In this document: in pieces, positions 1 to 35,989 of the stretch
Position numbering within the stretch: position 1 is the stretch's first letter
How the letters are laid out: every line of letters starts with the position of its first letter
IMG/VR virus record: IMGVR_UViG_3300017772_000044
Coordinates: 1-35,989 of that record
Source of the DNA: a virus
Reading direction: 5' to 3' (one strand)
DNA length: 35,989 nucleotides
Program-made: the position numbers and the translations under genes
Notes under the pieces: generated by a model
Databases searched by the model: none
Told to the model about the DNA's origin: nothing
The model's input: only the letters and a program-made list of their open reading frames with translations

Positions 1-123
1 ATAGCTGAGTTAGATTGTATAAGTTTTATATCTTCTCTTAGTCTAGTCCAGTTACAATAGTTATCATCTATGTGTGGATCTCCCATCCATAGTATACCTA
101 TAGGCCCATCAATATTTACTTTA
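1..123. repeat. 123-bp terminal direct repeat, left copy
   Basis: Bases 1-123 are identical to 35867-35989. The repeat lies inside a coding sequence, and joining the two copies restores one continuous reading frame (metallophosphoesterase). This is what an assembler leaves when it linearises a circular or circularly permuted genome. A true packaged terminal repeat is possible but less likely to fall inside a gene. Confidence 0.97.
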
Positions 124-392
124 ATATCAATCCAATCTTGAGCGTCTTTTGCTTTAGCTCTTCTTTCGTATCTATCTGTTACAGTCTGTACTAATTCTTC
201 TATGTCCATCTCTTCATTAGGAAGATCTGGTATTTCAAAATCAGGTTGTAAGTTTTTAGCCTTATGTAATCTTTGCATATAGGTTGCGTATTTTAATCCT
301 AAAGATTCAGCAGCTTCGTATCTGTTGTTGAAACTTTCATCAGCAGTAAGAACTTCTAACAATTCTTCTTCTGGTACAGGTGGCATAGGCAT
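1..392 (-). CDS. HTH-metallophosphoesterase, N-terminal part (continues at 35989)
   Basis: This is the first 130 codons of a 345-residue protein whose remainder is encoded at 35866-35221 after the circular join. Its ATG (392-390) overlaps the stop of the upstream 70-residue gene as TAATG, so the two are probably translationally coupled. Residues about 10-45 resemble a helix-turn-helix (NRYEAAESLGLKYATYMQRL), followed by a charged linker. The phosphoesterase core begins at about residue 100 with the metal-binding D-P-H (residues 105-107), whose first strand is encoded right at the repeat. The HTH-plus-phosphoesterase arrangement suggests a DNA-directed nuclease or phosphatase. The substrate is unknown. 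Confidence 0.85.
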   Translation of the reverse strand, partial: MPMPPVPEEELLEVLTADESFNNRYEAAESLGLKYATYMQRLHKAKNLQPDFEIPDLPNEEMDIEELVQTVTDRYERRAKAKDAQDWIDIKVNIDGPIGILWMGDPHIDDNYCNWTRLREDIKLIQSNSA

Positions 393-604
393 TAGTTTTT
401 ACCACACTTACATTTGTTTAATCGTCTCATCTCTTGTATTGAATCTATACACCCTACAATGAAATGCATATACGCATCAATAGTCATAGGTTTCCAAACA
501 GTTTTATTATTAACACATATCCTTAACTTGTCTGCATAGGGTATAACATAAACTTGTTGTTCACCTTCTGTTACATCTTCTAAAAAAGTTTCTTGCTTAA
601 TCAT
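392..604 (-). CDS. Small hypothetical protein, 70 aa
   Basis: I do not recognise this protein. It is acidic in its N-terminal half and ends in a basic cysteine-containing tail (NKCKCGKN). It has no membrane segment. Its stop overlaps the ATG of the metallophosphoesterase as TAATG, and it follows the one-TM protein at 613-903 with an 8-base gap, so it belongs to the end of the late minus-strand operon. The start codon is preceded by AGGAGCTAAT, a good ribosome-binding site. Confidence 0.75.
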   Translation of the reverse strand: MIKQETFLEDVTEGEQQVYVIPYADKLRICVNNKTVWKPMTIDAYMHFIVGCIDSIQEMRRLNKCKCGKN

Positions 605-612
605 ATTAGCTC

Positions 613-903
613 CTATTGTTTTTCTAGCTCTGTTTTAATTGTAGCTACTTCATCTTTTAACATATCAATCATCATGTCTTGACGTGCATCATCTGGTAAA
701 GAACCCATCTCTCCTCTAGGCCATTTAATTCTAAACTCAGAGTTAAGAATAATATCTTTGTCTTGTAGTTCTAACTCATGCTCTAAAAAATTTAATCGTT
801 CTGTTACACCAAAGTAACCATAAACAAGTATCATTGCACCACCAACTAAACTTACTAAGTTTCTTAATGGTATAGATATTACACTTGAGTCTGATACCTT
901 CAC
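613..903 (-). CDS. One-TM, coiled-coil-like membrane protein, 96 aa
   Basis: It has a short N-terminal segment, a single hydrophobic span at about residues 12-33, and a long charged helical tail rich in E, L and D. The expected topology is a membrane anchor with a soluble helical domain. Short proteins of this form are common beside holins in marine phages, and an i-spanin-like or accessory lysis role is possible. The sequence alone does not settle it. Its start overlaps the stop of the upstream 3TM protein by 4 bases (ATGA type), which argues for co-translation. Confidence 0.75.
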   Translation of the reverse strand: MKVSDSSVISIPLRNLVSLVGGAMILVYGYFGVTERLNFLEHELELQDKDIILNSEFRIKWPRGEMGSLPDDARQDMMIDMLKDEVATIKTELEKQ

Positions 904-1337
904 GATTTTCTCCTCATCATAGCACGTTGACCAAACCAGAAAGAAATTATACTAGCCATAATACCGGCATCGTATTCTGTGTAGATCAAATCAATACTCT
1001 TGTGTAACTCTATACCATTTTGGTATGATTGCACAATAGCAACAGTCTTTGCACCTAAGTAACAAAATAAAAATAAATATGTAATGACTGGTCTACAGGT
1101 ACTAGCAAAAGTTGTAACCCATTTAGCAGAGTGAGTAGCTAGTGTTGAATCATGCTTGTATAATCCTTCAGCTTCTTTTCCATCAGCTTCAGCATGAGCA
1201 ACAGACACTTTATATTTAGCTTGAGCTTCTAATAATGCCAGTTGTTGTTTGTGTTCTTGTTTCTTTTCAAAAAATCCTAGCACACTTGGCAGGGTACTGG
1301 ATGTAAAGCCCAAAACTGAGCCGAGTAATGCGATCAT
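900..1337 (-). CDS. Putative 3TM holin-like protein, 145 aa
   Basis: Three hydrophobic stretches are visible: about residues 2-23, 84-104 and 124-140. A charged, alanine-rich helical section lies between the first two. The C-terminal part, with CRPVITYLFLFCYLG followed by ISFWFGQRAM, matches the pattern of 3TM phage holin families (R-P before the second span, FWFG-x-R in the third). Such proteins make the membrane lesion that times lysis. Neighbours are a lipoprotein, a coiled-coil/TM protein and another one-TM protein, which fits a lysis cassette. A GGAG lies 11 bases before the ATG. The family assignment is from memory of the motif. Confidence 0.7.
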   Translation of the reverse strand: MIALLGSVLGFTSSTLPSVLGFFEKKQEHKQQLALLEAQAKYKVSVAHAEADGKEAEGLYKHDSTLATHSAKWVTTFASTCRPVITYLFLFCYLGAKTVAIVQSYQNGIELHKSIDLIYTEYDAGIMASIISFWFGQRAMMRRKS

Positions 1338-1368
1338 CAGAAAAAATTCTCCTATAAATAAGCACCAG

Positions 1369-1424
1369 TACAGTTAAAATTTTGTTTGAATAGTAGAAGA
1401 TACAGAATTAAAACATTAACTGTA
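1369..1424. repeat. Inverted repeat TACAGTTAA / TTAACTGTA
   Basis: A perfect 9-bp inverted repeat (1369-1377 and 1416-1424) with a 38-base interior lies in the 114-base gap between the lipoprotein and the holin-like gene. It has no T-tract, so it is not a classical terminator. It could be a 3'-end or processing hairpin of the lipoprotein mRNA or a leader element for the holin-like gene. Confidence 0.5.
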
Positions 1425-1451
1425 TGAGCTTCTGTGTTTGTTTAAATACTA

Positions 1452-1592
1452 CTAATCTATTTTGTCTGTAGTTTCTATCTTAATTGATATGTTTTTCCCT
1501 GTTGGTACATTTGTGCTCACATTTATGTGTGATGATGCACAACCAACAAAGGCAAACGTACAAATAAATACTACTGCTAATGATTTTTTCAT
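1452..1592 (-). CDS. Small lipoprotein, 46 aa (o-spanin candidate)
   Basis: The start is set by GGAGG 6 bases upstream and by a TAATG overlap with the stop of the preceding gene. The protein begins MKK, has a hydrophobic stretch, then F-V-G-C with cysteine 18 as a plausible lipidation site. A mature part of about 29 residues, rich in N, T, S and K, follows. A short lipoprotein between a coiled-coil/TM protein and a holin-like gene is where an outer-membrane spanin would sit, but the mature part is not proline-rich like Rz1. Lipoprotein is well supported by the sequence; spanin is inference. Confidence 0.7.
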   Translation of the reverse strand: MKKSLAVVFICTFAFVGCASSHINVSTNVPTGKNISIKIETTDKID

Positions 1593-1801
1593 TAGTTACC
1601 TCCAAAATATGTGGATAAAAAATTTGTTAGACCAGCTGATAGACCGCCAGCTGCAAAAATTATTCCAAAGAGTAGTCCTCTACCTCTTGCAACCTGTGCT
1701 TCCATTACTAAAAGTCTGTCATTAAGATCTTCCACCTGGTCAGACAATCTATTTACTGCTTCAAGAAGTTTGCCCTGTTCTAATGGAGTAAGACCAGACA
1801 T
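1592..1801 (-). CDS. Coiled-coil plus C-terminal TM protein, 69 aa (XhlA/holin-like)
   Basis: Residues about 6-36 form an amphipathic heptad-like helix (LEAVNRLSDQVEDLNDRL). A glycine-rich hydrophobic span follows at about 43-62, and the tail is short. This layout resembles the hemolysin XhlA/holin-associated small proteins in many phage lysis cassettes. It is followed directly by the lipoprotein gene (TAATG overlap) and the 3TM holin-like gene. A membrane-associated lysis helper is the best guess. A perfect DnaA box (1610-1618) falls by chance or design inside its 3' end. Confidence 0.75.
   Translation of the reverse strand: MSGLTPLEQGKLLEAVNRLSDQVEDLNDRLLVMEAQVARGRGLLFGIIFAAGGLSAGLTNFLSTYFGGN
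1610..1618 (-). promoter_or_regulatory. Perfect DnaA-box sequence inside a gene
   Basis: TTATCCACA reads on the minus strand at these nine bases, the exact bacterial DnaA box. It is isolated and lies within a coding region, so it may be coincidental. It is recorded because the phage encodes a DnaA domain IV-like protein and has a box cluster near 28.35 kb. Confidence 0.4.
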
Positions 1802-1804
1802 TTA

Positions 1805-2101
1805 TTATTCTTCTTCTTCTAGTCTGGGATCTACCCAACCAACAACAGCTGTCCATGTGCTATCAGCATATGTATATTTCCAACCAAAATAATCTTCTGG
1901 AGTTTCAACACCAGTATGTAAAGTTGCGTTACCACTATTTACATCAGAGATTATTAAAGTAGGATTACCATCGCTGTCACTAACAGTTGTCTGGTCAGAT
2001 GCTATATCAATAACATCTGAATCTTCAAACAAATAAATTGAAGTATTCAATCTATCAGCTTGGCCCTCAGTGTTAGTATTCCATGTTATAGTCTGCGCCA
2101 T
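1805..2101 (-). CDS. Hypothetical virion-associated protein, 98 aa
   Basis: I do not recognise a named family. The protein is rich in T, D, S and N with beta-type alternation, contains FGWKYTYADSTWTAVVGWVD near the end, and finishes with four glutamates. It starts 10 bases after the giant fibre gene and precedes the lysis-type genes. A small beta-structured tail accessory or fibre tip protein is plausible from position and composition only. AAGGAGATAATC immediately precedes the ATG. Confidence 0.65.
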   Translation of the reverse strand: MAQTITWNTNTEGQADRLNTSIYLFEDSDVIDIASDQTTVSDSDGNPTLIISDVNSGNATLHTGVETPEDYFGWKYTYADSTWTAVVGWVDPRLEEEE

Positions 2102-2111
2102 GATTATCTCC

Positions 2112-5100
2112 TTATGACTTGATTAATAAACTTGCACTTGATAAAGCAGTGCCACCTACTACTGAGATAGTGTCTGCTGTAGTTTGTAAAGCACCTGTTG
2201 AGTTATTTACAAAATATTGTGTGCCTGTTGTTAAAGATGATTGATTGCTGTCAACTTGTGAAACAATTTTAACTTTAACATCTTCATTATCAGTTACAGT
2301 CTGTTGAGCAAAACCAATAAAATTGCCTGCATTTATATTTGTAGCAAAATTATTAAATGCAGGAGCATAAGTTAAGCCTATCACTTGAGGTGAATTGTTT
2401 GTGTAACCAACTATTGCATTATGACTAGTAACTCCAGTGTTTGCAATATACATAGAATACCAATCAACACTAGAATTAACTGTAACAGGTGTTTCCCAAG
2501 TAAGAGTACCTGAAGAATTATTTCCAACAACAATTTTTAAATCGTTATTTGAATTATTTTGATAACTGATAATATATTGTTTTGTCAAAGGAATATAAGC
2601 TGTAAATTGATTACCATGAATACTTGTTCCTGTATCAGCTACAACAGTTGAACCTGCGGTTATTGTCGTTCCAGAATAAGATAATACAGCAGTTTTTAAA
2701 TCAATATTAGAACCATTAAACCATACAGCTATTGTTCCTTTTCCATCTGCTTCACCTTCTACAACATTACATTCACCACTACCTGAATTTGTACTATCTA
2801 AAACTACAGGAGTTCCAAAAGTAGGAGCAGAGCTGGTAGAAGTAAAAGCAATAACTGTTGGATAATTATTATTGTTGTAATCTATATAAGCAATAGTTCC
2901 TCTTTCATTTGTATTATCCCAAACTACATTACCTCTTATAATTTTGCTTGAGTAACTACCAAAGACTGCTGTGGCATAAGATTGATTTAGAGATGTTCCT
3001 GCACTAGCTTGATAATATCTTGAAACAACAGAATAGGGTTTTCCTGTAATTGCATAAACAGCATCATTTACTGAATCATAAGCCATTGAATGAAAATCAG
3101 TGTAAGTACTTTGAGTACCAAAACTGCTATCATTACCATAACTTAATGTTGTACCTGAATAAGTTGTCATCATAAAAGTTGTTCTACTTAAAGAGTTTCT
3201 TTGACACATTAAACCAAAACCACCTGCACCACTATTGTAAGTAGGATAATAAACTACGCCTATTGAATCACTGTTCATTGATACTGAAGCTAAAACAAGA
3301 GGTGTTCCCCATGTTATAACACCTGTTGTACTATCTGCTGTGCCTAAAACCATACAATTATAAGCGCTTGAATTTTGATAACCAAAACAAATCGTTCCAT
3401 TACCATCGCTTGTTATATCTCCATTACCTGAACCACTCATATATGGAGAAGGTAGATTAGATGTAGATGATATTAATTCAGATTGAGCCCCACCTGTAGA
3501 AACTACTTTAGAAAAATCACCATCTGTTCTAAGGATTACAGCATCACCTTTAGTAATAGAACCATTAGCCATACCAACTAATTCTGTTGGTGACTCAGAT
3601 AATTCTAGGTCTGTTCCGCTTCTTGCCACTCCTACAAAATTTGACTGTGAACCATTTACTACTGTTGATGATGTTGTGTTATAATATAAAACAAAGCCTG
3701 TTGCTTTTGTATTAGAGAGCGGTGTTGCGCTAACAACAATGCCACTTTTTGTATCAGGATTGTAAAGCGAAGCATTGTGCAATACTCTTTCTGCTGTTTG
3801 ATTACCTAATGTTGTAGCTGATGCTGTAAAAGATGGTGTTGTGCCACTTATTGTAACAAAACCAATCTCGCCATAATAACCAGAAGTGTTTTTCATATAA
3901 ACTAAAACAGTTTTATTTTGTTCAGTATCATAATAAGGAGCAAGCCATCTCATATATTGACTGCTAATTTGTGTTGTTGTACCTGAAGTAAAAGTGTCAC
4001 CTGAAGCTGTTAAAACATTTGCTCTTAACACATTGCCTGCTTGGGCTTTAAATAATATCCATTTATCATTATCAGGGTCATAAGATAATGCTTTACTACC
4101 ATCTTGTTCTGTTCCTTCGTCTGTAATAGCATAATGCGTAGATGGTACTGTTATATTTGCACCTGAAATTGTAGCTTGATAAATTCTACCTTCGTCACCG
4201 TATAAATGGTCTGTCATTATTACTTGTTTGTTTGTATCAGGGTCGTATTCGTTCCATATAACTTTATTATTGCCTGTATAACCCATAGTAATCGTTGCTG
4301 AATTTCCTGTAGTTAATGTAGTACCACTATTTGTTATTAAATATGCAATAATTGAAGTTGAAGAATTTTCTGCAAAAGTATAAACAAATTTATTAGCATT
4401 AGGATTGTAAGCAATAGTACCGCCTGTAAAATGAGAAGTACCTGTATTTGGTTGTATTGCTGAACCTAAAGTAATACTATTTGTGCCTGAATAAGAACCT
4501 GCTTTTATATAATTTGTATCGTTTGAATCAAGAAAATAAGATGCAACAAAAATACCATTACCATAAGCTAATTTTTGTCCTGAATGATTAGTAGGAGAAG
4601 AACTTGCTGAATTTACCACAACAGGTGTTCCCCAAGTAATTGCATTATTTGATTCTGAACCTATTGCTATTGTTGGATAATGATTTGAGTTTGCATAAAG
4701 TACACCAATTTTGTCATTAGTTGTATCATAAGCAACACTTATGTCTCTTTCATAATTATTAACATCAGCAATTTCATAACCACTAGAAGATGAAATATCT
4801 GAATTAGTAGTTACAGTTGTCGTAGTACGTTCTTTTATGAGACCTGCATCAGTAACATACATATCCTTACCTGCGGTCATACCTGTTTGATTTTTGTTTA
4901 AAGAACCTGGGCGTGTTACCTTTACATCCTGTCCATTGCTTTTAGTTTCAGCTGCAATACCAAAGTAATTGTCTGATGTAAGGTTACTAACAGGAGTAGT
5001 TTGTTGTGAACTTTCTAAATAAACAATGTTATCAATTTTTCCTGTTTTTAATCCTGAACCAAAGACAGCTTGTGTTTTACTAACATTGGTAGTAACACCT

Positions 5101-7349
5101 GCATATCTATAATCATAAGCACCACCTCCACCTGTAGCATCATCATTAAATGATGCAGGAGTACCATTAGTAACACTTGTACCTGATACAGTAATAACAC
5201 CATACACACCTTTATCTGCAAGAGATGGGCTAGAGCTTTGCGTTGATCTAGCAAAGATAATTTTACCATTAGCTATTGGTTCTTGACCAGATTGGTCGTC
5301 ACCACCACCTGCTGTTCCACTATAACAAATAATATTTGATATTTGTGATGGTGAACCCCATGTCATAGTAGTATTACTTAATGTTCCTGCATGAGAAAAT
5401 ATATTAAAAGAACTATTTAAATACGTTAAAACAATTTCACCTGTATTGGCGACAGCTATACAAGCATTACCTCCATTATTTGAATAAGTTGAATTTGCTG
5501 CTTGATTTGAAAGTTCCTGTGTTGAACCAAAACTTATACTGTTTCCTGATACCGTTCCAACAGTTGTATAATATTTATAATTATTATTATCAGCATAAAG
5601 ATAAATTACTCTGTTTTCTGTTGATGAATAAGCCACTTTAACAGAACCATCATTTATATAAGAACCATAAATAGGAACACTTATTCGGCTTCCTGCTGTT
5701 AAAGTAGTACCACTTAAATTAACAACAATAGTAATTGCATTAGATGAAGCATGACAATAAGACACAACTATCTTTTGTGCAGTTGTATCGTAAGCAAGAT
5801 TTTGATTTGAAGTGCCATGCTGATAAGTGCCTGAAGAATCTAAAACAGTTGGTGTTCCTAATGTAACTGTTGCACTACTGCCTGAACCATTAAATGTAGC
5901 AACTACGCCTGTTAAATAATTACTATTATTCATTGATATGATTACATACTTATCTTGATTTGGTTCGTATATTATACCTGCTGGTCTAAGATAATTAAAA
6001 TCTACACTAGCTGTTGTACCTTTAGTAATAGTTGTAAAATCACTTGATGATATTGTATTTGGTGTTACATAAATATTAGTATCTGAAGTATCTATTCTAT
6101 AAATATTTACAAATTCATTTTCTTTTCCATAAGCCTCTTCGTGATATTCAGCATCAGATAAAGTAGTTGAATTTTCTGTACCTAAACCTGCCGAAATAGT
6201 TGTTGAAGTTTCAGCAACTTGTGTAACTGTATTATCAGCGTTTAAGATTAATGGCTTGCCTGCGGTGATACTACCACTTGCTGTGTAGTTTCTATCATGT
6301 CCTCCGCCACCAGATTCTATTCCTGTTAACGCTGAACCATCTATAGCTGGCAACGCACCAGTTAGCTGAGCAGAACCAATAGTTTTGTTTGTTAATGTTT
6401 GTGTTGCAGTTGTACCTACTAATTCCTGATCCCCTCCAGCTGGTAAGGTTAATTCATTACTTACATTTGCTGAATGTGGTTGAGGTTGTATTGTTTGTGC
6501 ATGAGCATTAGAGCTTTCACAATATAAATTAATTTTAGCAATAGATCCTGTGCCTGTTCTAACATCTACTAAGCCATCTGATATTGTAACACCACCAGAA
6601 GATCCATTACCATCAAGGTTAACTTTGCCAGAACCATTAGGTAAAAGATTAATATTACCATTTGATAAAGACACAATGCTTTGACCGTTAACATCTAAAC
6701 TACCACCTAGCTGTGGTGTAGTATCATTTAAAACACTTGCTAATCCAGAACCTTGAGGTCCAGTTGCTCCAGTTTCACCTTGTATACCTTGTATACCTTG
6801 TATTCCTTGAGGTCCAGTACTGCCTGTTTGCCCTGTATTACCAGTATTTCCTTGTGGGCCTGTGCTACCAGTTGTTCCTTGAGGTCCTGTATCACCTTGT
6901 AGACCAGTAGGTCCTATGCTACCAGTTGCACCAGTATCACCTTTTAAATTTTGAGATGTAAAAGTATGTGTACTATTATCAGAAAAAGTAAAGTTAAGCG
7001 TAATTGTATTGTTAGCATTATTGACAGCAGAAAAATTTGTTACAGTTAATCCAGATGTACCAGCTGGTCCTGTTGGTCCTGTTGGTCCAGCTGGACCTTG
7101 AGCGCCGGCACTACCTGTTGATCCAGCTACGCCAGCACTTCCAGTAGCTCCAGTTGGACCAGATAAATCAGGAGTTGTAATACTATATGTAGCACCGCCA
7201 ACAGCAGTAAAAATAATATCTAATGTACCATCACCATTATCTGTTTTACTAACACCAGTAAATCCAGTAGTTACACCACTACCATCTAGGTCAGCAGTTC
7301 CAATAGAACCATCTGTTACCATTCTACCGTGTACTGTAGTAATAGCCAT
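2112..7349 (-). CDS. Giant collagen-like / beta-propeller tail fibre, 1745 aa
   Basis: This is the largest gene. The N-terminal about 60 residues are followed by two collagen-like Gly-X-Y blocks (about 64-99, twelve triplets; about 137-201, about twenty-one triplets) separated by a beta-rich spacer. Residues about 200-370 resemble phage fibre shaft sequence ([20 protein letters not shown]). The rest is built of about twenty blade-like repeats of 40-60 residues (Y-[DNE]-x-x-x-[ND]-K then I-V-x-x-Y, then S-G-T-x-[IL]-x-x-G), grouped as three sets of six to seven. Each set closes with an [FY]-[IVF]-G-[IVF]-A segment and a small beta module. This suggests three tandem beta-propellers for receptor binding. 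It shares a TAATG overlap with the chaperone-like gene upstream. Confidence 0.85.
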
Positions 7350-7810
7350 TAGTCATCTCCTTTAGGGTGTAGGTCTTTTATTTGTTTTATAGTTTTTTTC
7401 CATTTATCTATGTCGTGATATATCATATCTAATTGTTCTGCTATTTGTGGGTACTTTAATATTCTTTCTTCTTGATAGTTTAAGTTTCTTCTTCTAACTC
7501 TTTGTTCTAATATACCTTTGTCGTTTCTAGCAATATATATTTCATATCCACTACTAACAGTACCTACAAATGGAATTATTAATTCATAACTATTATCATG
7601 TTTAACCTTGCCCATTTGTAATCCATACTCATTATCACCTAGTACTTGCACATAATAACCATCACCAGGTTTATCTAAGTTAGATTGTTGTTTTTCTTTT
7701 TGTATTTGTGCTTGTTCTTTTTGTATTTTAAATTGCTCTTCAGCTTTAAGCATATCTTCTTTTATTCTATTGTTTCTTTCTTCTATTTGTTGTGCTGTAA
7801 ATTTTGGCAT
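7349..7810 (-). CDS. Tail-fibre assembly/chaperone-like protein, 153 aa
   Basis: The N-terminal 50 residues are a Q/K/E-rich helix (coiled coil). A beta-rich middle follows, and then a C-terminal segment [18 protein letters not shown]. That last motif is the hallmark of small proteins next to phage tail-fibre genes, usually read as fibre assembly proteins or fibre tip segments. The gene sits exactly between the two fibre genes and overlaps both by TAATG junctions. A GTG at 7825 would add five residues, but the ATG at 7810 is preferred because of the coupled junction. Confidence 0.7.
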
Positions 7811-10065
7811 TATCTTAATCCCCACCCTATAATATTAGCTTTAGTTAAATTTGCAGCTACAGCTTGACCAAAACCAGCACCTCCATATTTTACATATAAT
7901 CTAAAAAGTATCGGACTTACTGTTTTGCCAGATGCACTAATTTGATATGGCAATCCTCCACTTAAATGAAAGTTAGAAACATAATAATCTTCTCCTGTTT
8001 CAAGAATAAGATATTCTGTACCTGCTCCGTTACCTAAAATATCTGTGCAAGTTGCGGCAGTAAGTTTAACAGTCATTCCATTAGCGGTGTTATCAAAATA
8101 TATATTTGAAATAGCTAAAGGAGCATGACCTTCTTCAGTTGATCCTGTGTTATCTGGCGCAGGAACAACACAAGATAACTTTAATTGATAGCTATTGCTT
8201 GTAGTTGATGAGCTTGTTGTTTCAACAACATTTACTTTATTAACATCACCTCTAATTTTGTTAGCTTGCAAAGAATCAATAACAGCATCGCGAATATTAG
8301 TAACACCATTTACAACTTCAAATGGTTTTTGTGTAGAACCAACATTAAGACGATCTGCTATCCAAAATGTATCAGCGTTTATAACAAATTGTGAAGAAGA
8401 TCCACCTACTTCATTAGATGTAGAATTAAGACCAAACCCAGCTATATAACCATTATGAGATGAAATTTTTATTCCATACTTTCCGTTTAAACCATTAACT
8501 GATTCTACTGTTGATGTAATAGTAGTTGTGTTGTTTCCAACAGTAGTTGATAAAGATGATACTTGAGCAGCCGCAGTAGCAGCATTACTTTCTGCTGTTG
8601 CTGCAGTTGTTGTTACAGCGTTTAACTGTGAAATAGTTGCTAAAACGCTAGTACCAGTACCGCTAGTAACAATAGATTCTAAGCTATTTAATTGTGTAGC
8701 ATGAGATGATACAGTACCGTTTAGTGTATTAACAGTAGCGTTTAATGAATTGTGTTGATTTAATGTAGCTAATCTTGCAGTTGATCCATCTGCTTCAAAC
8801 ACTTGTGATTCAAGATTAGTAATTCTATTAAGGTCTAATGTTATACTGCCAGAGCCTTGTACTTGTAATACTTCTAAAGCAGATACTCTTTGACCTAATG
8901 ATGTAGATGCAGAACCATTGACTGTATTATCTAAACCAGATGTTAATGTTTCTAATGCTGTAATTTTTGTGCCTTGGTCTGTAATTACATTAACACCACT
9001 TTGTGTAATAATGTTTTCTAAAACTAATGTTCTTCCTTCAACACTTGTTATATTTGCTATTTGATTTTGTAAAGAAGTTGATAGTTGTGATGTATCAATT
9101 CTTAATGTAGCCGCTGCAAGGTCTGCCATAAGTTTATCAATATCAATATTGGCCTGTGTAACTTCTGATCCAGTAGCTACATTAATAATAGTTCCGCTAC
9201 CAGAAGAAACAGTAGAGCTAAAATCTCTAATTTCTACAGAAGATCCAACAGGGGGAGCTGTTGAAAATGTAATAACATTATCGTTTAATGTGTAATTGTT
9301 TACGTTTTGCAGTATACCATCAATAATAACTAATATAGCAAGTACAGAGCTTGGTCTGGCAGTAAGTGTTATTGTTGTTAAGCCTGTACTTGTGTAAGTT
9401 GTTGATAAAGGTTGCACTCTACCAAATACTAAATCCCAATTACTTCCTGTCCATATACGAGTTTCTGTTTGAGTAGTGTTGTAATATATATCACCTACTT
9501 GTAATGAAGAACCATCAGGTCTGTTTGTTAAGTCAGACGCAAAAGCTCCAAGGTACTCAGTAATAGCAGATGTTTGAGTGGTGACATTACCAGATGCGTC
9601 AAAAGCCAAGAGCTTTCCAGCTCTCGAGGAAGCTGTCGGTAGAGTACCAGTACCGCCTTCTTGTATAGGTGCTTTAATCGATTGGTCAATTCTTAACTCT
9701 AAGTCCTGTAGGTTTCTGGTAATTCTTGACAGCTCACTATTCAATGTTTCGATGTCAAAGAATCCACCGGTGTTATAGTCTGTTGTCCTAGATATAGCAC
9801 CGTTTCTAATTATATCAATAGTCACACTTTTTTGTGAGGAAGCAAACTCTACAGTTGTACTGTTAGCAGTACCTACATTATTTAAAGTAAACGCTGTTCC
9901 TGTTTGCCCAGAAAGACTAGCAACATAAGTAGCTTGGACATCATTAACATATACATTAATATCTGTTGCTACTTCGGTAGCAAAAGGTACTGAAAATACT
10001 GTTTGTCCACTACTTGGTGCTGTATACTCTATCCTTGGAGTTGTATCTGATACACTTATAGCCAT
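7810..10065 (-). CDS. Tail fibre, T7 gp17-like N-terminus with gpJ-like C-terminal region, 751 aa
   Basis: Residues about 1-150 match the T7-type fibre N-terminal domain that docks on the tail tube (IEYTAPSSGQTVFSVPF, later ELSRITRNLQDLELRIDQSI). About 150-300 is a beta-rich section. About 310-545 is a long helical or heptad stretch with repeated L-x-x-V/T patterns. Residues about 555-640 (GKYGIKISSHNGYIAGFGL, FVINADTFWIADRLNV) resemble the central C-terminal part of lambda host-specificity protein J and its relatives. The end is a distinct beta domain. It is the first of two fibre genes and probably the adaptor that carries or accompanies the giant collagen-like fibre. Confidence 0.88.
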   Translation of the reverse strand: MAISVSDTTPRIEYTAPSSGQTVFSVPFATEVATDINVYVNDVQATYVASLSGQTGTAFTLNNVGTANSTTVEFASSQKSVTIDIIRNGAISRTTDYNTGGFFDIETLNSELSRITRNLQDLELRIDQSIKAPIQEGGTGTLPTASSRAGKLLAFDASGNVTTQTSAITEYLGAFASDLTNRPDGSSLQVGDIYYNTTQTETRIWTGSNWDLVFGRVQPLSTTYTSTGLTTITLTARPSSVLAILVIIDGILQNVNNYTLNDNVITFSTAPPVGSSVEIRDFSSTVSSGSGTIINVATGSEVTQANIDIDKLMADLAAATLRIDTSQLSTSLQNQIANITSVEGRTLVLENIITQSGVNVITDQGTKITALETLTSGLDNTVNGSASTSLGQRVSALEVLQVQGSGSITLDLNRITNLESQVFEADGSTARLATLNQHNSLNATVNTLNGTVSSHATQLNSLESIVTSGTGTSVLATISQLNAVTTTAATAESNAATAAAQVSSLSTTVGNNTTTITSTVESVNGLNGKYGIKISSHNGYIAGFGLNSTSNEVGGSSSQFVINADTFWIADRLNVGSTQKPFEVVNGVTNIRDAVIDSLQANKIRGDVNKVNVVETTSSSTTSNSYQLKLSCVVPAPDNTGSTEEGHAPLAISNIYFDNTANGMTVKLTAATCTDILGNGAGTEYLILETGEDYYVSNFHLSGGLPYQISASGKTVSPILFRLYVKYGGAGFGQAVAANLTKANIIGWGLR

Positions 10066-10106
10066 AATGTCTTACTTTCCTTATTGTTAGTTAATACGCA
10101 ACGCAC

Positions 10107-13100
10107 TTAATTAGAGAAAATTGATCTATTCCTTCTTTTTCTTTGCAATCTTTTCTTTTTAGAATTGTCATCTACATTATTTCCACCTATAGCAGTTATT
10201 CCAGCGTCTAAAAGATCTGTACTACCAGGTAAATTAAAAGGTAAATCTAATAAAAATAAATTATTAAAAGGAAGTATTCTGTAAAGCATCTTAATTCTTT
10301 CTCTATCAGATAATGATCCACCACCTAAAGTTTGTCCTGTTATTGCTTGTAAAATATTTAAAGGAACAACAAAAGGAGTTCCAGCTAAAGATCCTAATGC
10401 ATCTTCATCGCTATCATATGTATATTTTTCATCCATATTAAAAGCTGGTCTTATTCCAATACCACCTTTTGGTCCTAATCCTTGATTTCCTAAAGCTTCT
10501 GTTAAAGTTTCCATAGTGTTATTAAAATCAACAAGCCAATTAGACATACCAGAATATTCCATAGCTGTTAAAAATTGTTCTCCAAAATCTTTATTTAAAA
10601 ATGATTGTGGATTTTTTGCATATTGTGAAAAATAAGCTAAAGTAATTAAAGCTAAAGCTCCTTGCATTGGGTATCTTGCTCTTCCTTGAATTGATGGTAA
10701 GGTAATTTTTGATGCAGCAGATATACCAAAAGTTCTAAACTGGAAAAATAAAGAAAGTAATGGCTTGTATTTTCTTGATATTGTTGTGTATCTATCTTTA
10801 AAATTATCTATTTCTTTAAATTGATTTTGTAAATCATTTGCTATTTTTTGAACATTTGGATTTTTATGATCTACTAATTCTTTTAAAAATTTATAATATT
10901 TATCTGGTGATCCATGATTGTCTAATTCTATTCCTAATTTTCTTAATTTACCTAAATTTGTTTGAACATTTGATGTTAAGATATTAATATTTTCTTGAGC
11001 TTTCTTTTTTTCTTTTGCAAATTTTTTACTATGAGGTACTCCTTTCCACATACCATCAAGCCATCCCGGTCTTGTTGCAATGCTTGGAGTCATAACAGAC
11101 ATATTAACATCAGTATGAACAGCTGTACCAAATCTTTCTGCTATGCCTGTATTTGTCCAACCATCAGTATCAGCAACGTATTTGTAATCATCTTCTGTCA
11201 TCTTTGCTGATGTTTCTACCCAACCAATTTCTTTATGTTCTTCTAAAACTTTATTAGATTTAAACTCTACTCTTTTCCATTTTACACCACCTGTATTATT
11301 TCCAATATTAAGTATATCGTTATCTTTTAAACCTTGAGATCTTAATCTTACCCAATCGTTAGCAACATCATTAGTAATTTTGTTTCCATTTTTTTTATAT
11401 AAACCAGCAAGTCTAACAGAATCTTTTATAATTGTGTCTACAGATAAAACAGTAGCAAGTTCTTTATTCATAGTTGTCCAATAATTAAGCATATTAAACT
11501 TAAACATTCTGTTAGCATTATCTTCTAAAAAACTTTCAAACCTAGTATTTTGACCAGGAATTACACCATCAAACTCCATCATTCTTGCGTTTGCACTATG
11601 CATTACTGTATCAAAAGCAGATCCAAATAATTTTGCATCTCTTTTTCCTGATTGAAATACTTGCCCTATTGCTGGATTGTTTTGAGGACCTAACATTCTT
11701 TGAAACATTGTTCCAAAACTATTTTTCATATTATAATGTAATGCTAAAGTTCCTAAATCAGCAGTAGAGTTAACAGTAAACTTACCAGCAAGAGCTAAAA
11801 CTCCCATGTTTTTTAAAACTCTTGCAGACCTTGCACTATATGAATGTATTTGTTCTCCAGAAACAAATGTTCCTAACACTCTATCTCTTAAAGTTTCTAC
11901 TGAATCTAATACTTGATATTCTTGAATATCTAATTCATCTGTTAATTTTTTTCTTTCAGCTACAGATAAACTTTTGTTATCGTTTATACCTTTTCTCATA
12001 TTGCCAAATTTTTCTTTAATGCCATCTAATTTATTTGTAAGCCGTCTGTCTCCATCTCCTAATTTTGCCATTTCAATATGAGTATCCATTCTTTTTATGT
12101 AGTTTCTTATTACTATTTCGGTATCAAGTTCTATATATTTTAAAAACCAATCGTCTTTAATGTCTAATTTTCTTGACATTAAATTTGTCATACTTTTTCC
12201 AGTCATGCTAGTTCCTTCAAAGTGACCTTCTTCTCTTATCATTCTATTAACAGTTTCAGTTGCTCTTTTTTTTGCACCAGACGGCATTTCTCTTTGAAAC
12301 TCATTTGTTAATAATCTTATTACTTCTTCTTTATTTCTTCTTATTTTTGAAACGTTCCAAAATAATGGAAAATAATTTTTTGATGTCTTAGTTGATCCAA
12401 AAGGTCTTAACTTTAATTCATCAAGTTCACTTTTTAATGTAGCTATTTCTTCTTTAGTATCTTTTATTCTTGTTTTAATATCTTTGTTTGTATATTTGTT
12501 AAGCTTTACTTCTTCAAGTCTTTCTAATCTTTTAGTTAATCTATCAATGCTTCTTTTTATATTTTGTTCGCCATAACTTAATCCAGCTTCATCAATAGCT
12601 TTACCAAATTTTTCATAAATTTTTGTTATTTCTTTTGCTGCTTCTTTAACTGCTGGGTGACTTTTTTTGTTTGGTCTTAATATTTCTGTAGCTACTAATC
12701 TTTGAAATTTCTTTTTGCTTATTTTTTGTTTTGTACCTAAAAAACCTTTTGTTTTTCTAGCTCTCCAATCTGACATATCAGCTGCACTTACTTTTCTATT
12801 TAACCCTTGAAATGTTTGTGAGACATCTGGAGATCCTTCAACACGACCTGGCAAATTAATTATTTTTGCCCAACCGTTATCTATTGCAGCTCTTGCATCA
12901 TACATACTAGAATACCAGTTGCGTTTATACAATGTGTCAACACTTGCTGGAGTTGATCTTGTTAGATTAGAAGCCATCATTGTTGACATATCTGATGCTA
13001 TTTCATCAGCTATATCTAATACAAAATTAATATCATTGTTACTTACAGATGACATAAAAGATTTATTATTACTCCAAAGTAAACCAATATCTTTTATAAG

Positions 13101-13991
13101 ATCGTATTCACTTTGATCTAACCCATATGGTTTTGTTAAAACTTTTCTTGTAGCTTGATAACCAGATCCACCTAATGGAACAGATAATGGTTCTTCTGTT
13201 GGTTTTGGTTCTCTTATAGGAATACCATTTTTGTTTTTAATAATAATATTGTTGTCATCTAAATCTTTTGCTCTAAATTTTAAAGAAAGATAATCATTAT
13301 TATCAAAAGGTTTTTGCCATTTAGTATCTTCAACTATTTCTTTTACAGCTTTATCGTCTAATACACCTTTAAAAATTCTACCTAATGCTGGGCCAACAGC
13401 ACTCATTAAAACACCAGCTGTAGGTATTGTATATAAAGCTTCTTTTGGATCTATAATAGGATTAGCACTTACTCTAGCAAATTCATAAGGTGCTATTGTT
13501 GCCATGCCTGTTGCACCATATTTATACCAAGTGCTTTTTAATGGTTGATACGCCCATTTTCTAGCACCAATAGGAGTAAGCATTAAAGGATCTGAAACTG
13601 TATAAGCCAACATATCCATCATTAAATGATAGCCAAAATTTGCATGACTTAGATTTTGTTTTGATTGTAAATTACTTCTTATGTTATCTCCACGAACCTT
13701 TAACTGATCTACACTATTAGCTCTACTTAAATTTTCTATAAAACTATCATTGTTTACTAGGTCAGGATAAAGTTCAGAAACAGATTCTCCAAAATTAAAA
13801 TCAGGATCAGTATTTCCTAAAGCTTTAAATTCTGTAAATTGTTCATCCCAAAAATGATTTTCAAAAACATCTGACAAATTTTCAAAAAAATTAGATTCAT
13901 CATATTCTCTAGCACTATAAACAGAATTATCATTTCTATCAGCGTTAGTATATATTATGTTTCTTTCTTTACTGTTATCAATTATTGCCAT
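10107..13991 (-). CDS. Large internal virion protein (T7 gp16 position), 1294 aa
   Basis: The size and the position directly after the 786-residue gp15-like gene correspond to T7 gp16, an ejection protein that crosses the cell envelope with the DNA. Hydrophobic stretches are visible near residues 115-210 and in the C-terminal quarter; a basic tail ends in KKKRLQRKRRNR. I see no lytic transglycosylase (SLT) active-site motif at the N-terminus, which gp16 of T7 has, so envelope degradation may be done differently. The start overlaps the stop of the previous gene by one base. Assignment rests mainly on synteny and size. Confidence 0.75.
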   Translation of the reverse strand: MAIIDNSKERNIIYTNADRNDNSVYSAREYDESNFFENLSDVFENHFWDEQFTEFKALGNTDPDFNFGESVSELYPDLVNNDSFIENLSRANSVDQLKVRGDNIRSNLQSKQNLSHANFGYHLMMDMLAYTVSDPLMLTPIGARKWAYQPLKSTWYKYGATGMATIAPYEFARVSANPIIDPKEALYTIPTAGVLMSAVGPALGRIFKGVLDDKAVKEIVEDTKWQKPFDNNDYLSLKFRAKDLDDNNIIIKNKNGIPIREPKPTEEPLSVPLGGSGYQATRKVLTKPYGLDQSEYDLIKDIGLLWSNNKSFMSSVSNNDINFVLDIADEIASDMSTMMASNLTRSTPASVDTLYKRNWYSSMYDARAAIDNGWAKIINLPGRVEGSPDVSQTFQGLNRKVSAADMSDWRARKTKGFLGTKQKISKKKFQRLVATEILRPNKKSHPAVKEAAKEITKIYEKFGKAIDEAGLSYGEQNIKRSIDRLTKRLERLEEVKLNKYTNKDIKTRIKDTKEEIATLKSELDELKLRPFGSTKTSKNYFPLFWNVSKIRRNKEEVIRLLTNEFQREMPSGAKKRATETVNRMIREEGHFEGTSMTGKSMTNLMSRKLDIKDDWFLKYIELDTEIVIRNYIKRMDTHIEMAKLGDGDRRLTNKLDGIKEKFGNMRKGINDNKSLSVAERKKLTDELDIQEYQVLDSVETLRDRVLGTFVSGEQIHSYSARSARVLKNMGVLALAGKFTVNSTADLGTLALHYNMKNSFGTMFQRMLGPQNNPAIGQVFQSGKRDAKLFGSAFDTVMHSANARMMEFDGVIPGQNTRFESFLEDNANRMFKFNMLNYWTTMNKELATVLSVDTIIKDSVRLAGLYKKNGNKITNDVANDWVRLRSQGLKDNDILNIGNNTGGVKWKRVEFKSNKVLEEHKEIGWVETSAKMTEDDYKYVADTDGWTNTGIAERFGTAVHTDVNMSVMTPSIATRPGWLDGMWKGVPHSKKFAKEKKKAQENINILTSNVQTNLGKLRKLGIELDNHGSPDKYYKFLKELVDHKNPNVQKIANDLQNQFKEIDNFKDRYTTISRKYKPLLSLFFQFRTFGISAASKITLPSIQGRARYPMQGALALITLAYFSQYAKNPQSFLNKDFGEQFLTAMEYSGMSNWLVDFNNTMETLTEALGNQGLGPKGGIGIRPAFNMDEKYTYDSDEDALGSLAGTPFVVPLNILQAITGQTLGGGSLSDRERIKMLYRILPFNNLFLLDLPFNLPGSTDLLDAGITAIGGNNVDDNSKKKRLQRKRRNRSIFSN

Positions 13992-16351
13992 TAAAAGTTT
14001 CCAAATCCTGCAGGATTAATAGCACTTCCTAGTACATTTATTTCGCTTGAGTCATTTCTTTTTTTTCTTTCATTAAGTTCATCAATAGTTAAATTTGAAG
14101 TATTTTGTTTTGGAAGTCTTGCTTCACTTACAATTATTAAACCATCGCTATCTTTAATTGGCATACTCATTCCACCACTATTTTGAGAATAAGTGTAAAC
14201 AAATTCATAAATAACTTCTCCAGTACTACTATCAATTCCTTCTGCAAATGTTTCTATAAATATATTTTTACCTAATTCAAAATCTTCTTTTCTTAGTGTT
14301 GCTGATCTATCATTATCATCTGTGTAAACTATATTATTTAAAACTCTATTATCTAATTGTAATTTTAAATCTTTTATATCTTCTTCAAAATTTAAAGTAT
14401 TCATGTATGTAGCTTCTTGTTTAGTAATAAATCCTCCAGATGCAACACTAGCAAAAACAAAATTGTTTTCTATATCGTTTACAACTTTATCTATTATTTC
14501 ACTAGGTGAGTCTGCATGAATATTATTTTTTAATCTGTATTCTACTTGTTCTTTTATGTAGCCATTTAATTTTGAGTTAGTTCTAATAAGATTTCTAAAT
14601 TCTTCACTATTTAAATCTGTTCTTAATTTTTCAAAATTAGGACCAAAAAATCTATCAGTAGTCATTTTTAAAAGTCTATTTTCATAATCATCATATATTG
14701 TTTCTACTGCACTTGATGCAATCTTTCCCATTCCTGTGTCGCCAAGTTCAGGATTAAAAACATTAATACGATAATCGCCCATTTTTATTTCAGAAAAAAC
14801 ATTTGCCAAGTCATTGCCAACACCAGCTGTATCAACAAAGGATGATTGATTCCATTTGTAAAAAATATCTTGTAATTTTTTTATATCGGCTGGTATTTTT
14901 CCATCATTGCCAACAGATGCAAAATTCCATTCTACACCTTGTTGCCTTGAAAATTTCATTGAGCTTTGAAGTAATCCCATTGTTGCGTTAAAATCTTCTG
15001 CAGTACCACTTAAAGCTTTTTCAATTATAAAACTAGCTATAGATTCAGTAACAATACCCATAGTAGAAAAATCACCAACTTTTGTTGATGTTATTATATT
15101 TGTTATTTCCATCATAACTTGCTCAGTAGGAAGATTTGATTCAGCAATTAAAACTTGTAATTTTTCTAAATGTTCTTTTGTTCTTGCATCTACAACACTA
15201 TAACTCAAAGCATTTCTATTTGCATTTTCGCCACTAGTCATAATTTCATTTTGTTTATTTTTTAAGTAGTTACCTTGAGCAACACTTACATTATTTTTAA
15301 TATCAGCTATTAAAGATTCTTCAACATTTTCTGGTAGAAATTCTGTAAATTCTTTATATGTAATATCTTGACCGTTTAAATTTATGCTTCCTTCTCTTTC
15401 TTCTAACAAATTAATAATTATATTATAAGCTTCTTCTGGTTTTTCTGATCTAGTAGCATAGCTAACAATAAGATCAGATACTTGTGAACCATATTCTCTA
15501 TCTAAAGTTGTTATATCAAGAGTTCCATGAGTTTCTGGCCTATAGATTCCATTGCCTTTTACTGTATCAATATAAGCTTGTTTTAAATTTTTAAAATTGC
15601 TTGTAACTGATGCTCCTTCATCTAATTTTCCTTTAAAATAATCAGGTAGCTGTATTTTAAAATTGTTTTTATTTTCATTCATTTGTATTTTTTCTTGATT
15701 TTCATTGTATTTTTTTAGAGATGCTATTCTTTTATTATTTAATGTTTGATCAAGATCTCTTGCTGCTTTAGTTAGAAGCCAATCATCATATTGTTCATCA
15801 TTTAAACCTAAAGCTTCTTTTAATTCTTTATTAGAGTATAAAAGACCAAAGTCTAAACCTTCTGTTTCCAAAGCTGTAAAAAATAATCCTGGATCTTTAT
15901 TTAAAGTTTCTTCTTGATTCATTATTTTTGATACAGCATTATTAGTAATGTTAGCTATTGCTGTATTTTGAAGAGCATTAGTTTTTCTTGCAGCAAAAAC
16001 TTCTTTTTGTGCTTCAAAATCACTAATAGATCTTTTAAGCATATCTTCATTACCAGATTCTCGTGCATATGTTATTTGATTATTCCAATTTTCTATTTGT
16101 TTTGTTATCCCATCTGCAGTATTAACTTGGCTTAATATAGTATTTCTACTTTTAAATCTTTTGTATTCTGGATCAGATTCAAAACTGTTTTGAGTAGCAA
16201 TACTTTGCCTAACTTTTTGTTGTAAACTTTTACCAGCATTTGATACAGCAGAACCAAAATAACTTGCAGAAGCAGTCGAGCCTATATCACTTGTTCCAAC
16301 ACTAATGTTACCTATTGAACTTGTTAAACTTGTTACTTTTTTTAAAGCCAT
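13991..16351 (-). CDS. Internal virion protein (T7 gp15 position), 786 aa
   Basis: A mostly helical, polar protein with many N, K and E residues and no membrane span. Its length is close to T7 gp15 (747 aa) and it lies between the gp14-like and gp16-like genes. In T7 these three form the ejected core that builds a conduit for DNA. Residues about 145-185 (MNQEETLNKDPGLFFTALE) are typical of helical ejection proteins, though I recognise no catalytic motif. It overlaps the downstream gene by one base. Confidence 0.75.
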   Translation of the reverse strand: MALKKVTSLTSSIGNISVGTSDIGSTASASYFGSAVSNAGKSLQQKVRQSIATQNSFESDPEYKRFKSRNTILSQVNTADGITKQIENWNNQITYARESGNEDMLKRSISDFEAQKEVFAARKTNALQNTAIANITNNAVSKIMNQEETLNKDPGLFFTALETEGLDFGLLYSNKELKEALGLNDEQYDDWLLTKAARDLDQTLNNKRIASLKKYNENQEKIQMNENKNNFKIQLPDYFKGKLDEGASVTSNFKNLKQAYIDTVKGNGIYRPETHGTLDITTLDREYGSQVSDLIVSYATRSEKPEEAYNIIINLLEEREGSINLNGQDITYKEFTEFLPENVEESLIADIKNNVSVAQGNYLKNKQNEIMTSGENANRNALSYSVVDARTKEHLEKLQVLIAESNLPTEQVMMEITNIITSTKVGDFSTMGIVTESIASFIIEKALSGTAEDFNATMGLLQSSMKFSRQQGVEWNFASVGNDGKIPADIKKLQDIFYKWNQSSFVDTAGVGNDLANVFSEIKMGDYRINVFNPELGDTGMGKIASSAVETIYDDYENRLLKMTTDRFFGPNFEKLRTDLNSEEFRNLIRTNSKLNGYIKEQVEYRLKNNIHADSPSEIIDKVVNDIENNFVFASVASGGFITKQEATYMNTLNFEEDIKDLKLQLDNRVLNNIVYTDDNDRSATLRKEDFELGKNIFIETFAEGIDSSTGEVIYEFVYTYSQNSGGMSMPIKDSDGLIIVSEARLPKQNTSNLTIDELNERKKRNDSSEINVLGSAINPAGFGNF

Positions 16352-16360
16352 TTATTTATC

Positions 16361-16798
16361 CTAGGGTAGTGTCTTATAGTCAATGCCACCACCAACTAAA
16401 GCTGTTCCAATTTCTAATAGTGATCCTTTTCTAGCCATGCTACCAGCTTGATACTGTGACTTGATAGATCTTATTTTTGAGTCTCTATTTAATAATGTAT
16501 TAGTTTTTAATCTTTTAACATCAATAGCTGTTGTTCTTGATTGATCTTCTATAAATGCCATAGCAGATTCACCACCAGATGTACTTGCTAAGTTTAAAGC
16601 TGTGTTTTCATTTAGTGCTTGAATTGTTGCATTTTCAGTAGCTAATGCGTTTATTAAATCTATTTCGTTAGCTATTTTTAATTCTTGCGCTTTAGCTTTA
16701 TGAGATTGTTGTGCTGCTTTACCAGATGTATAAGCTCCTAAAGCTTGTAACCCTGTGCTTGATCCAATTAATACTGCTGTTAATATATCTATTGCCAT
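16361..16798 (-). CDS. Internal virion protein (T7 gp14-like), 145 aa
   Basis: It has an N-terminal hydrophobic glycine/alanine segment (about residues 5-28), then a long alanine/glutamine-rich helical region and a C-terminal segment with GSMARKGSLLEIGTALVGGG. This is the usual pattern of gp14-type ejection proteins, which insert into the outer membrane on DNA entry. It lies between tail tubular protein B and the gp15-like gene, as in T7-like phages. Start and stop overlap neighbours closely (ATG shares a base with the upstream gene's stop). Confidence 0.8.
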   Translation of the reverse strand: MAIDILTAVLIGSSTGLQALGAYTSGKAAQQSHKAKAQELKIANEIDLINALATENATIQALNENTALNLASTSGGESAMAFIEDQSRTTAIDVKRLKTNTLLNRDSKIRSIKSQYQAGSMARKGSLLEIGTALVGGGIDYKTLP

Positions 16799-19281
16799 TA
16801 TATAGTTACCTCACTACTAAGCTGTAACACACCACAAGAGTTTGGTAGCGTTTGTTTAATAACTATTGTTGGATCTTTAGAATAACCTAATACTCTAAAG
16901 TCTTGCCTACCAGTAACTCTTTTAGGATCTTGTTGTATTAACCCTGTTGCTGTTGTTCTGTTAAATAACTCTTTACCATTTACTGACATTGATAACGATC
17001 CTTCTGTTTCTACGTTTACTCTGGCTATTCTTCTTCTACCTCCAGTCAACGAACCTCCTGTGTAAGCATAGTCTACTGGCATAGTTTCTATGTTCAAGAA
17101 ATATGAATACCCTATATATGCTCTATCAAAAACTTCACTTGTTTCATACTTTAAATTTAATGCAACTGGATCTAAAGTTCCTGTTGCTGATACAGTTTGA
17201 GTACCTCTGTAACTACCATCATCTTTTATAACATGAACAGTTCTGTTATGCCAATGACTAGGAATACCAGATATGGTTTGATTACTTGCAACAGTAACAG
17301 CAACAGCATCATCTAAGTAATTTTCTTTTGTTATATCTGGCTCATCAAAGTTAGTAAATTTTTCTATTTGTGTTCCTAAACCTTCTCTTTGTGTAACCCA
17401 AAACAAATGTTCGTTTACAGATGATATTGATTTCACTCCTTTTAAATAACCGTTTTGTCCAGGAGTTTGATCTGTATTATCCCATAGTACCCATGAAGCT
17501 ATGCTTTCACTTATAACAGTATGAAATACTCCAACAGTTCCGTCTGCGTTAACATAGTAAATAAACTCCTCTGGTCTTGTGTTAGAGCCATTAAAAGAGC
17601 TAGAGTCAATAGGGTTGTTAATAAGGTGACTAGAACGTATTGAAATGTCTGCTGGTACAAACGCATTTTGACCTGACGTTTCAACAGCTCGTATAGTCCT
17701 ACCATTTCTTTGGACAAAAAAAGTATTACCATTACACATATAAGGAGATACTCTGGTTGATCCATAACTTGTTATCCTTTCTATTTGTATATTAGTTGGT
17801 GTTAATGGTGTACCAGCTTCTTGTAACACAACAAACTCACCACCGCTTGTAAAGATAGATAAACCTTTGTTAGATACAATATGGTTTATTTCATTAAGTT
17901 GGTCAGACGCTAATATAGTTTGTATTGAGTCATTTGATGCTCCAGTACCTACGTCAAAATTAAAGTAGTCACCAGATTGTGACGCAAATAAGGCATCAGG
18001 TTGACTGGTTGTACCACCAAACCATAATCTATTTTGATGAAACGTAATTGCTCTTGGAAATTTATTCCTAGTTCCAAAGGCTTGTTCTTTCCATGACCTA
18101 GAAGGAGGTAAGTCTGCACCAGTTATCTTAATACTAGCACCACCAAAGTCTCTTGATCCATTGCCGTTAGGGTTTGTATTAGCAGAAGTTCCTGTATACC
18201 CAGCTACTTCATTATCAGTATTGTATGTGGCCCATCCTGATATAGCTCCACTACCAACAGCAAATCCTCCAGCTGCGGTATAAGATCCTGTAAAGAAAAA
18301 TCCAAATGGACTAACAGTTTGGTTTGTAGTTGTTGTAGATTGAATCATAAACGCATCGTCATTAACAATACGACCTATTTGAAATGTACCATTTAATCCA
18401 GATCTGTTAATAAGACCGGGTTCTCCAGCAAATCCTTCTAAAGATATTTTATCTCCAGCTGCAAACCCATGATTAACTAATGTTATTTCTACTGTATTTG
18501 TACCAGATATAGAGCGGAAAGGATTAAGACCTAATTCAATTTCTAGTCTGTCTTTAACAGTTCCACTTATAACAGTTCCGTTAGAAGTATTATCATATGT
18601 TCCTAGTAATATTTCTTTTCCATGCCACTGTATTGACTCACCTTCCCATTCTGTTGTAAAAATAGATTCACTGGCAGTTAGTGTAATTGATCCAATATTG
18701 GAGCTAGGTAATATTGTTACGTCACTATCTGCCAGCTTTGTGTAAGGTTGATATGTTTCCTCATTGTTAGAAGAAACTTTGAATGTTAAAGCTTTAGCTG
18801 TAAAACTTGTAGCACTTGCTCTTTGTATTATAATAGGAGTAAATGTATTGTGACATATAATAAAAGTGTCTCCTTGCTGTGCAAAAGTAAACTCTCTTAT
18901 ATTAGAAGATGTTATAGGAAGTGTTGGTGTTGATGATCCTAGTGTATATGTAGTAACAGAAGATCCTACTTTTGTTGTAGCTCCAGTAGTGTTGTTTATT
19001 TCATATACAGTTAGCTTACCTACTTCAAAACAAAACAAGTATTCTTGTGTTTCAGAAAATATAAAAGACTCTAACCTTACCTCATCAACGTTTGAGGCTG
19101 ATAGAGAGTCAACGAATAGTGTTCCTGGTCTGCGGAAGGCAGAGCCTTGCGAAGTTAAAACTGCGTTTCTAAGCTTAAGACAGCCACCTTCATACGATGG
19201 ATCGTCAATTCTTGCTTTCATTCTGGGATCTAATTCGCCAGCAGTAAAATTAGTTTGAACAAATTTTATTTTTTTAGCCAT
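16798..19281 (-). CDS. Tail tubular protein B (T7 gp12-like nozzle), 827 aa
   Basis: The N-terminus VQTNFTAGELDPRMKARID followed by LRNAVLTSQGSAFRRPGTLFV is the signature of the T7 gp12/tail nozzle family (F-x-x-G-E-L then N-x-x-x-x-x-x-G-x-x-x-R-R-P-G-T). Most of the protein is beta-rich, as expected for the nozzle's propeller-like domains. It follows tail tubular protein A with a one-base overlap. It forms the distal tail channel to which fibres attach. Confidence 0.93.
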   Translation of the reverse strand: MAKKIKFVQTNFTAGELDPRMKARIDDPSYEGGCLKLRNAVLTSQGSAFRRPGTLFVDSLSASNVDEVRLESFIFSETQEYLFCFEVGKLTVYEINNTTGATTKVGSSVTTYTLGSSTPTLPITSSNIREFTFAQQGDTFIICHNTFTPIIIQRASATSFTAKALTFKVSSNNEETYQPYTKLADSDVTILPSSNIGSITLTASESIFTTEWEGESIQWHGKEILLGTYDNTSNGTVISGTVKDRLEIELGLNPFRSISGTNTVEITLVNHGFAAGDKISLEGFAGEPGLINRSGLNGTFQIGRIVNDDAFMIQSTTTTNQTVSPFGFFFTGSYTAAGGFAVGSGAISGWATYNTDNEVAGYTGTSANTNPNGNGSRDFGGASIKITGADLPPSRSWKEQAFGTRNKFPRAITFHQNRLWFGGTTSQPDALFASQSGDYFNFDVGTGASNDSIQTILASDQLNEINHIVSNKGLSIFTSGGEFVVLQEAGTPLTPTNIQIERITSYGSTRVSPYMCNGNTFFVQRNGRTIRAVETSGQNAFVPADISIRSSHLINNPIDSSSFNGSNTRPEEFIYYVNADGTVGVFHTVISESIASWVLWDNTDQTPGQNGYLKGVKSISSVNEHLFWVTQREGLGTQIEKFTNFDEPDITKENYLDDAVAVTVASNQTISGIPSHWHNRTVHVIKDDGSYRGTQTVSATGTLDPVALNLKYETSEVFDRAYIGYSYFLNIETMPVDYAYTGGSLTGGRRRIARVNVETEGSLSMSVNGKELFNRTTATGLIQQDPKRVTGRQDFRVLGYSKDPTIVIKQTLPNSCGVLQLSSEVTI

Positions 19282-19898
19282 TAGAATTTCCTAGATAGTG
19301 TGCGTGTGTTACCTCTGAAAGTAGAAAATCTGTTAAGGTTAAGTCTTTCTGTTGTTGTTTGTTGTGAGTCTATATTTCTAGCAATCATATATTGTTGCTG
19401 TGCTTTCTGCTCAAAGAGTAAAGACTTGTTTTCATCTTCTGCTATTGCTCCAGAAAATACAGAAGCTAAATGAAACTGTAAGCCAAGTATATAATATGGA
19501 GGAAATTCTGTTGTGTCTGGTCTATAAGTGTATTCACCTATAACAATATCGTTTGTATTTGCATTACAAAATATTTTCTTTGTAAATATATCGTAGTCTA
19601 TTTGCTGTCCGTTGACAGCTATACCATGTATTATTAATGATTCTGTTGGTATTTGATATGCTGATGCATATTTGTTTTCATCTACAGGAACGTCTGTTAG
19701 TCTTGATAGTTGTGCAATATTACTAGCAAATCTCCAACGAGTTTGAGTTAAGGAGGACCTAACTATATCTTCGTATAGGTTTGTAGCTACTTGTGATTCT
19801 GTTGTTGTTCCTGAAAAAGACGAAATAGGCTCTGCGCCTATCAATACTAATGCTCTTGATGCAATGTCTATGTCGCTTGTTGAAGCTGTTGATGCCAT
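19281..19898 (-). CDS. Tail tubular protein A (T7 gp11-like adaptor), 205 aa
   Basis: The start (SDIDIASRALVLIGAEPISS) and the helical stretch EDIVRSSLTQTRWRFA match the gp11/gp4-type adaptor family that forms the ring below the portal. Length is close to T7 gp11 (196 aa). It begins just after a terminator-like hairpin (19912-19938) and is followed by tail tubular protein B. It probably starts its own translation unit after the capsid block. Confidence 0.92.
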   Translation of the reverse strand: MASTASTSDIDIASRALVLIGAEPISSFSGTTTESQVATNLYEDIVRSSLTQTRWRFASNIAQLSRLTDVPVDENKYASAYQIPTESLIIHGIAVNGQQIDYDIFTKKIFCNANTNDIVIGEYTYRPDTTEFPPYYILGLQFHLASVFSGAIAEDENKSLLFEQKAQQQYMIARNIDSQQTTTERLNLNRFSTFRGNTRTLSRKF

Positions 19899-19904
19899 TT
19901 ATTT

Positions 19905-19938
19905 CAAATAAAGGGAGGGCGCAATCGCTACCCTCCCT
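19905..19938 (-). terminator. Terminator-like hairpin after the capsid block
   Basis: On the minus strand AGGGAGGG pairs with CCCTCCCT (19931-19938 with 19912-19919) across an 11-base loop and is followed by TTTATTT. The GC-rich stem stands out in an AT-rich genome. It lies in the 52-base gap between the probable decoration protein and tail tubular protein A. Partial termination here would lower tail mRNA relative to capsid mRNA. The U-tract is interrupted, so strength is uncertain. Confidence 0.6.
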
Positions 19939-19950
19939 AAATCCTTTAAG

Positions 19951-20196
19951 TTATGCTAACGCAGCAGTCGTTACAGTTGCATTACCAGATGTTGAAGATA
20001 CAGTAAGTACGTCAACAGCGGCAGTGCCACCTGTTGCTGAAACAGTTAAAATTATATCAAACTGTTTAAGCTCATTAGTAGCGTTGTTAAAATAACCAGA
20101 GCCGGAAATAGTACCTACAGCATCCGTAGATTTGTAGTACCATATTGCTGGTGAAGAGCCACCGACTTTTTTTAATTCACTAAGTGTTAAAGCCAT
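19951..20196 (-). CDS. Small head protein, probable capsid decoration, 81 aa
   Basis: It is a short beta-rich protein (WYYKSTDAVGTISGSGYFN, then alternating V/T strands) with no membrane span. It lies 12 bases after the major capsid gene and is followed by a terminator-like hairpin, so it would share the abundant capsid transcript. Proteins of this size and pattern next to capsid genes are often head decoration or head fibre proteins. I do not recognise a named family. Confidence 0.7.
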   Translation of the reverse strand: MALTLSELKKVGGSSPAIWYYKSTDAVGTISGSGYFNNATNELKQFDIILTVSATGGTAAVDVLTVSSTSGNATVTTAALA

Positions 20197-20208
20197 GTTC
20201 TATTCTCC

Positions 20209-21033
20209 TTAAGCTGTTTCGTCAATGGTTACTTTATATATGCCAGAAGTGTCGACAGCGACAGCTCCCATAGACATATATGAGGTAACAAGGTTACTAA
20301 CTTTTTCAGGTATGTAATTAACTTCTGTTCTTACATCTGAGCCTGTTGCTACACCGATAGCAGATTTGTGGTATGCAAAGCAATCTCTGTTATTACCAGT
20401 CTTAGGTAATGCAGAGTGTAGCATCCAGTTAAATCCTAGCCATGATTTAGCAGTTACGCCAGATGGGAACGGAAGTTGACCTGGGCCAATGTAGTCCATA
20501 TTTGCAAACTCATTAATCGCAAGCAAGTCAGACCAACCTTCTGGTGATACAACAAAATATCTTTGTCCATCATCAGGAATGTCAGCTTCGTTCATACCAA
20601 CAAATGTTTGTAGAACTTTTGCTTTTGTTAATCCAGCAGATCCATGTGCTATGGAATTGCCAGCGCCACCTAAAGCTGTAATGATGATGTCATCAGTCTT
20701 ACGACCTAGAGCTGCTGCTGCATTTGTTGCAACAACTTGTCTTTCATCAATGTTAGTTTTAAGTAGGTCGAGTGTGTCAATGTAATCAGCTGCATAAAAA
20801 TCTGTTAATGATACATCTACATTAGTATGTGTGATGTCCATGCTAGATATTTCAGCGTGACGAGACTTAGTAACAGCAGTTCCTTTGCCTACTTTTTGAA
20901 AGCGTGCAGTAGAACCAGTTACATTATTGACTTGTCTTGTAGTATTCTTAAGTTTAGCACCCTGTCTTTGGTAAGCAAGATGAACTTCACTTTCGAATTG
21001 CGTTATAAACGCTTGGTCAATGGTTAATGCCAT
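20209..21033 (-). CDS. Major capsid protein, 274 aa
   Basis: It follows the scaffold and GNAT-like genes and precedes the decoration and tail genes. The N-terminus is a helical arm (FITQFESEVHLAYQRQGAKL). Then GSTARFQKVGKGTAV, the DYIDTLDLLK region and DERQVVATNAAAALGRKTDD are typical of the HK97-fold capsids of small marine podoviruses, with LGRK-x-D-D as a familiar marker. It is shorter than T7 gp10 (about 345 aa). A 103-base noncoding gap precedes it, with AGGAG seven bases before the ATG. Confidence 0.88.
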   Translation of the reverse strand: MALTIDQAFITQFESEVHLAYQRQGAKLKNTTRQVNNVTGSTARFQKVGKGTAVTKSRHAEISSMDITHTNVDVSLTDFYAADYIDTLDLLKTNIDERQVVATNAAAALGRKTDDIIITALGGAGNSIAHGSAGLTKAKVLQTFVGMNEADIPDDGQRYFVVSPEGWSDLLAINEFANMDYIGPGQLPFPSGVTAKSWLGFNWMLHSALPKTGNNRDCFAYHKSAIGVATGSDVRTEVNYIPEKVSNLVTSYMSMGAVAVDTSGIYKVTIDETA

Positions 21034-21136
21034 TAATCTTCTCCTAGTTTAAAGTTAAATTATACATCCTGTTATCCGTGAGTGCTGGGTACAATTATCC
21101 TAATAGGGTTGTCCATATACTTTTGGGCAGTTAAGC

Positions 21137-21640
21137 TCAATGAATAACATTATCTTTAGGGTTACAACGCACAAAGTATATATGGTCTGTACTATATGGT
21201 GGTTCTGTAAAGTCTAGTATGTCAAAGCCAGCAAATTTAAGAAACTTTTTAATACCTTGCCTTTTAGAATCTGCAATATTAAATAACAAATCATAGTGTG
21301 AGTTAAAAATTTCTACCCACTTTAAAGACTCTCTTAGTATTGTAAACTTATCTAGCCTTGATACATCTTTAGCCATTAACATCCATACTCTACCAGATGT
21401 TTGAAACATTTTGCCTAGTATAACAGGAGGGTTTTCTTTATGAACACCCCACATACATAACGGTACATCGTTTCTAGTAGCCATCCAACAAACATCTTGG
21501 TCTGTTTTTATGAGTGCTTGCATACAAGCTTCTTGTGGACTGCACCCAAACAACTCACATTCAACAATATCTTCTTCACATAAATTATCAGCAAGATCCA
21601 TAACCATTTCAACATCTGGTTGTTGTATTTTAATTCCCAT
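21137..21640 (-). CDS. GNAT-like internal/structural protein (T7 gp13/DUF2833-like), 167 aa
   Basis: The sequence reads like a degenerate N-acetyltransferase fold: CSPQEACMQALIKTDQDVCW, a glycine-containing middle, then SLKWVEIFNSHYDLLFN and IKKFLKFAGFDILD near the end. This order is shared with T7 gp13 and DUF2833 proteins of podovirus head regions, whose catalytic activity is unproven. It overlaps the scaffold gene by 11 bases and is separated from the capsid gene by about 100 bases. A host-protein or capsid-modifying role is possible. Confidence 0.7.
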   Translation of the reverse strand: MGIKIQQPDVEMVMDLADNLCEEDIVECELFGCSPQEACMQALIKTDQDVCWMATRNDVPLCMWGVHKENPPVILGKMFQTSGRVWMLMAKDVSRLDKFTILRESLKWVEIFNSHYDLLFNIADSKRQGIKKFLKFAGFDILDFTEPPYSTDHIYFVRCNPKDNVIH

Positions 21641-22406
21641 CAGCTAAACTTTGGAATCCTCTTTCTATCTCATCTATGTAACTTTGATCTCTACGTTGTG
21701 GATCATGGTATCTAGGATCTTGCATCTTAGCCCGTAAGTCAGCTATCGTTAGTTTACCAGTACCCTTATCTATTTTATCAGCACCAGATATAGATGTCTT
21801 ATTCATATTCATTACTTTCTCTAAGAATCTAACACCTTCTGCACTAGCACCTATATCTACAGCTATTCTTTGTTCATCTTCTGTAAGATTTTTAGTAGCC
21901 CATCCAGTCACACTATCTATTCTTGCTTGTGCGTTTTCACCTAGTTTAGCTATTTCTGCACTTAGGTCTACTTCCTCAACTCCAGAATCAGCAAACTGTT
22001 TAATGCCTTCGTGAAATTGCTCGTCACTAAAACCAGATTCAAAACTTGTTTTCTTCCACCAGTCTAGTAAAGGATTGCTTAGTATTTCTTCTTGAGTAAA
22101 GCCTTTAATCTCCGGTACTGTATATGAATCTTCATCTGCTGGTCTGTCTTTCATTTGCTCTGCTTTAAGCTCACCAACTAATTCTTCTTTCCAGTCATCT
22201 TTACTTTTACCAATCTTAGATTCTAATTCTTTATAAGACTTAGCTAAGTCTTCTATCTTTACTACACCATTATCTATAAACTTTTCTGGTATACCTTCAG
22301 GTAAAGGCGGAGTCTGAGTTTCGTTTGGTGCAAGTGTGGGAGGATGATCCCCAGACTCCTCTGCAACAGGGGTTGCATTTACATCTACGAGTGATTCTTC
22401 TGACAT
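21630..22406 (-). CDS. Capsid scaffolding protein, 258 aa
   Basis: It is an acidic, low-complexity protein. It has a proline/glutamate-rich N-terminus, a lysine/glutamate helical centre (IEDLAKSYKELESKIGKSKD) and a C-terminal helical region with DPRYHDPQRRDQSYIDEIER. The central pattern and the position between portal and capsid are characteristic of podovirus scaffold proteins, which guide procapsid assembly and leave before packaging. Its ATG overlaps the stop of the 90-residue gene upstream. Confidence 0.88.
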   Translation of the reverse strand: MSEESLVDVNATPVAEESGDHPPTLAPNETQTPPLPEGIPEKFIDNGVVKIEDLAKSYKELESKIGKSKDDWKEELVGELKAEQMKDRPADEDSYTVPEIKGFTQEEILSNPLLDWWKKTSFESGFSDEQFHEGIKQFADSGVEEVDLSAEIAKLGENAQARIDSVTGWATKNLTEDEQRIAVDIGASAEGVRFLEKVMNMNKTSISGADKIDKGTGKLTIADLRAKMQDPRYHDPQRRDQSYIDEIERGFQSLADGN

Positions 22407-22678
22407 TATTTCTCTCCTTGTTTAAGAGTTTCATATTGTCTAATTCTTGTTTCTAATATAGCAACAACAAACCTTGCTCCTTCGTTATGGAACAAGTGAT
22501 TTGCCTGTATATCAGGACCAGATACTCTTTCTGTTGTAATAGATTTAAGATACTTTAAAGTTTCTATTCCAGCTTGTGTATTAAATGTGGTAACGATTAA
22601 ATCGTTAAGATGTTTTTCTTCTTCTGGTGTTCTCTCGTAACCGTCAGGTCCGAGGATCTTCTTCTTCGTTTGTGGCAT
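22406..22678 (-). CDS. Small structural protein (Bbp19-like), 90 aa
   Basis: A helical protein with FNTQAGIETLKYLKSIT and NHLFHNEGARFVVAILETRI. The arrangement (F-x-T-x-x-G early, then E-G-x-R with a following helix) resembles the Bbp19 family found between portal and scaffold genes of many podoviruses. Its function is unknown. It overlaps the end of the portal gene by 35 bases in another frame and ends on the scaffold start codon, so it is deeply embedded in the head operon. Confidence 0.65.
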   Translation of the reverse strand: MPQTKKKILGPDGYERTPEEEKHLNDLIVTTFNTQAGIETLKYLKSITTERVSGPDIQANHLFHNEGARFVVAILETRIRQYETLKQGEK

Positions 22679-24191
22679 TTGGTATAGCTCCCATTTGTTG
22701 CGCTTGTTGCATTATTTGTTGACGATCAGCATCAGTCATAAGTAAATCTTCTGGTACAGAAAACTTCTTAGCAAGGAACTTAGCAACTTCATTCCCTTTG
22801 ACTAACATTGGTAACATTTGTGGACCAAATCTAGCCATAACTAATTCTAAAAAACGATCTACGGAAGCTATATCTGTTTGCATTTGTGCTTGTGCAAGCG
22901 GTGATATACTTACTACTTTAACTTCTCTTCCGTTTACTTGTGGTACTTCGATCCTACCTTGTTTCTTAAGGATGTATATAACTCTTCGTAAGATTGGAGT
23001 GACCAATTCGGCTTGTAATCTACCAAAGGCAGATCCAATTCTTCGTGATAGGTCTGCCATTCTTTCTGCAACTTCTGTTGCACTGGCTGGTGTTCTGTTT
23101 GGATCACCCAACATATCATTATATAAAGCTCTTTTAATATTATTACGCATATCTGAAAGTATAAGCTCAGATACTCTAAAATCACCAGCAGACTGTATAG
23201 GTTGAAGCCCAGCCGAACCTGGTGCTTTTGGTATAACCGTACCCGGTAGTAATTGTATTGTATCTGTATTAACAATACCATCATCTTCCAACTGATATAT
23301 ACCTGAGATAGCCATCTGGGCATTTTCTAAAATCATTTCTACTGTTAGGTTAGTGGTTTTAATTGCAGCCATTGCGTTCATTAAAGGCCCACGACCATAT
23401 GTTTCACCAGCACATTTACCCCATCTAAAACAAATATAAGGATTAGATCCTACTCCGTCAAATGTTCTATGTACTATTTTCTTTTTATCTGATTCAGATA
23501 TAACGCAGAAATGATTACGTTCATCAGGCAATACATCATAATCTCTATATACAGTTTCTATATATGCTTTTTTTCTGTCAGGATTCTCTGTCATATCCTT
23601 TAACATTTGAGGTGTTAGCTCTGCATCAGGGTATGCAATTAGAATATCTTTACAGCGTATTAGTCTTTTCCTATAAACCGTATCAATATCGTCTTTAGGT
23701 CCTGTATCCATGCATACATGAGGGAGCGGAACTGCTGTAAACGTAACTGGGTTAAGGGCATCGCCTTCTTCAATAAGTAAACAACCTGTTCCCACAGCCA
23801 AATCAAGAAAGCTTTCGTGTACTTCTTGATTAAAGTTACTGTTTTGCAGAACTTCAAATACATACTCTGTAACATCGTCAAGAGCTTTGTTAACATCTAA
23901 TTTCTCCTCATTATCAACTTCTCCTCCAGCAACTAAGTCAGCCCATCTGGCAAAGTTTGGAACAATCCCAGCTTGCAGTCTTGATGCAAACTCTTGCACA
24001 CCAACCACAGCTGTTTCGTCAAATATTTTATCTGTTCTATTAGCACCAGGATTTTCTGAAAAGAAACTTTCTCTTTGTGGTAGTGCATACTCATAACATT
24101 CTTCAAATGTAGATACCCATAAAGATTTATTACCTTCAGCAGTTTTGTAACGCTCAAGTATTCTCTTTACGTCATCGCCTTTATCAGCCAT
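22644..24191 (-). CDS. Portal (head-to-tail connector) protein, 515 aa
   Basis: The N-terminal section (WVSTFEECYEYALPQRESFF, DETAVVGVQEFASRLQAGIV) and the C-terminal half with LGDPNRTPASATEVAERMAD are hallmarks of the T7 gp8-type head-tail connector family. Length is close to T7 gp8 (536 aa). The C-terminus is Q/M-rich, as in other connectors. It forms the dodecameric ring through which DNA is packaged. It follows the 67-residue gene almost without a gap and overlaps the next gene. Confidence 0.95.
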   Translation of the reverse strand: MADKGDDVKRILERYKTAEGNKSLWVSTFEECYEYALPQRESFFSENPGANRTDKIFDETAVVGVQEFASRLQAGIVPNFARWADLVAGGEVDNEEKLDVNKALDDVTEYVFEVLQNSNFNQEVHESFLDLAVGTGCLLIEEGDALNPVTFTAVPLPHVCMDTGPKDDIDTVYRKRLIRCKDILIAYPDAELTPQMLKDMTENPDRKKAYIETVYRDYDVLPDERNHFCVISESDKKKIVHRTFDGVGSNPYICFRWGKCAGETYGRGPLMNAMAAIKTTNLTVEMILENAQMAISGIYQLEDDGIVNTDTIQLLPGTVIPKAPGSAGLQPIQSAGDFRVSELILSDMRNNIKRALYNDMLGDPNRTPASATEVAERMADLSRRIGSAFGRLQAELVTPILRRVIYILKKQGRIEVPQVNGREVKVVSISPLAQAQMQTDIASVDRFLELVMARFGPQMLPMLVKGNEVAKFLAKKFSVPEDLLMTDADRQQIMQQAQQMGAIPNATNEEEDPRT

Positions 24192-24192
24192 G

Positions 24193-24396
24193 CTACTTAC
24201 CTAGAGGATAACCCCTACCTCCACCTGATCCTGTTAATAGAGATCGCCTACCAAAGCCAGACTGTAGTAGTTTTGCTGCTTCTGTTTGCTCACCTTTAAG
24301 TCTAGTACGTTCATCAAGCTCTGATTTTAATTGTCCAGCTCTTGCTGCTTTTGCATCTTGACTTTCTTTAGGTGGCTTTGGTACTTTTAAACACAT
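24193..24396 (-). CDS. Small basic protein beside portal, 67 aa
   Basis: The protein begins M-C-L-K-V-P-K-P-P-K, has a K/E-rich helical centre, and ends in GRRSLLTGSGGGRGYPLGK. Very short proteins of this form (MC... PKPPK start, G-R-x-S-L-x-x-G-x-G-G-G end) are frequent directly upstream of portal genes in marine phages; no function is known to me. It ends one base before the portal start codon region, so the two are probably co-translated. Confidence 0.7.
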   Translation of the reverse strand: MCLKVPKPPKESQDAKAARAGQLKSELDERTRLKGEQTEAAKLLQSGFGRRSLLTGSGGGRGYPLGK

Positions 24397-24448
24397 AATT
24401 CCATCCTTACGCCATTGGTAAATGTAATTGTTTCAATAACAACGCACA

Positions 24449-24706
24449 TTACCATTTTACTTTGTTTGCCCAGTATGCTGCTGATAGCACACCTTTTTTA
24501 ATATTCTTCATATGTCTTGCTTTAAATGAACGAGATCTTGCGGTATTATCTTTGTCACCACTTACACCTTGTTGTCCAAACCTAATAGTCTTTATAGTGT
24601 CACCAGATTTAGCAACAACTACATGGGATTTTGTTTTATGACTAGGAGTTTTCTTAGGTTTGTTGTACCCACTTAACCCTAATCTTTCTAACAATGACTT
24701 ACTCAT
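24449..24706 (-). CDS. Basic hypothetical structural-region protein, 85 aa
   Basis: A strongly basic protein with KSHVVVAKSGDTIKTIRFGQ in the middle and an ending KKGVLSAAYWANKVKW. The pattern (IRFGQQG, S-F-K-A-R-H, S-A-A-Y-W-A-x-K-V-K-W) recurs in many phages close to terminase genes, but I cannot name its function. It overlaps the terminase large subunit stop by one base. DNA- or capsid-binding would fit its charge. Confidence 0.75.
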   Translation of the reverse strand: MSKSLLERLGLSGYNKPKKTPSHKTKSHVVVAKSGDTIKTIRFGQQGVSGDKDNTARSRSFKARHMKNIKKGVLSAAYWANKVKW

Positions 24707-26226
24707 TAAAACTTACTCCAAAAATTTCTTTCTTTCTTCTTTGGTTTCTTCCTATCAAAAGGATTAAAAGAAGTATTAACTTGAAACGCTTTCTGTTGCA
24801 AGTTTCCGTGTGTAATACCTCTACCTTCTCCTGATCCTAACATAAGATACTGTAAAGCGTCATGCACATGACTAAATCTATTTTTATTTGGTGACTCATG
24901 GTAGCGTTCTTGCCCTGTTACTTGCATCCTTTTGTAGTGATACCCACCTTCAAAGCCAGCTATTAGTTCCTTACATCTCTTATCTATAATGACACCAGAG
25001 TTTCCTTCTAACATTCTAGTAAGTCCTACATTTACAGACTCAAGCCTTAATGATACGTCATTACTAGGTGCTGGATAGACCTGAACGCCAGCTCCTCGCA
25101 TAATCTGGAAGGGTGTACTCTCATCTGTCTGCGCTCTGAAGTCACCAGCTGGATCTCCCCACATTTGCAAGTCACATCCTTGATAATTCTGTGCAATATC
25201 CTGTCGTAGTAGCTCGGCAAACCTAACAATACCCATGTCTATACACACTATTTCTTTAAGTATGTGCCACCTCCCACGGATTTTTTGGGCAAATACGGCA
25301 GCTGGTGTCAATCCAAAGTCCATACCTACATAGACTGTTTGACCATTTGCAACTGGTATATATTCCTCCGCAACGTGGGTAGACTTGTTAAAATCAGGGT
25401 ATACAGGCTTGCCATCATCCAATCTACCTAGCTTATTCATTACATATATATCAATCCAAGAACGAGTCTTACCATTTACTACATTCTTGTAGTAGTCTGG
25501 GGTTATATGTTTCTTGTTCTCGGCAAGTGAATTACTTTTATATCCTACAATTTCGTGTTGTTCGTTCTTATCTTCTAACATTCCCGGTGGTTGATTCCAA
25601 AATACCCAGTTGTCAGGCTTGACTAACATCAATGCTTCTTCTCTACTAATGTGTTCTGGTACTAAAGTATCGCCAGCCATGATGGGCCACCAATGATCCT
25701 CCTCTGGAGCGTTGGTATCACAGATAACTCCGTACCAACTCGGTCCTCCCTCCCTCATTGAGGGGTATCTACCTACTCTCATGGTACACGCATCTATAAT
25801 AGACTTGGGAATCTCTCTTGCTTCGTTAACCCATATACCAGTTAGCTCTAATGACAGCAGTTTCTTTACATCTTCTGGGCGATCTAGTGCTAAAAAAATA
25901 ATTTCAGCGTCTATATCCCCTTTCTTTATGTGGTGAGTAAAGGGTACAGACCATCTAAACCTACCCCAGTCATTCTCTGGAAACCAATCTATCCAAGTCT
26001 TAATGGTAGTTGTCCTTAATTGTGGGTTGGTATTCCTTATGACTGCCCATCTTGATTTGCGTACACCATCTTCATTAGGCTTTTGTAGCAAACATCTCCT
26101 GAATATCTCAATACAACAGGCAACAGACTTACCGCTACCAACAGGACCACGCAATCCTCTAAAGAAGCTATCATCCTTCATAAACTTTTTAAGAGTTGCA
26201 CCATCGGGTTTGTACTTAAGTTGCAT
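24706..26226 (-). CDS. terL: Terminase large subunit, 506 aa
   Basis: This is the DNA-packaging motor. The ATPase Walker A is at residues 27-34 (GPVGSGKS). Walker B with the catalytic glutamate is at about 126-136 (ELTGIWVNEAREIP). The C-terminal nuclease domain starts around VYVGMDFGLTPAAVF, with further acidic positions in WGDPAGDF and NRFSHVHDALQYL. The C-terminus is basic (KKPKKKERNFWSKF), as expected for docking to the portal. The start overlaps the end of a 53-residue zinc-knuckle gene by 11 bases. Confidence 0.96.
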   Translation of the reverse strand: MQLKYKPDGATLKKFMKDDSFFRGLRGPVGSGKSVACCIEIFRRCLLQKPNEDGVRKSRWAVIRNTNPQLRTTTIKTWIDWFPENDWGRFRWSVPFTHHIKKGDIDAEIIFLALDRPEDVKKLLSLELTGIWVNEAREIPKSIIDACTMRVGRYPSMREGGPSWYGVICDTNAPEEDHWWPIMAGDTLVPEHISREEALMLVKPDNWVFWNQPPGMLEDKNEQHEIVGYKSNSLAENKKHITPDYYKNVVNGKTRSWIDIYVMNKLGRLDDGKPVYPDFNKSTHVAEEYIPVANGQTVYVGMDFGLTPAAVFAQKIRGRWHILKEIVCIDMGIVRFAELLRQDIAQNYQGCDLQMWGDPAGDFRAQTDESTPFQIMRGAGVQVYPAPSNDVSLRLESVNVGLTRMLEGNSGVIIDKRCKELIAGFEGGYHYKRMQVTGQERYHESPNKNRFSHVHDALQYLMLGSGEGRGITHGNLQQKAFQVNTSFNPFDRKKPKKKERNFWSKF

Positions 26227-26377
26227 CTAAGCTCTCATAACAGGCTAGGCAAGTAAAATCATCTAACATATTGATGACGTATTTATCAGTACGCCTTAGA
26301 CTTCTTTGACATTGCACGCAGTGTGCTAAGCTTTCTTCTACCCTTGGGCGGTACAGCTGTTGATTTCTTTTTACCAT
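26216..26377 (-). CDS. Small two-CxxC zinc-knuckle protein, 53 aa
   Basis: The ATG overlaps the stop of the upstream gene (TAATG), and the stop falls 11 bases inside the terminase large subunit gene, so all three are coupled. The protein carries C20-V-Q-C23 and C43-L-A-C46, a classic four-cysteine zinc-ribbon spacing with a 19-residue linker, and a basic N-terminus. It may bind DNA or a packaging component. No family name is recognised. It is too short for most gene finders but has strong positional support. Confidence 0.72.
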   Translation of the reverse strand: MVKRNQQLYRPRVEESLAHCVQCQRSLRRTDKYVINMLDDFTCLACYESLDAT

Positions 26378-26646
26378 TACTTTTCTTCTGTGTATAAGCC
26401 AATTCTTCCTTCAAACTCCTGATCTACAAAATATTTTAAAAACCTTTGTTCAAACAAAAAGGAATGTATATCCTTATCATTCGCATATAAACCCATCCTA
26501 CCATCATCAAACTCAACAATGCAAGTGATACCAACTATATTCTTACTTTTGGTACTTAAAAATTTAATAACACTAGCAGAAGTCTTAGGCCCATCAGGAC
26601 TAAACTCTATATGTACTATGTTGTCTGGATCTTCTTCATCAGTCAT
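26377..26646 (-). CDS. Hypothetical protein, 89 aa
   Basis: Acidic N-terminus (MTDEEDPDN), then alternating beta/alpha character with FDDGRMGLYANDKD and FEGRIGLYTEEK, two related G-R-[MI]-G-L-Y segments about 43 residues apart. I do not recognise it. It sits between the terminase small and large subunit genes and is linked to the zinc-knuckle gene by TAATG. A packaging accessory is a guess from position. Confidence 0.65.
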   Translation of the reverse strand: MTDEEDPDNIVHIEFSPDGPKTSASVIKFLSTKSKNIVGITCIVEFDDGRMGLYANDKDIHSFLFEQRFLKYFVDQEFEGRIGLYTEEK

Positions 26647-26719
26647 AACGAACCTTTTTAAAAAATAATGTTAGTAAAGGTGAAGTAACATAACATCACG
26701 CTTGAGTTTTGACCCCCCC

Positions 26720-27103
26720 CTACGTTAAATCAATACTAATCTTTATATCACTATCAAGCCTAATATCGGCTCTATCTGGTGCTTTAAATCCAGCACGGTC
26801 TAGTAAATCCCTGGATGCTTCAAGCTGAACATACTCTGACTTAGCTCCGCCAGATAGAGACACTAACTTCTGAACAGCTTTAGCAGAGCCTAGACCAATA
26901 GCTTCTGCAGTACCTTTGAGTAAGGCTTGCTGTATGTGTGGAAGCTTAACCAATTTACTCGCCTGAACATGAGCTGAGTTCTCGCTGTATCCTGCCGTAA
27001 TGCAAGCCTGTTTACCATTGCCGCCATTGGCTAAGTAGTTATCTACAAAACTCTGCTGAAGCTGTGTCAGCGATTGGTTATTTGTACTGGGTACTTTAGA
27101 CAT
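26720..27103 (-). CDS. terS: Terminase small subunit, 127 aa
   Basis: The N-terminal two thirds match the Terminase_2 small-subunit family: LTQLQQSFVDNYLANGGNGK, then QACITAGYSENSAHVQASKLV, a DNA-binding helix-turn-helix that recognises the packaging site. The remainder is an oligomerisation-type helix (LEASRDLLDRAGF). It is the first packaging gene after a good minus-strand promoter (27156-27183) and a palindrome (27118-27142). The stop TAG is followed by a run of eight G, unusual in this genome. Confidence 0.9.
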   Translation of the reverse strand: MSKVPSTNNQSLTQLQQSFVDNYLANGGNGKQACITAGYSENSAHVQASKLVKLPHIQQALLKGTAEAIGLGSAKAVQKLVSLSGGAKSEYVQLEASRDLLDRAGFKAPDRADIRLDSDIKISIDLT

Positions 27104-27117
27104 ATGTTAACCTCAAA

Positions 27118-27142
27118 TTAAGTAATGAATCGTGTTACTTAA
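27118..27142. promoter_or_regulatory. Operator-like palindrome TTAAGTAA-N9-TTACTTAA
   Basis: A perfect 8-bp inverted repeat with a 9-base spacer lies between the minus-strand promoter at 27156-27183 and the terminase small subunit start at 27103. Its dimensions suit a dimeric repressor. Two DNA-binding candidates encoded here (30009-30422 and 32143-32424) could be the binder. It lacks a T-tract, so it is not a terminator. Confidence 0.55.
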
Positions 27143-27155
27143 AGAGTAGTGATAG

Positions 27156-27183
27156 ATTATAAATATGTCAATACAGTTATCAA
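27156..27183 (-). promoter_or_regulatory. Minus-strand sigma70-type promoter for the packaging/late genes
   Basis: On the minus strand TTGATA (27183-27178), a 16-base spacer and TATAAT (27161-27156) form a near-consensus promoter. Transcription would start near 27149, just before the palindrome at 27118-27142 and the terminase small subunit gene. No phage RNA polymerase is visible, so host sigma70 polymerase would read it. Confidence 0.6.
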
Positions 27184-27204
27184 CATATGCCTAAATATAT
27201 CTGT

Positions 27205-27390
27205 TCATAGTCCAGATAATGACAGAAGCACTAGACTTAGCATCGCTAAGATAAGTGCTGGTATTCTAATCCAGAGGGTTAATTCTTGTTTAAATGCGAT
27301 GTAAGTTACATAGCTTAGTATAGCGACTGCTAAGAAAAGAGTGCCTGTGATAAGAGCGTCTGCGATTTCATATTGTATCTGTATGTCCAT
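27205..27390 (-). CDS. Two-TM small membrane protein, 61 aa
   Basis: AAGGAG lies 6 bases before the ATG at 27390; an upstream in-frame start at 27417 would add nine residues without a ribosome-binding site and is not preferred. Two hydrophobic helices are clear at about residues 12-32 and 40-60, joined by a short charged loop (FKQELTLW). Size and topology fit a class II-like holin or a superinfection/host-membrane modulator. It is the gene nearest the control region on the minus strand, so it may be expressed early or constitutively. Confidence 0.7.
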   Translation of the reverse strand: MDIQIQYEIADALITGTLFLAVAILSYVTYIAFKQELTLWIRIPALILAMLSLVLLSLSGL

Positions 27391-27409
27391 AATATTCTCC
27401 TTAATATAC

Positions 27410-27425
27410 GCAATCAAAAGATTGC
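27410..27425. repeat. Perfect hairpin GCAATC-AAAA-GATTGC
   Basis: A 6-bp perfect stem with an AAAA loop lies just upstream of the ribosome-binding site of the two-TM protein gene on the minus strand. It is the first of a long series of hairpins in the intergenic control region. A 5'-leader role for the minus-strand gene is possible. Confidence 0.6.
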
Positions 27426-27429
27426 TTCA

Positions 27430-27499
27430 AATCTAAAAGTCAACAGTCTAGGTGCGGGCAGTCACGAAGTGACAACACGGCTGATTGACTTATTAGATT
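27430..27499. repeat. 19-bp imperfect inverted repeat with inner hairpin
   Basis: Bases 27430-27448 pair with 27479-27499 through three helices (7, 7 and 5 bp) separated by single-A bulges. Inside, GTCAC-GAA-GTGAC forms another hairpin (27461-27473). One T-G pair is a wobble on the plus strand. Each outer arm holds TTGACT reading away from the centre, one of which is the -35 of the promoter at 27485-27514. The element could be a DNA operator/cruciform or an RNA structure. Confidence 0.65.
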
Positions 27500-27514
27500 G
27501 GAGTAATCTATAAT
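27485..27514 (+). promoter_or_regulatory. Strong plus-strand sigma70 promoter
   Basis: TTGACT (27485-27490), an 18-base spacer and a perfect TATAAT (27509-27514). Transcription would start near 27521, followed within 20 bases by AGAGGAG and an ATG at 27538. The -35 lies within the right arm of the 27430-27499 inverted repeat, so occupancy or extrusion there would affect it. Confidence 0.75.
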
Positions 27515-27537
27515 TCCAGTAATATCCAGAGGAGATT

Positions 27538-27684
27538 ATGGGCTTACATGCAATGAAATCGCAAGAGCGATTAATCATTGCGCTCGCCGGTGTAACGACA
27601 GCGCTCACTCACGATGTTCGAAGCATAACAGCATTGTTATGCACGCGCCCAAGCGCGAACGAGTCGTGCCTTTTTAAGCAGTAG
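27538..27684 (+). CDS. Possible 48-aa leader minigene in the control region
   Basis: An ATG 4 bases after AGAGGAG and about 18 bases after the predicted start of a strong promoter opens a 48-codon frame (begins MGLHAMKSQE, ends NESCLFKQ). It has a hydrophobic alanine-rich segment and two cysteines. The DNA is more GC-rich than neighbouring genes and is filled with palindromes (27550-27581, 27623-27642, 27644-27657), so the transcript may instead work as a structured RNA with the reading frame incidental. No family is recognised. Confidence 0.4.
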   Translation: MGLHAMKSQERLIIALAGVTTALTHDVRSITALLCTRPSANESCLFKQ

Positions 27685-27724
27685 CTATATTGTATACGCC
27701 CATTTATATTGGTGCTGGCACGAC
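27550..27724. repeat. Cluster of four perfect or near-perfect hairpins
   Basis: 27550-27581: GCAATGA and AATCGC pair with GCGATT and TCATTGC around an AAGA loop. 27623-27642: GCATAACA-GCAT-TGTTATGC. 27644-27657: CGCGC-CCAA-GCGCG. The latter two are enclosed by CACGA/TCGTG (27610-27614 and 27664-27668), which is followed by CC and TTTTT and so could act as a plus-strand terminator. GTCGTGCC (27663-27670) can alternatively pair with GGCACGAC (27717-27724). This offers mutually exclusive folds, as in attenuators. No protein-coding explanation covers it all. Confidence 0.65.
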
Positions 27725-27794
27725 AAGTGGTCTCTGATGATACAGAACCCGTGGGCTATTTTTACTCTCGCACGCGAGGTAAAACATAGCATTA

Positions 27795-28018
27795 GTGTGT
27801 ATTCACACACGAATGTTCTGTTAACATTTAAACTTTTAGCATACACAAAATCAGAGATTTTGAGATGCAGTTTAAATGTTTACTGTGATTGCAAAAGCAA
27901 TTCACAGATGTTCTGTTTAAACTTTTCAAAGCAAACGAGAAACTGCACTTTGCAAAAGCAAAGCGCAGTCGCCGGGACACGGCGCTCGAAGAGTTTTGCT
28001 TTAAAAAGTTAGAACATC
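27795..28018. ncRNA. Candidate large structured RNA or cruciform array
   Basis: Consecutive hairpins fill this stretch. 27795-27810: GTGTGT-ATTC-ACACAC. 27820-27883: 14-base arms with one mismatch, enclosing GCAT/ATGC and CAAAATC-AGA-GATTTTG. 27883-27907: CTGTGATTGC with GCAATTCACAG. 27907-28018: a three-way junction closed by GATGTTCT/AGAACATC, AACTTTT/AAAAGTT, AAAGCAAA/TTTGCTTT and CGAG/CTCG, holding two inner hairpins (27942-27969; 27970-27984). Two mismatches in the last element become G-U pairs only on the minus strand. The reading frames here look like by-products of the symmetry. It may be a multi-domain noncoding RNA or part of a replication origin. Confidence 0.5.
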
Positions 28019-28092
28019 TACCGTGCACCTCGACCAATATTCTCATGAATAAATACCGTCTATATATACAGGGGGATTTTTATAAGTAATTT

Positions 28093-28122
28093 TTGACATG
28101 CGCTTAGCCTTGATTTTATTAT
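28093..28122 (+). promoter_or_regulatory. Main early plus-strand promoter
   Basis: A perfect -35 TTGACA (28093-28098), an 18-base spacer and TATTAT (28117-28122, one mismatch to consensus). Transcription from near 28129 would give a leader of about 260 nt before the first early gene at 28388. It is the best sigma70-type candidate for expression of the early operon by host RNA polymerase. Confidence 0.75.
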
Positions 28123-28148
28123 TATGTGCCACAGAATTTTTGTCCTCC

Positions 28149-28369
28149 TTGCCCGATGGGCAATATTATGCCTACGGAAATGTAGCGATTTGCTCAGTTG
28201 TATCAGGCGACAAGCACATTACATAATTCTAATGCCAAGCATTTGGCATTATAATTATTATTGTTCTGCCATTGTTCGACTTAATGCAACACCAAGTCCT
28301 TTGGTGTTCCCCTATGGTGCATTAAGTCGAATCACCTGATGCAATCCACAAATCCACAATTCCGTGGAT
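28149..28369 (+). promoter_or_regulatory. Structured 5' leader of the early operon
   Basis: Several stems follow one another. TTGCCC-GAT-GGGCAA (28149-28163). TAATT and TAATGCCAA pairing with TTGGCATTA and AATTA around a GCAT loop (28224-28257). A perfect 14-bp arm pair (28275-28288 with 28318-28331) enclosing ACACCAA/TTGGTGT. ATCCAC-AATTCC-GTGGAT (28352-28369) directly before the AAAGGAGG ribosome-binding site. The last could open or close the start of the first early gene. As DNA, the same stretch contains the DnaA-box-like cluster. Confidence 0.6.
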
Positions 28370-28371
28370 AA
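28342..28371. promoter_or_regulatory. Cluster of three DnaA-box-like 9-mers (origin candidate)
   Basis: Against TTATCCACA: CAATCCACA (28342-28350, 7 of 9), AAATCCACA (28350-28358, 7 of 9) and, on the opposite strand, TTATCCACG (28371-28363, 8 of 9). Three in 30 bases right before the first early gene is notable because the phage encodes a DnaA domain IV-like protein. Either that protein or host DnaA could bind. The adjacent AT-rich tract (28240-28262) could serve as an unwinding element. Confidence 0.45.
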
Positions 28372-28387
28372 TATAAAGGAGGCCAAA

Positions 28388-29029
28388 ATGGCACATAATA
28401 ATAAAATCGTACAGACTATCCTATCAAAAATTACTTATAAAAATCACATAGATAGAGAAGGAATTATTAATGGAGAATATAGAAATGATGATACGGGAGA
28501 GGTTACACCTCGCACGTATTACACAGGATTCTTCATGGTGAAGGAGATGATAGAAGCACATCGTAAGATGGTGCGTACAGCATCTAAAAGATATACATCT
28601 TTATCTAAAGATTTCGAAAAGGAATCTGCACCTTACCGCAAAGGCGGTAAGCTTGAGGTCGGAGTTCTTCTACCAAAGAAAGCAACAAGATACCAACATG
28701 ATTTGATTACTGAGTCAAACAAACTCAAGTATCTTTCCGACCTCCAAAAAGAGCTCGATGAAGCCATCGAGTTCTTTGGTGGATTAAGAGAGGATGCACA
28801 CTACGATGTTATTGCATCTGACCTTGACGAAAGACTAACAGGTAAAAGGAAAGTTAAGGTTATAACACCTCAAGTACCTACTGAAAAGTTTAGTAAGTCA
28901 GATGCAAAAGAACTTGATGAAGCTTTGGATTTAGCTAAAGAGTTCTATGCTGAAGAGGTTAATGTTAATCCGATTAACAATGACCAGACAGAAGTCAGTA
29001 CTGAAGCAAATCAAGAAGAGGTTTACTAA
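28388..29029 (+). CDS. First early protein, unknown function, 213 aa
   Basis: The start is fixed by AAAGGAGG 5 bases upstream; a GTG at 28364 that would add eight residues lies inside the leader hairpin and is rejected. The protein is highly charged and helical: a basic first half (AHRKMVRTASKRY), a coiled-coil-like section (about residues 110-135, KLKYLSDLQKELDEAIEFF) and an acidic C-terminus (FYAEEVNVN, EANQEEVY). I recognise no family. Being first after the main early promoter and followed by a strong terminator, it is probably made in large amounts. A host-takeover or DNA-binding role is possible. Confidence 0.85.
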   Translation: MAHNNKIVQTILSKITYKNHIDREGIINGEYRNDDTGEVTPRTYYTGFFMVKEMIEAHRKMVRTASKRYTSLSKDFEKESAPYRKGGKLEVGVLLPKKATRYQHDLITESNKLKYLSDLQKELDEAIEFFGGLREDAHYDVIASDLDERLTGKRKVKVITPQVPTEKFSKSDAKELDEALDLAKEFYAEEVNVNPINNDQTEVSTEANQEEVY

Positions 29030-29038
29030 GACCTCTTC
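29015..29038 (+). repeat. Inverted repeat GAAGAGGT / ACCTCTTC
   Basis: A perfect 8-bp stem with an 8-base loop that contains the stop codon of the first early gene. It abuts the terminator at 29039, so tandem hairpins close this transcript; the first may protect the mRNA 3' end or interfere with translation termination. Confidence 0.6.
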
Positions 29039-29071
29039 AGCCTCAGCTCCTTGCGGAGCTGGGGCTTTTTT
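29039..29071 (+). terminator. Strong rho-independent terminator after the first early gene
   Basis: AGCCTCAGCTCC pairs with GGAGCTGGGGCT (12 bp, one T-G pair that is a wobble only in plus-strand RNA) around TTGC, followed by six T. It separates the first early gene from the rest of the plus-strand genes, making that gene a monocistronic, probably abundant message. Confidence 0.92.
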
Positions 29072-29169
29072 GTTGTTCATCTGGTGAAGAACAGGAGCAC
29101 GTTGCTATGCCAACGGCGACCCTCTCCCCTGGGTAAAAGCCAGCTTTTGTAATCACTAGGTGAACAACA
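29071..29169 (+). ncRNA. Candidate structured RNA element closed by a 17-bp helix
   Basis: TGTTGTTCATCTGGTGA (29071-29087) pairs with TCACTAGGTGAACAACA (29153-29169) over 17 bp. Two of these are U-G/G-U wobbles on the plus strand and would be A-C clashes on the minus strand. Inside are CGTTG-CTATGC-CAACG, CAGGAG against CTCCCCTG with a bulge, and AAAAG-CCAG-CTTTT. No open reading frame fits. It lies between a terminator and the next gene, so it is either an independent small RNA or a cis-regulator of the 29207 operon. I do not recognise a known class; it is not a tRNA. Confidence 0.6.
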
Positions 29170-29206
29170 GAAAAAAATTATTAAATATTAACAACAGGAG
29201 AACACA

Positions 29207-29440
29207 ATGATTGATAGAAAATATCATACATATATAAGCTTTAATATAACAAAACATGATACTTCAACAGTGAGTACATCAACAGCAATAACTAATGGGT
29301 TAGACCATTTTAATTGGAAGGTTCAAAATGATATTGTAGATATTCTTGAAACTGTAGGTTACGAAGTAGAAGATATGCATGCTAAAACATTTATAACAGA
29401 AGGTAAAAAATATTATGTAAAAGGAGATGACAATGACTAG
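29207..29440 (+). CDS. Hypothetical early protein, 77 aa
   Basis: It is preceded by AGGAGAACACA, the ribosome-binding block that recurs in this operon. It is a mixed alpha/beta polar protein (YISFNITKHDTSTVSTSTAI, then WKVQNDIVDILETVGYEVED) with no motif I recognise. It overlaps the next gene by 8 bases. It is the first gene downstream of the structured RNA element and may be controlled by it. Confidence 0.75.
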   Translation: MIDRKYHTYISFNITKHDTSTVSTSTAITNGLDHFNWKVQNDIVDILETVGYEVEDMHAKTFITEGKKYYVKGDDND

Positions 29441-29699
29441 ACAATACCCAATCTGGAATGACGTGACTAACTGTTTGTATCAAAGCAGCAAGTCATACGG
29501 TAACAGAGAAGATGGTCGTGTTACTATTAAGGTAGGCACATCATCTTATAACAGTCATACATTATGTGTTCACAGAATTACACATAAAAAAAATGATGAC
29601 GGAACTCAAACCTTTAGGTTCTCTATTAATAATAAAGTATTAGTAGAGGCCCAACTTAATAAAGGTGAGAACGACCTTGAGTTTACCAAGCAAGTTTAA
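29433..29699 (+). CDS. Hypothetical early protein, 88 aa
   Basis: GGAG lies 6 bases before the ATG at 29433; an in-frame ATG two codons upstream (29427) is too close to that site. A beta-rich protein (VTIKVGTSSYNSHTLCVHRI, TQTFRFSINNKVLVEAQL), possibly a small beta-sandwich. No family is recognised. It ends about 60 bases before the next gene, where a promoter-like sequence lies. Confidence 0.75.
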   Translation: MTRQYPIWNDVTNCLYQSSKSYGNREDGRVTIKVGTSSYNSHTLCVHRITHKKNDDGTQTFRFSINNKVLVEAQLNKGENDLEFTKQV

Positions 29700-29710
29700 T
29701 ATAGCAGAGC

Positions 29711-29739
29711 TTGTGGATTAATGTGAATAGTGCTATAAT
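29711..29739 (+). promoter_or_regulatory. Internal early promoter with overlapping DnaA-box-like site
   Basis: TTGTGG (29711-29716), a 17-base spacer and perfect TATAAT (29734-29739). A transcript from about 29746 would begin just before AGGAGAACACA and the ATG at 29764. The minus strand reads TAATCCACA at 29720-29712 (8 of 9 to the DnaA box), overlapping the -35, so a DnaA-like protein could repress here. Confidence 0.55.
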
Positions 29740-29763
29740 AATTTTATCATATAGGAGAACACA

Positions 29764-30009
29764 ATGAGTGATAAAAAAATACCAAGTCCAGCTGACGCTT
29801 TAGTTACTGGCATGAAGAACAAAGCAATCAAAGATAACGGTGGTTATCTTGATGAGTATAAGACCAAGTATGTCGACCATGTAATGGGTAATGTAATAGA
29901 TATATTAAATAACCCAGAGCTTAGTGAAGAACACAAAGGTCTAATGATTGGTGGTTTTATTAACGTTATGAATGATGACCTTGCAACAGAAGATAATGGA
30001 GAGAAGTAA
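29764..30009 (+). CDS. Hypothetical early protein, 81 aa
   Basis: A helical, acidic protein (SPADALVTGMKNKAIKDNGG, then NVIDILNNPELSEEHKGLMI) with no recognisable family. It has a well-placed AGGAGAACACA before the start and follows an internal promoter. Its last base is the first base of the next gene's ATG (TAATG), indicating translational coupling to the winged-helix protein. Confidence 0.75.
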   Translation: MSDKKIPSPADALVTGMKNKAIKDNGGYLDEYKTKYVDHVMGNVIDILNNPELSEEHKGLMIGGFINVMNDDLATEDNGEK

Positions 30010-30422
30010 TGATAGTAGATTATGATGACAAAGTAGTTGAACTATATACAGCTACACCTTATCGCAAGACAGATCCAGTAACATCTAAGAATAAAGTTAA
30101 GGTTACTCTTGATGATAAAATTTTACATAGTATGTGGCGTGCTGGTCATAGAGGTAGCACCTTTTCACACATAGCTTATGACATATCATCTAAGGAAGTA
30201 TCTGTATCATCAAGATTAAGTCAGCTTGTTAAAGGTGGATACGCATTTGTATTCCATGATTGGCAAGCTAGCTGGGATGGTAATGTTAAAGCTGCTGGTG
30301 ATATACCGGTGATGAAACGTAAAGGATTATCTGGATGCGAGCAACGTGTCTTTGGTTTGACTCGTCAAGGTCGCAGAAGAATACTTAATAAAGGAATGAT
30401 TGATGATGATACCAGAAGATAA
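30009..30422 (+). CDS. Winged-helix DNA-binding protein candidate, 137 aa
   Basis: Residues about 18-80 have the layout of a winged helix: RKTDPVTSKNKVKVTLDDKI, a helix, SSKEVSVSSRLSQLVKGGYA as the recognition helix with wing entry, then a beta hairpin. The remainder is basic (GLTRQGRRRILNKG). Similar small wHTH proteins in phages act as regulators or recombination directionality/replication accessory factors. It is a candidate binder of the 27118-27142 palindrome. The wHTH reading is from sequence pattern, not from a search. Confidence 0.6.
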   Translation: MIVDYDDKVVELYTATPYRKTDPVTSKNKVKVTLDDKILHSMWRAGHRGSTFSHIAYDISSKEVSVSSRLSQLVKGGYAFVFHDWQASWDGNVKAAGDIPVMKRKGLSGCEQRVFGLTRQGRRRILNKGMIDDDTRR

Positions 30423-30582
30423 TCCTGTTAACGACAGTAAGATACGATTGATTGAGCGTATTACAAGAGCAAGAAAGATGCTTCGTAAAGCTATAACTCA
30501 TGGAGAAAAACAATTCTATAGAGATGAATTAAAAGATTGTATCTGGGTAGCACAACACAAACACAATGATAAGGAGTTATAA
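30400..30582 (+). CDS. Small basic helical protein, 60 aa
   Basis: A short alpha-helical protein (IRLIERITRARKMLRKAITH) with many R and K residues, possibly nucleic-acid binding. It overlaps the wHTH gene by 23 bases and ends in a TAATG junction with the next gene. Either of two adjacent ATGs (30400, 30403) may be used. No family recognised. Confidence 0.65.
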   Translation: MMMIPEDNPVNDSKIRLIERITRARKMLRKAITHGEKQFYRDELKDCIWVAQHKHNDKEL

Positions 30583-30770
30583 TGCCAGCAATATATTTAA
30601 ACGAAGATGACTGTCAAAGTCTAACAAGTATACTTTATTTATCTAGCATGCAAGATGATGAAGTAAAAGATTTTTACTACAAGATTATTAATAAGATAAA
30701 TAATGCTAGTAGAAAAAATAGCAGATGCGAAATAACTATTGATGCATCTGAAATAGTAGAGGAGTTTTAA
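30582..30770 (+). CDS. Hypothetical protein, 62 aa
   Basis: A short acidic helical protein (NEDDCQSLTSILYLSSMQDD, then FYYKIINKINNASRKN). AAGGAG precedes its start, which overlaps the previous stop (TAATG). It ends with the same TAATG overlap into a 28-codon membrane peptide. Function unknown. Confidence 0.65.
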   Translation: MPAIYLNEDDCQSLTSILYLSSMQDDEVKDFYYKIINKINNASRKNSRCEITIDASEIVEEF

Positions 30771-30856
30771 TGGATAGCGGTGCAAAAGCTTTGATAGTTA
30801 CAGTACTTATACTTGTATTATTTATTACAGTACAAGTACAATTAACTATAAACTGA
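30770..30856 (+). CDS. Membrane micropeptide, 28 aa
   Basis: The ATG shares its first base with the preceding stop and lies 5 bases after GAGGAG. The product is a single hydrophobic helix (ALIVTVLILVLFITVQVQL) with short polar ends. Coding is supported by the coupled start and the clean membrane span; it is below usual gene-finder limits. Such peptides often modulate host membrane complexes; the target is unknown. Confidence 0.55.
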   Translation: MDSGAKALIVTVLILVLFITVQVQLTIN

Positions 30857-30934
30857 CACTAAAAAAATCGTAACTGTCAAGCTAGTTATATAGTATTTAT
30901 TCCCTAGTATTACCTATTACTGTGGGAGGTAAGG

Positions 30935-31114
30935 GTGAATACTCATTGGAAGAACCTAATAACAAACACGATATTTTTATTTGCGGTACTGTTATGTAAT
31001 GTAGCAGTAGATAGTAGTATACCTGTGGAATTAGTACACGGTAAGCATAGAAGAAAAAAAATTATTCACACTACTAGTGAATATAAAATCACAATGGAGG
31101 ATAGCTATGAGTAA
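30935..31114 (+). CDS. Small signal/TM-anchored protein with GTG start, 59 aa
   Basis: GGGAGG lies 5 bases before the GTG at 30935. The protein has a hydrophobic segment at about residues 8-26 (LITNTIFLFAVLLCNVAV) and then a basic, probably periplasmic or cytoplasmic tail with HGKHRRKK. A cysteine at 21 is preceded by V-L-L, a poor lipobox. The stop falls 8 bases inside the next gene (ATGAGTAA), so the two are co-translated. It is the second small membrane protein in a row. Confidence 0.6.
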   Translation: MNTHWKNLITNTIFLFAVLLCNVAVDSSIPVELVHGKHRRKKIIHTTSEYKITMEDSYE

Positions 31115-31316
31115 AGAAACATTTAATAAATATCTAAAAAAAATATGGGAATCTTCATCAAGTGTTGAAATATTCTTAAACAAAATTGGTGAATCGTCAG
31201 ACACCATTGTAATTCTTGAAGAAAAAGGAATTATTGATGTCTATAACGACAGCAATGGATATGTTTATATTAATTTAAATGAAGGAGAATAACTATGAGT
31301 AAAGAAACATTTAATA
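31105..31316 (+). repeat. Duplicated 24-bp translation-start block
   Basis: The same 24 bases, including ATG and the first codons for M-S-K-E-T-F-N, occur at 31105-31128 and 31293-31316 at the starts of two adjacent genes. The bodies of the two genes then differ. This looks like duplication of a start region or recombination between start sites, giving two proteins a common N-terminal heptapeptide. Confidence 0.8.
31107..31292 (+). CDS. Hypothetical early protein, 61 aa
   Basis: GGAGG lies 6 bases upstream of this ATG, which is preferred over a GTG at 31077. An alpha/beta polar protein (SSVEIFLNKIGESSDTIVIL) of unknown function. Its first seven residues, and the DNA encoding them, are duplicated at the next gene. 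It ends two bases before the next ATG, with GGAG inside its last codons serving that gene. Confidence 0.7.
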   Translation: MSKETFNKYLKKIWESSSSVEIFLNKIGESSDTIVILEEKGIIDVYNDSNGYVYINLNEGE

Positions 31317-31447
31317 CATGGGCAGCTGAAGCTCAAGAACATCTGGAACAATTAGAACAAGCAAAGAAAGAAGGCATATGCGTGTACTGTGGTGTTGAAG
31401 CAGATGATGGTGAGTGTGGTCAATACAAATGCTGGGTATACGCATGA
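31295..31447 (+). CDS. Small zinc-ribbon-like protein, 50 aa
   Basis: GGAG lies 9 bases upstream. After the shared MSKETFN start comes an acidic helix (WAAEAQEHLEQLEQAKKEG), then C29-V-Y-C32 and C41-G-Q-Y-K-C46, four cysteines that could bind zinc. The stop overlaps the next ATG as ATGA. It is missed by length cut-offs but has good start signals on both sides. A regulator or protein-protein adaptor is possible. Confidence 0.65.
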   Translation: MSKETFNTWAAEAQEHLEQLEQAKKEGICVYCGVEADDGECGQYKCWVYA

Positions 31448-31689
31448 GTAGTAGAGGTAGAATCAGAGGTAGAACTGGTACACCTAAGAAAGAGTACCAC
31501 ACTAAAAGATTAGAGATGCGATTTGTTGAGGTAGATTATGTAGTACAAGCTAACTCAACAGATGAAGCAGAAAAATATATTAACAATAGTCCAGACCAGT
31601 ATGTTGTTAATGTATCATTAAAAAAACTGGTCAACATAACTGATGTTATTCAAGACATCAGTGCATTAGTTAACAGGAGAATACAATGA
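31444..31689 (+). CDS. Hypothetical protein, 81 aa
   Basis: The ATG overlaps the previous stop (ATGA); a GTG 30 bases upstream is not preferred. It has a basic R/G-rich N-terminus (MSSRGRIRGRTGTPKK) followed by an alpha/beta domain (MRFVEVDYVVQANSTDEAEK, YVVNVSLKKLVNITDVIQDI). The N-terminus suggests nucleic acid contact. No family recognised. It overlaps the next start by 4 bases. Confidence 0.65.
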   Translation: MSSRGRIRGRTGTPKKEYHTKRLEMRFVEVDYVVQANSTDEAEKYINNSPDQYVVNVSLKKLVNITDVIQDISALVNRRIQ

Positions 31690-32123
31690 GACTAAGTGCA
31701 AAATTAAAAAACGAACTAGAAAGTAAACTAAGAGTAGATGCTGATAAACTTATACCAGCGTTAAACAAAAAACATTCTAAAGAATTAAAACCACTGAAAG
31801 AATTGTTTACAAAACTACAGCGTGCAAGAAAAAGTGTTGAGGTAATAGATAAGTTATATAACGAAGCATTAAAAGAACTTAATGAAAGTCATAACTATAA
31901 CTATCTAAAGATTTCAGATGTAGATCAATACTATTCTATTAAAGATTTACATGAGGATGTAACATTTGTAACTAAACCTATATGGCACTTTGATGGTTTA
32001 GAAGAAAAAATTAAAATGGATTGTGATTATCACATGACGTTTTATAAAGCCAAAGAACATGGGCCAGTAAATCTTGATATTGTTTACAACAAGTTAGCAG
32101 AAACTTACTTGCCTAAGATCTAA
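31686..32123 (+). CDS. Hypothetical helical protein, 145 aa
   Basis: AGGAGAATACA precedes the ATG. The N-terminal 75 residues are a lysine/leucine-rich long helix (ELKPLKELFTKLQRARKSVE); the second half is mixed alpha/beta with aromatic residues (PIWHFDGLEEKIKMDCDYHM). I recognise no domain. It is the last of the small early genes before the HTH and replication genes. Confidence 0.7.
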   Translation: MRLSAKLKNELESKLRVDADKLIPALNKKHSKELKPLKELFTKLQRARKSVEVIDKLYNEALKELNESHNYNYLKISDVDQYYSIKDLHEDVTFVTKPIWHFDGLEEKIKMDCDYHMTFYKAKEHGPVNLDIVYNKLAETYLPKI

Positions 32124-32142
32124 AACAATTCTATGCTTAGCC

Positions 32143-32424
32143 ATGGATCTACAATCATGGATAAGTACAAGGCAGACTAAACAATACAAGCCAGACTGGT
32201 ATTGGGAATTAGTCTATATGTTTAAGGTCAGACGTGAAGAGCTATGCTTATCACAGTCTGACCTTGACCATGTAATGGGCAATGCCGATGGTCTTGTATC
32301 TAAGTGGGAGTGTGGAGATCGTAGTCCAGGTGCATTTAATCTTACATCATGGGCTACTGCTTTGCAGTGTAGAATAAACATAGAGGAACATGATGAAAAT
32401 ATTAAAACCAAAAGACCTAAATAA
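32143..32424 (+). CDS. XRE/Cro-type helix-turn-helix protein, 93 aa
   Basis: Residues about 25-78 follow the XRE pattern: FKVRREELCLSQSDLDHVMG, then V-S-K-W-E-x-G-x-R-x-P and LTSWATALQ. This is a Cro/CI-like DNA-binding domain. The start lacks a clear ribosome-binding site, so the true start could be an internal methionine. It may repress the early region or bind an origin or replication partner. It overlaps the replisome-organiser-like gene by 35 bases. Confidence 0.75.
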   Translation: MDLQSWISTRQTKQYKPDWYWELVYMFKVRREELCLSQSDLDHVMGNADGLVSKWECGDRSPGAFNLTSWATALQCRINIEEHDENIKTKRPK

Positions 32425-32767
32425 GGCTAACTTAGAATCAGAGTTTAATTCTTTCTGGGAACAATACCCCCTACATACTAACAAGTGGTCAGCACAATAC
32501 TACTTTGTATTAGCAATACAAGATGGTGATGCAACATCGGAGGAGATAATAGATGGAGCAAGACGATACAAAAAATTTATTAAAGAATCAAATCAGTACA
32601 CACAACACGCAAGCAACTGGCTACAGTCAGGAAGATGGACAGATGAATACCCTGTTGCAGAAAGCAAGGATGCCGCTGACAAAATTCGCAACGCAATATC
32701 TGGAAGGAGTAAAGTTTCTAGCACAAATAGAGATACCATCATCTCTATCTCAGACAGAACTAAGTAA
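32390..32767 (+). CDS. Replisome-organiser-like / DnaT-type replication protein, 125 aa
   Basis: Residues 17-90 show the pattern of C-terminal domains of phage replication initiators: F-W-x-x-Y-P, K-W-S-A-Q-Y-Y-F, then EEIIDGARRYKKFI, Y-T-Q-H-A-S-N-W-L-Q-S-G-R-W-x-D-E. Such domains bind single-stranded DNA and help load the host helicase. Two adjacent ATGs (32390, 32393) are possible; GAGG spacing favours the second. The C-terminal about 40 residues overlap the next gene in another frame, an unusually long overlap. Annotation is from motif recognition. Confidence 0.65.
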   Translation: MMKILKPKDLNKANLESEFNSFWEQYPLHTNKWSAQYYFVLAIQDGDATSEEIIDGARRYKKFIKESNQYTQHASNWLQSGRWTDEYPVAESKDAADKIRNAISGRSKVSSTNRDTIISISDRTK

Positions 32768-33110
32768 TGCATTAGATGATGTTGAAGCAGATCTATTTAA
32801 TGTTACTAAGTTATTAGTACCATTAGATGAAGAAGCATTTGTTGAGCTGTTGTCTAAAGTATTTTTACTTTGGCCCAAGATAATACCAGATAACGATGCT
32901 GATAATTTTATTAACTTATATTACGAAGCACTAAAAGAATACAGTTTAGTAGCTTTGGAATATGCCTGTACTAAAGTAATAACTACAGGTGACTACCCTA
33001 CTATTGCTGTATTGATTAAGTACAGTAACGAAGTAGACATACCAAAACGCATACTTAAAAAATACTTAATCACTTTACATAAACAAGTATGCCAACAACT
33101 TAAGGAGTAA
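32643..33110 (+). CDS. Helicase-loader-like protein (G39P/DnaC-loader type), about 155 aa
   Basis: The C-terminal half (VFLLWPKIIPDNDADNFINL, YYEALKEYSLVALEYACTKV, then D-Y-P-T-I-A-V-L-I) matches the layout of phage helicase loaders such as SPP1 G39P: a helical domain with W/Y-x-x-x-L and a P-T-I-A-x-[IL] turn. It would bring host DnaB-type helicase to the phage origin. The start is uncertain: 32643 has AGGA 10 bases upstream, 32670 is an alternative. It lies directly after the replisome-organiser-like gene, as in lambda O-P and SPP1 38-39 pairs. Confidence 0.5.
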   Translation: MNTLLQKARMPLTKFATQYLEGVKFLAQIEIPSSLSQTELSNALDDVEADLFNVTKLLVPLDEEAFVELLSKVFLLWPKIIPDNDADNFINLYYEALKEYSLVALEYACTKVITTGDYPTIAVLIKYSNEVDIPKRILKKYLITLHKQVCQQLKE

Positions 33111-33113
33111 ACA

Positions 33114-33998
33114 ATGAACGATGAATATAAAGAAGGAGAACGACAGCTATATTACAGTACAAGAATAGGTAGCAGTGATGCTATTAGTATAGCCACCGGA
33201 AAGATAACCAACATGATGAGAGAAAAATTCTTTCTCAAAGATCCAGATGATTTGTCTGCTGTGCTACCAGTACAGTTAGGTATATTAACTGAGTCATTTC
33301 ACCTGGAATGGTTACGCAAAAAACTAGCACCAACAGACGAAGTAATGACTGAACAAGTACACTTTAAACGTTCACAAGGTAGATTAGTTAGTACAGTAGA
33401 CGCTGTTTATAGTGGTCATATTGTAGAAGTTAAACACACTAATGAACGTAATACATTAGATAAAGCAATGGCTTATTATTACCCACAATTACAACATCAT
33501 ATGATGGTATCTGGTAAAGAAGAAATAATATTCTCTTGTATATTTGGTAACTCATCACATGACCATTGTGTTGTGTATAGAGATGAAGCATTTATTATAA
33601 CTTATCTTGATAGATGCAAAGATATATTAGATCTAATAGAAAATTTTCAGACTGATGATTGGTTTAAACAAGAGATGATGGATGACGAAGAGTTTAGTAG
33701 AGCGCTTCCTGTCTGGACAAAAGATAATATAAACAAGAAGTTAAAGATTGCAACAGACAAAGGTGTGATATATAATCTTGATGAGAGGAAAGACGAAGCG
33801 TTTGGTAATGAGTTTAACAACTTAAGTTACGATTATAAAGTCGAGCATCAGACTGCCAAAGAGTCTGAGGATAGACGCAAACAAACAGCCGAAGCTCTCA
33901 AAGAATTAGTACCAGATGACGCAAAGTCTGTTACTTGCAACGGTGTTGTGGTCAGCCGTAATAAAAGAAATGACCTATCAATAAGACTAAAAGGATAA
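33114..33998 (+). CDS. YqaJ-type / PD-(D/E)XK exonuclease, 294 aa
   Basis: Hallmarks: I-G-S-S-D-A (residues 18-23), E60 on the early helix, D96 in STVDAVYSG, E105-V-K107 completing the PD-(D/E)XK metal site, and YYYPQLQHHMMVSG (about 121-134), whose Q125/Q127 form the family's characteristic motif. Lambda-exonuclease-like enzymes resect double-stranded ends for annealing-based recombination and concatemer formation. The next genes encode an annealase candidate and SSB. AAGGAG precedes the ATG. Confidence 0.9.
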   Translation: MNDEYKEGERQLYYSTRIGSSDAISIATGKITNMMREKFFLKDPDDLSAVLPVQLGILTESFHLEWLRKKLAPTDEVMTEQVHFKRSQGRLVSTVDAVYSGHIVEVKHTNERNTLDKAMAYYYPQLQHHMMVSGKEEIIFSCIFGNSSHDHCVVYRDEAFIITYLDRCKDILDLIENFQTDDWFKQEMMDDEEFSRALPVWTKDNINKKLKIATDKGVIYNLDERKDEAFGNEFNNLSYDYKVEHQTAKESEDRRKQTAEALKELVPDDAKSVTCNGVVVSRNKRNDLSIRLKG

Positions 33999-34002
33999 CA
34001 CA

Positions 34003-34413
34003 ATGGATAAACAACAAGCGTGGGAAAAGATTAAAAGTCTTTGCCCAGACATAGAACCAAACGATAAACTTGCGTGGCAGTTAAAACAAAACAAGCAATG
34101 GATATTAAGTAACCAAGCTTGCCAAAGAATTGCTGCTTACAATAAAATTATCGTAACATATAGTGAGCCTAAAGAAATACTAGGCAATATATATCTTAAA
34201 GCAACTGCAAAGAATACTGTAACAGGATTACAAATTGAATCCTTTGGTGAGACTAGCAGTAAGAATACACACAACGCATACCCTTTAGCTATGGCAGAGA
34301 AAAGAGCGCATGATAGAGTCGTTCTTAAATGTGTTGATGTATACTCTACATTCTATAGTGACGTAGAGTCAGACGATTTTAAAAACAACAATGATAACAG
34401 GAGCATAAAATGA
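34003..34413 (+). CDS. Single-strand annealing protein candidate, 136 aa
   Basis: The conserved-looking core runs from WILSNQACQRIAAYNKI through GLQIESFGETSSKNTHNAYP to AMAEKRAHDRVVLKCV. The last segment (K/N-A-Y-P-x-A-M-A-E-K-R-A-x-D-R-V-V-L-K) is a pattern I associate with phage proteins next to recombination exonucleases, but I cannot name a characterised family. Placed between an exonuclease and SSB, an annealing or recombination-mediator role is the best inference. It overlaps the SSB start by 4 bases. Confidence 0.6.
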   Translation: MDKQQAWEKIKSLCPDIEPNDKLAWQLKQNKQWILSNQACQRIAAYNKIIVTYSEPKEILGNIYLKATAKNTVTGLQIESFGETSSKNTHNAYPLAMAEKRAHDRVVLKCVDVYSTFYSDVESDDFKNNNDNRSIK

Positions 34414-34829
34414 GTTACTCAGGTACACTTGCAACAACAGAACTAATAGGAAATCTAGGGAATGATCCAGAGATTAAAGAAACAAACAACGGTAAGAAGT
34501 ATGCCGTACTTTCTATAGCAACAAAGATTAAGACTGGTGCTAATGATGAAGAAACATTATGGCATAGAGTAGTAGTCTGGAATGAAAGCACAATAGATAA
34601 ATATATAATTCCATATATAAAGAAAGGTGCTAAGCTATACATTAAAGGAGATCTTAAGTACTATAAGATGGACACAGATGATGGTAAAACAATTAAGATG
34701 TATAGTGTTGAGCTGTCATTTGGTGGAGAGATTATGATTCTTGACAAAAAATCTGACGCAAACACAGACACGTCTGCATCAGCACCAGCTATAGAATCAA
34801 AGAAACATGATAGTGATATACCGTTCTAA
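34410..34829 (+). CDS. ssb: Single-stranded DNA-binding protein, 139 aa
   Basis: An OB-fold SSB: LIGNLGNDPEIKETNNGKKY at the start, LWHRVVVWNES in the middle, IKKGAKLYIKGDLKYYKM later, a disordered S/T/A/D linker, and the C-terminal tip DSDIPF. That tip closely resembles the bacterial SSB tail (D-D-I-P-F) that docks host replication and repair proteins, so this SSB may recruit the host replisome. Two hairpins follow the gene, the second a terminator. Confidence 0.95.
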   Translation: MSYSGTLATTELIGNLGNDPEIKETNNGKKYAVLSIATKIKTGANDEETLWHRVVVWNESTIDKYIIPYIKKGAKLYIKGDLKYYKMDTDDGKTIKMYSVELSFGGEIMILDKKSDANTDTSASAPAIESKKHDSDIPF

Positions 34830-34830
34830 G

Positions 34831-34869
34831 GACTGATAACACTCCATTAAACTTATAAGGTTATCAGTC
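34831..34869 (+). repeat. Hairpin GACTGATAAC / GTTATCAGTC after ssb
   Basis: A perfect 10-bp stem with a 19-base loop, two bases after the SSB stop codon. No T-tract follows. It may stabilise the mRNA 3' end or act with the terminator 25 bases downstream. Confidence 0.65.
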
Positions 34870-34892
34870 TATCATTGTGTCTTAGAAGTTAT

Positions 34893-34933
34893 TAACCAGA
34901 GATTTCGTAACGGCGATCTCTGGTTATTTTTTT
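34893..34933 (+). terminator. Rho-independent terminator after ssb
   Basis: TAACCAGAGAT (34893-34903) pairs with ATCTCTGGTTA (34916-34926), an 11-bp stem with a 12-base loop, followed by seven T. It closes the main plus-strand operon and separates the DnaA-like gene, which would need readthrough or its own promoter. Confidence 0.9.
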
Positions 34934-34976
34934 AGTGCGTACCAAAAAAAAATATAAATGTTATAAAGGAAATCTT

Positions 34977-35597
34977 ATGTTCAAAAACAAATCACTTAAC
35001 AAAATTATCAATAAAGTATTAGAAGATAACAATACTTCATGGGATGAAATCAAAAGCTCAAGACGTACCGAAGGTATAGTCAACGCTAGATTTATATCCT
35101 ATTACTTATCAAGAAAATTTACTAACCTATCTTACACACAGATAGGACACAAGTTTAACAAAGATCATTCAACTATAATGCATGGTTGTAAGAAAGCAGA
35201 AGCGTTAGATAAAAATATTCTTACTTCTTATGTGGATCTTTACCATACTTATCTTGAAGATATAAAAGAAAGTCGTGACCTTCTTGAGGATTCTCAAAGA
35301 AATTCTGTTTTGACTCTGATGAAGAGTATGGATCAATCACTTGCAGTATTGATTGACCATGTTTCTGCTGAGAAAACCCTTTCTCAACAGCATACTGATC
35401 GTAATCTTTATATCCTTTTAACCGAACTAACGAAGCAACTTTCCCATTTCGTTGTTCTATTTTCTGGATTGCCCAGTTATGACGATGACCAGCAATATAC
35501 AGATCAGCATCACTATTCCAAAGAGAAGCTTTCATCTGAGCATGAAGAGGATTATACTGAGAGTGACCTGGAAAATCGTGACGAGAATCTACACTAA
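34977..35597 (+). CDS. DnaA domain IV-like DNA-binding protein, 206 aa
   Basis: AAAGGA lies 6 bases before this ATG; a GTG at 34935 sits right on the terminator T-tract and is rejected. Residues about 28-78 match DnaA domain IV, which reads DnaA boxes: R30, ARFISYYLSRKFTNLSYTQI (37-56), G57, then the signature D63-H-S-T-I-M-H-G-C-K-K (63-73; bacterial D-H-[TS]-T-[VI]-x-H-A-x-[RK]-K). No AAA+ ATPase is present, so it can bind but not open DNA. The last about 125 residues run antisense to the metallophosphoesterase and may be nonconserved filler. It probably competes with, recruits or mimics host DnaA. Confidence 0.8.
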   Translation: MFKNKSLNKIINKVLEDNNTSWDEIKSSRRTEGIVNARFISYYLSRKFTNLSYTQIGHKFNKDHSTIMHGCKKAEALDKNILTSYVDLYHTYLEDIKESRDLLEDSQRNSVLTLMKSMDQSLAVLIDHVSAEKTLSQQHTDRNLYILLTELTKQLSHFVVLFSGLPSYDDDQQYTDQHHYSKEKLSSEHEEDYTESDLENRDENLH

Positions 35598-35989
35598 GAC
35601 TATACCCATTAGGAAAATTTAATTTAAACTTTACTTGCCAATCATTAGTAATGCTTTTTGGTTGTGACATCCATGTCATTGCATCTTTATGAAACGGTGT
35701 CCAACAGTCATGATTACCTCTGATTAGTATAAGAGGATCCATATTGTTTATAAGCCAATGTATAAGAGCGTAGGTCTGTGCCGTTGTAGTCTCTTGCTCA
35801 GGGCTACATTTCAAACTGAGACGCCCTATCCAATTATTATGAACGTCACCTATAGACGCACCTTTAATAGCTGAGTTAGATTGTATAAGTTTTATATCTT
35901 CTCTTAGTCTAGTCCAGTTACAATAGTTATCATCTATGTGTGGATCTCCCATCCATAGTATACCTATAGGCCCATCAATATTTACTTTA
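35221..35989 (-). CDS. HTH-metallophosphoesterase, C-terminal catalytic part (begins at 392)
   Basis: The reading frame is open to the window edge and joins 392-1 through the terminal repeat, giving 345 residues. Calcineurin-like metal sites are present in order: D-P-H (about 105-107), I-G-D-V-H (138 region), G-N-H-D (181-184), H-D-F-P-G-H (about 227-232) and G-H-R-H-N-W (257-262). The second motif has H where many family members have D. The enzyme is probably a phosphatase or nuclease, with an N-terminal HTH that may target DNA. Its last 377 bases overlap the DnaA-like gene on the opposite strand. Confidence 0.9.
   Translation of the reverse strand, partial: KVNIDGPIGILWMGDPHIDDNYCNWTRLREDIKLIQSNSAIKGASIGDVHNNWIGRLSLKCSPEQETTTAQTYALIHWLINNMDPLILIRGNHDCWTPFHKDAMTWMSQPKSITNDWQVKFKLNFPNGYSLSVDSRHDFPGHSQYNPLHAQMKASLWNSDADLYIAGHRHNWAIQKIEQRNGKVASLVRLKGYKDYDQYAVEKGFSQQKHGQSILQVIDPYSSSESKQNFFENPQEGHDFLLYLQDKYGKDPHKK
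35867..35989. repeat. 123-bp terminal direct repeat, right copy
   Basis: Identical to 1-123. It lies inside the metallophosphoesterase gene and marks circular closure of the assembly. Confidence 0.97.

Follow-up and report, generated by a model that had tools for sequence, protein, structure and literature searches.

The window, that is, the whole stretch of 35,989 nt analysed here, is the complete genome of a marine podovirus-like phage and has a terminal repeat of 120 nt. Its large terminase shares 66% identity with that of the cultured Pelagibacter phage EXVC031P Hodr. Leftward late genes run from 27.4 kb and rightward early genes from 28.4 kb, with a palindrome-rich region between them (27405-28387; Table 1). 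The 62-aa gene at its left edge is intact in a relative (L088); neither this gene nor the first long early gene found a match in Pfam and PHROG searches. A short ORF inside the region is doubtful as coding sequence, because another relative, L095, keeps just its start.

Table 1. Features of the palindrome-rich region and its flanks (window positions).
Feature	Position	Strand	Remarks
Terminase small subunit (terS)	26720..27103	-	Pfam Terminase_2, E 7e-14; next leftward gene after the 62-aa gene
62-aa gene	27205..27393	-	hydrophobic, probably two membrane helices; Shine-Dalgarno AAGGAG
5' arm of fold-back hairpin	27419..27443	+	sequence, inverted repeat, DNA fold
Core module	27444..27483	+	P1, TAGGTGCGGGCA, P3 hairpin, AACACGG; covariation
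P1 stem	27444-27448/27479-27483	+	part of core module
Core loop strand TAGGTGCGGGCA	27449-27460	+	part of core module
P3 hairpin GTCAC-GAA-GTGAC	27461-27473	+	part of core module
AACACGG	27474-27480	+	part of core module
TTGACT, -35-like	27485..27490	+	3' arm; promoter scan 11/12 together with TATAAT
TATAAT, -10-like	27509..27514	+	18 nt after TTGACT; promoter scan
Short ORF, 48 codons, with Shine-Dalgarno	27538..27684	+	directly right of conserved hairpin
Hairpin-rich hypervariable cassette	27561..28352		replaced in L095
Inverted, truncated copy of early gene's ribosome-binding site and start	28037..28150	-	75% inverted repeat with 28376-28480
First long early gene, 213 aa	28388..29029	+	rightward

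The stems and palindromes that the earlier note on this DNA had listed are real: all can be read in the sequence where it placed them, and most were recovered by a repeat search. Long palindromes (arms of at least 12 nt, spaced at most 60) number 4 in the 983 bases of the region; the 27,000 bases on its left side have 15. Folded as RNA, the region has z-scores of -18.0 (+ strand) and -13.8 (- strand), equalled by none of 20 shuffles per strand; in a DNA-fold scan of the whole window (200-nt sliding), the mean z is -5.36 inside the region and -0.47 (sd 1.47) outside. Local GC reaches 46-48%, compared with roughly 32-46% around it. The note had recognised no known class here, and the Rfam search that it proposed agrees: nothing in the region reached the gathering threshold, and the weak matches below it (E<=10) include none that is credible. 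A blastn search with the whole region against phages gave zero homologs, short-query blastn in named phages gave chance matches alone, and a literature search for the core string returned unrelated papers. The region is in fact two things, a conserved module at its left end and a non-conserved hairpin cassette.

The cassette is best seen by comparison with close relatives. L095 is 99.2% identical to the window over 26601-27560 and then unrelated up to 28353; since it diverges outright beside such identity, 27561-28352 is a replaceable cassette. Its counterpart in L095 (6377-6907) is unrelated but equally hairpin-rich. The relative L004 is about 98% identical to the window, with a 64-nt hairpin inserted near 27589; this insertion (at about 1648-1711 of L004) is largely one new hairpin (GGTGCTAAGATATTAGCACC). 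Of the positions in the cassette 70% are paired, yet 10 of the 16 substitutions that separate window and L004 there are at unpaired ones; two of the substitutions form one compensatory pair. Pairing is probably maintained. The cassette is strongly hairpin-rich in 13 of 14 phage contigs (the exception is L091), and across the 14 homologous cassettes fold stability has no consistent strand preference. This 0.8-kb stretch is a separate, fast-evolving part rather than a conserved large RNA; its behaviour suggests that the early region opens with a module of fast turnover.

The conserved module (27405-27545) has the order stem, GGTGCGGGCA, hairpin, AACACGG, stem; its 3' arm carries TTGACT and TATAAT. 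By DNA folding it folds on both strands. On the 5' arm, AGTCAA (27438-27443) pairs with the -35-like TTGACT; TATAAT in the folded strand mostly faces an unpaired stretch of the same arm. The exact core occurs in 14 viral contigs, 13 of them with homologous phage gaps and one (L094) apparently by chance, and the arrangement GGTGCGGGCAG-hairpin-CAACACGGC within a longer stem is found at the same place in 13 other phage contigs. In related phages, including the cultured Pelagibacter phage Hodr, the module invariably lies in the gap upstream of terS. P1 and P3 vary in sequence across the phage contigs and keep their pairing: the stem covariation score of the phage set is 0.200, compared with 0.089 for shuffled alignments (0 of 500 shuffles). 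Among the things that the earlier note said would refute its proposal were stems lost, not compensated, in related phages; in the conserved part, compensatory changes are seen and the stems covary.

Some phages (Hodr, L048, L058, L213, and L116) carry a circularly permuted form, stem-AACACGG-hairpin-GGWGCGGGCA-stem, which has the same two loop strands in the other order. Covarying stems and a permutable internal loop are properties of a folded single strand, whether RNA or DNA, and not those of a duplex binding site. The module's role is not uniform across phages, because the gene served differs: in Hodr-type phages it is the first early gene that lies in the fold-back direction, while in the window's clade it is the small membrane-protein gene and terS. 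At the right end of the intergenic region, L006, L007, and L010 have a second conserved hairpin, GATTCGTTGGG...CACCAAACAAGCC...GGTTTGTTTGGT...CGAATC, before the early gene; it is not recognisable in the window. No second copy of the core was found near the early gene, either in the window (allowing up to 2 mismatches) or, by eye, in L006.

The permuted form is also present in many bacterial genomes, including about 3-8% of the alphaproteobacterial genomes sampled. A covariance model (R1) was built from 20 members of this form, whose stems have a covariation score of 0.644 compared with 0.187 when shuffled (0 of 500 shuffles). In the alphaproteobacterial class that contains G002, R1 matched 7 of 190 genomes drawn; the figures are 26 of 298 for the family to which G004 belongs and 23 of 298 for the order to which G001 belongs, these samples including the centre genomes themselves. 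Matches are often clustered, with 2-4 copies on the same strand. Among terminase-bearing loci it matched 3 of 81; many of the 81 are fragments without the gap, and phages of the window's own clade have the non-permuted form. The non-permuted core was found in unannotated gaps of Sphingomonas, Sphingopyxis, Burkholderia, and Paraburkholderia plasmids; exact-pattern scans also give chance matches, and those kept are closed by a stem of 4-5 pairs. Rfam gave no family match for the bacterial members, and nothing credible.

In alpha- and betaproteobacterial conjugative plasmids, the module lies upstream of ssb and other leading-region genes. SSB is the first gene after it in two plasmids; other served genes encode ArdC, an ArdA-like protein, and DUF2958, and inspection by eye adds ParB-like proteins and methyltransferases. 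Two plasmids, pBMUL01 and one of Sphingopyxis, have the module among co-oriented genes leading to a T4CP-MobF relaxase operon, the same gene arrangement as in the F plasmid leading region. The plasmid members thus lie in the leading region, upstream of ssb and anti-defence genes for which the folding strand is the template, the position of oriT being judged from the T4CP-relaxase operon; this applies to the plasmids, the window being a phage without a leading region.

The geometry of the module is also constrained, as judged from the bacterial members, from which the placement statistics derive. In the permuted form, TTG begins 5 nt past GGGCA, right after the stem, in 33 of 34 members (TAG in the other) and in 30/30 of a hold-out set; the bases pairing with TTG are more variable than TTG itself. 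Conservation of the -10 across the plasmid set is weak; in the window, this box reads TATAAT. The nearest gene starts leftward on the opposite strand, in most permuted members 63-99 nt away. In the hold-out set, 23 of 30 have a minus-strand gene start led by a Shine-Dalgarno sequence 77-103 nt to the left, compared with a random rate of 3.2% (p 9e-29, ignoring relatedness; one hold-out member duplicates a training sequence). The motif strand is thus the template for the served gene. The distance is less constant for non-permuted members: 58-66 nt in the window's clade and about 110-295 nt in plasmids. Since G-T wobble pairs in the stems exceed A-C pairs (51 vs. 27, p 0.009, again ignoring relatedness), the motif strand appears to be the one that folds.

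These properties recall the single-stranded DNA promoters of conjugative plasmids. In the F plasmid, Frpo1 and Frpo2 lie upstream of leading genes including ssbF and are active from single-stranded DNA (PMC9849209): the transferred strand folds, the -35 and -10 come from its 3' arm, and the template consists of the 5' arm with what lies beyond (PMC9849209, PMC11541004, PMC7736820). Frpo transcripts prime synthesis as well (PMC7736820). Like Frpo1, Frpo2, and the ssi of ColIb-P9, the module is a long, imperfectly paired hairpin that fills the gap preceding ssb or other leading-region genes, has its -35 in the stem and the served gene on the complement of the folding strand, and occurs in several copies per element on the same strand. 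Unlike them, it has a conserved GGTGCGGGCA/AACACGG internal loop in two circular permutations, and it is found in alpha- and betaproteobacterial plasmids and in tailed phages, where activity from single-stranded DNA is a prediction. Compared by blastn, the F Frpo1/2 gaps matched none of the members even at E 0.01, and the core is absent from the F leading region; by the published BLAST criterion for Frpo/ssi sites (E<1e-6; PMC11541004), homology is thus lacking. As Frpo1/2 share no sequence with it, the module is kept out of the Frpo sequence family and likened to it in its predicted way of working. Single-stranded DNA promoters were shown experimentally in F- and ColIb-type enterobacterial plasmids, and large surveys extended the list through BLAST with the known sequences and through searches for -35/-10 boxes (PMC11541004, PMC12826799); having no homology to the known ones, the module would be missed by such BLAST-based surveys. 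The early promoters of phage N4 are hairpins, short and with a tri-nucleotide loop, used by the virion RNA polymerase. The module is likewise a hairpin-shaped candidate promoter in a phage genome, but no virion polymerase was identified here and its boxes are sigma-70-like.

The module is best read as a fold-back element of a tailed phage, Frpo-like and serving as promoter or priming site, with its function in the phage predicted from the plasmid comparison. That 27405-27545 is a fold-back promoter module active when the + strand is single-stranded seems to us somewhat better than an even bet (a probability of roughly 0.55), given its conservation, covariation, and permutation, the fixed -35, the fixed gene distance on the complementary strand, and the plasmid leading-region placement. 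When single-stranded, the + strand would fold on itself, with the GGTGCGGGCA/AACACGG internal loop capping or interrupting the stem and the 3' arm supplying TTGACT and TATAAT, the latter near an unpaired bubble. RNA polymerase would then use the 5' arm, and the sequence left of it, as its template, perhaps starting near 27407 and giving a leader of some 15 nt, with AAGGAG, before the minus-strand gene that begins at 27393. The same transcript could serve as a primer for second-strand DNA synthesis, as at plasmid Frpo/ssi sites. In duplex DNA, the same -35 and -10 would fire rightward, toward the early genes. The proposal thus supposes that RNA polymerase would use the folded strand, that some stage of the phage would supply single-stranded DNA, and that priming might occur. 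Against it, tailed phages inject duplex DNA; also, the right arm is a near-consensus duplex promoter, so that TTGACT and TATAAT are explicable by a plain rightward early promoter with no folding. The missing homology to F Frpo1/2, the weak -10 of the plasmid set, the uneven role among phages, the low R1 count at terminase-bearing loci, and a wobble-pair test that ignores relatedness also count against it. The role in the phage may be priming, a switch of direction, or simply that of a duplex promoter.

More tentatively, the phage and plasmid members may form a single, previously undescribed class of single-stranded DNA promoter or priming element, common to tailed double-stranded-DNA phages (SAR11-type and those of other marine hosts) and alpha- and betaproteobacterial conjugative plasmids. 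The permutable internal loop would define this class, which phages might use to switch transcription direction or for priming when their DNA is single-stranded. A promoter active on single-stranded DNA would be new for a double-stranded-DNA phage, and finding the module beside terS in tailed phages raises the question of when phage DNA is single-stranded enough for transcription or priming. In alpha- and betaproteobacterial plasmids and integrated elements, the module marks candidate early-expressed, often anti-defence, genes, and the covariance model is available for finding more members.

Two other readings of the module deserve consideration. One is a structured RNA, perhaps riboswitch- or protein-binding-like, in the 5' leader of the minus-strand genes and read from the other strand: the element stands 60-100 nt upstream of start codons and has covarying stems, as many leader RNAs do. 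It is quite unlikely, as the wobble pairs favour the motif strand over the mRNA strand, TTGA is conserved on the opposite strand to the mRNA, no Rfam family matches, and the served genes have their location in common, not a pathway. A function in duplex DNA only is unlikely too; the palindromes would then form cruciforms to which an initiator binds, in a replication origin or a bidirectional promoter region. The minimum of cumulative GC skew, at 27,053, lies beside the conserved hairpin, as does terS, the phage encodes an SSB and a protein with a DnaA C-terminal domain, TTGACT-18-TATAAT is near consensus, and both strands fold; but GC skew here tracks gene strand, the same module occurs in plasmid leading regions away from a known vegetative origin, and a duplex-binding protein needs neither covarying hairpins of varying sequence nor circular permutation. 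The earlier note had offered an origin or packaging region with extrudable cruciforms. The part of this that lies closer is a set of single-stranded or extrudable hairpins tied to replication or control, since one 140-bp part is a conserved covarying hairpin and has plasmid relatives with the placement and geometry of single-stranded DNA promoters.

The other explanation in that note, one large ornate noncoding RNA across the whole kilobase, is now very improbable. The region is like GOLLD and ROOL in being a large, hairpin-rich phage intergenic region, its + strand fold z is extreme, and the changes between window and L004 fall mostly in loops, with one pair compensated. Unlike them, it has no Rfam match, no RNA conserved across relatives, and no strand bias: most of the kilobase is unconserved and swapped between near-identical phages, the 0.8-kb part is not homologous even between close relatives, the strand preference is inconsistent, and inserts such as the L004 hairpin are tolerated. 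Having neither conservation nor strand bias, a large structured RNA was rejected.

The earlier list of stems did not include the 114-nt inverted repeat between 28037-28150 and 28376-28480. In its left arm, the start of the early gene is present in inverted form (encoding MAHNNKIKAKRMSKITYKN...); some 225 bp of hairpins separate this copy from the intact gene that it faces, and the two arms have sigma-70-like promoter matches on opposite strands. The first long early gene has an unusually hairpin-rich coding sequence (z -7.9 and -5.6, within 28601-29200), and another folding peak (z -6.2) lies at 34801-35000, just ahead of the gene with the DnaA C-terminal domain.

Follow-up and report, generated by a model that had tools for sequence, protein, structure and literature searches.

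Background

RNase III signals of the T7 type are long, nearly perfect duplexes of about two turns that are located between the genes of early polycistronic messages, and T7 carries a series of them. The put RNA of HK022 is an element of about 70 nt located downstream of an early promoter; it consists of two adjacent stem-loops, and its action depends on the zinc-binding domain of RNA polymerase (PMC9378689). Structured RNAs are also carried by marine phages, for instance manA, wcaG and PhotoRC-II, which have Rfam accessions and are associated with genes of metabolism or photosynthesis (PMC2864571).

We analysed the viral record IMGVR_UViG_3300017772_000044 over its whole length of 35,989 nt (the window) and named a hairpin on its plus strand, at positions 29071-29169, RNA-A. 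The record is podovirus-like and its large terminase shares 66% identity with that of the Pelagibacter phage EXVC031P Hodr. RNA-A is a real, very stable structured RNA of about 100 nt in front of an early operon. Like the signals in the T7 early mRNA, it is a long hairpin with irregularities, placed between early genes that the host polymerase presumably transcribes, and with 17-22 bp plus the 8 bp of a second helix (P2) it reaches the duplex length of a T7-type signal. It differs from the T7 series in that there is only one RNA-A hairpin and that this hairpin, a candidate for cleavage, follows a strong terminator. RNA-A resembles put in being a structured RNA that belongs to an early phage transcript with terminators nearby, but RNA-A is one closed stem of about 100 nt with a branched interior, lies beyond the terminator and lacks the arrangement of two stem-loops (PMC9378689). 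In contrast to manA, wcaG and PhotoRC-II, RNA-A and the corresponding leaders of related phages reach no Rfam cut-off. Among the literature matches listed, titles and beginnings of abstracts contained no description of these leaders; the single match for pelagiphages and noncoding RNA in the library searched concerns marine actinobacteria, judging from its title and the start of its abstract. The main text of a pelagiphage transcriptome study from 2025 does not contain the terms "noncoding", "non-coding", "small RNA", "terminator" or "RNase" (PMC12753301).

Organization of the early region

In the window, the early region is encoded on the plus strand and the late genes on the minus strand. 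Gene 1 is followed by T1, a strong intrinsic terminator with a stem of 12 pairs at 29039-29066, eight of them G-C in the terminator scan; compared to L089, T1 shows one compensatory change from C-G to U-A, as read by eye. RNA-A is located between this terminator and the operon starting at 29207 (Table 1), exactly where the preliminary description had placed it, and we refer to this interval as the slot. The product of the first operon gene matches phrog_8208, a family of unknown function, with an E-value of 0.003. No tRNA or tmRNA was found in the window.

A consensus scan of the window identified sigma-70-like plus-strand sites upstream of gene 1 at 27485 and 28093 (11 of 12 matches each), and none between 28372 and 29569. 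Since the scanned region contains 24 such sites compared to 18.1 in shuffled sequences, single promoter sites are weak evidence either way. The same type of scan, which a phage-specific promoter would escape, detected no site between T1 and the operon in eight of ten leaders, the exceptions being L115 and L008 with a single weak site apiece. A search of eight records, some of them fragments, detected no T7-type RNA polymerase domain; it was run with no positive control. Gene 1, RNA-A and the operon are on one strand with no sigma-70-like site between them, and are presumed to share a transcript. Because eight of the ten leaders lack a sigma-70-like promoter in the slot, RNA-A probably arises when transcription reads through T1, as had been considered initially.

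Two other genes of the window deserve mention in their own right. At 30770-30856 there is an ORF of 28 codons with a proper AGGAG (MDSGAKALIVTVLILVLFITVQVQLTIN), which by eye probably encodes a small membrane protein, and at 34935-35597 a protein with a DnaA C-terminal helix-turn-helix domain is encoded adjoining the SSB gene (34410-34829).

Table 1 Positions of the features discussed, in the window unless a related locus (L number) is given
Feature	Position	Strand	Remarks
Leader arm	28037-28150	+	complementary to the gene-1 start; same presumed transcript, outside RNA-A
Gene-1 start region	28376-28480	+	pairs with the leader arm; ribosome site and first codons
Gene 1	28388-29029	+	213 aa, upstream of T1; no Pfam family at E 0.01
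T1	29039-29071	+	intrinsic terminator of gene 1 with U-tract; terminator scan
RNA-A	29071-29169	+	
P1, 5' arm	29066-29087	+	17 bp at 29071-29087; 22 bp with the U-tract
P1, 3' arm	29153-29174	+	
P2, 5' arm	29091-29098	+	8 bp, pairs with 29143-29150; holds AGGAG 29093-29097
P2, 3' arm	29143-29150	+	
P3 hairpin	29101-29114	+	GUUG-CUAUGC-CAAC; invariant in three records
P4/P5 hairpin	29115-29141	+	C-rich loop UCUCCCCU; UUUCCCCA in L001 and L089
Possible 9-codon ORF	29107-29136	+	MPTATLSPG; AGGAG 29093-29097, gap 9
AGGAG and first gene of the downstream operon	29196-29440	+	gene at 29207, 77 aa, unknown
RNA-B	L001: 3391-3466; L089: 7739-7814; L006: 3209-3283 (-)		
Hairpin C	L006: 3141-3205 (-); L117: 2449-2513; L118: 2450-2513; L009: 1671-1732 (-)		
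Module E	L001: about 3310-3370; L112: about 107-165		possibly a pseudoknot
ArdC-type antirestriction protein	L006: 1986-2978 (-); L008: 1867-2838 (-); L009: 700-1794 (-)		behind the leaders

Structure of RNA-A

The multi-branched fold of about 100 nt that had been noticed at this position was confirmed. On the plus strand RNA-A folds with -43.4 kcal/mol (z -5.46) and none of 200 shuffled sequences was as stable, while the minus strand reaches -34.8 kcal/mol (z -2.60) with four of 200 shuffles as stable. The closing helix P1 (UGUUGUUCAUCUGGUGA / UCACUAGGUGAACAACA) consists of the 17 bp initially described, including the wobble pairs U29080-G29160 and G29083-U29157, and it is even longer than stated: with G-U pairs allowed it extends to 22 bp (29066-29087/29153-29174) and thereby includes the U-tract of T1. 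This is the longest helix with a span of up to 110 nt on both strands of the window, the next one having 17 bp on the minus strand; in four shuffles of the whole window, where only the plus strand was considered, the longest helices had 18, 16, 14 and 14 bp. A chance fold is ruled out by the shuffle statistics and the helix length. In a single fold of the 331-nt context, all pairs of P1 have a probability of 1.0 after rounding, except for the last one with 0.86, and no structure competing with P1 appeared. In the same fold, the ribosome site of the 29207 gene is largely open and its ATG is mostly paired. A leader switch had also been considered initially; riboswitches combine a conserved ligand core with covarying stems and an alternative pairing, and RNA-A so far offers this one fold and two distinct sequences with no compensatory pair.

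The two wobble pairs had been regarded as a signature of the strand of action. They are indeed present, but the signal is weak, since the three records that possess RNA-A are invariant at these pairs, and two wobbles would be oriented alike in one of four cases by chance.

The preliminary description further held that there is no coding alternative, which is not quite right, since a weakly supported ORF of nine codons (ATG CCA ACG GCG ACC CTC TCC CCT GGG TAA) lies inside the hairpin. It is conceivable, albeit quite improbable, that MPTATLSPG is translated as a leader peptide and couples translation to folding. The AGGAG upstream of the ORF would fit such a function, and all three ORF differences to L001/L089 are synonymous, which has a chance of 0.03-0.06. 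However, the AGGAG is buried in P2 and its gap to the ATG is 9, compared to 5-7 at the 11 other early-strand sites. AGGAG-type sites are clearly enriched on the early strand (12, compared to a mean of 1.35 in 200 shuffles) and the other 11 precede ORFs of at least 28 codons, whereas three late-strand sites with gaps of 9-10 are followed by ORFs of only 4, 14 and 6 codons. Moreover, a degenerate scan of viral_contigs returned only L088 and L089.

Conservation of RNA-A

RNA-A is present in three records, the window, L001/L088 and L089, which represent two distinct sequences. All three agree throughout the 5' half and differ only in the 3' half; no pair has changes on both sides. When the sequences are aligned without gaps, one P1 pair is broken and four of the eight P2 pairs are non-standard in the second sequence, but when the RNA-A sequences of L001 and L089 are folded singly, a P2 of 7 bp is retained. 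As there are only two distinct sequences and no compensatory change, the wobble argument is weak and RNA-A has no support from covariation.

A model built from the three RNA-A sequences matched two of 50 records, both of them its own members; the model searches for RNA-A and for RNA-B (see below) covered 50 of 86 loci, those left out being mostly short contigs. A search with a 17-base core of RNA-A returned seven stretches. Those in L088 and L089 are real, while L084, L085, L086, L087 and L090 showed no such closing helix in their folds and were taken as chance matches. The exact 24-base tail of RNA-A had no match in viral_contigs, but these 24 bases are also absent from L001 and L089, and a 20-base pattern had no match in genome_contigs. 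With the region 28900-29300 as BLAST query against cultured phages, the best 20 of 26 records each cover at most 10% (best E-value 0.4). The gene-1 family search with four sequences yielded six loci, all from known records, and protein searches of cultured phages with the 30009 product of the window and with gene 1 of L118 yielded nothing. L004 has an identical TerL, but its lack of RNA-A is uninformative, since the contig ends within terS.

The assumption of a new structured RNA was partly borne out, as no family of Rfam 15 matches the window at the gathering cut-off and RNA-A keeps 94% identity in L089. Below the cut-off, RNA-A of L001 matches mir-3910 on both strands (27 bits compared to a cut-off of 95, E 0.0016), which we read as a match to a plain long hairpin, and Six3os1_3 alone overlaps RNA-A of the window (E 0.61). 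A weak match of the window to atoC lies on the terminator and was dismissed as the identity of RNA-A.

While RNA-A is 94% identical between the window and L089, the gene 1 proteins share 40% and the 29207 proteins 32% identity; for L001, identity to the window amounts to 94% in gene 1 and to 31% in the counterpart of 29207. RNA-A is therefore a conserved island at a mosaic junction. This raises the question of a role at the DNA level, as a short inverted-repeat insertion or as a recombination junction between mosaic gene cassettes, and the breaks of similarity near both ends of RNA-A, with RNA-A and T1 shared by L089, would agree with it. We regard this as very unlikely, given that the interior of RNA-A is conserved and that the plus strand folds more stably than the minus strand.

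Other structured RNAs in the slot of related phages

Loci of relatives were found via the terminase and the ArdC-type antirestriction gene. The ArdC-type alignment search yielded 15 viral loci, some of them from known records, and none in genome_contigs. The ArdC-type protein of L006 has ArdcN and MPTase-PolyVal domains, those of L008 and L009 were assigned by alignment, and the window possesses 29433-29696 at this position instead. Such a leader is present in 16 records, ten of which entered the scans for helix length and promoters; L005, L092, L095, L096, L119 and L122 are outside these ten and their hairpin-C stems were covered separately, whereas L110, L111 and L116 start inside or after the leader and were left out.

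All ten leaders contain an uninterrupted helix of 12-21 bp with G-U pairs allowed, and only 0-14 of 200 shuffles per leader reach the observed length. The ten are not independent, since RNA-A is common to the window, L001 and L089, and another element, hairpin C, to five of the leaders. The long helices belong to three unrelated stem families. That three unrelated stem families occupy the same place is our main argument for the assumption that a long hairpin in the slot is selected as RNA, and it points to a control or processing of the early messages at the RNA level. Homologous intergenic regions without the closing helix of RNA-A had been named as counter-evidence, and at the level of sequence such regions exist: the helix is absent from L005, L006, L008, L009, L112, L115, L117 and L118. 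But these same leaders carry another long helix, which was seen in the leader scan for seven of them and among the hairpin-C stems for L005.

The slot is filled with different combinations of modules, namely A in the window, A+B in L089, A+E+B in L001, B+C in L006, E+C in L112 and D+C in L118. RNA-B occurs in L001, L089, L005, L006, L092, L095 and L096 and has the conserved core AUCUGGGnGAACUUGA..UCAGACAGAACGCYUYGAGCUACCCAG. This core is kept between two lineages, while the closing stem and the inner hairpin change in a compensatory manner (5 of 20 pairs changed on both sides). The RNA-B model matched seven of 50 records, all own members; RNA-B is absent from the window and has no Rfam match at the cut-off. 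Module D is found in L118, L119 and L009/L120, where it is closed by GGUCGUA/UACGACC, and L117 and L122 retain a short stem-loop remnant of it. The stem AUCUGUU/AACAGAU of module E shows a swap from A-U to U-A at its end, and L008 and L115 have a stem of 15-16 bp with yet another sequence, in which two pairs are swapped between these two records (both read by eye).

The succession of differing modules in one slot suggests that they might be interchangeable functional RNA cassettes, which either bind RNA polymerase for antitermination, like put of HK022, or sense or block a host factor. In favor of this are the compensatory changes around the conserved RNA-B core and the position of the operon beyond a strong terminator. 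However, since the modules follow T1, they cannot help the polymerase to pass it, and no second plus-strand terminator is listed between RNA-A and 29207 in the terminator scan of the window. RNA-A is also a single closed stem and not a pair of adjacent stem-loops as in put. We rate such cassettes as unlikely.

Hairpin C is represented by six distinct sequences with a stem of 12-13 bp and a C-rich loop. In two of the 12 pairs of this stem, both sides are changed, a count that is reached by 231 of 500 shuffles and thus is no excess, but its covariation score and its number of changed cells are each reached by only seven of 500 shuffles and exceed slid controls. As drawn, the inner helix reaches a paired fraction of only 42%. 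As both elements are long stems with a C-rich loop, a common descent of RNA-A and hairpin C is tempting, but their similarity (reached by 44 of 1000 shuffles for L001 and 257 of 1000 for the window) is only suggestive. A switch in L006, in which the 5' strand of RNA-B would pair with the 5' arm of hairpin C, was rejected as this pairing is lost in L095 and L096 (by eye).

In the relatives, hairpin C is followed by 2-3 bases and then by U7-U9 directly before the ribosome site. This arrangement would suit an attenuator or second terminator of the operon, but for RNA-A itself this function is hardly probable at all: RNA-A is followed by GAAAAAAA and not by the U-tract that comes directly after the hairpin of an attenuator or intrinsic terminator, and the terminator scan does not list it.

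The C-rich loop leads to another possibility, i.e. that RNA-A is a stable small RNA trimmed from the readthrough transcript, which would use the UCUCCCC of its loop to bind GGAGA ribosome sites in mRNAs of the phage or its host. In the context fold the loop is unpaired with a probability of 0.95 to 0.99, its UCUCC is complementary to GGAGA at 29197-29201, and hairpin C possesses C-rich loops as well. On the other hand, the similarity to hairpin C is not significant for the window and marginal for L001, in L117 a part of the C-rich stretch sits in a stem, and RNA-A has no terminator of its own. Such a small RNA is decidedly unlikely. Pairing of the loop with the ribosome site is possible, but its conservation is too low to claim it.

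A long duplex at the start of gene 1

A second long structure was detected upstream of T1. In the window, the leader arm is 75% complementary to the gene-1 start over 118 columns, and the region 28037-28488 folds with a z-score of -12.6. An inverted copy of the gene-1 start is present in the own leader of 11 of 12 loci compared (L096, L112 and L115 were left out), several of which are close relatives: in the first set it was found in all five (window, L089, L006, L118, L119), and in the second set in six of seven (L001, L005, L092, L095, L117 and L122, but not L008). The complementarity amounts to 69-76% over 116-150 columns, and as one palindrome the duplex extends over 358 columns in L089 and 412 in L092. 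The gene-start arms of the five phages are mutually only 50-63% identical, yet each pairs with its own leader, and the five leaders fold with z-scores of -12 to -22 (40 shuffles each). Among 11 further gene starts in the early region of the window, none has a match of at least 60 columns, and the duplex has no Rfam match.

According to the predicted pairing, the duplex would hide the ribosome site of gene 1, and it is possibly more interesting than RNA-A itself. Given its location at the 5' end of gene 1, this gene would be flanked on either side by a possible RNase III substrate.

A possible function in the processing of early messages

We consider it most likely that RNA-A is a cis-acting hairpin of the readthrough transcript. 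More specifically, we tentatively propose that this long hairpin is processed by the host RNase III, which splits the gene-1 mRNA from the operon mRNA. From the hairpin itself, its position, the lack of a sigma-70-like match before the operon and the long helices of other sequence in the relatives, all of which were computed, we infer transcription, readthrough, cleavage by RNase III and an effect on the messages as follows. Host RNA polymerase would start upstream of gene 1 and partly pass T1, and the readthrough RNA would snap into a hairpin of 17-22 bp. Host RNase III might then cut or trim this hairpin, which would separate the gene-1 mRNA from the operon mRNA and give the latter a defined 5' end that is protected and located in front of the 29207 ribosome site.

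The stable fold and its placement after a strong terminator and directly before the operon support the function as a processing hairpin, and so do the compensatory changes in hairpin C (2 of 12 pairs) and between L008 and L115 (two swaps, by eye). Conversely, stems of 12-13 bp, as in hairpin C, are short for RNase III and count against processing. The interior of RNA-A is also more conserved in sequence than a plain double-stranded site needs, and the conserved cores of RNA-B look like specific binding sites.

In a wider sense, the early region of these pelagiphage-like viruses might be run by RNA throughout, with the duplex (28037-28480) locking the start of gene 1 and with a slot after T1 in which a long hairpin and small structured RNAs (A, B, D, E) are swapped as cassettes before the operon, which in the relatives encodes an ArdC-type antirestriction protein, each cassette being a functional RNA of an undescribed class. 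We regard this generalization as rather unlikely at present.

Conclusions

SAR11 phages probably rank with the most abundant marine viruses. If the leader RNAs function as proposed here, they would be a compact means of timing and splitting the early messages and would offer clean targets for RNA sequencing during infection.
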